Below, in pieces: positions 1 to 50,269 of a DNA stretch of 50,269 nucleotides; the stretch's first letter is position 1, and every line of letters starts with the position of its first letter. Location: contig JAHEXV010000011.1 in NCBI GenBank assembly GCA_023251935.1, positions 1-50,269 of the forward strand, in the 5' to 3' direction. This DNA comes from a bacterium. Its GTDB lineage: Bacteria; Actinomycetota; Thermoleophilia; Solirubrobacterales; 70-9. The notes beneath the pieces were generated by a model. The model ran no database searches and was not told where the DNA came from. It worked only from the letters and a program-made list of their open reading frames with translations. The translations under genes and the position numbers were made by a program.

Positions 1-35
1 GAGGGTACCTCTGCGCCGGCTATTCGCCGGTGAGC

Positions 36-250
36 GCGATCGGCGCGCGATCCGCTTGTTGGGCGACAGCGTGCGAAATGGCCGCTGTCAAGCGCGACTG
101 CGGGGCGTTTGCCCGTATTTGGCGGTGAGCCGGTGATCCGAGAGAGTGCCTAGTTTGCAGGGACTTCCCTAGTAGGAGCGGAGGGGGAGGGATTCGAACC
201 CTCGATGGACCGAAACAGCCCATAACGGTTTTCGAGACCTTCGCGATGGT
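36..250 (-). repeat. tRNA-Ser-derived repeat block, copy A
   Basis: This is the first of three direct copies of a block made of about 145 bp of conserved flank (36-178) and the 3' part of a tRNA-Ser gene (179-240, minus strand). The flank shares with copies B and C the words TTGGGCGACAG, GTTTGCAGGGACT or close variants, and GGAGCGGAGGGGGAGGG. Similarity continues slightly past the anticodon region into non-canonical sequence shared only with copy B. The arrangement is what integration at the 3' end of a tRNA gene leaves behind. No integrase gene is visible nearby. Confidence 0.8.
179..240 (-). pseudogene. tRNA-Ser(CGA) 3' fragment A
   Basis: Read on the minus strand this has the 3' half of a class II tRNA: anticodon loop with CGA (complement of 232-234), a long variable arm that folds as a hairpin (about 205-224), a T arm with GGTTCGAATCC, and the acceptor 3' strand CCCCTCC with discriminator G at 179. 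The D arm and the 5' acceptor strand are missing, so it cannot be a working tRNA. The variable arm differs from copies B and C, so the fragments may come from different donor tRNA versions. Confidence 0.75.
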
Positions 251-452
251 CTTGCTTACCGGGCACGACTAACGCCTGAGCGGCGGAAGGAGCCTCAGCC
301 TCTCGCTTGTAGCCTCGGCCGGTTGAACCGCGCCGGTTCGTCTTGGCAATGCCAAAGAGACCGCGGAAACACGAGGTCGAGGAGGAGTCACCCCGGACGT
401 TCGTGAGCGCCTTGCCCAGCCCTTCGTGCCGCTGAGCCGCGGCGGAGGGCGT
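251..452. other. intergenic, no gene seen
   Basis: About 200 bp between tRNA fragment A and the end of the FN3-like gene. I see only a small dyad TTGGCAATGCCAA near 342 and no convincing reading frame or RNA. Confidence 0.4.
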
Positions 453-917
453 TCACAGGCAGAGGTTCACGCCGCGACGCTCGACCGGGTTGGAATCGCG
501 GTTGCCAGCCCGATCTCTGGCACGAACGACGAAGTAGAAGGTCCTGCTCGACGAGAGGGGCGGCGTGTTGAAAGACGTGGCGCCGGGACTGGTCGTGTAT
601 GTCGACCTCGAGAAGTCCTCGCCCCCGGCCCTGCGGGCTTGGTAGACGAGGTAGACGATCTTGCTGGAGGGCGTGACGTTGTCGGTGGCGGGTTTCCACC
701 GCAGGTGGTAGCTCGCCGGACGGACGGCGCCTGGGCCCGGGATGCAGGTGATCGCCGACTTGAGGCCGGCGAAAGTCGGAGGGGTGTGATCCGTCCACTT
801 CGCGGCGGCAAACGACCCCGCGATCAGGACGACCGCGGCGAGCAGAAGAAGCAGTGGAACGGCGACCCAGGCCGGTTGGAGTCGGCGAAATCTCAACGGG
901 AACCTTGAAGACCTCAT
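453..917 (-). CDS. membrane-anchored FN3-like protein
   Basis: The 154-aa product has a basic N-terminus, one hydrophobic segment at about residues 16-39 and then a single extracellular domain. Features such as TPPTFAGL, the YHLRWKPATDN strand, VYLVYQA, the aromatic FYFVVRARD strand and AGNRDSN match the fold pattern of fibronectin type III modules, where a closing VRA.D.AGN strand is typical. I infer a cell-surface or secreted binding module. The ATG at 917 is preceded by a GGAG Shine-Dalgarno sequence. The protein stands alone on the minus strand in the cargo between tRNA-Ser fragments A and B. Its exact role is unknown. Confidence 0.75.
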   Translation of the reverse strand: MRSSRFPLRFRRLQPAWVAVPLLLLLAAVVLIAGSFAAAKWTDHTPPTFAGLKSAITCIPGPGAVRPASYHLRWKPATDNVTPSSKIVYLVYQARRAGGEDFSRSTYTTSPGATSFNTPPLSSSRTFYFVVRARDRAGNRDSNPVERRGVNLCL

Positions 918-1397
918 CTCACTCCGATCAAGGAACCTCAGTCTACTTCCCTTCTTTACGGGCCTCGGGCGCTGGCCTGGGCCTTACCGCTGATCCCCAA
1001 GGGGGAAGGAGATGGGAGACGGGGCACGCGTGACTCTATGCAGCCGTCAGTCCAGGAAACGGCCAGAAAGCGCCCGCGACGACGCGCGTTCCGAAGGCGC
1101 AATCGCGTTTGCGAACCTCACAAGCCGGCGCTCGCGCGGACGAGTCACAACGCAGTGGCCAGGTCGGGCGCGAGGCGCCTGGCAACGCCACCACGCAGGC
1201 GCCCGATTCGAGTTTGCGCACCCCACAGGGTGTCTCCACGCCGCCCGGGAGCATCCTCCGCCCCGGGGGCTTCGGGAGGGTGAAGGCGGGGCGAAAGCCG
1301 TATCCACGACTCTACGCTTCTGCCGGTTCACTCGACTGGCGGCCTCCTCTACCCCCTCGGATAGGCTTGCCACGACTCGGCCAACCTGGGAGGAGCC
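918..1397. other. 480-bp intergenic region with dispersed repeat words
   Basis: No convincing gene. It holds a perfect copy of the 15-bp word TTTGCGCACCCCACA (1213-1227) and a degenerate copy near 1109-1123. It lies between divergent genes and so should contain both promoters, but I cannot assign -35/-10 pairs with confidence. Confidence 0.4.
1213..1227 (+). repeat. TTTGCGCACCCCACA dispersed repeat
   Basis: This 15-bp word recurs exactly at 3030-3044 and in reverse complement at 2972-2986. The preceding bases (CGAG or CGAA) are also similar in all three copies. It may be a REP-like or regulatory repeat. Confidence 0.6.
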
Positions 1398-1979
1398 ATG
1401 GGCCGCATCCGCCGCCACCTGACCTTCGCGAACGTCGTCTCCGTGATCGCGCTGTTCGTCGCGCTCGGGGGCACCGCCCTGGCCAGCGTGATCATCACCA
1501 AGAACGGCCAGGTCGCCAGGGACACGATCTCTGGCCATGATCCTCCCTCCGGCGATCACCCGAACATCATTAGAAACTCCCTCACGGGCAAGGACATCAA
1601 GGAATCAACCCTTGGCCCCGTTCCTGCGCTGAAGGCCCCAGAGCCCTTTCATAGGGTGGGTAGCCCGGGCCAGCCCCCGTTCCTGAACGGCTGGACGAAC
1701 TACGACCCGTCGCTCGCTCCAGCCGCCTTCTACAAGGATCGGGAGGGGGTAGTGCATCTCAAGGGGGCCGTCACCGGAGGCAGCAGCGAGTTCGTCTTCA
1801 CACTGCCGCCCGGCTATCGCCCTGCGGTGTCCCAGGAGTTCGCCGCCCTGACGGTGAACAGCGGCCCCACCAGGGCCATAAACCAGCTCGAGGTACAGGC
1901 GGGCGGAGACGTGGTGTTCTACGAGCCTGTCGGCCTTTGGGCGTCGTTAAGCGGTATCACCTTCCGCGCTGGTCAGTAG
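1398..1979 (+). CDS. secreted or surface protein with Thermoleophilia-type N-terminal segment
   Basis: The 193-aa product starts with a charged RRHLT stretch and a hydrophobic segment ending in GGTALA (about residues 8-30). I recognise this as a common signal/anchor in Thermoleophilia secreted proteins. A middle section follows (SLTGKDIKESTLG) and then a C-terminal beta-rich domain (VVHLKGAV..., FTLPPGYRPA..., ITFRAG) resembling receptor-binding or tail-fibre-like end domains. The start is the ATG at 1398, preceded by GGGAGGAG. The substrate or partner is unknown. Function is inferred only as far as extracellular location. Confidence 0.75.
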   Translation: MGRIRRHLTFANVVSVIALFVALGGTALASVIITKNGQVARDTISGHDPPSGDHPNIIRNSLTGKDIKESTLGPVPALKAPEPFHRVGSPGQPPFLNGWTNYDPSLAPAAFYKDREGVVHLKGAVTGGSSEFVFTLPPGYRPAVSQEFAALTVNSGPTRAINQLEVQAGGDVVFYEPVGLWASLSGITFRAGQ

Positions 1980-2090
1980 CCCAGGCGCCGCTGCGTGACC
2001 TCGGCGACGAACTGACCTTTTGGAGCTTCCCGTTCGCGCGATGCTGCGGGGCAACCTGACCTGATCGGCTCCGACTAGGCCGCGCCCCGC

Positions 2091-2969
2091 TCACCCGCGG
2101 CAATAGGCATAGGCGGTGGCTGTTCCGGAACTTGAATCGAAGATGCTGAGCGCGGTGGTGCGCCATGCATGGCCGCTGTAGACTCGCCTTGAGGTCACCG
2201 CCACCGTGGCGCTCGGCTGAGGGTCGAGCGTGACGTGGCCGTCGAACCCACCGGAGAACGCACGGCCACCATGGGGGCAGCGTACGTCGAAGGTCTTGAC
2301 ATTATTGGTCGGCGGGCTCACGGTCTTCGACTCGGTGCTCAGGTTGAAAGGAGCCTTCTCGCAGTAGGCGTAGGCGGTCAGGGTTCCGGCAGTCCCGGTG
2401 CCGTTGTCGGGAGGGATATTGATCGCGACGGCCTTCCAGCGGCGCTCGCCTTGTCGCTTCGAGGTCAGTGTCAGGACCCCGGGTCCATGCTGCCGGGAAA
2501 CCCGGCTGGCGTCGAAACTCCCGCCAACCGCCTTAGCGCCCAGGGGGCACTCCGCGACCGCGGTGCCCACGGCCATGGGCTCGATCTGGGTGTTCGCCGA
2601 GCGGATCCGAAAGCCGTGGTCATGAAGGGCGCAGTAGGCATAGGAGACGAGATCCCCCGCCGCGTCGCCGAAGTTGAAGCCCCGGGTCTTGATCTCGCCC
2701 TTGCCCGCATGCTTGAAGCCCAACCGTCCGATGGTCGCGCCCCCGTTGGGGTTGAATCCAGGCGCGGCGAAGCCGCCCGAAACCGCGGTCCTTCCCTTCG
2801 TGCATTGGGCGAGAGCGCTGCCGAAGGTCTTCGAGGGGACCGTCGCCGGTTGCTTGGCGACCTTGAGCGCCATCGCGGCCGAGGCCCCCAGAAGGCTGAT
2901 TGAGACTGCCAACGCCGCGATCCAGCGGCCTCGACTGATCAGACGGCGATGCTCAAGGCTCGTGCGCAC
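2091..2969 (-). CDS. secreted protein with three cysteine-containing repeats
   Basis: The product has an N-terminal hydrophobic segment (WIAALAVSISLLGASAAMA) and then three tandem modules. Each holds a 'C..G..A.SGGF' or 'CPLGAKAVGGSF' strand followed by an 'AYAYC' strand, giving a paired cysteine in each module. I infer an exported, probably disulfide-stabilised beta protein of unknown function. The open frame extends to a GTG at 3074, but that extension is made of the inverted repeat at 2972-3044. I therefore prefer the GTG at 2969 (292 aa), which places the signal segment near the N-terminus. The start is uncertain because no clear Shine-Dalgarno sequence precedes either codon. Confidence 0.7.
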   Translation of the reverse strand: MRTSLEHRRLISRGRWIAALAVSISLLGASAAMALKVAKQPATVPSKTFGSALAQCTKGRTAVSGGFAAPGFNPNGGATIGRLGFKHAGKGEIKTRGFNFGDAAGDLVSYAYCALHDHGFRIRSANTQIEPMAVGTAVAECPLGAKAVGGSFDASRVSRQHGPGVLTLTSKRQGERRWKAVAINIPPDNGTGTAGTLTAYAYCEKAPFNLSTESKTVSPPTNNVKTFDVRCPHGGRAFSGGFDGHVTLDPQPSATVAVTSRRVYSGHAWRTTALSIFDSSSGTATAYAYCRG

Positions 2970-2971
2970 GG

Positions 2972-3044
2972 TGTGGGGTGCGCAAACTCGGTCGGCCCTC
3001 GAACCGGGCGATTTTGCGGCGCGATCGAATTTGCGCACCCCACA
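2972..3044. repeat. 15-bp perfect inverted repeat with 43-bp spacer
   Basis: TGTGGGGTGCGCAAA (2972-2986) is the exact reverse complement of TTTGCGCACCCCACA (3030-3044). The pair directly precedes the secreted repeat-protein gene and could act as a promoter-region operator, an RNA hairpin, or a small palindromic mobile repeat. Confidence 0.75.
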
Positions 3045-3190
3045 GACGTAGCAGTCGGCACCAAAGTGGACCACGAGCGGCTAGTGGTGGCGGATCCTTC
3101 GCTCGTAGGCGCCGATGTCGAAGCGGGGGCCCGGGCTAGGTCAGGCCGGGGTGGCGTCCCTCTAGCACCGCCCCAGGCTCGCTCGCGTGG

Positions 3191-3409
3191 TTATCCCTTG
3201 CTGCGACGGGGGTCGTTGCCGTACGAGTTCTTCTCGCCGATGGTGCCGTCCTTCTTGTGAATGACGTGTTCGGCCTTGCGCTCGATGGCCTGCTTGCGAC
3301 CCGCCCGCCGGGCAGTTTCCTTTTTCTGGTGATTGCTGAGCGTGCGAGTGCCTGCCTTGTTCGCCCAGCCCTTGTCGGTCGGGACCGTATGAACTTCCTT
3401 GCGTGCCAT
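3191..3409 (-). CDS. DUF2188-family small protein
   Basis: The 72-aa basic protein begins MARKEVHTVP and ends with the signature HVIHKKDGTIGEKNSYGNDP followed by RRSKG. This matches the DUF2188 family: a KEVHTVP start, a GGWANK-like motif and a GTI.E..SYG.DP end. Family members are small cytoplasmic proteins of unknown function, often in accessory DNA. The ATG at 3409 is chosen over the upstream GTG at 3418 because AAGGAGGTGA ends five bases before it. The protein is full length for the family. Confidence 0.88.
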   Translation of the reverse strand: MARKEVHTVPTDKGWANKAGTRTLSNHQKKETARRAGRKQAIERKAEHVIHKKDGTIGEKNSYGNDPRRSKG

Positions 3410-3414
3410 GGATG

Positions 3415-3424
3415 TCACCTCCTT
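3415..3424 (-). promoter_or_regulatory. strong Shine-Dalgarno fixing the DUF2188 start
   Basis: AAGGAGGTGA on the minus strand is an almost complete anti-16S match, spaced five bases from the ATG at 3409. It is unusually strong for this window, where many genes lack such a site. Confidence 0.85.
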
Positions 3425-3683
3425 CCGGTCGTCGTGGACGCCCCATCGTTATACCGACGCGACCGGCAGGAGTGCCGCCCCGTTTCGAAAGGTCTGGCAC
3501 TGCCGTCCCTGCTCGTAGCGCTCGCCTAGCTCCGTTTGCTGCCGCGGTTCGTCCCAAGCGAATGCGGAGCACGGCCGGCGCAGGAACCGCTGGCGGAACG
3601 CGCGATTCCCCGGAACGACGGGTCGGCCGCTGCCGGCGCCGGCTTGGCATCATCGGCCGCATGGTCATGACCCCACGGCGGCG

Positions 3684-3863
3684 GTGAGCGCCGCCGACTC
3701 CTCAGCGGAGGCCGTGCGATGGCTGCGGCGCAGCTACCGCGCTGGCGCGCTCGTCGATGCGCTCGCGGCGATCGGAATGGCGGTTCCCGAGCTCTACGGG
3801 CCCACCCTTCGCTTTGACCGGGCACCGGGAGGTATCGAGGCGCCCGAGGCGACGCGACGCTGA
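3684..3863 (+). CDS. short, possibly truncated protein (59 aa)
   Basis: A GTG-initiated frame encodes 59 residues with WLRRSYRAGALVDALAAIG and YGPTLRF. The pattern 'RWLRRSYRAGA..DALAA..ML.P.LYG' recalls the N-terminal part of small membrane proteins in related genomes, but here the frame stops before further membrane segments. It may therefore be the head of a broken gene. Similarity is from memory only and there is no clear Shine-Dalgarno sequence. Confidence 0.35.
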   Translation: MSAADSSAEAVRWLRRSYRAGALVDALAAIGMAVPELYGPTLRFDRAPGGIEAPEATRR

Positions 3864-4144
3864 AGCCGGGGAGCCAGGATGGCTCGATCCAAAAGGTCAA
3901 GCTGAGGATCCTGCGCTAGGGCTTGCGCCCCCAGTTTCTCGGCGATCAGTTGGTCGCCGAGGTCACGCAGCGGTAGTGAAGTGCGCTATCGGCGCTGCCT
4001 TGGCCGAAGAACGCCCACGACAGCATCGCGGCCAATCGTCGGGCGACAGCGTGCATCCCGGCGCGGGCGGGTTGAGCTCGGCCGAACAGCTCGCCACGTG
4101 TGCAAACGACATGATCCCGATCTCGATGCGCCGACAAGCGCGGC
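3864..4144. other. about 280 bp without a confident gene
   Basis: A minus-strand frame (3946-4137) contains ARAGMHAVARRLAAMLSWAFF, loosely like the C-terminal end of a transposase, but it has no matching upstream body. I treat the stretch as probable decayed mobile DNA. Confidence 0.3.
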
Positions 4145-4365
4145 GTGCGATCGGCGTGCGATCCGCTGGTTGGGCGACAGCGTCGGAAATCGGCGCTTGT
4201 CGGTCCGATTGCGGGCGCGGGGCGCCCCCGCTAAAAGGTAAACGGCGATCGAGGGAGTGCTCAGTTTGCAGGGACTCCCTACTCGGAGCGGAGGGGGAGG
4301 GATTCGAACCCTCGTCACGCCCTTAAGACGTGAAACGGTTTTCGAGATCTTGCAAATGGTCTGGG
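4145..4365 (-). repeat. tRNA-Ser-derived repeat block, copy B
   Basis: Second copy of the block, in the same orientation as A. The flank 4145-4288 keeps GCGTGCGATCCGCTGGTTGG, GACAGCG and GTTTGCAGGGACT. The tRNA part continues to about 4350, and weaker similarity to copy A (ATGGTCT...GACC) continues to 4365. It lies 4.1 kb from copy A and 0.9 kb from copy C. Confidence 0.8.
4289..4350 (-). pseudogene. tRNA-Ser(CGA) 3' fragment B
   Basis: On the minus strand it has anticodon loop CTCGAAA, a variable arm hairpin closed by TCACG/CGTGA, the T arm GGTTCGAATCC and acceptor strand CCCCTCC with G. No D arm or 5' acceptor strand follows upstream. The variable arm is the same as in copy C and differs from copy A. 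Confidence 0.75.
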
Positions 4366-4463
4366 TGACCGATGGACGCGGCGATCGGCAGCTAGCCCGC
4401 CGGTGCGACACTCGGGCCTGGAAACCTCAACGCGTCAACCAACAGGTACGGGAGGCCGGTTAC

Positions 4464-4976
4464 ATGAACGATCTCGCAGCCACCTTCGACGCCCACATGC
4501 GAGCGGAGTTTCAGGACCTCGATCTTGAGGCGACCATGGCCACCATGGCCGATGACCCCTACGTTCATCACGTTCCCACGATCACTGGCGGCAACGGGTC
4601 GGTGGGCGTACGGGAGTTCTACGACAGCCACTTCATCGGGCAATGGCCCGACGACACGGAGGCACGACCGATCTCAAGGACCATCGGGGAGAACCAAGTG
4701 GTCGACGAACTGATGATGACGTTCACCCACGATCGCCAGCTCGACATCATGCTCCCGGGGATTCCACCCACGGGGCGCCGGATCTCGGTGCCCGTCGTTG
4801 TCGTGGTCGGGTTCGAGGACGGCAAGGTCAGCCACGAGCACATCTACTGGGACCAGGCCACGGTCCTGGTTCAGGCCGGACTGATCGACCCGGGCGATCT
4901 GCCAGTAGTCGGATCCGAGCAGGCAAACGCCCTGCTCGATCAAAGGCGCCCTAAGAACGAGCTGCTCGCTGGATGA
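4464..4976 (+). CDS. NTF2-like / SnoaL-type protein
   Basis: The 170-aa protein starts MNDLAATFDAHMRAEF and has the alpha+beta cone pattern of NTF2-like proteins: an N-terminal helix pair, DDPYVHHVPT, a 'GVREFYDSHFIGQWPDD' segment, then strands ending GKVSHEHIYWDQATVLVQAGL. The HEHIYWDQA strand with its 'LVQAGL' tail is typical of SnoaL-like or ester-cyclase-like members, which bind or convert small molecules. The substrate is unknown. The ATG at 4464 follows GGAGG. The longer open frame upstream is an artefact of reading through the tRNA fragment. It is the only gene between repeat copies B and C. Confidence 0.82.
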   Translation: MNDLAATFDAHMRAEFQDLDLEATMATMADDPYVHHVPTITGGNGSVGVREFYDSHFIGQWPDDTEARPISRTIGENQVVDELMMTFTHDRQLDIMLPGIPPTGRRISVPVVVVVGFEDGKVSHEHIYWDQATVLVQAGLIDPGDLPVVGSEQANALLDQRRPKNELLAG

Positions 4977-5069
4977 GCTGGGCGCGATTTCGCATGCTCG
5001 CCAACGAGCACTCGCCATACCAAGAGCGGCTCACGTGCGGGGTATGGTCCTGGTCCGGCGGTGATCCAC

Positions 5070-5259
5070 GCGATTGGCGTGCGATCGGCTGGTTGGGCGA
5101 CAGGCGTCGGAAACAGGCGTTTGTCGGCCGGGATTGCGGTCGGAATGGCGCTTCTCGAAGTGGAGCCACGATCGAGGAAATGCCCCGTTTACAGGGACTT
5201 CCCTACTCGAAGCGGAGGGGGAGGGATTCGAACCCTCGTCACGCCCTTAAGACGTGAAA
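5070..5259 (-). repeat. tRNA-Ser-derived repeat block, copy C
   Basis: Third copy. The flank 5070-5212 retains GGTTGGGCGACAG and ACAGGGACTTCCCTACTCG. The tRNA part stops in the variable arm, after which sequence switches abruptly to a phage-like coding frame. This gives a sharp junction at about 5259. Confidence 0.8.
5213..5259 (-). pseudogene. tRNA-Ser 3' fragment C
   Basis: Only the acceptor 3' strand, T arm (GGTTCGAATCC) and variable arm remain. The anticodon arm is absent. It is identical to copy B from the variable arm to the 3' end as far as I can compare by eye. Confidence 0.72.
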
Positions 5260-5511
5260 GCTCGCACTCAGGCCGACCACCAGACCGAACAGGGTGCAGT
5301 TGTTGAGCAGCCGTCCGTACCAAGCGTCCAGGTCGAAGGGCAGGTGATCGCGGGTCAGTTCCTCGAATGCTTCCTGGGTATCGGGGTTGAGCCCTACGCC
5401 CAGCTTCATCAGCCGGCCTGCCTCCTCGCGCTCCTCGTCGGTGTCGTCGGCGTGGGTCAAGGCGAAGTCGGCCATCCGCGTAATCGCCTGCTCGATGTGT
5501 TCAGGCCTCAT
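5239..5511 (-). CDS. phage-like 90-aa protein whose C-terminus reads into tRNA fragment C
   Basis: The product begins MRPEHIEQAITRMADFALTH, is acidic and helical (DDTDEEREEAG) and continues to LLNNCTLFGLVVGLSA. The last residues SFHVLRA are encoded by the tRNA-Ser fragment, where the stop codon also lies. The native end has thus probably been replaced by recombination at the tRNA fragment. The ATG at 5511 overlaps the end of the upstream zinc-finger/HTH gene by 11 bases, suggesting translational coupling. I do not recognise the family. Given its neighbours it may be a phage packaging or replication accessory protein. Confidence 0.6.
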   Translation of the reverse strand: MRPEHIEQAITRMADFALTHADDTDEEREEAGRLMKLGVGLNPDTQEAFEELTRDHLPFDLDAWYGRLLNNCTLFGLVVGLSASFHVLRA

Positions 5512-6217
5512 CGGTTCCTTCCGGTATCTCGGCTGGTATCTCGATCTCCTCCGCCTCGCCAGCGATGACCAGCGGTTCCCCGGGCGGCACGTTGAAGAGT
5601 TCCCGCAGGCGGCGCTCAATCTCCTTGATGGAGCGGTGCTCGACAACCGTTGTTGCTTCGCCTCGCAAGTCTCGGGCCTTGTCGGTGTGGACGGCTGATG
5701 CCACTGTGGCGTTGCGAATCCCGCTTGAGAGGTCTCGCACGGGCAGCTCGGTGTACTCGATCATCAAGCGACCGGCCATCTCCCGCGAAAGGTCCATCAG
5801 GTCTTCGGCAAGTGCCGTGTGCTCCTCAGCCAGCCTGGCCTTGAGTTCGGGCAAGACCCTGGTTTGCACCCCGGCGTACTGGTCTGGGTACAGGTCCGGC
5901 CACTGCTTGAGGGTTGAACGCGGAATGGGCAGGCCGCGGTCTGCGAGGAGCTTGGCCGCCCGGCGACTGTTGCCACTACACAGGGCCAGCGCGACAAGAC
6001 CCCGCTCCTGCTCGGCATTGGCGTACCTGCTCCCTGGCTGCCGCTCAGGCAACACGCCTGGCGCCACAGAATCCGTTCCTTGCCGTTCCTTAGGGCTGGT
6101 AGGTGCCCGACCCTTGCGACGCTCCTTCCAGGCCGCGAGGCGGCATTTGTCGCCGCAATGGCGCGCGCCCTGCTTGAGTTGGTCTACGTCACATCCGCAG
6201 CGTTCGCAGGTCCTCAT
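5501..6217 (-). CDS. zinc-finger plus HTH protein, small-terminase-like
   Basis: The 238-aa protein opens with a cysteine cluster (MRTCERCGCDVDQ, then RHCGDKCRLAAWKERR) of the C2-C2 type, which probably binds zinc. A homeodomain-like HTH follows at about residues 75-110 (GNSRRAAKLLADRGLPIPRS, then TLKQWP). The C-terminal half is long and helical and ends in an acidic tail (EEIEIPAEIPEGTDEA). This order, HTH then helical oligomerisation region then acidic tail, recalls phage small terminase subunits, which recognise packaging sites. That role is an inference. The ATG at 6217 is chosen because it sits in an ATGA overlap with the frame upstream, and because the cysteine motif starts there. Confidence 0.65.
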   Translation of the reverse strand: MRTCERCGCDVDQLKQGARHCGDKCRLAAWKERRKGRAPTSPKERQGTDSVAPGVLPERQPGSRYANAEQERGLVALALCSGNSRRAAKLLADRGLPIPRSTLKQWPDLYPDQYAGVQTRVLPELKARLAEEHTALAEDLMDLSREMAGRLMIEYTELPVRDLSSGIRNATVASAVHTDKARDLRGEATTVVEHRSIKEIERRLRELFNVPPGEPLVIAGEAEEIEIPAEIPEGTDEA

Positions 6218-6366
6218 GCTTTCACCCGCTCGATCTTGCTGGCCCGGCTCTCCCACTTGGCCCACGTGGGGCTCTTGCCGGCGCGGGCTGCCTGGTTGAG
6301 ATAGGCGGTGCGTCGCTGGGGAGCTGGGTCAAGAAGCGTCGAGCTCCTCGCGGACGACCAAGACAA
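6214..6366 (-). CDS. possible 50-aa phage-like protein
   Basis: A frame ending RTAYLNQAARAGKSPTWAKW...RVKA stops inside an ATGA overlap with the zinc-finger/HTH gene. The first plausible start is a TTG at 6366 within the preceding HTH gene. The end is protein-like and the overlap suggests coupling, but the start and even the reality of the gene are uncertain. Confidence 0.3.
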   Translation of the reverse strand: MSWSSARSSTLLDPAPQRRTAYLNQAARAGKSPTWAKWESRASKIERVKA

Positions 6367-6502
6367 CGCTGCCAGGCCCGTTCGGCCGCAGGAAGCGCAG
6401 GCCCTCGGCCTCCCATCGCCTCAGCGTGGAGGGATTGACCCCCGCGTATTGGGCGGCCTCCTTGATTCTCATGGGCCGCTTGTCGAGTGCCTCTGCGCTC
6501 AT
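6329..6502 (-). CDS. MerR/excisionase-like HTH protein (57 aa)
   Basis: The short protein reads MSAEALDKRPMRIKEAAQYA, then GVNPSTLRRWEAEGL and REELDA. It is a winged-helix HTH of the HTH_17 or excisionase type: 'IKEAAQYAGVNPSTLRRWE' is the classic recognition helix region, and a charged 'REELDA' closes the wing. Such proteins bend DNA and control the direction of site-specific recombination, or regulate phage genes. It lies next to tRNA-Met and upstream of the small-terminase-like gene. Phased repeats just upstream (6541-6571) are candidate binding sites. Confidence 0.75.
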   Translation of the reverse strand: MSAEALDKRPMRIKEAAQYAGVNPSTLRRWEAEGLRFLRPNGPGSVVLVVREELDAS

Positions 6503-6540
6503 AGAGCCATTGTCGGGTGCGTGTGCAACGTCGCCCGCCG

Positions 6541-6571
6541 GTTCGTGGGGGTGTTCGCACTTTGTTCACAC
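6541..6571 (-). promoter_or_regulatory. phased GTTCRCAC-like direct repeats before the HTH gene
   Basis: GTTCGTGG (6541), GTTCGCAC (6553) and GTTCACAC (6564) are spaced 11-12 bp, about one helical turn, 40-70 bp upstream of the excisionase-like start. Such phasing is typical of cooperative binding sites of Xis or MerR-like proteins. This is inferred from pattern only. Confidence 0.45.
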
Positions 6572-6611
6572 CCTCGCCGATCTTGGCTCCGATCAAGCTC
6601 CCCCGAGAACG

Positions 6612-6637
6612 AGAAAACCCGCCGTTTCCAGCGGGTT
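6612..6637 (-). terminator. tRNA-Met terminator
   Basis: A stem AACCCGC/GCGGGTT (6616-6622 with 6631-6637) around an 8-base loop is followed on the minus strand by TTTTCTC. It lies just past the tRNA 3' end, as expected for an intrinsic terminator. Confidence 0.75.
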
Positions 6638-6643
6638 CCTCGA

Positions 6644-6717
6644 TGCCGGAGGCAGGACTCGAACCTGCGACACGCGGATTATGATTCCGCTGCTCTAACC
6701 AGCTGAGCTACTCCGGC
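6644..6717 (-). tRNA. tRNA-Met (anticodon CAT)
   Basis: On the minus strand a complete 74-nt cloverleaf can be drawn. The acceptor is GCCGGAG/CTCCGGC with discriminator A, the D arm contains AGCTCAGCTGGTTAGAGC, the anticodon arm is GCGGAATCATAATCCGC with CAT, and the T arm contains GGTTCGAGTCC. No CCA is encoded. CAT could also be tRNA-Ile with a lysidine-modified anticodon. The overall sequence looks more like elongator tRNA-Met. It borders the phage-like remnant and could be its original attachment gene. Confidence 0.92.
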
Positions 6718-6790
6718 GGGGGCGCTCAATCGTAGCGGCGCGGATTGGGCTTTCGGCGCCGCCGGACGCGGGCCAGTGGACCAGCGAGCG

Positions 6791-8389
6791 TCAGTGCGTC
6801 AGCACGTACGGTCCGCAGGGCGTCGTCCCGTCGACGTCCTTGACGGTGCTGCCGTCCTCGTCCTTGTAGGCGATCCGCAGGCTTCCCTTCCGCACCGTCA
6901 CTTCGCCGTAGCTGTTCTGGCCGCCCTGGGCGCAGGCCATACCGACGCCGGCCGGAGGGGCCGGCTTGAAGAAGGCCTGCGAGAGCAGCTTGCCGTTGCC
7001 GCTGTTCCCTGTCGTGTCGTCGATCTCCTCCCAGAACGGCTTCGTCGCCACTGGCCCGATGATGAAGTCCTGCAAGGGGGTGTCCTGCGGTGTGGCCGGG
7101 GCATTGGAGGGCGCTGCATCGCCCGCCAGGGTGCGGTCGCGGACCACGTTGGCGAACGCCGAGTGCGTGTCGGTGGTCAGGAAGACGAGGTGGTCGACGT
7201 CGCGGTTCTGAAGCGCGTTCAGCAGCTGGAGGCGCTCGTATGCATAACCCTCCCAGCGGTCGAAGGGCAGCCCGTAGAACTGCTGGATTGGGTCCTCGTT
7301 CATGACCACCTTCCACCTCGCCTTCGAGTCCTCGACGGCGTTCAGGAAGCGGTGGAGCTGCGGCTTGCCGAGGAAGGTGCGGTGGGGGCTGTTGATCTTG
7401 TTCTTGCAGGCCTGTGAGACGGGCTGGGCGAGCGAGGGGATCAGGACGGCGAACAGGTTGCGGGTGCTCTGCGGCGCGGTCGGAGCGAGGTCGGGCTGAC
7501 CGGTCACGGGGTTGTCGCAGACGCCCTTGTACGAGGCCTTCGCGTCGCGGAAGGAGCGCTCGTCGAGGAAGAAGAGCTCCAGGTTCCTGCCCCAGCGGAA
7601 GGTGCGGTAGATGCCGCGCTTGCGGGTGAAGGTGACGGGCTCGTAGTCGCGGAACGCCCGCACCCCGCGGTCATAGACCTTGCGCCCGTTCTCGGGGATC
7701 GAGAAGTCGTTGATGAACTCGTGGTCGTCCCAGTGGTTGTAGAGGCCAGTCGCGGCGCGGATCTTGCGCATGTTCTGAACCGCGAGCTTCTTGCGGTACA
7801 TGCGCCACTTCTGCTTCACGGTGCGGGCGACCTTGGCGCCCGGGACCTCCGGGTCGGAATAGATCGTGTCCCCGAAGTCGATGTTGAAGTCGTTGCCCTC
7901 GGCGGCCATCGACTTGAAGGCCCTGAAGCGGCCCCAGTAGGGCTTCTGCTGGCCGGGGGCGGAGACGCCCGTCTCATCGCCCGACCAGGCGAAGCGGATC
8001 GTCCGATCGCTCGAGGGACGGGGGGCGGTCTTGAACTCCCCGCCCCGACTGCATCGGGCCCGGTGGCCCCGAGGGAGGCAGAAGCGATAGCGATAGTTGC
8101 GGCCGGGGTCGAGCCCGGTGATCTCGACCCGGAGCGTGTTGTCGTTTCGCTTGCGGGCCCGGTGCCAGTGCCGCTGGACGACGCGGAAGGCGACGCCCCT
8201 GGCGACGTCCACCCGGACGCGACCGGGGTGCGCGACGCGCGTCCAGAGGATCGCCGAGTGGGCCGTGACCTCGCCGGCAGTCACCCCGTCCGGAAACGCC
8301 TTGGACGCCACAGCCGAGCCCGGCAACGCCAGCGCCGCGCCCGCCGCCGCGACCGCGATCCCCGCCAGTTGCCGCGCTCCCCTTCCCAC
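6791..8389 (-). CDS. phoD: PhoD-like alkaline phosphatase/phosphodiesterase
   Basis: The 532-aa protein has a signal segment (ending about residue 30), then a PhoD N-terminal beta domain (GVTAGEVTAHSAILWTRV, residues 35-125). The metallophosphoesterase domain shows the expected ligand motifs: DFGDTIYSD, YNHWDDHEFIND, DERSFRD, VVMNEDP and LTTDTHSAF. PhoD enzymes are exported Ca/Fe-dependent phosphatases that release phosphate from mono- and diesters, and many are Tat substrates. The N-terminus here has a single arginine pair rather than a clear twin-arginine motif. The GTG start at 8389 lies 8 bases below a good -10 box, so translation may be leaderless. A role in phosphate scavenging is inferred. 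Confidence 0.9.
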   Translation of the reverse strand: MGRGARQLAGIAVAAAGAALALPGSAVASKAFPDGVTAGEVTAHSAILWTRVAHPGRVRVDVARGVAFRVVQRHWHRARKRNDNTLRVEITGLDPGRNYRYRFCLPRGHRARCSRGGEFKTAPRPSSDRTIRFAWSGDETGVSAPGQQKPYWGRFRAFKSMAAEGNDFNIDFGDTIYSDPEVPGAKVARTVKQKWRMYRKKLAVQNMRKIRAATGLYNHWDDHEFINDFSIPENGRKVYDRGVRAFRDYEPVTFTRKRGIYRTFRWGRNLELFFLDERSFRDAKASYKGVCDNPVTGQPDLAPTAPQSTRNLFAVLIPSLAQPVSQACKNKINSPHRTFLGKPQLHRFLNAVEDSKARWKVVMNEDPIQQFYGLPFDRWEGYAYERLQLLNALQNRDVDHLVFLTTDTHSAFANVVRDRTLAGDAAPSNAPATPQDTPLQDFIIGPVATKPFWEEIDDTTGNSGNGKLLSQAFFKPAPPAGVGMACAQGGQNSYGEVTVRKGSLRIAYKDEDGSTVKDVDGTTPCGPYVLTH

Positions 8390-8397
8390 GGAAACGG

Positions 8398-8426
8398 AGC
8401 CTATGCCCAGGGCCGCCCCCGGTCAA
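8398..8426 (-). promoter_or_regulatory. phoD promoter
   Basis: On the minus strand TTGACC (8421-8426), a 17-bp spacer and TAGGCT (8398-8403) form a near-consensus SigA promoter. The -10 box ends 8 bases before the GTG start, predicting a leaderless message. Confidence 0.75.
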
Positions 8427-8474
8427 TACCCGGCGTCCACGGTGTCGCCACACGCAGCCTCTAGGCTGCGGCCG

Positions 8475-9425
8475 ATGAGCGATCTCGACCGGGCGGTGAC
8501 GGCGGTGATCCGCGACTGCCTCGCGGTGCGCGAGGGAGAGGTCGTGCTGGTGATCGCCAATCCGGCGACGCAGGGAATCGGGCAGCGGCTGCGCGACGAG
8601 GCCCAGGAGGCCGGCGCCGAGGCGATCCTGGCGCTGATCGCCGAACGGGGATCCCACGCCGAGGAGCCCCCGGCGGCGATCGCCGCGGCGATGCTCGCCA
8701 GCCAGGTGATCCTGGCGCCGACCGTCCAATCCCTCTCCCACACGGCCGCCCGCAAGGCCGCGACCGACGCTGGCGCGCGGGCGGCGACCCTGCCCGGCGT
8801 CACCGAGGAGATGCTGGCCCGGGTGATGAGCGCCGACATGGAGGAGCTTCGGCGACGCGGCCACGCGCTGGCCGACATCCTGACTCGCGGCAGCGAGGCC
8901 CGGATCAGCTGCCCCCGGGGATCCGACCTGCGACTGAGCATTGAGGGCCGGACGGGGATCCCGGACGCCGGCGAGCTTGGCGAGCCGGGCGCCTTCGGCA
9001 ACCTCCCCTGCGGCGAGGGCTTCATCTCCCCGCGCGACGACGTCGGCGACGGGCGCCTGGTGGCGGACGGGACGATCGCCTCGATCGGGATCCCGAGCGA
9101 GCCCGTCGAGCTCGAGGTGGTGGGAGGCTCGCTGGTCTCGGCGAGCGGCGAGGAGGGTCGGCGCTTCATGGAGCTGCTGACCGTGCACGGGCCCGAGGCG
9201 ACCCACGTCGCCGAGCTCGGGATCGGCACCAACGAGAAGGCGATCCTGAGCGGCGAGGTGCTCGAGGACGAGAAGCTCCTCGGCACCGTCCACGTCGCCT
9301 TCGGCGCCTCGGCGGCGATCGGCGGCGCGATCCAGGTCCCGGTCCACCTCGACTGCGTGGTGATGAAGCCCGACCTGGCGATCGACGGCGAGCCCGTGGT
9401 CCGAGCCGGCAGCCTCCTGGTCTGA
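8475..9425 (+). CDS. M29-family aminopeptidase
   Basis: The 316-aa product shows the C-terminal metal-binding layout of M29 thermophilic aminopeptidases: GEGFISPR with a ligand Glu, ELGIGTNEKA, then GTVHVAFG and VPVHLDCVVMKPD carrying the His, His and Asp ligands. M29 enzymes are cytoplasmic dimers that remove N-terminal residues. The related NicX ring-cleaving dioxygenases share the fold, so activity is less sure than family. The ATG at 8475 follows a TAGGCT box by 7 bases and has no Shine-Dalgarno sequence. The protein is somewhat shorter than the usual 400 residues. It is divergent from phoD and followed at 10 bp by the FtcD-like gene. Confidence 0.8.
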   Translation: MSDLDRAVTAVIRDCLAVREGEVVLVIANPATQGIGQRLRDEAQEAGAEAILALIAERGSHAEEPPAAIAAAMLASQVILAPTVQSLSHTAARKAATDAGARAATLPGVTEEMLARVMSADMEELRRRGHALADILTRGSEARISCPRGSDLRLSIEGRTGIPDAGELGEPGAFGNLPCGEGFISPRDDVGDGRLVADGTIASIGIPSEPVELEVVGGSLVSASGEEGRRFMELLTVHGPEATHVAELGIGTNEKAILSGEVLEDEKLLGTVHVAFGASAAIGGAIQVPVHLDCVVMKPDLAIDGEPVVRAGSLLV

Positions 9426-9435
9426 TCGGCGCGGC

Positions 9436-10311
9436 GTGCTGCTCGCGGTGCCGAACTTCTCCGAGGGCCGGGACGCCGGCCGGATCGGCCGGATCTCGGC
9501 GGCCTTCGCGACCGGGGCAGCGCTCCTCGACGCCCATTTCGACGCCGTCCACAACCGCACGGTGCTCACGCTGAGCGGCTCGGAGAGGGCGCTTGCCACA
9601 GCCCTCGCGGGCGGGGCGAGAGCCTGCGTCGGGGAGATCGACATGAGGCGCCACCGCGGCGCCCACCCCTGCGTCGGGGCGCTCGACGTCTGCCCGGTCG
9701 TCTGGCTGCGGGCGGACGACCGCGCACCCGCCCGCGAGGAGGCGCTGGAGGCGGCGCGGCGGATCGGCTCCGAGCAGGGGGTGCCGGTGTTCCTCTACGG
9801 GGAGCTTGCGCGGCAGCGGAGCCATCAGGAGCGGGCCTTCTTTCGCTCCGGTGGCCCGATCGAGCTGCGACGCCGGCTCGAGGCCCGAGAGCTTCGCCCC
9901 GACTTCGGCCCCGCCGAGCTCCATCCCAGCGCCGGCGCGACCCTGGTCACCGCCCGCCCGCCGCTGGCGGCGTTCAACCTCGAGCTCGAGGGCGCCGCGA
10001 TCGAGGACGCCCGGGGGATCGCGGCGAGCCTTCGCGAGTCGGGCGGCGGGCTGGCCGGGGTGCGGGCGATCGGGATCGCCCTCGACGGCGAGCGCACCCA
10101 GGTGTCGACCAACGTCCACGACCCGATCGCAGTGCCGCTCGCCGAGGTCGCCGAGCGGGTCCGCGAGCTCGCCGCGCCGCGCGGCGCCCGCGTGGTCGGC
10201 GCCGAGGTCGTGGGCCTGGTCCCCGAGGCGGCGCTGGATGGCTGGCCCGAGGACGTCCCCCTCGCGTTCGACCCGGCCGCCCAGACGATCGAGCGACGGG
10301 TCCAGCCGTAG
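9436..10311 (+). CDS. glutamate formimidoyltransferase (FtcD N-terminal type)
   Basis: The 291-aa protein starts LLAVPNFSEGRDAGRI and carries LDAHFDAVHNRTVLTL, the histidine-bearing RHRGAHPCVGALDVCP and GVPVFLYGELA. These are hallmarks of the formiminotransferase N- and C-subdomains. The enzyme passes the formimino group of formiminoglutamate to tetrahydrofolate in histidine breakdown. No cyclodeaminase domain is fused. Start is GTG at 9436, 10 bp after the aminopeptidase stop, suggesting cotranscription. No hut genes are nearby, so a different role in folate-linked chemistry is possible. Confidence 0.88.
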   Translation: MLLAVPNFSEGRDAGRIGRISAAFATGAALLDAHFDAVHNRTVLTLSGSERALATALAGGARACVGEIDMRRHRGAHPCVGALDVCPVVWLRADDRAPAREEALEAARRIGSEQGVPVFLYGELARQRSHQERAFFRSGGPIELRRRLEARELRPDFGPAELHPSAGATLVTARPPLAAFNLELEGAAIEDARGIAASLRESGGGLAGVRAIGIALDGERTQVSTNVHDPIAVPLAEVAERVRELAAPRGARVVGAEVVGLVPEAALDGWPEDVPLAFDPAAQTIERRVQP

Positions 10312-10328
10312 GGGCTGGCGCCCCCTAC
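10308..10328. terminator. bidirectional terminator between convergent genes
   Basis: GTAGGGG (10308-10314) pairs with CCCCTAC (10322-10328) around a 7-base loop. It lies exactly between the convergent FtcD-like and acs genes, overlaps the FtcD-like stop codon and can serve both directions. There is no T-run, so strength is uncertain. Confidence 0.6.
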
Positions 10329-10329
10329 C

Positions 10330-12327
<1,998 letters not shown>

Positions 12328-12440
12328 CGGGTCTCTCCTCGCTTTCAGCTGCCGTCGAGCTCGCTAATTCATAGCGTCCCGGCGAGGGCGGCGTTCGATC
12401 GTCCGGGTCGCCGGCGGACGTTCGGCGTTAGATTGGCAGC

Positions 12441-12806
12441 GTGGCGCGAACCACCAAACGGCGACGCCGAAAGCACCGCGGTACCCAGGGCGGCAGCGTC
12501 GAGAGCCGCGGGCGCACGAGCCGCCCCCGCAGCCGGCAGGAGGCCCGCTCCCGGGCCCGCAAGCAGCTCGGGCAGAAGCGGGAGGGGCCGCCGACCTGGC
12601 GCTCGGCCGTCAACCGCGGGCTGCTGGGCGCCGGAATCTTCCTGGTCCTGCTGATCGTTCTCTTTCATCAGGCCGTGGCCTCATCGGTCGCGCTCGGCGC
12701 GCTGATGCTGGCGATCTACATCCCGCTCGGCTACTACATGGAGCGCTTCTTCTACAACCGCCGCCAGGCGGCGAAGCGGCGCGAGCGGGCCGCCAAGGAC
12801 GAGTAG
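12441..12806 (+). CDS. small membrane protein with basic N-terminus
   Basis: The 121-aa protein has about 55 strongly basic residues (RRRRKHRGTQGG..., RSRARKQLGQKREG), then two closely spaced hydrophobic segments (about 63-80 and 82-98) and a basic tail. It is likely a cytoplasmic-membrane protein with both ends inside. I do not recognise a family. The GTG at 12441 follows TAGATT by 6 bases without a Shine-Dalgarno sequence. The MBL-fold gene follows 10 bp downstream. Confidence 0.65.
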   Translation: MARTTKRRRRKHRGTQGGSVESRGRTSRPRSRQEARSRARKQLGQKREGPPTWRSAVNRGLLGAGIFLVLLIVLFHQAVASSVALGALMLAIYIPLGYYMERFFYNRRQAAKRRERAAKDE

Positions 12807-12816
12807 GCTCACCGAC

Positions 12817-13455
12817 GTGGACGTTCGCTCCTTCACCGTCGGCCCGGTGGCCGAGAACTGCTACATCGCGCGCCTCGACGGCGCCGAGCGGGGGCTGATC
12901 GTCGATCCGGGGGATGAGCCGGAGCGGATCATCGAGGCGGTCGAGACGCTTGGGATCTCGGTCGAGGCAATCCTGCTCACCCACTGTCACTTCGACCACG
13001 TTGGCGCGGTGGCGCCGGTGGCGAGGGCGACCGGGGCGCCGGTGCACTGCCCGGAGATCGAGGTGCCGGTCCTCGCCGACATCATGTCCTACGTCCCCTG
13101 GCCGGGCTTCGGGCCGTTCGAGAGCTACGACGCCGACCACACGGTCGGCGGGGGCGAGCACCTGTCGCTGGCGGGCCTGGAGATCGACGTCCTGTTCACG
13201 CCGGGCCACAGCCCGGGCCACGTCACCTACGCGATCCCCGATCGGGGGGCGCTGTTCTCCGGCGACGTCCTGTTCAAGGGCTCGGTCGGCCGCACCGACC
13301 TGCCCGGTGGCGACTGGGGCACCCTGCTGGAGAGCATCCGGGAGCTGGTCGATGGCTATCCGGAGGAGACGGTCGTCTATCCGGGCCATATGGGGGTGAC
13401 GACGCTCGGCGCCGAGCGGGCGTCGAATCCGTTCCTCGCCGAGCTGGCGCGCTAG
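12817..13455 (+). CDS. MBL-fold hydrolase, glyoxalase II-like
   Basis: The 212-aa protein has the metal motif THCHFDHVG, then TPGHSPGHVTY, FSGDVLFKGSVGRTDLPGGD and the final YPGHMGVTT. These supply the usual di-metal ligands of the hydroxyacylglutathione-hydrolase branch of metallo-beta-lactamases. It is about 40 residues shorter than true GloB and lacks its C-terminal substrate domain, so the natural thioester substrate is unknown. It starts at GTG 12817, 7 bases after a TAGGCT box that overlaps the preceding stop. The location before hisS is common for this subfamily. Confidence 0.87.
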   Translation: MDVRSFTVGPVAENCYIARLDGAERGLIVDPGDEPERIIEAVETLGISVEAILLTHCHFDHVGAVAPVARATGAPVHCPEIEVPVLADIMSYVPWPGFGPFESYDADHTVGGGEHLSLAGLEIDVLFTPGHSPGHVTYAIPDRGALFSGDVLFKGSVGRTDLPGGDWGTLLESIRELVDGYPEETVVYPGHMGVTTLGAERASNPFLAELAR

Positions 13456-13502
13456 TCGGGCCTCCGCTGAGCGCCCTCGCCACCAACTAAGCTCGCGCCC
13501 CG

Positions 13503-14738
13503 ATGGCCGAACGCTTCCAGGCTCCCAGGGGGACGTTCGACGTGCTCCCCGCCGACGCCGCGCTGCGGGAGCGCGTCGAGGCCGCGTCGCGCGAGCTGCT
13601 CGGGCGCGCCGGCTACCTGCGAATCGAGACCCCGGCGTTCGAGGATACCGAGCTGTTCGCGCGGGGGGTGGGCGAGTCGACCGACATCGTCCGCAAGGAG
13701 ATGTTCACCTTTGAGGACCAGGGCGGGCGAAGCATCACGCTGCGCCCCGAGGGCACGGCGTCGATCGCCCGGGCCTACCTCGAGCACGGGATGCAGAAGC
13801 TCCCCCAGCCGGTGAAGCTCTGGTGGCACGGGCCGGTGTTCCGGCACGAGCGCCCGCAGGCGGGGCGGTTTCGCCAGTTCACGCAGCTCGACGCCGAGGC
13901 GATCGGCTCCGACTCGCCGCTCGTCGACGCCGAGCTGATCATCCTCCTCGACGAGCTCCTTCGCGGGCTCGAGGTGCCGGCCCTCGAGCTGCGGCTGGGG
14001 AGCCTCGGCTCGCCGCAGGCGCGGGCGGAGTACCGACGGGAGCTGATCTCCTACCTGCGCGACCAAGCGGCGGAGCTGGCCGAGGACGTCCGGGAGCGGA
14101 TCGACGAGAACCCGCTGCGGGCCTTCGACTCCAAGCACGAGGGGACCCGCGCCGTGATGGCCGAGGCGCCGACGATGCTGGACCGGCTCGACGCCGAGGA
14201 CTCCGAGCACTTCGCTACCGTGCGGCGGCTGCTCGAGCAGGCCGGGATCAAGTACCGGCTCGACGGGACCCTGGTCCGGGGGCTCGACTACTACACCCGC
14301 ACCGTGTTCGAGTTCCACTGCGGGGGCCTCGGGGCCCAGTCGCAGGTGGCGGGCGGCGGGCGCTACGACGGGCTGGTCGAGCTGCTCGGCGGCCCGGCGA
14401 CCCCGGGGTGCGGCTGGGCAGCTGGGATCGAGCGGATCCTGCTGGCCCTCGAGGGCGAGGAGCCACCGCCCCGACCCGACGTCTTCGTCGCCGCCGCCGA
14501 GGGCGAGCGCGAGCGCGCCCTCGCGCTCGCCACCGAGCTTCGCCACGCGGGGCTGCGGGCGGAGCTCGACCTCGCCGGCCGCGGCATGAAGGGGCAGATG
14601 AGGCACGCCGACCGCCTCGGGGTCGCCAACGCGGTGATCCTCGACGAGGGCGGGGCGATGCAGCTTCGCGACATGCGCTCCGGCGAGCAGCGCGAGATCG
14701 ACGTCGCGAACGTGGTCGAGGAGCTCGCCGCGAGGTGA
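13503..14738 (+). CDS. hisS: histidyl-tRNA synthetase
   Basis: The 411-aa class II synthetase shows APRGTFDVLP at the start and motif 2 (WWHGPVFRHERPQAGRFRQF). The HisRS-specific LVRGLDYYTRTVFEF and GGGRYDGL follow, then motif 3 (GCGWAAGIERIL) and a C-terminal anticodon-binding domain (about 320-411). It charges tRNA-His in the cytoplasm. The ATG at 13503 follows a TAAGCT box by 9 bases. Its stop overlaps the aspS GTG by 4 bases (GTGA), so the two synthetases are coupled. Confidence 0.97.
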   Translation: MAERFQAPRGTFDVLPADAALRERVEAASRELLGRAGYLRIETPAFEDTELFARGVGESTDIVRKEMFTFEDQGGRSITLRPEGTASIARAYLEHGMQKLPQPVKLWWHGPVFRHERPQAGRFRQFTQLDAEAIGSDSPLVDAELIILLDELLRGLEVPALELRLGSLGSPQARAEYRRELISYLRDQAAELAEDVRERIDENPLRAFDSKHEGTRAVMAEAPTMLDRLDAEDSEHFATVRRLLEQAGIKYRLDGTLVRGLDYYTRTVFEFHCGGLGAQSQVAGGGRYDGLVELLGGPATPGCGWAAGIERILLALEGEEPPPRPDVFVAAAEGERERALALATELRHAGLRAELDLAGRGMKGQMRHADRLGVANAVILDEGGAMQLRDMRSGEQREIDVANVVEELAAR

Positions 14739-16522
14739 CCGCGACCGGCTTTCCGGCGCTGCGGCCGAATGGCTATCGCGACGCCTGGTGCGGCCAGGTG
14801 CTCGACGACCGGGTCGGCTCGCCCGTGCGCGTCGCGGGATGGGTGCACCGTCGCCGCGACCATGGCGGCCTGGTGTTCGTCGACCTTCGCGACCGCACCG
14901 GCCTCGTCCAGCTGGTCTTCGACCCGGAGACCGCCAAGGCGGTGTTCCAGCTCGGGCACGAGCTGCGCGCGGAGGACGTGGTCAGCGCCGCCGGCGAGGT
15001 CGTTCGGCGCTCGCCGGAGACCGTCAACCCCGAGCTGCCAACCGGGGAGTTCGAGGTTCGCGTCGCCGAGGCGACCCTGCTCGCTGACGCCGACACGCCC
15101 CCGTTCGAGATCGAGTCGTTCTCGGGCGAGGTGGGTGAGGAGGCACGGCTGCGCCATCGCTACCTCGACCTGCGCCGCGAGCGGATGCGCCGGGCGCTGG
15201 AGCTTCGCCACGGCGTCGTCCGGGCGATGCGGCAGTTCTTCGACCAGGAGGGATTCGTCGAGGTCGAGACGCCGATGCTGTCGCGCTCGACCCCGGAGGG
15301 CGCCCGCGACTTCCTGGTTCCATGGCGCCGCGAGCCCGGCTCGTTCTTCGCCCTGCCGCAGTCGCCGCAGCTGTTCAAGCAGCTGCTGATGATCGCCGGG
15401 TTCGAGCGCTACTACCAGGTCGTCCGCTGCTTTCGCGATGAGGACCAGCGGGCCGACCGCCAGCTCGACTTCACCCAGCTCGACCTCGAGATGTCGTTCG
15501 TCGAGGTCGAGGACGTGATCGACGTCAACGAGCGGATGCTCGCCCACGTCTTCGAGCAGGTCGGCGGGCCGCGAATCGAGCTGCCGATCCCGCGCCTTCC
15601 CTACGCGGAGGCGCTCGAGCGCTACGGCACCGATCGCCCGGACCTCCGCTTCGACCTCGAGCTCGCCGATGTCACCGACGAGCTGCGCGAGACCGAATTC
15701 AAGGTCTTCCGCGCGACCGTCGACGGCGGCGGAATCGTCAAGGCCTTGAACGCCGGGCCGCGCGACATCCCGCGCTCGGCGCTCGACGGTCTGATCGCCC
15801 GCGCCCAGGAGCTCGGGGCCAAGGGCCTCGTCTGGGCCTTCCGCGAGGGCGACGGCTGGCGCTCGCCGACCGCGAAGTTCCTCTCCGCCGCGGAGCTGAG
15901 CGCCCTCAACCGTCGCCTCGACGCCGTCGACGGCGACCTCCTGCTGCTGGTCGCCGATCGCCCGCCGATCGCCAACGCGGTGCTGGCGCAGCTGCGGGTC
16001 GAGCTCGCGGAGCGCTTCGAGCTGATCGGCGACGCGGAGCGGTTCGTCTGGATCGTCGACTGGCCGATGTTCGACTGGAACGACGAGGAGTCGCGCTGGG
16101 ACCCGCTCCACCATCCGTTCACCGCCCCGCAGCGCGAGCTCGATCCCGAGCAGCCGGGCGAGGCGGTGGCCGCCGCTTACGACATGGTCTGGAACGGGCA
16201 GGAGATGGGTGGCGGCTCGATCCGGATCGCCGACCGCGAGCTCCAGCAGCGGGTGTTCGAGACGATCGGGATCGGCGCCGAGGAGGCCGAGGAGCGATTC
16301 GGCTTCCTGCTCGAGGCGCTTCGCTACGGAGCGCCCCCCCACGGCGGCATCGCCTATGGTCTCGACCGCATCGTCCAGCGCCTCGTCGGAGCCGACTCGA
16401 TCCGTGACGTGATCGCCTTCCCGAAGACCGCCTCGGGAGCCGACCCGCTGACCGGGGCACCGGCGCCGGTGGACGAAGCCCAGCTTCGCGAGCTCGGGAT
16501 CCAGCTTCGGCGCCGCGGTTGA
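14735..16522 (+). CDS. aspS: aspartyl-tRNA synthetase, probably non-discriminating
   Basis: The 595-aa bacterial-type AspRS has the OB-fold anticodon domain (GWVHRRRDHGGLVFVDLRDR, residues 30-50), flipping loop and motifs (YLDLRRERM, RCFRDEDQRADRQLDFTQLD), the GAD insertion, GQEMGGGSIRI and YGLDRIVQRLVG. The anticodon loop reads RRRDHGG, the histidine form known from non-discriminating enzymes such as Pseudomonas aeruginosa AspRS, rather than RRRDLGS as in E. coli. I infer that it also charges tRNA-Asn and that GatCAB exists elsewhere. GTG 14735 overlaps the hisS stop. A longer open frame upstream lies within hisS and is not coding. Confidence 0.96.
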   Translation: MTATGFPALRPNGYRDAWCGQVLDDRVGSPVRVAGWVHRRRDHGGLVFVDLRDRTGLVQLVFDPETAKAVFQLGHELRAEDVVSAAGEVVRRSPETVNPELPTGEFEVRVAEATLLADADTPPFEIESFSGEVGEEARLRHRYLDLRRERMRRALELRHGVVRAMRQFFDQEGFVEVETPMLSRSTPEGARDFLVPWRREPGSFFALPQSPQLFKQLLMIAGFERYYQVVRCFRDEDQRADRQLDFTQLDLEMSFVEVEDVIDVNERMLAHVFEQVGGPRIELPIPRLPYAEALERYGTDRPDLRFDLELADVTDELRETEFKVFRATVDGGGIVKALNAGPRDIPRSALDGLIARAQELGAKGLVWAFREGDGWRSPTAKFLSAAELSALNRRLDAVDGDLLLLVADRPPIANAVLAQLRVELAERFELIGDAERFVWIVDWPMFDWNDEESRWDPLHHPFTAPQRELDPEQPGEAVAAAYDMVWNGQEMGGGSIRIADRELQQRVFETIGIGAEEAEERFGFLLEALRYGAPPHGGIAYGLDRIVQRLVGADSIRDVIAFPKTASGADPLTGAPAPVDEAQLRELGIQLRRRG

Positions 16523-16590
16523 TCGACGCCCCTCCCGGGGAGGTAGGGTCGGCTCGCCGCGGTGATCGCGATCAGTTGGGAGGTGGATCG

Positions 16591-17607
16591 TTGAACGAAC
16601 TGCAGAGGCTGTTCGCGCCGGACGAGGCCAAGGACGCGCTGCGCAAGCTGGCCGGGCTGCTGCTCGGGCTTGGCCTGTTCATGACCTTCATCCGCAAGGG
16701 CACCAGCGGGTTGGGCTCGGCCTGGGGCGACTGGGGGTTGCTGGCGAGCTTGGCGATCACCTTCGCCTTCCTCTATGGCGTCGGCATGCTCGGGGCCCTG
16801 AGCACCGGTCGGCTGCGCTCGTGGGAGGCCGTCTACCTGGTGTTCGGGGTGCTGGTGGCGCCGTGGCTGCTGCTCCAGTTCATCGAGGCGATCGGCGGTT
16901 CGCCGGGGGCGTCCTTGAACATCGTCTGGGTCTTCGCGGTGACGGCGGGGCTGGCGGCGGCCGCCGCGCTGATCGCCGGCCTGCGCTACGGGCTCCTGCT
17001 GGCGTCGCTCGCCGTGATCGTCTCCTGGTCGGCGCTCTGGGACAAGATCCTCTCCGACGGGATCGGGCAGCACTTCGGGATCTATCGCGGGCTGTTGGTC
17101 ATCCTCGCGGCGCTGCTCCTCGGCGCGGCGTTCGCCGTCTGGCGGCTGGACGAGCGGGAGGGAGGGGGGAGGGCGAGCGAGATCGTCACCGGCGCCGCGG
17201 CGTCGGCGGTGCTCGCCGGCTCGCTCAGCTTCCCCAAGGTCTTTGCGCTCGACAACCCGTTCTTCTTGGTTTCGGGCCCGGATTCGAGCCTCTTGTGGGA
17301 GATCGTGCTGCTGGTCGTCTCGCTGCTCGCGGTCGGATACGGCTCACGTTTCGCGGTCCGGGGCCCGGCCTATGTCGGCGGGATCGGGCTGGCGGTCTTC
17401 CTGCTGCTCGCCGGCATCGACGTCAACGACGCCACCCCCGAGGGCACGATCGCCGGCTGGCCGCTGATCCTGGCGATCGTCGGCGCGGTCGCCTTCGCGA
17501 TCAGCCTGGTGCCCGGCGTCAGGGCTCCCGACGTCGACGTCGAAGCGACGCTTCGAGGCACGGGGCCGGGGGAGGGCCCAGGGCCGGGCGGCGAGCCGAC
17601 GGGCTGA
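16591..17607 (+). CDS. polytopic membrane protein of unknown function
   Basis: The 338-aa protein starts at TTG 16591, fixed by GGAGGTG with a five-base gap. A -10-like TAGGGT lies at 16544-16549. It holds about nine hydrophobic segments, including LLLGLGLFMTFI, LLASLAITFAFLYG, IVWVFAVTAGLAAAAALIAG and WEIVLLVVSLLAVGYG. The C-terminal tail is glycine/proline-rich and probably cytoplasmic. No transporter or enzyme motif is evident. It resembles generic DUF membrane proteins of actinobacteria. It follows aspS and may be cotranscribed with the NTF2-like gene. Confidence 0.7.
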   Translation: MNELQRLFAPDEAKDALRKLAGLLLGLGLFMTFIRKGTSGLGSAWGDWGLLASLAITFAFLYGVGMLGALSTGRLRSWEAVYLVFGVLVAPWLLLQFIEAIGGSPGASLNIVWVFAVTAGLAAAAALIAGLRYGLLLASLAVIVSWSALWDKILSDGIGQHFGIYRGLLVILAALLLGAAFAVWRLDEREGGGRASEIVTGAAASAVLAGSLSFPKVFALDNPFFLVSGPDSSLLWEIVLLVVSLLAVGYGSRFAVRGPAYVGGIGLAVFLLLAGIDVNDATPEGTIAGWPLILAIVGAVAFAISLVPGVRAPDVDVEATLRGTGPGEGPGPGGEPTG

Positions 17608-17648
17608 CGCCGCGACCCGGCCACCCGCCCGGGCGCGATACTTGCGCG

Positions 17649-18029
17649 GTGGCCAAGTCGAGCGCCGAGCTGGCGCGAGAGGTTCTCGGCGCGCTGAGCG
17701 ACGGCGACGTTCCCCTGTTCTCGACGATGGTCCACCCGGAGATCGAGATTCGCACCGCGCGGGGCGTTCGCGAGGGCGCCGACGAGGCCGAGGAGTGGGC
17801 GCAGAAGGGCTATGAGCACCTCGAGCGCCGCTACGCGATCGACGAGCTGCGGGTCGATGGCGACGACGTGCTCGCCCTGGTTCGCACCCAGTACGTGTGG
17901 CGAGACAGCGGCCTGGTCGGCGACGAGGAGCCGACCACGATCGAGCTCGCCTTCAGGGACGGGAAGCTGATCCGGTGGGCGTTTCGGGAGGACCCGTCCG
18001 CCGAGCGGGACGCTCCCGCCGGGGCCTAG
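17649..18029 (+). CDS. NTF2-like / SnoaL-domain protein
   Basis: The 126-aa protein has an N-terminal helix (SSAELAREVLGALSDGDVPL), FSTMVHPEIEIRTARGVREG, a helix with EEWAQKGYEHLERRY and strands VLALVRTQYVWRDSG and IELAFRDGKLIRWAF. This is the standard NTF2-like cone topology. Such proteins bind or isomerise small molecules, but no catalytic Asp/His pair stands out. The GTG at 17649 lies 6 bases after GATACT, which could be a -10 box. It lies just upstream of the predicted 6S RNA. Confidence 0.72.
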   Translation: MAKSSAELAREVLGALSDGDVPLFSTMVHPEIEIRTARGVREGADEAEEWAQKGYEHLERRYAIDELRVDGDDVLALVRTQYVWRDSGLVGDEEPTTIELAFRDGKLIRWAFREDPSAERDAPAGA

Positions 18030-18107
18030 GACCCGCCTCCCCGTCGTCTCACTTCTCAAGCTTTCCAGGCGTCGTGTCGAGTCACCTGTTGACTGCTATG
18101 GTCACGC

Positions 18108-18262
18108 AAGGCTCGAGCTTGTTCGATAGCCGCTCCAATTGTGAGCCAGCACAATCGGCTTGGGAGTCGGTTTCCGGTGGGCCGCACACGGCCCGTCCGG
18201 TAGACGCCCACCTTCTGAGAAGGGTTCTCAAGCCGAGCGGCGTCGGCAAGTTGGAGCCTTTG
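18108..18262 (+). ncRNA. ssrS: predicted 6S RNA
   Basis: The 277-bp gap between genes contains nested complementarity. AAGGCTC (18109-18115) pairs with GAGCCTT (18254-18260), GCTCCAA with TTGGAGC offers an alternative closing stem, and CGGCTTG pairs with CAAGCCG. The apical part is GGTGGGC/GCCCACC enclosing GGCCG-CACA-CGGCC and GTCCGG. The 3' half, GCCCACCTTCTGAGAAGGGT then TCTCAAG...GCGGC, resembles the E. coli 6S segment TTCACCTTGAACCAAGGGTT. It includes the small hairpin that forms in the 3' side of the central bubble. TATGGT at 18097-18102 would start the RNA at the closing stem. Gene order hisS-aspS-(6S)-mnmA-alaS-ruvX-mltG matches Bacillus. 6S RNA sequesters housekeeping RNA polymerase. 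Confidence 0.6.
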
Positions 18263-18306
18263 ATCTCTTCCGGACGCCATTCCCACTCCAGCGAGGGAGC
18301 GGCGGC

Positions 18307-18999
18307 GTGAGGAAGACGCTGAACGACAACCCGGTCGTCCAGATCGCCATACTCGGCGTGCTCGCCATCGTGGTCGCGTTTCTGCTGATGACCAGGGTGA
18401 TGCACAAGAGCGGCGGCTCGACGGCCTCCACGACCCCGACAACCTCCGCCACGGCAGCCCCGACCGACGGCTCCGCCGCGCCGACCGCTCCGGAGGCCGC
18501 CGCCGGGACGAACCCGGCGACGACCGCGCCCTCGGCCGCAGCGCCGTCATCGACGGCACCCGCAGCCCCCGGCGTCGCAGAAGCCGGCGGCGCCCAGGCC
18601 TCGGCGAGCGCCGTCCCGTCGAAGCTGGTCGCCGGCCCGGGCCTGCCTCGGCCTGTCGTCACCGCCTACGCGGATGGCAAGGCGATCGTCTTGTTCGTGT
18701 TCCGAAACCACGGGATCGACGACGCGGCGGTGCGCACCAGCGTCGAGCGACTCCGCGGGCGCCCCGACCTGGCGGTGTTCGTGACCCACGCCGCCGGCAT
18801 CGCCCGCTACGCGAGGATCACCGAGGGGGTCGATGTGAACCAGGTGCCGGCGCTGGTCGTGGTCCGCCCGCGTCAGCTCGCGCACGGCGCCCCCACGGCG
18901 ACGGTCAGCTACGGGTTTCGGGGTCCGGACGGCGTTGAGCAGGCGGTCCGCGACGGCCTCTACCAGGGCCCAGCGAACCTGCCGTACTACCCGAGGTAG
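18307..18999 (+). CDS. membrane-anchored thioredoxin-like protein without CxxC
   Basis: The 230-aa protein has a membrane anchor (VVQIAILGVLAIVVAFLLM, residues 10-28), then about 70 residues of Ala/Thr/Pro/Ser-rich linker, then a domain of thioredoxin topology. The domain reads AIVLFVFRNHGIDDAAVRTS, LAVFVTHAAGIARYA, GVDVNQVPALVVVRP and a final helix. 'VPALVV' corresponds to the cis-Pro loop. The CxxC is replaced by FRNHGID, so redox activity is unlikely and a binding role is more plausible. The GTG at 18307 follows GAGGGAG. It sits between the 6S RNA and mnmA. Confidence 0.7.
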   Translation: MRKTLNDNPVVQIAILGVLAIVVAFLLMTRVMHKSGGSTASTTPTTSATAAPTDGSAAPTAPEAAAGTNPATTAPSAAAPSSTAPAAPGVAEAGGAQASASAVPSKLVAGPGLPRPVVTAYADGKAIVLFVFRNHGIDDAAVRTSVERLRGRPDLAVFVTHAAGIARYARITEGVDVNQVPALVVVRPRQLAHGAPTATVSYGFRGPDGVEQAVRDGLYQGPANLPYYPR

Positions 19000-19029
19000 C
19001 GCCAAAGACCACTAACCTCGGAGCGTCAG

Positions 19030-20475
19030 ATGAGCTCCGAGGCGTTCGAGCACAACCTCCGCGACGGCTCGCGGCGCGGGCCTGCCCCGACCGGCGCCTT
19101 CAGCGGCGGCGCCGGCGGCCCGCCGTGCGGCGACCTGGTGCGCGTGTCGCTGGCGGTCGAGGGAGGCCGGATCACCGCGGCGAGCTTCGACGCCGAGGGC
19201 TGCGCGGCCACGGTCGCGGCGGGAGCCGCGGTCGCCGATGCGATCGACGGCGAGAACGTGCTGGCAGCGGCGCGGATCGGCCCCGAGGACGTCTCCGGGG
19301 CGCTCGGCGGGCTCTCCCCCCAGGGTCGCCACGCCGCGGAGCTGGCGGCGGACGCCCTACACCGGGCGCTCGGGGCGCTCGCCTCTTCCGGCGAGCAGCT
19401 CGCGAGCCCTCCGGCGAGGGGCGAACGGGTCCTGGTGGCGCTCAGCGGCGGGGTGGACTCCGCCGTGGCGGCGCTCCTTGAGAGCGAACGGGGCGCCGAG
19501 GTGGTCGCGGTGACGCTGAAGCTCTGGTCGGACCAGCGCACCGACGGGGAGCGGAGTTGCTGCTCGCCCCGGGCTGTGGTCGGCGCTCGCGCGCTGGCTC
19601 ACCGGCTGGGGGTGCCCCATCTGACCCTCGATCTCGAGCGGGCGTTTCGCGCCACCGTAGTCGACGAGTTCGTCAACGGCTATGCCGCCGGCCGCACCCC
19701 GAACCCGTGCGTGGTCTGCAACGGCGAGCTGCGGATCGACGCGATGCTGGAGCTCACCGAGCGGGTCGGCGCAGCGGCCCTCGCCACCGGCCACTACGCC
19801 CGCGTCGTCGACGACGGCGAGGGCCCGCTGCTCGCCGCGCCCGCGGACTCGGCGAAGGACCAGACCTACATGCTCTCCGCCCTGCGCGCGGGCTCGCTCG
19901 CCCGCCTGCGCTTTCCGCTCGCCGAGCTGACCAAGCCCGAGACCCGCGAGATCGCCGCCCGCGCCGGCCTCCCGGTGGCGACCAAGCGCGAGAGCCAGGA
20001 TCTCTGCTTCCTGGCCGGCGAGGGCAAGCGCTCCTTCCTGGCCCGCCACGCCGGGCTCGGCGAGCGCCCAGGCGAGATCGTCGACCGCTCAGGCCGTGTC
20101 GTCGGGCGCCACGGCGGGCACCACGAGTTCACAATCGGCCAGCGTCGCGGCCTCGGGGTCGCCGCCAGCGAGCCGCTGTACGTGCTGGCCACGGACGCGG
20201 GGACGAACCGGGTTGTGATCGGGCCTCGAGACGCGCTGGCCACCCGCATGGTCCGCCTTCGCGACGCCGTGCTCCGCCGCGACGGCGTGCGGATCGACGG
20301 GGTGAAGCTCCGCTACCGCTCGCGGCCGATCTCCTGCACCGTCGAGGCGGGTGCCGGCCACCACCCTGAGCTCTCGCTGAGCCTCGACCAACCCGCCTAC
20401 GGCGTGGCCCCCGGACAGACGGCGTGCCTGATGGACGGCGAGCGGATCGTCGGTCACGCCACGATCGCTTCTTAG
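19030..20475 (+). CDS. mnmA: IscU-like/MnmA fusion, tRNA 2-thiouridine synthase
   Basis: The 481-aa protein has an extra N-terminal domain (about 1-120) resembling IscU/NifU scaffold proteins: GGPPCGD with Cys33, and ASFDAEGCAAT with Cys58. The usual third cysteine, expected after the helix at RHAAELAADAL, is missing although His101 is kept. From about residue 131 it is a complete MnmA: SGGVDS PP-loop (139-144), PNPCVVCN with Cys230, ATGHYAR, KDQTYML, and SQDLCFL with Cys326, the second catalytic cysteine. MnmA makes s2U34 in tRNA-Lys/Glu/Gln. The fused scaffold may deliver an Fe-S cluster or sulfur. ATG 19030 is chosen because it includes the whole scaffold domain. Confidence 0.9.
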   Translation: MSSEAFEHNLRDGSRRGPAPTGAFSGGAGGPPCGDLVRVSLAVEGGRITAASFDAEGCAATVAAGAAVADAIDGENVLAAARIGPEDVSGALGGLSPQGRHAAELAADALHRALGALASSGEQLASPPARGERVLVALSGGVDSAVAALLESERGAEVVAVTLKLWSDQRTDGERSCCSPRAVVGARALAHRLGVPHLTLDLERAFRATVVDEFVNGYAAGRTPNPCVVCNGELRIDAMLELTERVGAAALATGHYARVVDDGEGPLLAAPADSAKDQTYMLSALRAGSLARLRFPLAELTKPETREIAARAGLPVATKRESQDLCFLAGEGKRSFLARHAGLGERPGEIVDRSGRVVGRHGGHHEFTIGQRRGLGVAASEPLYVLATDAGTNRVVIGPRDALATRMVRLRDAVLRRDGVRIDGVKLRYRSRPISCTVEAGAGHHPELSLSLDQPAYGVAPGQTACLMDGERIVGHATIAS

Positions 20476-20487
20476 ACTACGTCGGCC

Positions 20488-23118
20488 GTGAAGGCAGCCG
20501 AGATCCGCGAGACCTACCTGTCGTTCTTCGAGGAGCGGGGGCACCTGCGGGTGCCCTCGGCGTCCCTGATCCCGGCCCCGGAGGACACCTCGACCCTGCT
20601 GACGATCGCCGGCATGCAGCCGTTCAAGCCCTACTTTCGGGGCGATCAGGAGCCGCCGAGCCCCAGGCTCGCCTCCTGCCAGAAGTGCTTTCGCACCCCG
20701 GACATCGAGCAGGTCGGCAACACGCGCCGCCACCTCACCTTCTTCGAGATGCTCGGCAACTGGAGCTTCGGCGACTACTTCAAGGAGGACTCGATCGCCT
20801 GGGGGCTCGAGCTCTCGGTCGACGGCTTCGGGATCGACCCCGAGCGGATCTGGGTGACCGTGTTTGGCGGCGATCCCGAGCTCGGCCTCGGGCCCGATGA
20901 GGAGGCGATCGGGATCTGGACCACGCGCGGCGTGCCCGAGGAGCGGATCGTGCAGCTGCCGCGATCGGAGAACTTCTGGCAGGCGGGCCTGGTCGGGCCG
21001 TGCGGGCCGTGCTCGGAGATGTACCTCGACCGCGGGGCCGAGTTCGGCGAGCCCGACGAGCGGCCCGGAGACGACACGGACCGCTACCTCGAGTACTGGA
21101 ACCACGTCTTCATGAGCTATGAGCTGCACGAAGACGGCTCGCTGACGCCGCTCCCGAAGAACAACATCGACACCGGCATGGGTCTGGAGCGGATGGCCGC
21201 GATCCTCCAGGGCGTCGGCTCGGTGTTCGAGACCGACGCCTACCGGCCGCTGGTCGAGCTCGCCGAGGAGCTCTCCGGTCGCTCGTACGGAGACGATCGG
21301 GCCACCACCCGCGCGATCAGGATCATCGCCGACCACTCCAAGGGGATGACCTTCCTGCTCGCCGACGGGGTGGTGCCGTCCAACGAGGAGCGCGGCTACA
21401 TCCTGCGGCGGGTGATGCGCCGCGCGATCCAGCAGGGCCGCACGCTCGGGCTCGAGCCGCCGTGGCTGGGCGGGTTCGCCGAGCGGACGATCGAGATGGT
21501 GTCGGACGCCTATCCGGAGCTCGCCGATCAGCGCCAGACGATCCTCCGCTGGGTCGCCGACGAGGAGGAGGCCTTCGGCCGGGCGCTCGACCGCGGGTCG
21601 GAGCTGTTGACCCGGCTGATCGCCGAGGCCCAGGAGCAGGGGACCTCGTGGGTGGACGCGGCCGACGCGTTCAAGCTTCACGACACCTACGGCTTTCCCT
21701 ACGACCTGACCAAGGAGCTCCTCGCCGAGCAGGGCCTGTCGGTCGACGACTCGGGGTTCGAGGCGCTGATGGAGAAGCAGCGGGTCCGGGCCCGGACCGG
21801 CGCCGAGCCCCAGGTGCCCGATCGCCACCAGGCGGTGATCTCGTTCGCCTCGGCGGCCCCGGCCGTCACGTTCGTCGGCTACGAGACCCTGCGCGCCGAC
21901 ACCGCGGTCGCCGCCGCGGAGGAGCTCTCCGGGGACGGGGCGCCGGTGGGGCTGGTGAAGCTCGAGGAGAGCCCCTTCTATCCCGAAGGGGGCGGCCAGG
22001 TCGCCGACTCGGGGCGGATCCGATGGGACGGCGTCGAGGCGCGGGTCGCCGACGTGTATCGGATCGGCGACGACCAGGTGATCCGACTCGACGGCCCGCC
22101 GCCCGAGCGTGGGGGTCGGGTCGAGGCCCAGGTCGACCACGAGGCCCGCCACGCGACGATGCGCAACCACACCGCGACGCACCTCCTGCACGCCGCGCTT
22201 CGCGAACGGCTGGGAACCCACGCGCGTCAGGCCGGCTCCGCGGTTCGCCCCGACAAGCTTCGCTTCGACTTCACCCACGGCGCGCCGCTGACCCCCGAGG
22301 AGCTCGAGGGGATCGAGGATCGCGTCAACGAGTGGATCAAGGCGAGCCGGGCGGTGCGGGCGATGCAGATGGGCCGCGACGAGGCCGAGGCGCTGGGGGC
22401 GATGGCCCTGTTCGGCGAGAAGTACGGCGACTGGGTGCGGGTGGTCGAGGTGAACGACGTCTCGCGCGAGCTCTGCGGCGGCACGCACGTGGCGAACACC
22501 GCCGAGCTGGGGATCTTCGCGATCGTCTCCGAGGGCTCGAGCGCCGCCAACGTTCGCCGGGTGGAGGCGTTGACGGGGCCCGCCGCGATCGACTGGTTCC
22601 GGGAGCGCAGCGCCACCCTGGGCGAGGTCGGCGCGCTGCTGGGATCGCCCCGCGATCCGCTCCAGGCAGCCAGGCGCGCCCGCGACCGGCTGGCCGACTA
22701 CGAGCGGCTGGTCGATGAGAGCGGGCGGCGCAAGGCCGCGGAACAGGTGGATGAGCTGCTTCGCGATCAGGCCGAGGAGATCGGCGGGATCAAGGTGGTG
22801 GTGACCAGCGGCGAAGGCGCCGACCAGCGTGGCCTGCTCGACGTCGCCGATCGGCTCAAGGCGCGGCTCGGGGAGGCCGCGGTGGTGATCGGCGGAGCCC
22901 AGGATGGCCGGATCGCCGTGGTGGCCAGCTTGACGTCGGGAGCGATCGACCGAGGGCTGTCCGCCGCCACGGTGGTCCGCGAGGCCGCCGCGGTGGCCGG
23001 TGGAGGCGGCGGCGGCCGCGACGATGCCGCGCAGGCGGGCGGCAAGGGCGATGAGCGGGACCTCGAGCGAGCCCTCGATGCCGCCCGGCAGGTCATCGAG
23101 CGGGCGCTCCGCGACTAG
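20488..23118 (+). CDS. alaS: alanyl-tRNA synthetase
   Basis: The 876-aa protein is full length. It begins with KAAEIRETYLSFFEERGH, has the class II core (MQPFKPYF, HLTFFEMLGNWSFGDYF) and GMGLERM. The editing domain has HTATHLLHAAL (about 562-572) and ELCGGTH (about 661-667), which form the zinc site that clears Ser-tRNA-Ala. A DHHA1 region with GGGGGGRDDAAQAGG forms the C-terminal domain. The GTG at 20488 follows TAGACT by 9 bases, the box overlapping the mnmA stop. The alaS stop TAG is the left end of a palindromic repeat. Confidence 0.97.
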   Translation: MKAAEIRETYLSFFEERGHLRVPSASLIPAPEDTSTLLTIAGMQPFKPYFRGDQEPPSPRLASCQKCFRTPDIEQVGNTRRHLTFFEMLGNWSFGDYFKEDSIAWGLELSVDGFGIDPERIWVTVFGGDPELGLGPDEEAIGIWTTRGVPEERIVQLPRSENFWQAGLVGPCGPCSEMYLDRGAEFGEPDERPGDDTDRYLEYWNHVFMSYELHEDGSLTPLPKNNIDTGMGLERMAAILQGVGSVFETDAYRPLVELAEELSGRSYGDDRATTRAIRIIADHSKGMTFLLADGVVPSNEERGYILRRVMRRAIQQGRTLGLEPPWLGGFAERTIEMVSDAYPELADQRQTILRWVADEEEAFGRALDRGSELLTRLIAEAQEQGTSWVDAADAFKLHDTYGFPYDLTKELLAEQGLSVDDSGFEALMEKQRVRARTGAEPQVPDRHQAVISFASAAPAVTFVGYETLRADTAVAAAEELSGDGAPVGLVKLEESPFYPEGGGQVADSGRIRWDGVEARVADVYRIGDDQVIRLDGPPPERGGRVEAQVDHEARHATMRNHTATHLLHAALRERLGTHARQAGSAVRPDKLRFDFTHGAPLTPEELEGIEDRVNEWIKASRAVRAMQMGRDEAEALGAMALFGEKYGDWVRVVEVNDVSRELCGGTHVANTAELGIFAIVSEGSSAANVRRVEALTGPAAIDWFRERSATLGEVGALLGSPRDPLQAARRARDRLADYERLVDESGRRKAAEQVDELLRDQAEEIGGIKVVVTSGEGADQRGLLDVADRLKARLGEAAVVIGGAQDGRIAVVASLTSGAIDRGLSAATVVREAAAVAGGGGGGRDDAAQAGGKGDERDLERALDAARQVIERALRD

Positions 23119-23279
23119 TGGTACCTCCCGCGACGTTTCGCCGGAAATGACGGCCGCAGATCGCCGCCATGCTTCGTCCTCGGTCGCCCGCATAGTGCCG
23201 CTATGCGGGCTCCCTGCGTTCTCGCCTGGCTGCGCCTGCGCCTCGTCATTACCTGGCGAACGTCACGAGAGGCACCACT
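23117..23279. repeat. long imperfect palindrome, copy 1 (MITE/REP-like)
   Basis: The whole alaS-ruvX gap is one large hairpin. The outer arms (23117-23151 and 23244-23279) match in inverted order with few differences: AGTGGTACCTCCCGCGACG versus AGTGGTGCCTCTCGTGACG. The centre is a perfect 10-bp stem GCCCGCATAG/CTATGCGGGC. Copy 2 at 49089-49257 shares the plan and the core words TCCTCGGTCGCCCG and GGGCT.CCTGCGT. It starts on the alaS stop codon and ends one base before the ruvX ATG. Confidence 0.85.
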
Positions 23280-23280
23280 G

Positions 23281-23760
23281 ATGCGGGTGCTCGCGGTCGA
23301 CCACGGAGCCGCCCGTGCCGGTTGCGCGATCTCGGACCCCACTGGTACGATCGCGCGCCCGCTGGGAGTGATCGAGCCGGCCGAGCCGCAAGCTGTGGCG
23401 AGGCTCGCGGTCGAGCAGGAGGCGGACATGGTGGTGGTGGGGCTTCCGGTCTCGCTGAGCGGCGTCGAGGGGCCGCAGGCCGCCGATGCGCGAGCGTTTG
23501 GGGAGGCCCTCGACGAGATCTTGGACGTGCCCGTGGAAACCTACGACGAGCGATTGACGACACGTTTGGCCGAGCGCTCGGCGCGCGCCGGCGCGAGCTC
23601 GCTCCCCGACGCGCTCGCCGCCGCCCACCTGCTCGAGTCATACCTCCAGGCGCGGGCTGGGGCTAGCAACGAAGTCGCGGGTCGAGAGGCTGGGCCTGCC
23701 GCCACGCCCGAGCCCGAACCCGGCGGCTCCCGAGGCGAAGCCGAGGAGCCGACGGAGTGA
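23281..23760 (+). CDS. ruvX: RuvX/YqgF-type RNase H-fold protein
   Basis: The 159-aa protein starts MRVLAVDHGAARAGCAISDP and carries VVGLPVSLSG and VETYDERLTT. These supply the acidic residues (D7, E and D) of the YqgF RNase H-like active site. The family acts as a putative Holliday-junction resolvase and in 16S rRNA 5' end processing. A C-terminal tail of 35 residues rich in Glu/Pro/Gly is extra. I use ATG 23281 rather than the upstream ATG at 23203, because the upstream part is the palindromic repeat. The stop overlaps mltG GTG by 4 bases. Confidence 0.92.
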   Translation: MRVLAVDHGAARAGCAISDPTGTIARPLGVIEPAEPQAVARLAVEQEADMVVVGLPVSLSGVEGPQAADARAFGEALDEILDVPVETYDERLTTRLAERSARAGASSLPDALAAAHLLESYLQARAGASNEVAGREAGPAATPEPEPGGSRGEAEEPTE

Positions 23761-24887
23761 CGGACTGGGACGAGCCGTTCGGCGACGACGAGGCGGCGCA
23801 GGAGCGCGAACGGCGGCGAGCCGAGCGGGAGGCCCGCCGGCGCGAGCGCCAGGAGCGCCGTCGCGAGAGCCAGGGGGCGGTTGGCAGCCGGGTCAGGGAT
23901 CTGCTCAAGCGGGGCGGCGCGGACGCTCCCGAGGCCACGGAAGAGCCCCCGGAGCCGCCGCCCCCCGAGCCGCCTCCGCCGCCCCAGCCGCCACCCCCCC
24001 CGCGTGGGCCGGGGGACGCCTACCGGCGGCGACGCCTCGCGGCGGCCGGGGCGCTCGTGGCCGCAATCGTCCTGGTCGTCGGGGTCGGGCTCGCGGTCCG
24101 TCATTCGAGGGGCGGTGGCACGAGCTCCCAGATGACGACCGAGCCGCCACCGTCGAGGATGATCACCATCCCCGAGGGATACGATCGTCGCCAGATCGCC
24201 GCGACCGCCGAGCAGGAGGGGATTCGCGGCGACTATCTGAGGGCGAGCGAGAGCGCCAAGGGGTTCAATCCGGCGAAGTACGGGGCCCAGGACCCCACGA
24301 GCCTGGAGGGTTTCCTGTTCCCGGCGACCTACGACCTGCCTCGCCATCCGGTCGCCGACGACCTGGTGGTCCGCCAGCTCGACGCCTTTCAGCAGTACAT
24401 CTCCGAGGTCAACATGCGGTACGCGCGTTCCAAGAACCTGACCACCTACGACGTGCTGATCATCGCCTCGATGATCGAGCGCGAGGTCCAGGTGCCGAAG
24501 GAGCGCAAGCTGGTCGCCGCGGTGATCTACAACCGCCTCCACGACGGGCTGCCGCTCCAGATCGACGCGACGATCCGCTTCGCCGAGAACAACTACACGG
24601 AGCCGCTGAGCTCCTCCGATCTCGAGCTCAACTCCCCATACAACACCTATACGAACCCGGGCCTGCCCCCCGGACCGATCGGGAACCCGGGACTGGCTTC
24701 GATCCGGGCGGCGGCCCACCCCGCCGACGTCTCCTACCTCTATTACGTGGTCAAGCCCAACACCTGTGGCGAGCACACCTTCGCGACCACCAAGGCCCAG
24801 TTCGACAAGGCGAAGGCGGCCTATGACGAGGCCCGCCAGGCCGCGGGGGGCCAGGCGCCGACGCCCGCGAACTGCCCGGGCGCTTGA
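23757..24887 (+). CDS. mltG: endolytic murein transglycosylase MltG
   Basis: The 376-aa protein has a long charged and proline-rich cytoplasmic N-terminus (1-100), one membrane segment (AAAGALVAAIVLVVGVGLAV, about 98-117) and an extracellular YceG domain. The domain shows LEGFLFPATYDL, LIIASMIEREV with the catalytic Glu, AAVIYNRL, PLQIDATI, SPYNTYTNPGLPPGPIGNPG and a closing YYVVKPN...HTF. MltG cuts nascent glycan strands and sets their length. GTG 23757 overlaps the ruvX stop (GTGA). Its own stop overlaps aroE (TTGA), so ruvX-mltG-aroE form one coupled unit. Confidence 0.95.
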   Translation: MTDWDEPFGDDEAAQERERRRAEREARRRERQERRRESQGAVGSRVRDLLKRGGADAPEATEEPPEPPPPEPPPPPQPPPPPRGPGDAYRRRRLAAAGALVAAIVLVVGVGLAVRHSRGGGTSSQMTTEPPPSRMITIPEGYDRRQIAATAEQEGIRGDYLRASESAKGFNPAKYGAQDPTSLEGFLFPATYDLPRHPVADDLVVRQLDAFQQYISEVNMRYARSKNLTTYDVLIIASMIEREVQVPKERKLVAAVIYNRLHDGLPLQIDATIRFAENNYTEPLSSSDLELNSPYNTYTNPGLPPGPIGNPGLASIRAAAHPADVSYLYYVVKPNTCGEHTFATTKAQFDKAKAAYDEARQAAGGQAPTPANCPGA

Positions 24888-25714
24888 CCGCCCGCAAGCG
24901 GCTGGCGGTGCTGGGCCAGCCGATCTCGCACTCCCGCTCGCCCGCCATGCACTCGGCAGCACTCGCCGAGCTCGGCCTGGTGCCTGAGTGGTCCTACGAG
25001 GCGATCGAGGTCTCGCCCGAGGCTCTCGAGCCCCGCATCGGGGCGATGCCCGGCGAGGGCTTCGTCGGGGCGAACGTCACCGTCCCGCACAAGGTCCGCG
25101 TGCTCGAGCTCGCCGACCAGGCGTCGGGGGCCGCGCGCGAGATCGGCGCCGCCAACACCCTCAGCTTCGCCGGCGGGCGGATCCTCGCCGAGAACACCGA
25201 CGCGGCGGGCTTCCTGGACGCCCTCCCGGAGCCTCCCACGGGCAAGCGGGCGCTGGTCCTGGGGGCAGGTGGGTCGGCGCGGGCGGTCGTCTGGGCGTTG
25301 CTTGAAAACGGCGCCTCGGTGTCGATCTGGAACCGGACCCCGGCGCGAGCCGAGCGCCTCGCGGAGGAGATCGGCGGCACCGCGGTTGTCCCGGATCGGG
25401 GGTGGCAAGCCGCCGGTGGTGACTACGACCTGATCGTCAACACGACTACGGTGGGAATGGGCGCGGGCGGCGAGGGGTCCAACGACCTCAAGCGCCTGCC
25501 CCTGCCGGCCGATTCCCTGGGCGAGAGACACCAATTGGTGGACCTGGCCTATGGACCGGTCGAAACGGAACTCGTGCGCGTTGCCCGGGCGCAGGGGGCC
25601 ACCGTCGTCGACGGGCTCGAGGTCCTGGTCCGCCAGGGCGCCGCGTCGCTTCGGATCTGGACTGGGTTGGAAGCCCCGGTCGAGACGATGAGACGGGCCG
25701 CCCGTTCGGCCTAG
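24884..25714 (+). CDS. aroE: shikimate dehydrogenase
   Basis: The 276-aa enzyme shows the substrate site LGQPISHSRSPAMHSAAL, the catalytic lysine motif NVTVPHKVRVLE, TDAAGFLDAL, the NADP Rossmann motif VLGAGGSARAV with NRTPARAERLA, and a C-terminal DGLEVLVRQGAASL. It reduces 3-dehydroshikimate to shikimate with NADPH. The start is TTG at 24884 in a TTGA overlap with mltG. The stop is immediately followed by the pilB ATG. The other aro genes resume only after the pilus genes, at 43167. Confidence 0.95.
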   Translation: MTARKRLAVLGQPISHSRSPAMHSAALAELGLVPEWSYEAIEVSPEALEPRIGAMPGEGFVGANVTVPHKVRVLELADQASGAAREIGAANTLSFAGGRILAENTDAAGFLDALPEPPTGKRALVLGAGGSARAVVWALLENGASVSIWNRTPARAERLAEEIGGTAVVPDRGWQAAGGDYDLIVNTTTVGMGAGGEGSNDLKRLPLPADSLGERHQLVDLAYGPVETELVRVARAQGATVVDGLEVLVRQGAASLRIWTGLEAPVETMRRAARSA

Positions 25715-27508
25715 ATGAGCACCACCAAGCGCCCAGGACATCTGAGATCCGTACCCGCCCCCGGCGAGGCGACCGCGCGCCGGCTGGACGAGGAGCACGA
25801 GCGTAAGGCGCCCACCGGGATCACCGCGCCGACCCGCCGGGGCCACTCGGGCGTGTTCGTCACCGACGTGATCGTCGAGCTGGGCTACGCGAATCGCCAG
25901 CGCGTCGACGAGGTGATCACCGAAGCTCGGGTCGCGGGCAAGACCCCAGAGGCGCTGCTGCTCGAGTACGACCTGATCGACACAGACCGGCTCTCGCGCG
26001 CGATCGCCGAGCGCTACGGGCTCGACCACATCGACCTCAACGTCCACATGGTCGACATGGGCGCAGCGAACCTGCTGTCGATGAGCGCCGCGCGACGCTA
26101 TCGGGCAATCCCGGTCGGTTATGTCGACCAGCAGACCCTGCTGCTGGCGATGGCCGACCCCGCCGACGTGCTCGCGGTCGACGACATCCAGATGATGACC
26201 GGGCTCCACTGCCACGTGGCGGTCGCCGCCGCCGATGACATCGACGCGCTGATCGGCCGCATGAACACGCTCGAGACCGCCGTCTCGGAGGCGGTCTCCG
26301 AGGAGGAGGACCTCGAGGGGGAGGCCGAGGTCACCGAGCTGCACGAGTCGGCCGGCGACGCCCCGGTGATCAAGTTGGTCTACTCGGTCATCGCCCAGGC
26401 CGTCGGCGAGGGTGCCTCCGACATCCACTTCGAGCCCGACGAGGGCGAGATGAGGGTTCGCTTCAGAGTCGACGGCGTGCTGCACGAGACGGCCCGCGTC
26501 CCGAAGCGAATGATCTCCGGGGTGATCTCGCGGGTGAAGCTGATGGCCGACATGGACATCGCCGAGAAGCGCGTTCCCCAGGACGGGCGGGTGAGCGTCA
26601 ACGTCGACGAGCGCAAGGTTGACCTCCGCGTGACTACGCTTCCCACCCAGCGCGGCGAGGGCTGCTCGATCCGCATCCTCGACAAGGAGCAGGCGATGCG
26701 CACCCTCGACGAGCTCGGCATGGACGGCGAGCGGCGAACGCTGTTGGAAGGCGCCTTCACCCGGCCCTACGGCGCCGTCCTGGTCACCGGGCCGACCGGC
26801 TCCGGCAAGTCGACGACGCTGTACGCGGCGCTGCTGGAGCTGAACGCCGTCGAGCGCAACATCATCACGATCGAGGACCCAGTGGAGTACCGGATCTCCG
26901 GCATCAACCAGCTGAACGTCAACCGCAAGGCCGGGCTGACGTTCGCCAATGGGCTGCGGTCGATCCTCAGGGCCGATCCCGACGTGATCATGGTCGGCGA
27001 GATCCGCGACGCGGAGACGGCGCGGATCTCGATCGAGGCGGCGCTCACCGGCCACATGGTGTTGACGACGCTCCACACCAACGACGCCCCGGGCGCGGTG
27101 GCGCGACTTGGCGAGATGGGAATCGAGAGCTTCCTGACAGCGTCCGCGATCGAGTGCGTGGTCGCCCAGCGGCTGGCGCGCCAGCTCTGCACCTACTGCA
27201 AGCGACGAACCATGGTCCGCCAAGACACGTTGCTCGAGGTGGGCGTCCGCATGGGCGCCGACCTCGAGGCCTACGAGCCGGTCGGCTGTGGCCGATGCAG
27301 CCAGACCGGGTACCGGGGGCGAATCGGCCTCTATTCGGTGATGCCGATGAGCGATGAGATCAAGAACCTGACCGTGAGTCGGGCGGCCGAGACCGAGATC
27401 GCCGCCGTGGCGCGCGAGCAGGGGATGCTCACCCTGCGCGAGGACGGGCTCGCCAAGGTCAGGGCGGGGATCACCTCGGTCGAGGAGATCGGCAGGATCT
27501 CGGTCTAG
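25715..27508 (+). CDS. pilB: type IV pilus extension ATPase PilB (GspE family)
   Basis: The 597-aa protein has a T2SSE N-terminal domain (about 45-190), then the ATPase core. Walker A GPTGSGKSTT is at about 359-368, the Asp box is IITIEDPVEY, Walker B is DPDVIMVGEIRD (421-432), and the His box is TTLHTNDAPG. A tetracysteine zinc site CTYC...CGRC (492/495, 525/528) is typical of PilB rather than PilT. It powers pilus extension from the cytoplasmic side. The N-terminal domain should be checked for c-di-GMP binding, given the riboswitch downstream. ATG 25715 abuts the aroE stop. Confidence 0.95.
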   Translation: MSTTKRPGHLRSVPAPGEATARRLDEEHERKAPTGITAPTRRGHSGVFVTDVIVELGYANRQRVDEVITEARVAGKTPEALLLEYDLIDTDRLSRAIAERYGLDHIDLNVHMVDMGAANLLSMSAARRYRAIPVGYVDQQTLLLAMADPADVLAVDDIQMMTGLHCHVAVAAADDIDALIGRMNTLETAVSEAVSEEEDLEGEAEVTELHESAGDAPVIKLVYSVIAQAVGEGASDIHFEPDEGEMRVRFRVDGVLHETARVPKRMISGVISRVKLMADMDIAEKRVPQDGRVSVNVDERKVDLRVTTLPTQRGEGCSIRILDKEQAMRTLDELGMDGERRTLLEGAFTRPYGAVLVTGPTGSGKSTTLYAALLELNAVERNIITIEDPVEYRISGINQLNVNRKAGLTFANGLRSILRADPDVIMVGEIRDAETARISIEAALTGHMVLTTLHTNDAPGAVARLGEMGIESFLTASAIECVVAQRLARQLCTYCKRRTMVRQDTLLEVGVRMGADLEAYEPVGCGRCSQTGYRGRIGLYSVMPMSDEIKNLTVSRAAETEIAAVAREQGMLTLREDGLAKVRAGITSVEEIGRISV

Positions 27509-27627
27509 GCCACCCTCGCCCCGCGTTACGGCGTGGGCGGACGCCGCCACCGCGTAAGATCCCTGGCCGATTGCGAGCCCCGGGCCGGGCGGACCGGATC
27601 TCGGGGGGTGCGGGGGGTACCCACAGC
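27509..27627. other. 119-bp gap with possible -10 box
   Basis: TAAGAT at 27555-27560 could be a -10 element for the glycoside hydrolase gene. No clear -35 box or terminator was found. Confidence 0.35.
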
Positions 27628-29043
27628 ATGAAACGAATTCGGGGCCGGAGCTTCGTCCTCGGCGCCGTCCTCGCGGCGGGCCTGCAGCTGGCGCTCGCCG
27701 CCGCGGCCACCGCGGAGCCGCTCGGGGTCTCGCCCACCGGCCGATCCCACAAGATCGCCCCGGCGTTCGCGGGGTTCAACGCCCCGTTTCGGCTCAACTC
27801 CTGGCAGGCGCGGAGCCCGGCCCTGCACCAGGCCGCCGCGGGCCTTCGCCCGGGCGCCCTCCGAGTCTTCGGCGGCACGACCGCCAACTACTGGAACTGG
27901 CGCTCCGGCAGGTTCTTCGACCGCCCCGGCGTCCCTCCTCGGCTTCGGCGCGTCAGCCGCGAGATGAGCCCCATCCACCTCTCCGACTGGGCGCAGCTGG
28001 TCCGCGACGCGAACGCGGTCCCGGTGTTCGACCTCAACCTCGTCACCTCGAGCCTCTCCAGCCAGCTCGAGATGCTCGAGGCCGCCGATCGACTCGGGCT
28101 GCCGATTCGCCGAATCGAGCTCGGCAACGAGCTCTACTACTCCGCCCCGCTCGTCGTCAAGGCGATTCCCACCCCCGGAGCCTACGGCCGCAAGGCGACG
28201 CGCTGGATCGAGGCGATCAGGGACCGCTTCCCGGACGCCCAGATCGCGGCGGTCGGGTTCGGCTACCCGCCCGGTGAGGCGAACCGGCGCCAGGCCGGTT
28301 GGGACCGCCGGGTGCGCAAGACCCTGCGCGGCGAGAGCGCGCTCACCTTCCACGCCTACTGGGGGGCGCCGCGCACCAGAAGGCTGTCGGACGCGAGCCT
28401 GTCAGCGGCCCTGGCGGCGCCACTTCGGCTCCTCCGGACCCTGCGCTCGCGCGGCCTTCGCCGACTGCCGAAGGGGGTCGGCGCCTGGGTGACCGAGTGG
28501 AACGTCTGGCACGGGGCGGGCCTCCGGGGCACCTGGGCGAACGGCCTCGCCGACGCCGCCTACCTGCTGGGGCTGCTCGGCGAGCCGTCGGTGAGCCAGG
28601 AGGACCTCCACCCCCTGGTCCACAGCCAGCCCCTGGCGGCCCTGTTCGGCAACCCGCTGGGGTTCCGGGACGGGCCGGCGACGGTCCGCTACGCGCCCAC
28701 CGCGGTGGGGGAGGCGATGGGCCTGCTCTACCCGGAGCTCTGGGGCGGCGCCCGGGTGCGCAGGCTCAAGGTGCCGCATGCCCCGCGGATTGCGGGGACC
28801 CGGCTCGCCGCCGTACGGGGCGTCGCCGTCGGGGGTCGGGGCGCGCTGCTGGTCAACCTGACGGGCCGAAGGCGGGCCCTGGACCCGACGGCCGGGGTGT
28901 CGTGCGACGGAACCCTGGACTCGGTATGGACGCGTCCCTCCGGTCGGATCACCGGCCAGCCCGGCCAGGTCCGCCGCCGGAGCAGGCGGCCCCGCGGCTC
29001 CCTGATCCTGCCGCCCTACTCGATCAACCGACTGTCCTGCTGA
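27628..29043 (+). CDS. secreted glycoside hydrolase, clan GH-A-like
   Basis: The 471-aa protein has a signal peptide (RSFVLGAVLAAGLQLALAAA, then AATAEP) and a TIM-barrel-like body. IELGNELYY (about 164-172) carries an Asn-Glu pair typical of the clan A acid/base, and VTEWNVW (about 288-295) a likely nucleophile Glu. A C-terminal beta part ends in PPYSINRLSC. This layout resembles GH79/GH39-type enzymes. The substrate is unknown and may be a surface glycan or glucuronide. ATG 27628 is chosen because it starts the signal peptide. It sits between pilB and pilT, which suggests work in pilus passage, matrix release or glycan processing. Confidence 0.72.
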   Translation: MKRIRGRSFVLGAVLAAGLQLALAAAATAEPLGVSPTGRSHKIAPAFAGFNAPFRLNSWQARSPALHQAAAGLRPGALRVFGGTTANYWNWRSGRFFDRPGVPPRLRRVSREMSPIHLSDWAQLVRDANAVPVFDLNLVTSSLSSQLEMLEAADRLGLPIRRIELGNELYYSAPLVVKAIPTPGAYGRKATRWIEAIRDRFPDAQIAAVGFGYPPGEANRRQAGWDRRVRKTLRGESALTFHAYWGAPRTRRLSDASLSAALAAPLRLLRTLRSRGLRRLPKGVGAWVTEWNVWHGAGLRGTWANGLADAAYLLGLLGEPSVSQEDLHPLVHSQPLAALFGNPLGFRDGPATVRYAPTAVGEAMGLLYPELWGGARVRRLKVPHAPRIAGTRLAAVRGVAVGGRGALLVNLTGRRRALDPTAGVSCDGTLDSVWTRPSGRITGQPGQVRRRSRRPRGSLILPPYSINRLSC

Positions 29044-29115
29044 CGGCCGGTTGATCCCGGGCGGCCCGCACGGTCGGGCCCGGAACCGATCGGTTGGCGG
29101 CCAGCCGGCTAAAGC

Positions 29116-30240
29116 ATGCGTGCACGCCCGACGATCAAGGACCCGATGAGCGTCGACTTCGCTGACGTACTCACCCAGATGGTCGACTCGCGGGCATCCG
29201 ACGTCCACCTGACGCCGGGGTTCGCGCCCGCCATCCGCGTCCGTGGGCGGATCGTGCCCATGGACGACTATCCACCGCTCAGCCCGCAGGACACGCGGGA
29301 GATCGTCTACTCGATCCTCAACGACTCCCAGCGCAAGCGGTTCGAGAACCAGCAGCAGCTCGACTTCGCCTATGCGATTCCCGGCGTGGCGCGCTTCCGC
29401 GTCAACTGCTTCTTCCAGCGCGGCTCGATCTCTGCGGCCTTCCGGCACGTCCCGACCGAGATCCTGAGCCTCGAGTCGCTGGGCCTGCCGTCGGTGCTCG
29501 AGGAGTTCACCCGCAAGCCGCGAGGCTTCGTCCTGGTGACTGGGCCCACCGGCTCGGGGAAGTCCACCACCCTGGCCTCGATGGTCGACGTGATCAACGA
29601 GCAGCGGGAGGAGCACATCCTGACGATCGAGGACCCGATCGAGTTCCTTCATCGCCACAAGAACTGCATCGTCAACCAGCGTGAGATCGGTGCCGACGCG
29701 GTCGACTTCGCGACCGCGCTGAAGGGCGCTCTGCGCGAGGACCCGGACGTGATCCTGGTGGGCGAGATGCGGGACCTGGAGACGATCGCGACCGCGCTGA
29801 CCGCCGCCGAGACCGGCCACCTGGTGTTCGCGACCCTCCACACCCAATCCACCGCCCAGACCGTGGACCGGATCATCGACGTGTTCCCGCCGCACCAGCA
29901 ACAGCAGGTGCGGATGCAGATGTCGATCGCGCTCCAGGGGATCGTCACCCAGCAGCTCCTGCCGACCGCCGACGGCTCGGCGCGGATCGTCGCCTGCGAG
30001 GTGATGGTGCCGACGCCGGCGGTCCGCAACCTGATCCGGGAGGGCAAGACCCACCAGATCTACTCGGCGCTTCAGACCTCCGGCGCGGTCGGGATGCAGA
30101 CGATGGACGCCCATCTCGCGCAGCTGGTGCGGATGGGGAAGGTGACGCGCGGCCTCGCCGAGCAGCGGGCCTCGGTGCCCGAGGAGCTGAAGCGGCTGCT
30201 GAGTGGCAGCCCAGGGATGACCGTCCAGGCGGTCGCCTGA
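29116..30240 (+). CDS. pilT: type IV pilus retraction ATPase PilT
   Basis: The 374-aa protein starts with the PilT N-terminal domain (MVDSRASDVHLTPGFAPAIR). It carries Walker A GPTGSGKSTT (about 144-153), HILTIEDPIEFLH, REIGADAVDFATALKGALRE, the Walker B DPDVILVGEMRD, FATLHTQSTAQTVDRIIDVF, and the PilT-specific C-terminal KTHQIYSALQT in place of AIRNLIRE-type variants. It drives pilus disassembly. The start may be ATG 29116 or MSVDFAD at 29146. Unlike PilB it lacks the zinc tetracysteine. The pilC gene follows 20 bp later. Confidence 0.95.
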   Translation: MRARPTIKDPMSVDFADVLTQMVDSRASDVHLTPGFAPAIRVRGRIVPMDDYPPLSPQDTREIVYSILNDSQRKRFENQQQLDFAYAIPGVARFRVNCFFQRGSISAAFRHVPTEILSLESLGLPSVLEEFTRKPRGFVLVTGPTGSGKSTTLASMVDVINEQREEHILTIEDPIEFLHRHKNCIVNQREIGADAVDFATALKGALREDPDVILVGEMRDLETIATALTAAETGHLVFATLHTQSTAQTVDRIIDVFPPHQQQQVRMQMSIALQGIVTQQLLPTADGSARIVACEVMVPTPAVRNLIREGKTHQIYSALQTSGAVGMQTMDAHLAQLVRMGKVTRGLAEQRASVPEELKRLLSGSPGMTVQAVA

Positions 30241-30259
30241 CGGTGAGGAGGGCGGCGGG

Positions 30260-31492
30260 GTGAGCACCTACGCGTTCCGCGCCGTCGACCTCGCCGGCGT
30301 CCCGGCCCGCGGCGAGATGGAGGCCTCGTCGAAGAACGTGGTCTCCGAGCAGCTCCGCCAGCGCGGGCTGATCGTCCTCGACATCTCCGAGAAGCACGAG
30401 GCCCTGAAGCTCGAGAGCATCTTCCAGCGGTTCAAGAGCGTCAACCTGCGCGCCCTGGCCGTCTTCTCGCGCCAGTTCGCGACCCTGATCGCCTCGGGGA
30501 TGCCGATGCTGCGCTCGCTGTACACGCTCGAGGCGCAGACCGAGGACGAGATGCTGGAGAAGGCGATCATCTCGGTGCGAGAGGACGTCGAGGCAGGAAG
30601 CTCGGTGGCCGCGGCGATGGAGTCGGAGCCGGGCGTCTTCGACCCGCTCTACCGGTCGGTGGTGCGGGCCGGGGAGGGGTCGGGCCGGCTCGAGGAGGCG
30701 CTCGACCGGATCGCCTACCAGCTCGAGCGGCTCGACGCCCTGCGTCGCCAGGTGCGCTCCGCGATGACCTACCCGGCGGTTGTCTTCGGGCTGGCGCTGG
30801 TGGTGATGATTCTCGTGGTCGCGATCATCGTCCCGGTGTTCGTGAACATCTTCAACGAGATCAAGGCCGACAGCCCGAACACGGACACCAGCCTGCCGGT
30901 AATGACGCAGATCACGGTGGGGGTCTCTCACTTCGTCACCCACTACTGGTATGTCCTGATCGCCGGCACTGTGGCGTCTGCATACGCCTTCCTGCGCTGG
31001 AAGAAGACCGATCGCGGACGTCATCAGTGGGACGTGCTCAAGCTCCGGATCCCGAGGATCGGCGACGTGGTCCAGAAGGTCGCCCTGGCGCGTTGGTCGC
31101 GCACGTTCTCCGGAATGGTCGCCTCGGGGGTCCCGATCCTGCATGCGATCGAGATCTCAGGCGAGACCTCCGGGAACGCGGTGATCACCGATGCCATGGA
31201 CGATGTGTATGAGTCGGTCAAGCGCGGCGGGACGATCGCGCAGCCGATCGGCGAGCATGAGATCTTCCCGCCGATGGTCGAGCACATGGTCTCGGTGGGC
31301 GAGGAGTCGGGCCAGCTGGAGACGATGCTGACCAAGATCGCCGAGTTCTACGAGGCCGAGGTGGATGCAAAGATCAAGTCCCTGACCGCCCTGATCGAGC
31401 CGCTGATGATCATGGTCGTCGGCGGCGTGGTCGGTTTCATCGTGATCTCGATGTACCTGCCGATCTTCAGCCTCTACGACAAGATCAGGTAG
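30260..31492 (+). CDS. pilC: type IV pilus inner-membrane platform protein PilC
   Basis: The 410-aa protein has two T2SSF domains, each with the FSRQFATLIASGMP-type or WSRTFSGMVASGVPILHAIE motif. Membrane segments lie at about 175-198 (VVFGLALVVMILVVAIIVPV), 225-245 and 378-400. It forms the rotor-like platform that PilB and PilT act on. Start GTG 30260 follows GGAGGGCGG. The length is standard. Confidence 0.95.
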   Translation: MSTYAFRAVDLAGVPARGEMEASSKNVVSEQLRQRGLIVLDISEKHEALKLESIFQRFKSVNLRALAVFSRQFATLIASGMPMLRSLYTLEAQTEDEMLEKAIISVREDVEAGSSVAAAMESEPGVFDPLYRSVVRAGEGSGRLEEALDRIAYQLERLDALRRQVRSAMTYPAVVFGLALVVMILVVAIIVPVFVNIFNEIKADSPNTDTSLPVMTQITVGVSHFVTHYWYVLIAGTVASAYAFLRWKKTDRGRHQWDVLKLRIPRIGDVVQKVALARWSRTFSGMVASGVPILHAIEISGETSGNAVITDAMDDVYESVKRGGTIAQPIGEHEIFPPMVEHMVSVGEESGQLETMLTKIAEFYEAEVDAKIKSLTALIEPLMIMVVGGVVGFIVISMYLPIFSLYDKIR

Positions 31493-31514
31493 CCCCTCGG
31501 GTCGTCCCCCGCGT

Positions 31515-31544
31515 TTGACTTTCCGCGGCAGTCACCGTTAGGGT
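31515..31544 (+). promoter_or_regulatory. promoter before the beta-propeller gene
   Basis: TTGACT (31515-31520), an 18-bp spacer and TAGGGT (31539-31544) form a SigA-like promoter 31 bp upstream of the ATG, which has its own GGGAGGG Shine-Dalgarno. It suggests a transcript break after pilC. Confidence 0.65.
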
Positions 31545-31575
31545 CGGGCTCGGCAGGAACGGGAGGGCTTTTCGA

Positions 31576-32868
31576 ATGACGCGGACGCGAGTCGACAGAG
31601 GCGCAAGCGTGGCGCTTGTCGTGGCCGGCGCTCTGGTGGTCGGAGTCGCGCTTTCATCCGGGGCCGTGGTCCGCGACACCCTGGTGAGCCAGAACTCCCA
31701 GGGAGTGCCGGCGAACGACTACAGCTCTACGGAGATCGGCGGGGCCCTGTCGAGCGACGGCCGCTTGGTGGCCTTCTCCTCGCGAGCGGTGAACCTTCCC
31801 GGCGGCAGCGGCACCTTCTTTCAGACCTACGTCCGGGACACGGAGACGGGGAGGACGACGCTGATGAGCAGGAAGCGAAACGGCGGGCCCGCCGAGGGCG
31901 CCGCGGTCACCGGCGGCATCTCGGCGGACGGACGGTTCGTCGCCTTCGAGGGGGCGGGCACCGGCCTCCCCGGATCGAACCCGAACGCCGCCGAGGTCTG
32001 GGTCCGCGACCGGAGGAAGGGCGAGACGCGGTTGGTCTCGAAGACCAACGACGGCAAGCCGGCCCGCGGCGACGACAGCGTCGAACCGACGCTCTCGGCC
32101 GACGGCCGCTACGTCGTCTTCTCCTCCCTGGCCACCAACCTGCCTGGCGGCCCCGGGGGCGTGTTCGTGCGCGACCTGGAACGCGGGCATACGGTCCGCG
32201 CGAGCAGGACGTCATCGGGCGATTCGGCGTACGGATTCCTCTGTGGCCAGTCGATCTCCTCGGACGGCAGCTGGGTCGTCTTCCGCTCCGACGATCCCGG
32301 CCTTCCCGGCGCCAACGGAGACAACCACATCTACCTCCGCGACCTCGATCGTGGGCGCACGACGCTGGTCGACCGAACGACCGACGGGCAGGTTGGCAAG
32401 GGCGGCGACGCCGACTGCCCGTCGATCTCCGGCAACGGGCGGTTCGTGGCCTTCAAGTCGTACGCCACCAACCTGCCGGGCGTGACGGCGCCGGACTCGC
32501 AGCAGTTCCTGCGCGACACCAAGCGGGGGAGGTTGATCCTGGTCAGTCGCAACAACCCGGGAGACCCGCAGGACGGCTCGGCGCTCTACGGGCAGCCGTC
32601 GGGCGACGGCCGCTACGTCACCTTCCAGGCCCGGGCCACCAACCTGCCCGGCAGCGATCCCTCCTTTGATCAGGCCTACGTCCGCGACTTGAAACGGGGC
32701 AGGACGCGCCTCTTGAGCCGCGCGGCCAACGGCGACCCCGGCGACGCCCGGAGCGACACGATCTCCATCTCCCGGAACGGCCACTGGGCCGCGTTCGAAA
32801 GCGCGGCGACCAACCTGGGCGGCGACGCCGGCCACGACAACGTCTTCCGGGCCGGCCGAATCCCATAG
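31576..32868 (+). CDS. exported TolB/PD40-type beta-propeller protein
   Basis: The 430-aa protein has a signal/anchor (VALVVAGALVVGVALSSG, residues 13-30). Seven or so repeats follow of the form 'SADGRFVAF-S.ATNLPG.......-VYVRDL.RG.T.LVSR'. Each repeat is a TolB-like PD40 beta-propeller blade. Such secreted propellers usually bind proteins or carbohydrates. The role in the pilus cluster is unknown. It lies between pilC and the HtrA-like gene. An own promoter (31515-31544) precedes it. Confidence 0.8.
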   Translation: MTRTRVDRGASVALVVAGALVVGVALSSGAVVRDTLVSQNSQGVPANDYSSTEIGGALSSDGRLVAFSSRAVNLPGGSGTFFQTYVRDTETGRTTLMSRKRNGGPAEGAAVTGGISADGRFVAFEGAGTGLPGSNPNAAEVWVRDRRKGETRLVSKTNDGKPARGDDSVEPTLSADGRYVVFSSLATNLPGGPGGVFVRDLERGHTVRASRTSSGDSAYGFLCGQSISSDGSWVVFRSDDPGLPGANGDNHIYLRDLDRGRTTLVDRTTDGQVGKGGDADCPSISGNGRFVAFKSYATNLPGVTAPDSQQFLRDTKRGRLILVSRNNPGDPQDGSALYGQPSGDGRYVTFQARATNLPGSDPSFDQAYVRDLKRGRTRLLSRAANGDPGDARSDTISISRNGHWAAFESAATNLGGDAGHDNVFRAGRIP

Positions 32869-32920
32869 GCGCCTCGCCGGGCCGCGCTGGGCGGGGACCG
32901 CCCGTTGCTAAGTTGGACCC

Positions 32921-33928
32921 GTGGCCCGTCTCCGCTTGATCCAGGGGACCGTCGATGGCATCCCCCCGGCGCACCAGCCCGCGGCGCTTCCCGACGCCGA
33001 GGCGCTCGATGCCTACTCGCGGACGGTGACCGCGGTCGCCGACCGGCTGCGACCTTCGGTGGCCAATCTGCGGGTCGAGCGGCGAACCCGCCGCGGGCGG
33101 GCCGAGGGCGGCGGGAGCGCGGTCTCGATCACGCCCGACGGGTACCTGCTGAGCTCCGCCCATGTCGTTGAGAGCACCGACGGCAACGGACGCGCGTCGT
33201 TTCCCGACGGGCGCTCGTTCAGCTTCGAGGTTGCCGGCGCGGACCCGCTCTCCGACCTCGCCGTCTTGCGAGCCCACGCCGGCGACCTCTCCGCGGCCGA
33301 GCTCGGCGACGCCGACTCGCTGCAGGTCGGCCAGCTGGTTGTGGCAATCGGCAGCCCGCTCGGCTTCCACGGCTCGGTGACCGCCGGCGTCGTCTCAGCC
33401 CTGGGCCGGGCCCTGCCCACGAGCTCACGCTCCGCCGGGAGGCTGGTCGAGAACGTGATCCAGACCGACGCGGCGCTCAACCCGGGCAACTCGGGCGGCG
33501 CGCTCGCCGACGGCCTTGGGCGGGTGGTGGGCGTCAACACCGCGGTCGCCGGCGTCGGCCTCGGGCTCGCGGTCCCGATCAACGACGCGACCAGGCGGAT
33601 CATCGCCGAGCTGATGAGCGAGGGCCGGGTGCGGCGCGCGTACATTGGGATCGTAGGCGGCGCTCGGCCGCTGCCGCCCCGCTTCGCCACCGAGGCCCAG
33701 GGCGCTGCGATCGAGGTGGTCGAGGTCGTTGGCTCAAGCCCGGCCGCCCGGGCGGGCCTGCGCCCGGAGGACCTGATCGTCCAGGTGGACGGACGCCAGA
33801 TGTCAGACGTCGGGGACCTGCAGCGGCTGATGGTGGCGGGGCGAATTGGACGGCCGTTGGAGGTCAGCCTGATCAGGCGCGGGAGCGAGCTCACGCTCGA
33901 GCTCGTGCCCGAAGAACTCGGGTCCTAG
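32921..33928 (+). CDS. HtrA/DegP-like serine protease with PDZ domain
   Basis: The 335-aa protein has a trypsin-like domain with catalytic His in LLSSAHVVES (about 80), Asp in DPLSDLAVL (about 112) and Ser in NPGNSGGAL (about 191). One PDZ domain follows (about 245-335; IEVVEVVGSSPAARAGLRPEDLIVQVDGR). Most HtrA proteins are exported, but here I see no signal peptide or membrane helix before residue 40. It may be cytoplasmic, or the start may be wrong. The GTG at 32921 follows TAAGTT by 6 bases. It precedes the pilin riboswitch and could control pilin or platform quality. Confidence 0.88.
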   Translation: MARLRLIQGTVDGIPPAHQPAALPDAEALDAYSRTVTAVADRLRPSVANLRVERRTRRGRAEGGGSAVSITPDGYLLSSAHVVESTDGNGRASFPDGRSFSFEVAGADPLSDLAVLRAHAGDLSAAELGDADSLQVGQLVVAIGSPLGFHGSVTAGVVSALGRALPTSSRSAGRLVENVIQTDAALNPGNSGGALADGLGRVVGVNTAVAGVGLGLAVPINDATRRIIAELMSEGRVRRAYIGIVGGARPLPPRFATEAQGAAIEVVEVVGSSPAARAGLRPEDLIVQVDGRQMSDVGDLQRLMVAGRIGRPLEVSLIRRGSELTLELVPEELGS

Positions 33929-34070
33929 CGCCCAAGGCGAGGCACGCCATCCGCCACGGACACCACGCATGTCGGCTAGGGGCCACCACCTAGACGTGGA
34001 CGGATGTACTCCCTATCCGCCTCAAGGGGTAGCCGCATGAGACCGATGAGGGGAGTCGTAAACGGCCAGT
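33929..34070. other. leader upstream of the riboswitch
   Basis: A hairpin CTAGGGGCCACCACCTAG near 33976-33993 may terminate the protease transcript. The riboswitch promoter should be here, but I cannot pick one with confidence. Confidence 0.4.
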
Positions 34071-34157
34071 GCCCTGGCGCACAAAGGCAAACCCGTCGTG
34101 AGGCGGGGGCGCAAAGCCACGGGGCTCGAGCGTCGAGTCAGCCGGGCTGCCGCCGGG
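34071..34157 (+). promoter_or_regulatory. class I cyclic-di-GMP riboswitch (GEMM-I)
   Basis: The aptamer has the conserved GCACA..GGCAAACC at 34079-34093. A P2 stem CCCGTC/GGCGGG capped by the GNRA tetraloop GTGA follows, then CGCAAAGCCACGGG (34110-34123), a P3 hairpin CTCGA/TCGAG, and the 3' side AGCCGGGCTGCCG. These match the GEMM-I consensus. It lies about 70 bp upstream of the major pilin ATG. The expression platform (34158-34229) holds a second copy of GCCCTGGCG (34193), a GGAAC/GTTCC hairpin and the AAGGAGGG Shine-Dalgarno. It should couple pilin synthesis to c-di-GMP; on or off direction is not clear from sequence. Confidence 0.93.
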
Positions 34158-34229
34158 TCACAGCGACACCGGACTGGCTAGCGGTTTGGGGCCCTGGCGG
34201 AATAGGAACAGGTTCCAAGGAGGGACTGA

Positions 34230-34691
34230 ATGATCCTCAAGCTCCGTCAGAGGATGGCGAGGGACGAATCCGGCTTCACGCTGGTCGAGCTCCTGGTCGT
34301 CATGCTCATTCTCGGACTCCTGGCCGCGATCGCGATCCCGGCCTTCTTCAATCAGAGGAACAAGGCCAAGGACGCGAGCGCCAAGGAGGCCGCACGCACA
34401 GCGGAGACGGCGATCGAGACGTTCGCGACCGACAACGGCGGTGCCTACACCAACGCCACCGTCGCCGGCCTGCAGAACATCGAGTCGACGCTGAACGGCG
34501 CCAACCTCTCGGTGCCGACCCACACCGCCACCACGTACAAGGTCACGGTGACGTCAACCACCGGGAACACGTTCAGCATCGCCCGGAACGCAAACGGCAC
34601 GACCGTGCTGTCGTGCACGCCTGCGAATACGGACGGTTGTCCGGCATCAACTGCCACCACCGCGCCAGATGGCGACTGGGGCAACGGTTAA
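34230..34691 (+). CDS. pilA: major type IV pilin
   Basis: The 153-aa prepilin has a short leader ending at Gly (MILKLRQRMARDESG), the type III cleavage and stalk motif FTLVELLVVMLILGLLAAIA with Glu at +5, then FFNQRNKAKD and a Thr/Asn-rich globular head with one cysteine pair (SCTPANTDGC). PilD would cut after Gly15 and the pilin would be polymerised by PilB/PilC. Start ATG 34230 follows AAGGAGGG. It is directly controlled by the c-di-GMP riboswitch and closed by a strong hairpin at 34728. Confidence 0.94.
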   Translation: MILKLRQRMARDESGFTLVELLVVMLILGLLAAIAIPAFFNQRNKAKDASAKEAARTAETAIETFATDNGGAYTNATVAGLQNIESTLNGANLSVPTHTATTYKVTVTSTTGNTFSIARNANGTTVLSCTPANTDGCPASTATTAPDGDWGNG

Positions 34692-34727
34692 TAGGTATCT
34701 GAGCGCCTAGCTCGGAACACCTGATAC

Positions 34728-34761
34728 GGCAGAGGGCGGGCCTTCGGGCCCGCCCTCTGCC
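34728..34761 (+). terminator. strong hairpin after the major pilin
   Basis: A perfect 15-bp stem GGCAGAGGGCGGGCC with loop TTCG and exact complement is followed by TTG. It probably terminates most pilin transcripts and lets a fraction through to the minor pilin genes, or protects the pilin mRNA 3' end. Confidence 0.88.
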
Positions 34762-34840
34762 TTGCCGGGACCAACGGCCGTCCGATTTGGCCTCGGGTGC
34801 TCAGGCGTGGCGTGAGCAAGCCGATATGTGAGGGGTACGC

Positions 34841-36262
34841 ATGCGTGGTCAGGGTCGGAGAGCAGTCACAGGCATGCGCAGCCTCGCGGGTGGGCAGCGC
34901 GGCTTCGCTGTGCCCACGGTGATGTTCATGCTGCTGGCTGCCTTCTCGGTGGTCAGCATCGGCGTCGTTGCGTCCATCCAAGCGCAAAGCGGCTCGGTGA
35001 GGGATCAGCAGACGAAGTCGGCGCTGACCTCGGCGGAGGCCGGGATCAGCCAGGCGCTGCTGCACTACAACGGAGACTTCACGCCGCCGGCCTCGCAGCC
35101 ATGCCTGGTTCCGAGCGGCAGCTTCGTTGGCGCTGCCGGCGTCCAGAGCGGCGGCTGGTGCGCCGCCGTTACGGGATCCGACGGCGCCGGGACGTTCACG
35201 TACCAGGTGAAGCCCACCGCCGGCACGATCGAGGTCGTGTCGAGCGGCAACGTCAGCGGTGTCACCCGACGGGTCGACGTGATCGCGAAGTCGGTCAGCG
35301 GCCAGCAGGTCTTCCTCGACGCGGGGGTGAAGACGCAAAACGGGATCAACCTCGACGCCAACGCGGCAATTCATTCCGGGTCGGCCACCGGGGGCGACCT
35401 CACGCTGGCCAGCAACTCGAAGCAATGTGGGCTGGCAAGCGTGGGCGTGGGCCACCACCTGACCACCGCAGGTAACGCCGCCTACTACCAGCAAATGGGC
35501 TGCACCACCCAACTGAACCCTTCGTCCGTCACCCAGCAGGACATCACGCTGCCTCCCGTCAATCAGGGCGACGCGGCGACGCACAACGACAACGTTCGGA
35601 TCACCAATGCCGTCGCCGCCAACGGTCCCAGCCCGAAAGACCTGATCAGCGGCAACAAGAGCGACGTCACCTGGAATGCGACCACGCGCCAGCTGACGGT
35701 CAAGAACAACAGCTCGCTGACGCTAACCGGCCAGACCTACAGCTTCTGCAAGCTGACCCTGAAGTCCAACTCGGCGCTCTACATCGCCGCCGGCCAGACC
35801 GTGAACATCTACTTCGATTCGCCAGAGCACTGCGACGTGCCCCCGGGGACCCTCCCCGTGGACGATTCGCGGCACCCGGAGCTGGGCACGACCCAGATGG
35901 ATCTGGCGAGCAACAGCCGGATCACCTCCGCCACGGGTACTCCGGCCAAGGTGGCGATCTACTTCGTCGGCTCGCAGACGCGTCTCACGAACCTGCTGAT
36001 GAGCAGCAACACGCAGATCGCGGGGTCGTGCGTGCAGAACTTCATCATCTACGCGCCTCTGACCCACATCGAGCTCAACAGCAATTCGCAGTACTGCGGA
36101 GCGCTCGCTGGCCAGTCTCTTCACATGGACTCGAACGCGGAGATATTCACGGACACCGATTCGCAGGCGTTCGTGCTGCCCGGAACTGCTCCCCACTACG
36201 CGGTCAGCCAGTTCGTCGAGTGCACGGCCGCAAGCGCCTCGCCTCCGAACACGGGCTGCTGA
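34841..36262 (+). CDS. PilX-like minor pilin with beta-helix-like domain
   Basis: The 473-aa protein starts with a prepilin-like segment (GGQRGFAVPTVMFMLLAAFS, about 17-36), in which the +5 Glu is replaced. It resembles PilX-type minor pilins. The remaining region has many 'L.SNS.I' or 'LDANAAI' repeats (LTLASNSKQCG, LTLKSNSALYI, MDLASNSRIT, IELNSNSQYCG, LHMDSNAEIF) that suggest a parallel beta-helix. I infer a tip or adhesin-like minor pilin. ATG 34841 follows AGGGG. The PilW-like gene begins six bases after its stop. Confidence 0.78.
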   Translation: MRGQGRRAVTGMRSLAGGQRGFAVPTVMFMLLAAFSVVSIGVVASIQAQSGSVRDQQTKSALTSAEAGISQALLHYNGDFTPPASQPCLVPSGSFVGAAGVQSGGWCAAVTGSDGAGTFTYQVKPTAGTIEVVSSGNVSGVTRRVDVIAKSVSGQQVFLDAGVKTQNGINLDANAAIHSGSATGGDLTLASNSKQCGLASVGVGHHLTTAGNAAYYQQMGCTTQLNPSSVTQQDITLPPVNQGDAATHNDNVRITNAVAANGPSPKDLISGNKSDVTWNATTRQLTVKNNSSLTLTGQTYSFCKLTLKSNSALYIAAGQTVNIYFDSPEHCDVPPGTLPVDDSRHPELGTTQMDLASNSRITSATGTPAKVAIYFVGSQTRLTNLLMSSNTQIAGSCVQNFIIYAPLTHIELNSNSQYCGALAGQSLHMDSNAEIFTDTDSQAFVLPGTAPHYAVSQFVECTAASASPPNTGC

Positions 36263-36268
36263 GCCGAG

Positions 36269-36841
36269 ATGCCTCGCATGCGGGAACGGGCGCGAACGAC
36301 CAGCACCGATGACCGAGGTTTCACCCTGCCCGAGCTGCTGGTGGCGACCGTCCTCGGCCTGCTGGTGATCGGCGCGGCCGTGACCGCGTTCACCGGCGCC
36401 ATCCAGAGTCAGCCCCGCGTCAATTCTCAGGCTGCTGCCATCCAAAGGGCTCGGACGACGATGGAGCGGATCACCCGCGAGCTTCGCCAGGGCTCGAGCG
36501 TGCCCAGTGCATCGGCCTCCCAGCTCTCGATCATCACCTACGTCCACAGCGCTACCTGCGGGGGCGCTGCATCCAACGCCTCGATCAGCTGCCGCGTCAG
36601 CTATTCCTGCTCCGGCGGAACCTGCACCCGCACCGAGGCGAAACCTGATGGAACCTCGCCCGGGCCCGCGGTCCAGGTGGTAACCGGATTGTCGACCAGC
36701 AACGTTTTCAGCTACACGCCCCCAAGCTCGAACGCGCCGGCTTACGTTGGTGTGACTCTCGCATTGCCGGCCCAGGGTGGGACCGACGCGATCACCCTTA
36801 GCGACGGCTCCGCACTCCGAAACCCGGGGTCCGGTTCGTGA
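36269..36841 (+). CDS. PilW-like minor pilin
   Basis: The 190-aa prepilin has a leader ending DDRG, then FTLPELLVATVLGLLVIGAA with Glu+5, a helix with RARTTMERITRELRQ and a beta-rich head with several cysteines (YSCSGGTCTRTE). The position and the 'MERITRELRQ' helix fit PilW/PilJ-type minor pseudopilins that prime the pilus tip. Its end overlaps the GTG of the next minor pilin by 4 bases. Confidence 0.82.
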   Translation: MPRMRERARTTSTDDRGFTLPELLVATVLGLLVIGAAVTAFTGAIQSQPRVNSQAAAIQRARTTMERITRELRQGSSVPSASASQLSIITYVHSATCGGAASNASISCRVSYSCSGGTCTRTEAKPDGTSPGPAVQVVTGLSTSNVFSYTPPSSNAPAYVGVTLALPAQGGTDAITLSDGSALRNPGSGS

Positions 36842-38316
36842 GCCCCATGGTGCGGCAACACCGCCGCCGGCCGATTGCCGAGGACGAGGGGGGATTCACC
36901 GTGGTCGAGGTCCTGATCGCCGCTGTGCTCTTGGCCGTCACCGCGATCGCGGTGTTCGGCCTGGTCGACGCCGCGAGCCGCAACAACTACAGGGCTCAGC
37001 AGAGCCAGGTGGTCAACGATGGCCTGCAGCAGGAGATGGAGAAGCTGAAGCAGGTTCCCTACGACCAGCTCGCGCTCACCTCCCTGCCGACGCATTCGAA
37101 CGCCTCCAACGATCCGAACTCGCGGGTGGCGGGGACGACCTTCAACGTCAGCCAGGGGGGCGGGAGCAGCTACGAGGCTCTCGTCTACGACGGCGGCAAT
37201 TCGCAGGAGGCCGGGGGGACGGTGAGCGGCGGGGCAGTCGAACCCGGCCCGACGCCGTTTCAGAGCGGCGACGTGAAGGGCAGCGTCTACCGCTACGTGA
37301 CCTGGGAGCACGACGATGCCTGTGGCAACTGCGGCCAGGACTGGTACAAGCACGTGGTGGTCGCCGTGGCGCTCGACCCGACGGCGAGCGGCAGCACCCG
37401 GACCTACCAGGAGCTTCAGGGAAACCTCTCCAATCCCAACGCCGGCCTCAGCAAGTGCCCCACCGGGTCCAGCGGCTGCACCAACCCGGGCGGACCCGAC
37501 CCCACGCCGTGGACCTTCTGGCTCACGGACACGCCGTGCAGCTTCAATGGCCGCCAGGCGATCACGGGGGAGCACCTGAGCCACGACACCCTGGGCCAGT
37601 GCGACGCCGGGCTGAAGACGGGACCTCCGGGCTCGGGGGGAGCGAACGCCGGCGCGCCAGACCTCATGTTCACCCAGGCCGCACCCTGCACGAACAGCGG
37701 CTGCACGCCTCAGGATCCGCTTTACGACTACGCCACCGACGTCGAGCCGCAGCAAAACGCCGACCTCGACAAGGGCCTGCAGCTCCTGACACCGAGTGCC
37801 AACGGCTGCCTCTTGAACACCGGTAACCAACCGTCGCCCCTCAACAACCTCCTGGAGCTGCCATCCAGCGAAACCAACCCTCAGCTCGAGGCCCACAAGT
37901 GGCTCTCACCGCCGATCCCGACGGGCTTCGCCGACGTCGTGCTCGACGGCGACGGGGAGCTCGACCTCTGGACGCAGACGATCAACGGCGGCGTCTACGG
38001 AGGCAAGATCTGCGTCTGGCTGTACGTTCACTCGGCGGGTGGAGCCGACGTGCCCGCGTCCAACCTCGACGTGCCCGGGAACCCCACCTACTTCACCTAC
38101 TCGAAGTCGTCCTGGCCAAACAACGGCTGGAGCGAGATCCAGCTGCCATTGCACTTCTCACAGGTCACGCTTCCAGTGGGCGCTCGCTTGGGGCTGGCGT
38201 TCACCCTCGAGAAACAGGGCACGCCGTCGAGCTCCGGGCTTCAGTTCATGTACGACCATCCGAGCTTCGACAGCCGCCTCGAGGTCGACACTCATTCGCT
38301 GGTGCCGATCTTCTGA
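36838..38316 (+). CDS. PilV-like minor pilin with large C-terminal beta domain
   Basis: The 492-aa protein has a prepilin segment EDEGGFTVVEVLIAAVLLAV with Glu+5, followed by VVNDGLQQEMEKLKQVPYDQ as in PilV/PulI types. The middle part (about 80-300) is cysteine-rich with CGNCGQDW and CTNSGCTPQD. The last 150 residues (HKWLSPPIPTGFADVVLDGD..., SWPNNGWSEIQLPLHF..., LGLAFTLEKQG) look like a jelly-roll or CBM-like beta-sandwich. I infer a modular tip pilin that presents a binding domain. GTG 36838 lies in a GTGA overlap. Confidence 0.78.
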   Translation: MSPMVRQHRRRPIAEDEGGFTVVEVLIAAVLLAVTAIAVFGLVDAASRNNYRAQQSQVVNDGLQQEMEKLKQVPYDQLALTSLPTHSNASNDPNSRVAGTTFNVSQGGGSSYEALVYDGGNSQEAGGTVSGGAVEPGPTPFQSGDVKGSVYRYVTWEHDDACGNCGQDWYKHVVVAVALDPTASGSTRTYQELQGNLSNPNAGLSKCPTGSSGCTNPGGPDPTPWTFWLTDTPCSFNGRQAITGEHLSHDTLGQCDAGLKTGPPGSGGANAGAPDLMFTQAAPCTNSGCTPQDPLYDYATDVEPQQNADLDKGLQLLTPSANGCLLNTGNQPSPLNNLLELPSSETNPQLEAHKWLSPPIPTGFADVVLDGDGELDLWTQTINGGVYGGKICVWLYVHSAGGADVPASNLDVPGNPTYFTYSKSSWPNNGWSEIQLPLHFSQVTLPVGARLGLAFTLEKQGTPSSSGLQFMYDHPSFDSRLEVDTHSLVPIF

Positions 38317-38402
38317 GCGACCCGGTCAAGGCGCTCAACTCGGGCCGCGAGGTCGCCGATGAAGTGCTCGAAACCGAGCAGCGATCAGCCATCGAAGAGA
38401 CC

Positions 38403-39161
38403 ATGCCAGCCATCCTCGCCATCCCAGCCGGAATGATCGTCGGCAGCTTCGCCACGGTGGTGGCGCATCGGGTGCCCCGGCACCAGTCGTTCGTTGGCGG
38501 CCGCTCGGCCTGCCCGCATTGCGCCACGACGGTCGCCGCCTACGACAACGTTCCGGTGCTCTCCTGGCTGATGCTGCGTGGCCGCTGTCGAGACTGCGGC
38601 GCACGCATCTCGGCGCGGTACCCGCTCACCGAGCTCGGGATGGCGATCCTGTTCGCGGCCACCGTCCTGATCCTGGGCACCGACGATCCCGGCGAGCTGG
38701 CGCTGGGCCTCGTCCTGTGCGCTCTCCTCGTCATCGTCACGCTCACCGATCTCGAGCGGCGCGTGATCCCCAACAGCCTGCTGCTCGCCGGTGCCGTGAT
38801 CGCGGTTGCGATCGTGGCGGTCAGCGACCCGGGCAGCTTCGCGGAGCGCGGAATCGCCGCCGTGGCGGCGGGAGGCGTTCTCTTCTTGATCGCGCTCGCC
38901 TACCCGCGCGGCATGGGGATGGGCGATGTGAAGCTCGTCGCCCTCCTGGGCCTGTATCTGGGCCGCGCCGTCGCTCCGGCGATGGTGATCGGTTTCGCCG
39001 CCGGCGCGGCGGTCGGGATCGGTCTCATGGCTCGTCACGGCGCCGGCGCGCGAAAGCGGGCGATTCCATTCGCACCCTTCCTCGCCCTTGGAGGGGTCGT
39101 CGGACTCTGGTTCGGCGACGCGATCGTCGACTGGTACCTCGGCACCTTCTTCCATGGCTGA
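38403..39161 (+). CDS. pilD: prepilin peptidase PilD
   Basis: The 252-aa membrane protease has the N-methylation/zinc motif pairs CPHC and CRDC (about 39-73), then hydrophobic segments. The two catalytic aspartates are in LTDLERRVIPN and GMGMGDVKL, as in GxGD aspartic proteases. It cuts and methylates the five prepilins here. ATG 38403 is chosen. An in-frame GTG about 42 bases upstream is possible. No classic N-terminal extension is seen. Confidence 0.93.
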   Translation: MPAILAIPAGMIVGSFATVVAHRVPRHQSFVGGRSACPHCATTVAAYDNVPVLSWLMLRGRCRDCGARISARYPLTELGMAILFAATVLILGTDDPGELALGLVLCALLVIVTLTDLERRVIPNSLLLAGAVIAVAIVAVSDPGSFAERGIAAVAAGGVLFLIALAYPRGMGMGDVKLVALLGLYLGRAVAPAMVIGFAAGAAVGIGLMARHGAGARKRAIPFAPFLALGGVVGLWFGDAIVDWYLGTFFHG

Positions 39162-39218
39162 TCAAGGGTGTCCAACGTCTGCTCACGCCTTCAAGGGATC
39201 GTCCCCTGCGGTCGATCC

Positions 39219-39247
39219 AGTCCCTAGCGGGTACGCCCCCTAGGACT
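39219..39247. promoter_or_regulatory. inverted repeat just before pilM
   Basis: AGTCCCTAG (39219-39227) and CTAGGACT (39240-39247) form an imperfect palindrome 9 bases before the pilM ATG. It could be an operator, or a hairpin affecting initiation. It might also be chance. Confidence 0.35.
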
Positions 39248-39255
39248 CAGGACCG

Positions 39256-40419
39256 ATGCTTTCGACCAAGAAGAGCAAGCCGGTGGTCGGTCTCGACGTC
39301 GAGGCCGGCAGCGTCGCGGCGACGGAGGTTGGGGTCAATGGCCACGCCGCCGTGAGCAAGTTCGGCATCGTTCCGCTCGGAGCGGGGGTCTTTCGAGAGG
39401 GGGAGGTCACCGACCCGACGGCCTTGGGAGATGCGCTCAAGCACCTGTTCTCGAAGGGCAAGCTCTCGAAGACAGTTCGGGTGGGGCTCGCCAGCCAGCG
39501 GGTGGCGGTGAGAACCCTGCGTCTGCCGCATATCGACGACCGGACCGAGCTCGAGACGGCCATTCGCTTCCAGGCCCAGGACCACATTCCGATGCCGCTC
39601 GAGAACGCGGTCCTGGACTGGCAAGTGGTGGGCCATTCGACCGGCGAGAACGGCGAGCGGCAAATCGACGTGGTGGTCGTGGCTGCCCGCCGGGAGATGC
39701 TTGGAAGCCTGATAGAGGCGATCAATCGAGCGGGGTTGCGCCCAGTCGGGATCGACCTCTCGGCCTTCGGGATGGTCCGCGCGCTCTCCGGCGAGTCGTA
39801 TGAGCCCGTCGACCCCGGTGACTATGTCGACGCTCCCGGGCCAGTCGATCACCCGGGCGAGCAACGCGTCGCCGAACAACCCCAGGCCGAGGGGGTAGCC
39901 GAGGAGTCCACCGCATCCGACATCGGGCCGGCGCGGCTCTATTGCAATCTCGGCGATGTCACCAACCTGGCGGTCGCCCGCGGCGCTTCCTGCCTGTTCA
40001 CCCGGATCTCCCCGTTCGGGGTCGAGGGGATTGCCCAGAAGCTCGCCGAACGCCGGGAGTTGACCCTCGAGCACGCGCGCCAGTGGCTGGCCCACGTGGG
40101 GCTCGAGAGGCCGGTGGCCGAAATCGAGGGCGACGCCGAGACGATCTCCGTCGCGCGGAAGTCCCTCACCGAGGGTGCGGCGCGACTGGTCGACGAGCTT
40201 CGTCTCTCGCTCGAGTACTACGCGGCCCAGGAGGGCGCGGTGCCGGTCGAGGGCATCGTGGCGTGTGGGCCTGGAACCATGATCCCCGGCCTCGCGCAGC
40301 GCCTCCAGCGCGACCTTGGACAGCGATTCGGGATCGGCAGGCCCCAGGCCCTCGCCCACCTCGACCGCCTTACTGCGGCCCGTCTAACCCTGTCCTTCGG
40401 GTTGGCCCTCGAGGAGTAG
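39256..40419 (+). CDS. pilM: pilus assembly protein PilM
   Basis: The 387-aa actin-like ATPase fold shows VVGLDVEAGSVAATEV (phosphate 1), LRLPHIDDRTELETAIRFQA, DVVVVAARREML, a phosphate-2 region RLYCNLGDVTNLAV and GIVACGPGTMIPGLAQRL. It binds the cytoplasmic N-terminus of PilN (NLIPPE motif, present in the next gene). An acidic/proline insert at about 180-215 is unusual. It is followed 3 bp later by pilN. Confidence 0.93.
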   Translation: MLSTKKSKPVVGLDVEAGSVAATEVGVNGHAAVSKFGIVPLGAGVFREGEVTDPTALGDALKHLFSKGKLSKTVRVGLASQRVAVRTLRLPHIDDRTELETAIRFQAQDHIPMPLENAVLDWQVVGHSTGENGERQIDVVVVAARREMLGSLIEAINRAGLRPVGIDLSAFGMVRALSGESYEPVDPGDYVDAPGPVDHPGEQRVAEQPQAEGVAEESTASDIGPARLYCNLGDVTNLAVARGASCLFTRISPFGVEGIAQKLAERRELTLEHARQWLAHVGLERPVAEIEGDAETISVARKSLTEGAARLVDELRLSLEYYAAQEGAVPVEGIVACGPGTMIPGLAQRLQRDLGQRFGIGRPQALAHLDRLTAARLTLSFGLALEE

Positions 40420-40422
40420 CGG

Positions 40423-41286
40423 GTGCGTCCGGTCAACCTGATCCCGCCCGAGGAACGCCGCGGCGAGAGAGCTCCGATGCGAACCGGGCCGCTCGCCTAT
40501 GTGGTCGTCGCTGTGCTGGCCGTAGGCCTGGTTGCGGTGACGCTGGCGGTGGTCACCAACAACCAGGTCTCCGATCACAGGGCGGAGAAGGCAAGCCTCG
40601 AATCTCAGGTCGCCGAGGCCCAGGCTGCCGCGATGCACGTGCGGTCGTTCGCTGACTTCGCCTCTGTTCAGCAGGCCAGGGAAGCGACCGTGTCGACGCT
40701 CGCGCAGAGTCGCTTCGACTGGGAGCGCGTCCTGCGAGAGCTGGCGATCGTGATCCCGCACGACGTCTGGATCACAAACCTGAACGCCACCGTCTCTGCA
40801 GATGCGGCGTCCGCGTTGGGCACCAGCAGCGGCGCGAGCAGCAGCGCCAGCGCGTCCGCCGCATCGGACAGCATCACCGGGCCGTCGCTCGAGATCCAAG
40901 GGTGCGCCGGCGGGCACGAGGCCGTCGCGAGGTTCCTCGCCATTGTCCATGACATCGACGGCGTGACTCGCGCGACCGTCATGAGCTCCGAGCGGCCAGA
41001 TCGGGCGAGCGCGGCAGCGACCCCGGCCACCAGCGCGGCCTCGGGCGGCGACAGCCAGGCGTGCTCCAGTCGGAACTTCGTCTCCAGGTTCGACCTCGCA
41101 GTGGCCTTCGACGCGGTTCAGCTTGCTCCGTCCACGACTTCAGGCGCCTCGGTCTCTGCGGACCAGAGCCAGGTCACCGACGCGAATCAACAGCTCCAGC
41201 AACAGAAGGATTCAGCCGCTCAGAAGACCGAGAAGGGCCGCAACGCCGTGAATACGTTCATCCCCGGAACGGGGTCGGCACCGTGA
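40423..41286 (+). CDS. pilN: pilus assembly protein PilN
   Basis: The 287-aa bitopic protein begins MRPVNLIPPEER, the PilM-binding motif. A membrane helix (YVVVAVLAVGLVAVTLAVV) follows, then a coiled coil (SDHRAEKASLESQVAEAQAA) and a ferredoxin-like part (ERVLRELAIVIPHDVWITNL). The globular part is interrupted by Ser/Ala/Thr-rich stretches (GTSSGASSSASASAAS, ATPATSAASGG) and extended by a Gln-rich tail. Start GTG 40423. The stop overlaps pilO GTG by 4 bases. Confidence 0.9.
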   Translation: MRPVNLIPPEERRGERAPMRTGPLAYVVVAVLAVGLVAVTLAVVTNNQVSDHRAEKASLESQVAEAQAAAMHVRSFADFASVQQAREATVSTLAQSRFDWERVLRELAIVIPHDVWITNLNATVSADAASALGTSSGASSSASASAASDSITGPSLEIQGCAGGHEAVARFLAIVHDIDGVTRATVMSSERPDRASAAATPATSAASGGDSQACSSRNFVSRFDLAVAFDAVQLAPSTTSGASVSADQSQVTDANQQLQQQKDSAAQKTEKGRNAVNTFIPGTGSAP

Positions 41287-42215
41287 GGCGCAACGAGCTG
41301 ACGATCGGGCTGTCGGTGGCCGCTATCGCGGCGATCGCGGCCTTCTGGCTGCTTGTGCTCGCACCGAAGCGTGAGGAGGCGAGTGGTCTGAAGGAGGACG
41401 TCGACCAGCTCCAAGCCCAGCTCGAGGAGGATCAGCAGGCGGTTGCGGCCGGCGAGCAGGCACGAAGGTCCTTCCCGGTCGACTATCGGAAGCTGGTCGT
41501 GCTCGGAAAGGCCGTTCCTGAGGATGGCGATCAGGCCAGCCTTCTCGTTCAGCTGCAGCAGCTCGCCAACCAGTCCGGCGTGAGCTTCCAGTCGATCGAT
41601 CTCTCCGATGTGACGAGCTCGGCTGCTTCGGTATCCAGTACGCCGCCGTCGACGTCATCCGGGTCGGAGGGGTCGTCTACGCCAGCGTCCTCGACCTCCT
41701 CCTCGGACGGCTCGGCGAGCTCTGCGAGCTCAACGACCACGACCGCGGAGGCTACGCCCACGGCCACAGAGGGCGCCGCCGCTTCACTGCCGATCGGCGC
41801 GTCGATCGGCCCTGCCGGACTGCCGGTCATGCCATACGACTTGACCTTCACCGGGGGCTTCTTTCAGATCTCGGACTTTATGAACAAGCTCAACGGCCTC
41901 GTCCATCTGCGACGTGGGACCATCGACGTCACCGGTCGCCTGGTGACGGTGGACGCCTTCACGCTCGCTCCTGTCCAGAGCGAGGACCAAGGCCTGACGC
42001 CGGTCCCGACGCTGACCGCGGAGCTGTCGGTCACCACCTATCTCACGCCGGCTGAACAGGGGCTCACCGCGGGTGCCACTCCGACCGGACCCGCGCCGTC
42101 GACTCCAACCCCGGCGAGCACAGCCGCCACTACGGCTCCGAGCGCGGCGACCGCGAGCTCGACCTCCACATCAACGCCCGCATCGACCGCGGCCGTGCCG
42201 ACGACCTCACCATGA
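41283..42215 (+). CDS. pilO: pilus assembly protein PilO
   Basis: The 310-aa protein has a membrane helix (LSVAAIAAIAAFWLLVLAP), a coiled coil (REEASGLKEDVDQLQAQLEE), LLVQLQQLANQSGVSF and a domain with YDLTFTGGFFQISDFMNKL and GRLVTVDAFTLAP. This is the PilO pattern. A 70-residue Ser/Thr linker splits the domain, and the C-terminal 50 residues are Thr/Ala/Pro-rich. It pairs with PilN in the alignment subcomplex. Start GTG 41283. Confidence 0.9.
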   Translation: MRRNELTIGLSVAAIAAIAAFWLLVLAPKREEASGLKEDVDQLQAQLEEDQQAVAAGEQARRSFPVDYRKLVVLGKAVPEDGDQASLLVQLQQLANQSGVSFQSIDLSDVTSSAASVSSTPPSTSSGSEGSSTPASSTSSSDGSASSASSTTTTAEATPTATEGAAASLPIGASIGPAGLPVMPYDLTFTGGFFQISDFMNKLNGLVHLRRGTIDVTGRLVTVDAFTLAPVQSEDQGLTPVPTLTAELSVTTYLTPAEQGLTAGATPTGPAPSTPTPASTAATTAPSAATASSTSTSTPASTAAVPTTSP

Positions 42216-43102
42216 AGAACGTCCAGACACCCCGCCTGCTGAGCAACCTCTACCGCGACATGCGGGACCGCCGACTGCTTCTGCCAGCGATCGCCTTGGC
42301 CGTGGCCCTGATCGTCGTTCCTGTCCTTCTCAGCAGATCCTCCTCGAGCACGCCTCCTCCGGCCCCAGCGGCCGCCCGCGGCGGTGAGGCCGCCACCGAG
42401 CCGGCGGTGCTCGCCGAGCAGGTCGGAGTGACGGACTATCGCAGGCGCCTCGACCAACTCGAGACCAAGGATCCCTTCCGAAGGCACTTCACCGGGCTGC
42501 CCAAGAGCGCCAAGCTGAAGACGACATCGTCGAGCGCGACATCGTCGACAGCCACCGGGGTTACCAGCACAAGCGACCTGTCGTCCTCGTCGACGTCTGG
42601 CGGTTCCATCTCCGGTAGCTCCACCGTATCCGCGTCGACGACGTCCACCACGTCGTCCGGGTCGGGATCCGGCAACTCGACCGGGTCCGCATCCTCGAAG
42701 CCGGCCTCGCGGACGCTGTACGCGTTCCGGGTCTCGGTGGCGGTGGGTCCGGCCGGCGACCTCACGGATCGAGACAGCGTCAAGCGCACGGCGTACCTCC
42801 CCGGCAAGAACCGGCCGTTGGTCTCCTTCATCGGCGTCACGGAGGACACGAAGCACGCCATCTTCGCTGTCTCCAACGACGTCAGCTCGGTCCGCGGCGA
42901 GGGCAGCTGCTTCCCCAAGCGGAGCACCTGCAACTTCCTCGAGCTGAAGGCGGGCGACAAGGCCAGCCTCGACTACGCGCCGGAGGGGGATCGCACCTAC
43001 AACCTGAAGCTGCGCGAGATCAAGCTGGTCCCGATCGCCGAGCCTCACGGAGGCGCGTCGAACAAGAGCGGCTCCCAGCCGCTGCTCGGCCCTGACGGCT
43101 GA
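42212..43102 (+). CDS. membrane-anchored protein at the PilP position
   Basis: The 296-aa protein has a membrane helix (LLLPAIALAVALIVVPVLLS, 21-40) and then LDQLETKDPFRRHF. A 60-residue Ser/Thr/Gly linker is followed by a beta domain (TLYAFRVSVAVG, VSFIGVTEDTKHAIFAV, SCFPKRSTCNFLELKAGDK). Position after pilO and the 'KDPF' motif suggest a PilP-like role. PilP is usually a lipoprotein that binds PilQ, absent here as expected for a monoderm. ATG 42212 overlaps the pilO stop. Confidence 0.7.
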   Translation: MKNVQTPRLLSNLYRDMRDRRLLLPAIALAVALIVVPVLLSRSSSSTPPPAPAAARGGEAATEPAVLAEQVGVTDYRRRLDQLETKDPFRRHFTGLPKSAKLKTTSSSATSSTATGVTSTSDLSSSSTSGGSISGSSTVSASTTSTTSSGSGSGNSTGSASSKPASRTLYAFRVSVAVGPAGDLTDRDSVKRTAYLPGKNRPLVSFIGVTEDTKHAIFAVSNDVSSVRGEGSCFPKRSTCNFLELKAGDKASLDYAPEGDRTYNLKLREIKLVPIAEPHGGASNKSGSQPLLGPDG

Positions 43103-43166
43103 GCCGTACCGCCGGGTCCAACATCTGCAAGCGCCCCGGGGGAGCGTCGCTAGGGTTGGCTGCCTA

Positions 43167-44333
43167 GTGGCAACGCTTCGCTTCACAACCGCCGGCGAGT
43201 CGCACGGCCCCGGGCTGGTCGCGATCGTCGAGGGTCTTCCGGCCGGGCTCGAGCTCGACCGCGACCGCCTCGACCGGGAGATGGCCCGCCGCCAGCTCGG
43301 CCACGGCCGGGGCGGGCGGATGAAGATCGAGAGCGACTCGGTGGAGATCCGCTCCGGCGTGCGTCACGGGCGGACGCTCGGCAGCCCGGTCGCGGTGCTG
43401 GTCGCCAATCGCGACTACGCGAACTGGGAGGAGCGGATGAGCCCCTGGCCGGTCGACGCCGCGGTCGAGGAGGTCCATACGCCGCGGCCCGGCCACGCGG
43501 ACCTCGCCGGCCTGCTCAAGTACGGGCACTCCGACGTCCGCAACGTGCTGGAGCGCGCCAGCGCACGCGAGACCGCCGCCCGGGTGGCCGCCGGCGCGCT
43601 GGCCAAGGAGCTGCTGCACACCTTCGGCGTCAGCGTGCACAGCCATGTGGTCCAGATCGGCTCGGTCCGGGCCACCGAGCGCCCGGATCCCAGCGCGGAG
43701 GACTTCACCGGCGTCGACGAATCCCCGGTCCGCTGCCTGGACCCCCGGGCGAGCGAGGCGATGGTCGCCGAGATCGACCGGCTCAGGAAGGCGAACGAGA
43801 GCCTGGGGGGCGTGTTCGAGGTCCGGGCCTTCGGGCTGGTGCCGGGGCTGGGCTCGCACGTCGGTTGGGACGAGCGGCTGGACTCGCGGCTCGCCCAGGC
43901 CCTGGTCTCGATCCAGGCCGTCAAAGGGGTCTCGGTGGGCGAGGCCTGGGAGGTGGCCGGTCGTCCCGGCTCGGAGTCCCACGACGAGATCTTCTGGTCG
44001 GGCGAGCAGGGCTGGCATCGGGAGACCAACCGCGCCGGGGGCGTCGAGGGTGGGACGTCGAACGGCGAGCCGCTGACCGTGCTGGCGGCGCTGAAGCCGA
44101 TCTCGACGCTGACCAAGCCGTTGCGCTCGGTGGACACCGAGACGATGGAGCCAGCCGAGGCCCTCCGCGAGCGCACCGACTCGACCGTCGTCCCGGCAGC
44201 GGGGGTCGTGGGCGAGGCGATGACCGCGCTCGTCCTGGCACGCTGCTACCGGGAAAAGTTCGGGGGCGACCACATCGGTGACGCTCTAGGCGCCCTGTCC
44301 GCCTACAGAGAGCGGATCGGGTGGCGGCGGTAG
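43167..44333 (+). CDS. aroC: chorismate synthase
   Basis: The 388-aa protein has the three chorismate synthase signatures: GESHGPGLVAIVEGLPAG at the start, GRASARETAARVAAGALAK (here ERASARETAARVA) and the C-terminal R.DSTVVPAAGVVGEAM. It converts EPSP to chorismate with reduced FMN. Start GTG 43167 is 10 bases after TAGGGT, with no Shine-Dalgarno. The stop overlaps the aroKB frame by 13 bases. Confidence 0.97.
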   Translation: MATLRFTTAGESHGPGLVAIVEGLPAGLELDRDRLDREMARRQLGHGRGGRMKIESDSVEIRSGVRHGRTLGSPVAVLVANRDYANWEERMSPWPVDAAVEEVHTPRPGHADLAGLLKYGHSDVRNVLERASARETAARVAAGALAKELLHTFGVSVHSHVVQIGSVRATERPDPSAEDFTGVDESPVRCLDPRASEAMVAEIDRLRKANESLGGVFEVRAFGLVPGLGSHVGWDERLDSRLAQALVSIQAVKGVSVGEAWEVAGRPGSESHDEIFWSGEQGWHRETNRAGGVEGGTSNGEPLTVLAALKPISTLTKPLRSVDTETMEPAEALRERTDSTVVPAAGVVGEAMTALVLARCYREKFGGDHIGDALGALSAYRERIGWRR

Positions 44334-45895
44334 AGCGCCACGGGGCGAGCGTGGCGGCGCGGGGTCAGCGCCGACCCGCGATCGTCTTCATGGGCTTCAT
44401 GGGCGCCGGCAAGACGGCGGCGGCGAACGCCGCCCGGGCGGCGGGCCTGGAGGCGATCGAGGCCGACGAGCTGCTCGAGGGCGAGCTCGGGATGCCGATC
44501 GCCAAGTTCTTCGGGCACCGGGGCGAGGAGGAGTTCCGCAGCCTCGAGGACGCTGAGGTCGGCCAGCTCCTCGAGGACGCCGACGGCGGGGTGATCGCGC
44601 TCGGGGGCGGCGCGGTGTGCTCCGAGCGGGTCCGCAGGGCGCTGGCCCGGCACGTCGTCGTCTGGCTTCGGGTCTCGGTCGAGGAGGCCTGGCGGCGGGT
44701 CCGGGGAAGCGACCGGCCACTCGCCCAGGACCGGGACAGGTTCCAGTCCCTCCACGCCGAGCGAGAGCCGATCTACGAGGGGCTCGCGGACGCGATCCTG
44801 CCCCCGGGTGACGAGGGCATGGTGGCGCGGGCGCTGCCGGCGATCCGCGGGCTGCTCGAGATGCCACCCGGGACGCGGATGGCCTGGGCGACAAGCGAAT
44901 CAGGGGAGTACCCCGCCTTCGTCGGCGAGGGCATCCTCGGGGCGAGCCATTGGCCGCTCGACGGGCGGCGGTTCTGCCTCGCAGATACGACCGTGTCCCG
45001 GCTGTACGCCGACGCGGCCCGGCCGCTCGCGGGGCTGGTCGAGGTGGAGCCCGGCGAGCGCGCCAAGACCCTGGCCGAAGCGGAGCGCGTGCTGCGCGAG
45101 CTGGCGCGGCTCGGGATGAACCGGGAGGACCACCTGGTGGCGATCGGCGGCGGAGTGGTCGGAGACCTGGGCGGTTTCTGCGCGGCCACCTACCAGCGGG
45201 GGGTCCGCGTCGTGCAGGTGCCCACCACGCTGGTGGCCCAGGTGGACTCGGCGTACGGGGGCAAGACGGGAGTCGACCTGCCCGAGGCAAAGAACTACGT
45301 CGGCGCCTATCACCTGCCGAGCGCGGTGCTCGCCGACACCCGCACGCTCGTCACCCTGCCGGACGAGGAGATGGCGGCGGGGTTCGTCGAGGTCGTCAAG
45401 ACGGCGCTGATCGCGGGGGGCGCGCTCTGGGAGCGGGTGCGGGGGCTCGACCGGCTCGAGGCGGCGGGGTTGGGCGAGGTGATCTTCGCCTGCGCCCGGA
45501 CCAAGCTCGACGTCGTCGCCGCCGATGAGCGCGACAGCGGCCGGCGGGAGGTGCTCAACCTGGGACACACCGTCGGCCACGCGATCGAGGCGGCCAGCGC
45601 CTACGCGCGCTACCGCCACGGCGAGGCGGTGGGCCTCGGGCTGCTGGCGGCGCTTCGCCTCTCGGGCGCGAGCGATCTGCGTGACCAGGTGCGCGGCATC
45701 CTCGCCTCGCGTGGCCTGCCGACGAGCCTCGCTTCCGAGGTCGAGGTCGAGGCGGTGCTCGAGGCGATCGAGCGCGACAAGAAGCGCACCGCCGCCGGGG
45801 TCGGCTTCGTGCTCCTGGAGCGGCCCGGCGAGCCGAGGGTGGGCCAGAGCGTCGATCCGGACGCGGTCCGCGCCGCGGTCGAGGAGCTTCGATGA
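44321..45895 (+). CDS. aroKB: fused shikimate kinase / 3-dehydroquinate synthase
   Basis: The 524-aa protein joins two enzymes. Residues 1-175 are shikimate kinase (P-loop GFMGAGKTA at 24-32, EADELLE, FRSLEDAEV, GGGAV, RPLAQD). About 185-524 is dehydroquinate synthase (DLGGFCAATYQRGV, PTTLVAQVDSAYGGKTGVDL, VKTALI, NLGHTVGHAIE and HGEAVGLGLL with zinc ligands). Kinase-synthase fusions in this order are known, for example in Thermotoga. It catalyses steps 2 and 5 of the shikimate pathway. The first GTG (44321) or GTG 44351 may start it. It ends in an ATGA overlap with aroQ. Confidence 0.95.
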   Translation: MAAVERHGASVAARGQRRPAIVFMGFMGAGKTAAANAARAAGLEAIEADELLEGELGMPIAKFFGHRGEEEFRSLEDAEVGQLLEDADGGVIALGGGAVCSERVRRALARHVVVWLRVSVEEAWRRVRGSDRPLAQDRDRFQSLHAEREPIYEGLADAILPPGDEGMVARALPAIRGLLEMPPGTRMAWATSESGEYPAFVGEGILGASHWPLDGRRFCLADTTVSRLYADAARPLAGLVEVEPGERAKTLAEAERVLRELARLGMNREDHLVAIGGGVVGDLGGFCAATYQRGVRVVQVPTTLVAQVDSAYGGKTGVDLPEAKNYVGAYHLPSAVLADTRTLVTLPDEEMAAGFVEVVKTALIAGGALWERVRGLDRLEAAGLGEVIFACARTKLDVVAADERDSGRREVLNLGHTVGHAIEAASAYARYRHGEAVGLGLLAALRLSGASDLRDQVRGILASRGLPTSLASEVEVEAVLEAIERDKKRTAAGVGFVLLERPGEPRVGQSVDPDAVRAAVEELR

Positions 45896-46335
45896 GAAAC
45901 CGGGTCGAGGTCCTGCATGGCGTCAACCTGGACACGCTGGGCCGCCGCGATCCGGAGCACTACGGGGGGATCACCCTCCAGGAGCTCGAGGTGAGGATCA
46001 AGCGGTTCGCGTCCGAGCTCGGGCTCGAGGTGAGGTTCTTCCAGTCGAATCACGAGGGGGAGTTCGTCGAGTATCTGCATCGCCTCCCCGACCTGGCCGA
46101 CGCCGCCCTGCTGAACGCCGGCGCCTGGACCCACTACAGCTACGCGATCCGGGACGCGCTCGAGATCGCGGCGGTGCCGGTGGTCGAGGTCCACCTGTCG
46201 GACGTCCAGTCGCGAGAGCCGTGGCGCCGCCACTCGGTCTTCGAGGGCATCGTCGCCGGGGTGGTCTCCGGCGAGGGCCCGGATGGCTATCGCAAGGCGC
46301 TCGCGATGCTGAAGGCGCAGCTCGACGGTGGGTGA
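45892..46335 (+). CDS. aroQ: type II 3-dehydroquinate dehydratase
   Basis: The 147-aa protein has VEVLHGVNLDTLGRRDPEHYGG (catalytic Tyr and Arg), FFQSNHEGEFVEYLH, NAGAWTHYSYAIRDAL and EVHLSDVQSREPWRRHS. It lines up over the full length with AroQ, although the usual NGPNLN is HGVNLD. It removes water from 3-dehydroquinate. Start ATG 45892 overlaps aroKB. The stop overlaps the peptidase gene by 8 bases. Confidence 0.93.
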   Translation: MRNRVEVLHGVNLDTLGRRDPEHYGGITLQELEVRIKRFASELGLEVRFFQSNHEGEFVEYLHRLPDLADAALLNAGAWTHYSYAIRDALEIAAVPVVEVHLSDVQSREPWRRHSVFEGIVAGVVSGEGPDGYRKALAMLKAQLDGG

Positions 46336-47428
46336 GACCCGCGCGGACCGCCTCGCGGCGCTGGTCGCCGATCAGGGGCTCGACCTGCTGCTGGTCGGCG
46401 ATCTCGTGCGCCCGGGCGATTCCGGCCGCGACGCGACCTCGAACCTTCGCTGGCTGACCGGGTTCGGCGGGACCAGCGGCCTCGCGATCGTGGGACCGAG
46501 CCGGCGCTCCTTCGTCACCGACTTCCGCTACACGGAGCGCGCGGCGCGCGAGGTGGGCGGGGACTTCGAGCGGACCACCGCCGAGCGCGAGCTGGTCCCC
46601 GCCGCGGTCGAGCTGTTGCGGGGGCGGGTCGGCTACGACGACGTTCACACCAGCGTCAGAAACCTTCGCCAGCTCGAGGAGGCGATCGGAGAGGGAGTGG
46701 AGCTGAAGGCGGCGGGGGGCCTCGTCGAGCGTCTTCGCCGCCGCAAGGACGAGGCGGAGCTCAACGCGATCGCCGAGGCGGCGAGGCTCGCGGACCAGGT
46801 CTACGAGTGGACGTTCGAGCGCGGCGTGGTGGGGAGGGGCGAGCGCGAGATCATGCTCGCCGCCCACCAGCGGATGCGGGAGCTCGGCGCGGAGGACCCG
46901 TCGTTTCCCGCGATCGTCGCCGCCGGCGAGAACGGATCGGTCCCGCATCACGAGTCCTCCGAGCGCGAGGTCCATGGGAACGAGCTGCTGCTGATCGACA
47001 TGGGGGCGATCGTCGACGGCTACTGCTCGGACTGCACCCGGACGGTCGCCACCGGCGAGCTCTCCGACGAGGCGGCCGAGGTCTACGAGCTGGTCCGCTC
47101 GGCGCAGCTGGATGCGCTGGGAGCGATCCGCGCCGGGGTCGCGGCGCGAGATGCCGACGCGGCGGCGCGGGAGCCGATCGAGGCAGCCGGCCACGGTGAG
47201 CGCTTCGGACACGGCCTGGGACACGGGGTCGGGCTCGAGGTCCACGAGGCACCGCGCCTCTCCCGAAGGTCGGAGGAGACTCTGGAGGCCGGTGACGTGG
47301 TCACGGTGGAGCCCGGCGTCTATTTGCCCGGTCGGTTCGGGGTCCGGGTCGAGGACCTGGTGGCCGTCACCGACGAAGGCTGCCGCACCCTGAGCGGCTT
47401 CACCAAGGAGCTGGTGGTCGTCGACTGA
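46328..47428 (+). CDS. pepQ: Xaa-Pro aminopeptidase (M24B)
   Basis: The 366-aa protein has a creatinase N-domain (1-130) and a pita-bread domain with the ligands of M24: LLIDMGAIVDGYCSDCTRT (Asp, Asp), GHGLGHGVGLEVHEAP (His), TVEPGVYLPG (Glu) and GVRVEDLVAVT (Glu). The dimetal enzyme releases N-terminal residues next to proline or cleaves Xaa-Pro. The location after aroQ mirrors the Firmicute aroQ-yqhT order. Start GTG 46328. Confidence 0.93.
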   Translation: MGETRADRLAALVADQGLDLLLVGDLVRPGDSGRDATSNLRWLTGFGGTSGLAIVGPSRRSFVTDFRYTERAAREVGGDFERTTAERELVPAAVELLRGRVGYDDVHTSVRNLRQLEEAIGEGVELKAAGGLVERLRRRKDEAELNAIAEAARLADQVYEWTFERGVVGRGEREIMLAAHQRMRELGAEDPSFPAIVAAGENGSVPHHESSEREVHGNELLLIDMGAIVDGYCSDCTRTVATGELSDEAAEVYELVRSAQLDALGAIRAGVAARDADAAAREPIEAAGHGERFGHGLGHGVGLEVHEAPRLSRRSEETLEAGDVVTVEPGVYLPGRFGVRVEDLVAVTDEGCRTLSGFTKELVVVD

Positions 47429-47453
47429 CCGGCCGGCTCGGCTACCGGGTCAG
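47425..47453. terminator. possible bidirectional hairpin between convergent genes
   Basis: CTGACCGG (47425-47432) pairs with CCGGGTCAG (47445-47453, one bulge) across the 13-bp gap between pepQ and the M42 gene. No T-run, so termination is uncertain. Confidence 0.45.
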
Positions 47454-48497
47454 GTCGAGCTCGCCGTCGAGCGCCAGCGCGAAGCCCGCCACCAGCTCGA
47501 CCGCGGCGTCGACGTCGGCGAGGTCGACCAGCTCCACCGGCGAGTGCATGTAGCGCAGTGGGATCGACACCAATCCGGCTGGGATCCCGGCGCGCGCGAT
47601 CTGGATCACGTCCGCGTCCGTCGACGTTCTGGACCCCGAGGCCTCGATCGTGTGCGGGATGTCGAGGCGGTCCGCCGTCTCGGAGAGCAGCTCGAAGATC
47701 CGCGGCGACAGGGTCGAGCCGCGAGCGATCACCGCTCCGGAGCCGAGCGGATGGTGGCCGAGCTCCTTCTCCTCGACACCGGGCGCATCGGTCGCGTGGG
47801 TGACGTCGACCGCGATCGCGAGGTCGGGCTCCAGCGAGTAGGCCGTCGTGCGGGCCCCGTGCGAGCCGATCTCCTCCTGGACCGCCGCGACAGCCGCCAT
47901 CCCGACCCGAAGGCCCCCTCGCTCGTGGACGCGCCGCAGCGCCTCGAGCGCGACGTAGGCGCCGATCCGGTCGTCGAGCGAGCGCGAGACCAAGCGCCCG
48001 GCGTCGAGCTCCACGGGGTCCGCGGCGATCACCACCGGGTCGCCCACCCGAGCTCGCTCGAGCGCCTCCTGCTCGCCGGAGGCGCCGATGTCGATGTGCA
48101 TGTCCCGCAGCTCGACGACGCTCTTTCGCTGCTCCTCCTTCAGCAGGTGGATCGGCTTGCGGCCGACGACGCCGATGACGGAGCCGTTTGGGCCCTGGAC
48201 CTCGACCCGCTGACCGAGCAGGATCTGCGGATCCCAGCCTCCGATCGGCGCGAAGTACAAGAAGCCGTTCGAGTCGACGTGGGTGATCACCAGCCCGATC
48301 TCGTCGATGTGCCCGACCACCGCGACCAACGGCTTCGCGCCCTCGTCGCCGATCCGGGCGACCGAGGAGCCGAGGGCATCGGTGCTCAGGTCGGCGAAAG
48401 ATGCGGCCCGCCGCCAGACCTGGCTCGCCGGGCCCTCGTATCCGGAGGGACCCGGGGCGCCGAGCAGGTCATCGAGCAGCTTTGGGGCCTCGCTCAT
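47442..48497 (-). CDS. M42-family aminopeptidase
   Basis: The 351-aa protein starts MSEAPKLLDDLLGAPGPSGYEG, the usual M42 opening. It has the metal ligands in VVGHIDEIGLVI (His, Asp), SLDDRIGAYV (Asp), EEIGSHGA (catalytic Glu pair), VDVTHATDAPG (Asp) and RYMHSPVELVDL (His). These form large tetrahedral cytoplasmic aminopeptidases related to glutamyl aminopeptidase. Start ATG 48497 is 7 bases below CATACT and has no Shine-Dalgarno sequence, unlike the longer frame from 48644. Confidence 0.92.
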   Translation of the reverse strand: MSEAPKLLDDLLGAPGPSGYEGPASQVWRRAASFADLSTDALGSSVARIGDEGAKPLVAVVGHIDEIGLVITHVDSNGFLYFAPIGGWDPQILLGQRVEVQGPNGSVIGVVGRKPIHLLKEEQRKSVVELRDMHIDIGASGEQEALERARVGDPVVIAADPVELDAGRLVSRSLDDRIGAYVALEALRRVHERGGLRVGMAAVAAVQEEIGSHGARTTAYSLEPDLAIAVDVTHATDAPGVEEKELGHHPLGSGAVIARGSTLSPRIFELLSETADRLDIPHTIEASGSRTSTDADVIQIARAGIPAGLVSIPLRYMHSPVELVDLADVDAAVELVAGFALALDGELDLTR

Positions 48498-48902
48498 CGG
48501 CGGCAGTATGCCTGGCGGCCGATCGCGGCGGTCGCCCGTCTCGCTCGGGGCCGCCGTCACCGACCCCGTTGCCGCCCTCGACGACCACCCGGCAGGGTCG
48601 ATTGGCGAGCACGTGGCGGGTGGTCGGGCCGAGCAGGCGCTCATCGCTCGGGGCGTGGTCGGTGCTGATGTAGATCAGGTCCGAATGGCGCTCCGCCGCC
48701 TCGTTGACGATCGTCTTGCGGCCGAGCTCCTCTTCCTTCTCCATGTCCTGGTGGAGCTTCAACTCCCTTGGAACCTTGAGCACGAACAGGGCCTCGACCT
48801 CGGCGTCCGGGCCGACCAGCTTGGCCGCTCTGGCCATCGCTTCGGTGCTGACGTCATCTGGGGAGCGGGAACCGGGCTACCGGCGACCAGGTAGAGCTTC
48901 AC
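48469..48902 (-). pseudogene. decayed universal-stress-protein-like gene
   Basis: A frame from GTG 48902 opens VKLYLVAG but continues out of frame. The USP-like segment is in another frame (DDVSTEAMARAAKLVGPDAE, FVLKVPREL) and then jumps from KTIVNEA to AERHSDLIYISTDHAP, without the usual middle beta-alpha unit. The end, SDERLLGPTTRHVLANRPCR then VVVEGGN, is a good match to USP C-termini with G..S..... ATP-loop weakened. I infer one frameshift and one internal deletion. The 3' end overlaps the start of the M42 gene. Confidence 0.55.
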
Positions 48903-49088
48903 GCTACGCCGCGCGATTTGGCGCCTCCGGCGCAGGTAGCATCGCTGCGGGAGCGATGCCCCGGTTCTGGGATGGACCGACGCGATCGGCAAGGAACTGC
49001 CTTCTCATGCACTGAGTCGCGTGGGCATCGCTCCCTTCTGGAGTCCGCGGTGGGTGTCGACCCGGAAGCCCGGGCGCCGGTTGGCGAG
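48903..49088. other. intergenic with perfect 8-bp hairpin
   Basis: GCATCGCT-GCGGG-AGCGATGC (48939-48959) is a perfect stem, and GGGCATCGCTCCC recurs near 49023. No gene is convincing. It may be debris between the decayed USP gene and the palindromic element. Confidence 0.4.
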
Positions 49089-49257
49089 CTAGTGGGGCCT
49101 CTCACAACGTTGCACCCGAAACCGCGGCCCCAGGTCGCCGCCAGGCGGCGTCCTCGGTCGCCCGAATAGCGCACTGCTATTCGGGCTTCCTGCGTCCTTG
49201 CCTGGCGACGCCTGGGGCTCGCCGTTTCAGGCACAACGTTATGAGACACCCCACTAG
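49089..49257. repeat. long imperfect palindrome, copy 2 (MITE/REP-like)
   Basis: This 169-bp hairpin has arms CTAGTGGGGCCTCTCACAAC and, inverted from the right, CTAGTGGGGTGTCTCATAAC, continuing almost without break to the central CCCGAATAG...CTATTCGGG. It shares its design and core words with copy 1 (23117-23279). Its right-hand CTAG supplies the stop codon of the LtrA-like gene. Confidence 0.87.
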
Positions 49258-50269
49258 GTGGCCGGGCGATCGGGGGCGAAGTCGTCGTGGCGCACGCGGG
49301 CGCGCCCCTCGCCGTAGCGGACCGTCTCGTAGGCGATCATCGCGCAGAGCAGGGCGTCGACGATCGCCAGCGTGGCGAGCGCGGACAGCTCGACCGCCGC
49401 GGGCAGGAGCGCGAACATGACCAGGGCGAGCAGCAGGCGCTGCCAGTTGACCGTGTGGATGTGGCGGAACCGGAATGCGACGTGTCCCAGCAGGTAGAAG
49501 GCGACCCCGCCGAGCAGCGCGAAGGCGGGCACCACCTCGAGCGGGGCGTCGACGTGGGCCAGCGTCTTCTTCAGCGCGACGGCCACGAGCACGATCCCGG
49601 CGACCATGAGGAAGTGCAGGTACGAGTAGGAGTCGCGGGCCAGCTCGTTTCGCTCCCGGCCCTCGGGCGCTCGCGCAAGCCGGCGCGCGGAGACCAACGC
49701 GACGACGTCGAAGTAGATCCACCAAAGGGCGGCCGCCAGGACGATGCCCAGCACCGCGGCGGCGGCGATCCCGGTGGTCAGGTGCGCCTCGGCGCCGACG
49801 CCGATCGCGACGATCGACTCGCCCAGGGCGATGATGATGATCAGCCCGTGGCGCTCGGCGAAGTGACCTGGGACGAGCCTCCAGCCCTCGGAGCCGAAGA
49901 AGAACGGCTCGCCCATGTCGAGCAGGAGAGCCAGCGACCACACGGCGGCCTGCGCGATCCCGTCCAGAAACGACGCGACGAGCAGCAGCCCGACGCCGAT
50001 CGCCGTGCCACCGGCCAGGCCGACAGTCGAGTGGCGCAGCGCGGGATCGTCGCGGCTGGCGAGCATGAACAGGGCGATATGGGCCCCGCGCACGGCGCCA
50101 TAGGCGAGCGCGAACTCGAGCGCCAGGCTGTCGAATGCCTCGGGCACGCAGATCGCCACCACCAGCAGCGATGCCATCGCGGCGAAGAGGACGATGCGAA
50201 CCGCGCCCTCCTCGGGATCGACGACGCTGGTCAGCCACGCGTAGCCGACCCACGACCACCACAGGACGC
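49254..50269 (-). CDS. ltrA: LtrA-like membrane protein, partial
   Basis: The frame runs off the right edge, so the N-terminus is missing. The visible part starts VLWWSWVGYAWLTSVVDPEE and continues through about eight to ten hydrophobic segments with the LtrA signature HFAERHGLIIIIALGESIVA and SYLHFLMVAGIVLVAVALK. The family is named for the low-temperature requirement protein A of Listeria. Its biochemical role is unclear. The stop codon lies inside the palindromic repeat. Confidence 0.88.
   Translation of the reverse strand, partial: VLWWSWVGYAWLTSVVDPEEGAVRIVLFAAMASLLVVAICVPEAFDSLALEFALAYGAVRGAHIALFMLASRDDPALRHSTVGLAGGTAIGVGLLLVASFLDGIAQAAVWSLALLLDMGEPFFFGSEGWRLVPGHFAERHGLIIIIALGESIVAIGVGAEAHLTTGIAAAAVLGIVLAAALWWIYFDVVALVSARRLARAPEGRERNELARDSYSYLHFLMVAGIVLVAVALKKTLAHVDAPLEVVPAFALLGGVAFYLLGHVAFRFRHIHTVNWQRLLLALVMFALLPAAVELSALATLAIVDALLCAMIAYETVRYGEGRARVRHDDFAPDRPAT

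Follow-up and report, generated by a model that had tools for sequence, protein, structure and literature searches.

The window, by which we mean the whole stretch of 50,269 nucleotides analysed here, carries a type IV pilus cluster in which pilB, pilT and pilC lie upstream of a pilin gene whose open reading frame has a class III N-methylation motif. The leader of this pilin gene holds a c-di-GMP-I aptamer together with a promoter match and two hairpins (Table 1). The PilC protein of the genome is 88% identical to PilC of the Actinobacteria metagenome bin VAYK01000010.1. Elsewhere in the window, a 6S RNA was found at 18108-18261 on the forward strand (51.8 bits against a cut-off of 46.4).

Table 1. 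Features of the pilus cluster and the pilin leader.
Feature	Position	Strand	Remarks
PilB	25715-27508	+	Pfam MshEN match; two c-di-GMP motifs degenerate-looking
Second WhiG-type promoter match, near pilT start	29109-29137	+	CTAAAG-15-GACGATCA; 12/14
WhiG/sigma-28-type promoter	34021-34049	+	-35 CTCAAG (34021-34026), 15-nt spacer, -10 ACCGATGA (34042-34049)
P0 helix, 5' strand	34065-34074	+	GCCAG U GCCC; GCCAG conserved; kept in aptamer-less relatives
c-di-GMP-I (GEMM-I) aptamer	34077-34155	+	RF01051 and RF03167 covariance-model matches (cmscan)
P0 helix, 3' strand	34189-34198	+	GGGC C CUGGC; overlaps second GCCCTGGCG copy
Shine-Dalgarno (SD) hairpin	34211-34227	+	GGUUCC-AAGGA-GGGACU; SD 34217-34223 in or beside loop
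Type IV pilin gene	34230-34691	+	153 aa, N_methyl domain (PF07963, E=1.1e-8)
G+C-rich hairpin 3' of pilin gene	34731-34758	+	Probable terminator or processing hairpin, read from sequence

The aptamer matched RF01051 with 62.4 bits (cut-off 35; E=7.5e-12) and the genome (2.49 Mb, 84% complete) has no other match to this model, while the 14 control genomes searched with RF01051 gave none. By alignment, the ligand-contact positions of c-di-GMP-I, G20, A47 and C92 (PMC3764141, PMC4744006), are canonical (34086, 34113 and 34150, respectively), and, as read from the sequence, P2 is capped by the GNRA tetraloop GUGA (34098-34101) and the P1 core consists of 4 bp (34076-34079/34151-34154). The same interval scored just above the cut-off of RF03167 (c-di-GMP-I-GGC; 60.4 bits against 59). 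On our reading of the RF03167 consensus, the family name GGC would stand for G20-G47-C92; since position 47 is A in the window (GGGGCGCAAAGCC) and not the conserved G of that consensus (GACGCGAA), we assigned the RNA to c-di-GMP-I rather than to the GGC variant. The distance from the aptamer end to the pilin ATG (34230) is 74 nt. The original prediction had placed a complete set of GEMM-I elements, including a GNRA-capped P2, about 70 bp before a pilin start codon and had proposed a check against Rfam; the model score, the pocket, the GUGA loop, the distance and the N_methyl domain of the reading frame all agree with it, supporting a c-di-GMP-I aptamer in the pilin leader of an actinobacterial genome.

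At the level of the family, 17 of 50 genomes had c-di-GMP-I aptamers, as did 128 of 232 in the order and 164 of the 399 sampled from the class. Whenever a search covered more than 40 genomes, the filters were stricter and can have missed weak aptamers, so that absence is provisional except where the leader itself was read. Within the order, pilin and riboswitch occurred together in 102 of the 232 genomes, the riboswitch only in 26, the pilin only in 33 and neither in 71 (counts uncorrected for kinship). Of the 24 aptamers in the family, 14 lie 58-80 nt before a pilin. About 140 aptamers of the order were read, and from these came 37 distinct pilin leaders, our comparison set, in which the distance from aptamer to ATG is near-constant. 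At three loci (L140, L149 and L194), pilin genes stand in tandem, and every copy has a c-di-GMP-I aptamer and a P0-like leader of its own. Most of the remaining aptamers of the order stand before secreted or surface proteins, and in many of these cases the ribosome-binding site comes directly after P1; at such non-pilin loci, for example L005, L007, L014 and L024, the ribosome-binding site adjoins the P1 3' strand (CCGAAAGGAG) in a more compact platform before secreted proteins. Twenty more loci, taken from other orders of the class, yielded 14 located aptamers; a link to a pilin was seen in none of the 14.

A sequence repeated in the aptamer start and the expression platform had been proposed as a switching partner. 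Both copies of GCCCTGGCG are indeed present (34071-34079 and 34191-34199), but the second is mostly the 3' strand of a helix, P0, which encloses the aptamer with one U.C mismatch, and the conserved partner of the repeat is GCCAG (34065-34069) upstream of the aptamer, not P1 by a simple swap. The commonest 5-mers of the pilin leaders are GCCAG, just upstream of P1, and its reverse complement CUGGC, in the linker after the aptamer; GCCAG occurred in 24 of 32 pilin leaders compared with 5 of 101 other riboswitch leaders. For 26 of 36 leaders, the linker of the same leader contains an exact reverse complement of the 5' motif, compared with a mean of 3.5 (maximum 9) with shuffled linkers and 20.4 +/- 1.6 with linkers swapped between leaders, where 4 of 2000 permutations were as high. 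Compensating variants include GCUGG/CCGGC, GUCAG/CUGAC and GCCAA/UUGGC. When 105 segment pairs were tested by swapping, the SD hairpin ranked first and P0 second (z=5.8 each), with P1 at z=3.0; for P0 the value involves some circularity, as complementarity was used to locate the 3' strand of this helix, and since swapping leaves relatedness in, these values are not probabilities. An RNAduplex test of P0 had no power in this G+C-rich RNA. Two other pairings of the repeat were set aside. The simple swap, P1 3' strand with the second copy, was not among the leading covarying pairs of the 105-pair scan, and the second copy (34194-34201) can form 8 bp with the pilin coding start (UCCGUCAG) here, with no excess over swapped linkers when the leaders are compared.

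The SD hairpin had a mean stem of 4.26 bp compared with 2.30 bp when arms were swapped between leaders, and stems of at least 5 bp were present in 15 of 34 leaders where 1.2 were expected. Counts over MAFFT columns were mildly positive (26 cells changed on both sides against 17.6; 12/500 shuffles), and only mildly so because loop lengths vary; the register-free tests were stronger. Whether the aptamer was formed or P1 was forbidden in the ensemble, predicted SD accessibility stayed the same for nearly all of the leaders computed, which made up most of the set. Sequestration of the SD under P1 control was therefore rejected, leaving direct SD sequestration unsupported as the read-out.

The WhiG/sigma-28-type promoter match predicts transcription to start at about 34056, and promoter spacings put some 3-11 nt between this start and the P0 5' strand. 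The flagellar/WhiG consensus has TAAA at -35 and GCCGATAA at -10 (PMC8325347), and the pilin leaders of the order share, at a conserved position, an upstream CT(A/C)AAG-N14/15-(G/A)CCGAT(A/G). WhiG-type promoters scoring at least 11/14 were found for 64% of 36 pilin leaders compared with 2% of shuffles, and they also precede 30% of the 101 non-pilin aptamers of the order (2% in shuffles). Outside the order, five c-di-GMP-I aptamers (L246, L249, L251, L252 and L253) likewise have WhiG-type promoters before them, with secreted proteins downstream where a gene was found. Within the window, weaker matches lie before pilB (25487-25515) and at 38334-38362. In addition, a palindrome-like element (GGACAAACGTCC / GGACGAATGTTC) lies upstream of the pilin promoter at about 33998-34010, and relatives have similar sites 75-120 nt before G20. 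It was seen in 15 of 37 pilin leaders against 0.5 in shuffles, and in 14 of 102 other leaders; since these data also supplied the pattern, the enrichment does no more than hint at an operator.

The genome encodes a FliA/WhiG-type sigma factor, WhiG (TIGR02479, 278 bits against a cut-off of 189.6), as well as a small protein in which one RsiG motif (EERQISYRRRLLHGKID) was identified by the pattern E(X)3S(X)2R(X)3[Q/H](X)3D. Allowing only Q in this pattern had led to a phasin-like protein instead of RsiG. The solved chains nearest to the candidate are those of Rubrobacter RsiG (PDB 7lq2/7lq3/7lq4, E=1.7e-8), and 7 of 9 genomes searched have an RsiG motif by pattern. In Rubrobacter, c-di-GMP-armed RsiG binds WhiG and the pair was proposed to control type IV pili; single-motif RsiG has been reported from Rubrobacteria and Thermoleophilia only, and the same article makes no mention of a riboswitch (PMC8325347). 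WhiG would drive the pilin promoter, and RsiG is expected to hold WhiG when bound to c-di-GMP. Given a WhiG-type promoter with RsiG and an aptamer in the leader, c-di-GMP probably acts on the pilin twice, once through the sigma factor and once through the leader RNA.

A third layer through PilB was also considered. PF05157 (MshEN) matches PilB residues 101-184, and c-di-GMP receptors of this type carry two RLGxx(L/V/I)2xxG(L/V/I)2xxxxLxxxLxxQ motifs (PMC5013675). By eye, both motif stretches of the PilB N-terminus (FVTDVIVELGYANRQRVDEVITEA; TPEALLLEYDLIDTDRLSRAIAER) are without the Arg, the first Gly and the Gln, and this layer was rejected.

At least 11 relatives have a pilin without the aptamer and retain P0 wholly or mostly, together with the promoter. 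G021, from the same genus, has the leader GCCAGUCCC-GGAAU-GGGGCUUGGC behind the conserved promoter, the leader of G026 reads GAGCUGGGGC-UCUGGAAGG-GCUUCGGCUC, and P0 or most of it is likewise found in G040, G042, G038, G034, G033 (one pilin), G031, G037, G140 and G141. A cmscan of the first aptamer-less loci returned no riboswitch. G031 has kept the 5' edge of the aptamer (GGUGCAAGAGGCA) and lacks about 74 nt after it; relic and deletion are shared by G037, and they identify these absences as losses and not as an ancestral state. Aptamer-bearing and aptamer-less members occur side by side in each of three genera (g1, g6 and g9), which makes three or more losses of the aptamer probable, as counted by genus and not on a tree. 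Since P0 persists in aptamer-less relatives, it presumably matters independently of the aptamer. In G229 and G231, other 5' hairpins of different sequence occupy the same place. To judge from these leaders, the aptamer is dispensable in several lineages, which counts against the reading that we favour.

That reading, which we hold to be probable, is of a canonical c-di-GMP-I riboswitch in the pilin 5' leader, behind a WhiG-type promoter and with P0 as its platform, acting as a predicted ON switch. Comparison among relatives supports the identity of the aptamer, its pocket, P0, the SD hairpin, the promoter, WhiG and RsiG, and repeated aptamer loss; ligand binding in vivo, coupling of the ligand to P0, the ON sign and the action of RsiG-WhiG in this genome are what we infer. 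The pilin mRNA would start at the WhiG-type promoter, where RsiG with c-di-GMP would be expected to hold WhiG. The aptamer would sit atop the P0 hairpin, whose 5' strand would lie near the mRNA 5' end, and a separate small hairpin would carry the ribosome-binding site. Binding of c-di-GMP would fold P1-P2-P3 and join the P0 strands, and the ligand-bound leader would then resemble the closed-P0 form that is permanent in aptamer-less relatives. Closed P0 would be the expressing form, as a stable or translatable mRNA, with c-di-GMP raising expression. The ON sign is predicted because the aptamer-less strains keep P0 permanently closed, and the position of the P0 5' strand near the predicted start makes protection of the mRNA 5' end a plausible route. 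Against this reading counts Vc1, which keeps all ligand contacts and yet binds weakly (PMC4744006).

Because the inner P0 strand and an outward extension of P1 share nucleotides 34072-34074, the ligand could also weaken P0. The sign would then be the opposite one: ligand-stabilised P1 would take these nucleotides, open the inner half of P0 and lower expression, and together with RsiG-WhiG this would amount to a coherent shut-off of pili at high c-di-GMP. Either helix can form in many leaders, the outward extension of P1 shows weak covariation (z=2.0), and the class I switches of C. difficile are uniformly OFF (PMC6200980), as is Vc2 (PMC9262584). However, the 4-bp P1 core uses none of the shared nucleotides, and the aptamer-less relatives have a closed P0 and an intact pilin, so that the closed form of P0 probably does not represent the off state; we regard an OFF switch at this pilin as rather unlikely.

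The persistence of P0 after the aptamer has gone, the losses in g1, g6 and g9 and the failure to find SD coupling computationally would also fit a leader in which P0 and the SD hairpin are general elements of mRNA stability or translation and the aptamer has lost its regulatory role and is decaying as a passenger. We consider this improbable, since the order as a whole retains the pocket nucleotides and covariation in P1, the aptamer of this genome scores 62.4 bits and most pilin-bearing genomes keep a c-di-GMP-I aptamer.

The search for GGDEF and EAL genes that the original prediction had suggested yielded 8 GGDEF and 2 EAL matches. Seven of the GGDEF domains have NDxxGHxxGD, with Asp, the eighth is degenerate, and a Hypr-type Ser was seen in none of the 8. 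Hypr enzymes have Ser where these domains have Asp, and cGAMP-type GEMM-I RNAs carry A in place of G20, alongside a Hypr GGDEF synthase; G20 is present here. With GGDEF and EAL genes encoded and NDxxGHxxGD in seven domains, c-di-GMP is therefore the expected ligand. That the aptamer senses something else, such as cGAMP or whatever c-di-GMP-I-GGC variants bind, would accord with an RF03167 score above cut-off and is made very improbable by the A at position 47, the retained G20 and the state of the GGDEF domains.

The aptamer is of a known kind, and c-di-GMP riboswitches before pilus genes are already known. Vc2 of Vibrio cholerae (RF01051) has the same P1-P2-P3 fold, GNRA loop and G20/A47/C92 pocket, whereas here the aptamer lies inside a conserved P0 hairpin and the ribosome-binding site in a separate one. 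The pilM riboswitch of Geobacter metallireducens, an ON switch, likewise places a GEMM-I fold before type IV pilus genes (PMC9262584), but it responds to cGAMP, is terminator-based and precedes an assembly gene and not a pilin; no intrinsic terminator was seen in the pilin leader studied here. The precedent from Clostridioides cited in the original prediction holds in part: Cdi-2-4 of Clostridioides difficile pilA1 is a c-di-GMP riboswitch in a major pilin leader, with type IV pili under c-di-GMP control (PMC6200980). It is, however, a different RNA, of class II with an unrelated fold, and acts by transcriptional read-through. We know of no sigma-28/RsiG layer for C. difficile pilA1. The (RsiG)2-(c-di-GMP)2-WhiG system of Rubrobacter radiotolerans shares single-motif RsiG, WhiG, WhiG-type promoters of pilus genes and a basal actinobacterial host (PMC8325347), and differs in that here the pilin transcript also carries a c-di-GMP aptamer. 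Our search, which left most subscription journals outside its reach, found no literature joining c-di-GMP, riboswitches and Thermoleophilia. The nested platform, its repeated loss and its pairing with a c-di-GMP-gated sigma factor appear to be new.

For the order as a whole, we lean somewhat towards a model of two stacked c-di-GMP layers on the pilin, RsiG-WhiG at the promoter and an aptamer nested in a 5' hairpin, the latter a removable module whose repeated loss would have left natural constitutive controls. An anti-sigma switch and a riboswitch, each a known c-di-GMP device, would thus meet at a single pilus gene of a basal actinobacterial lineage, which raises the question of why one molecule is sensed twice. 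If the two layers differ in sign or threshold, a band-pass or a pulse may result; should RsiG-WhiG reduce pilin transcription when c-di-GMP is high, an ON riboswitch would work against it and might yield a response at intermediate levels, and an OFF riboswitch would reinforce it. Related genomes that differ by deletion of the aptamer and keep promoter and outer hairpin constitute a natural experiment, by which the function of the expression platform can be separated from ligand sensing.
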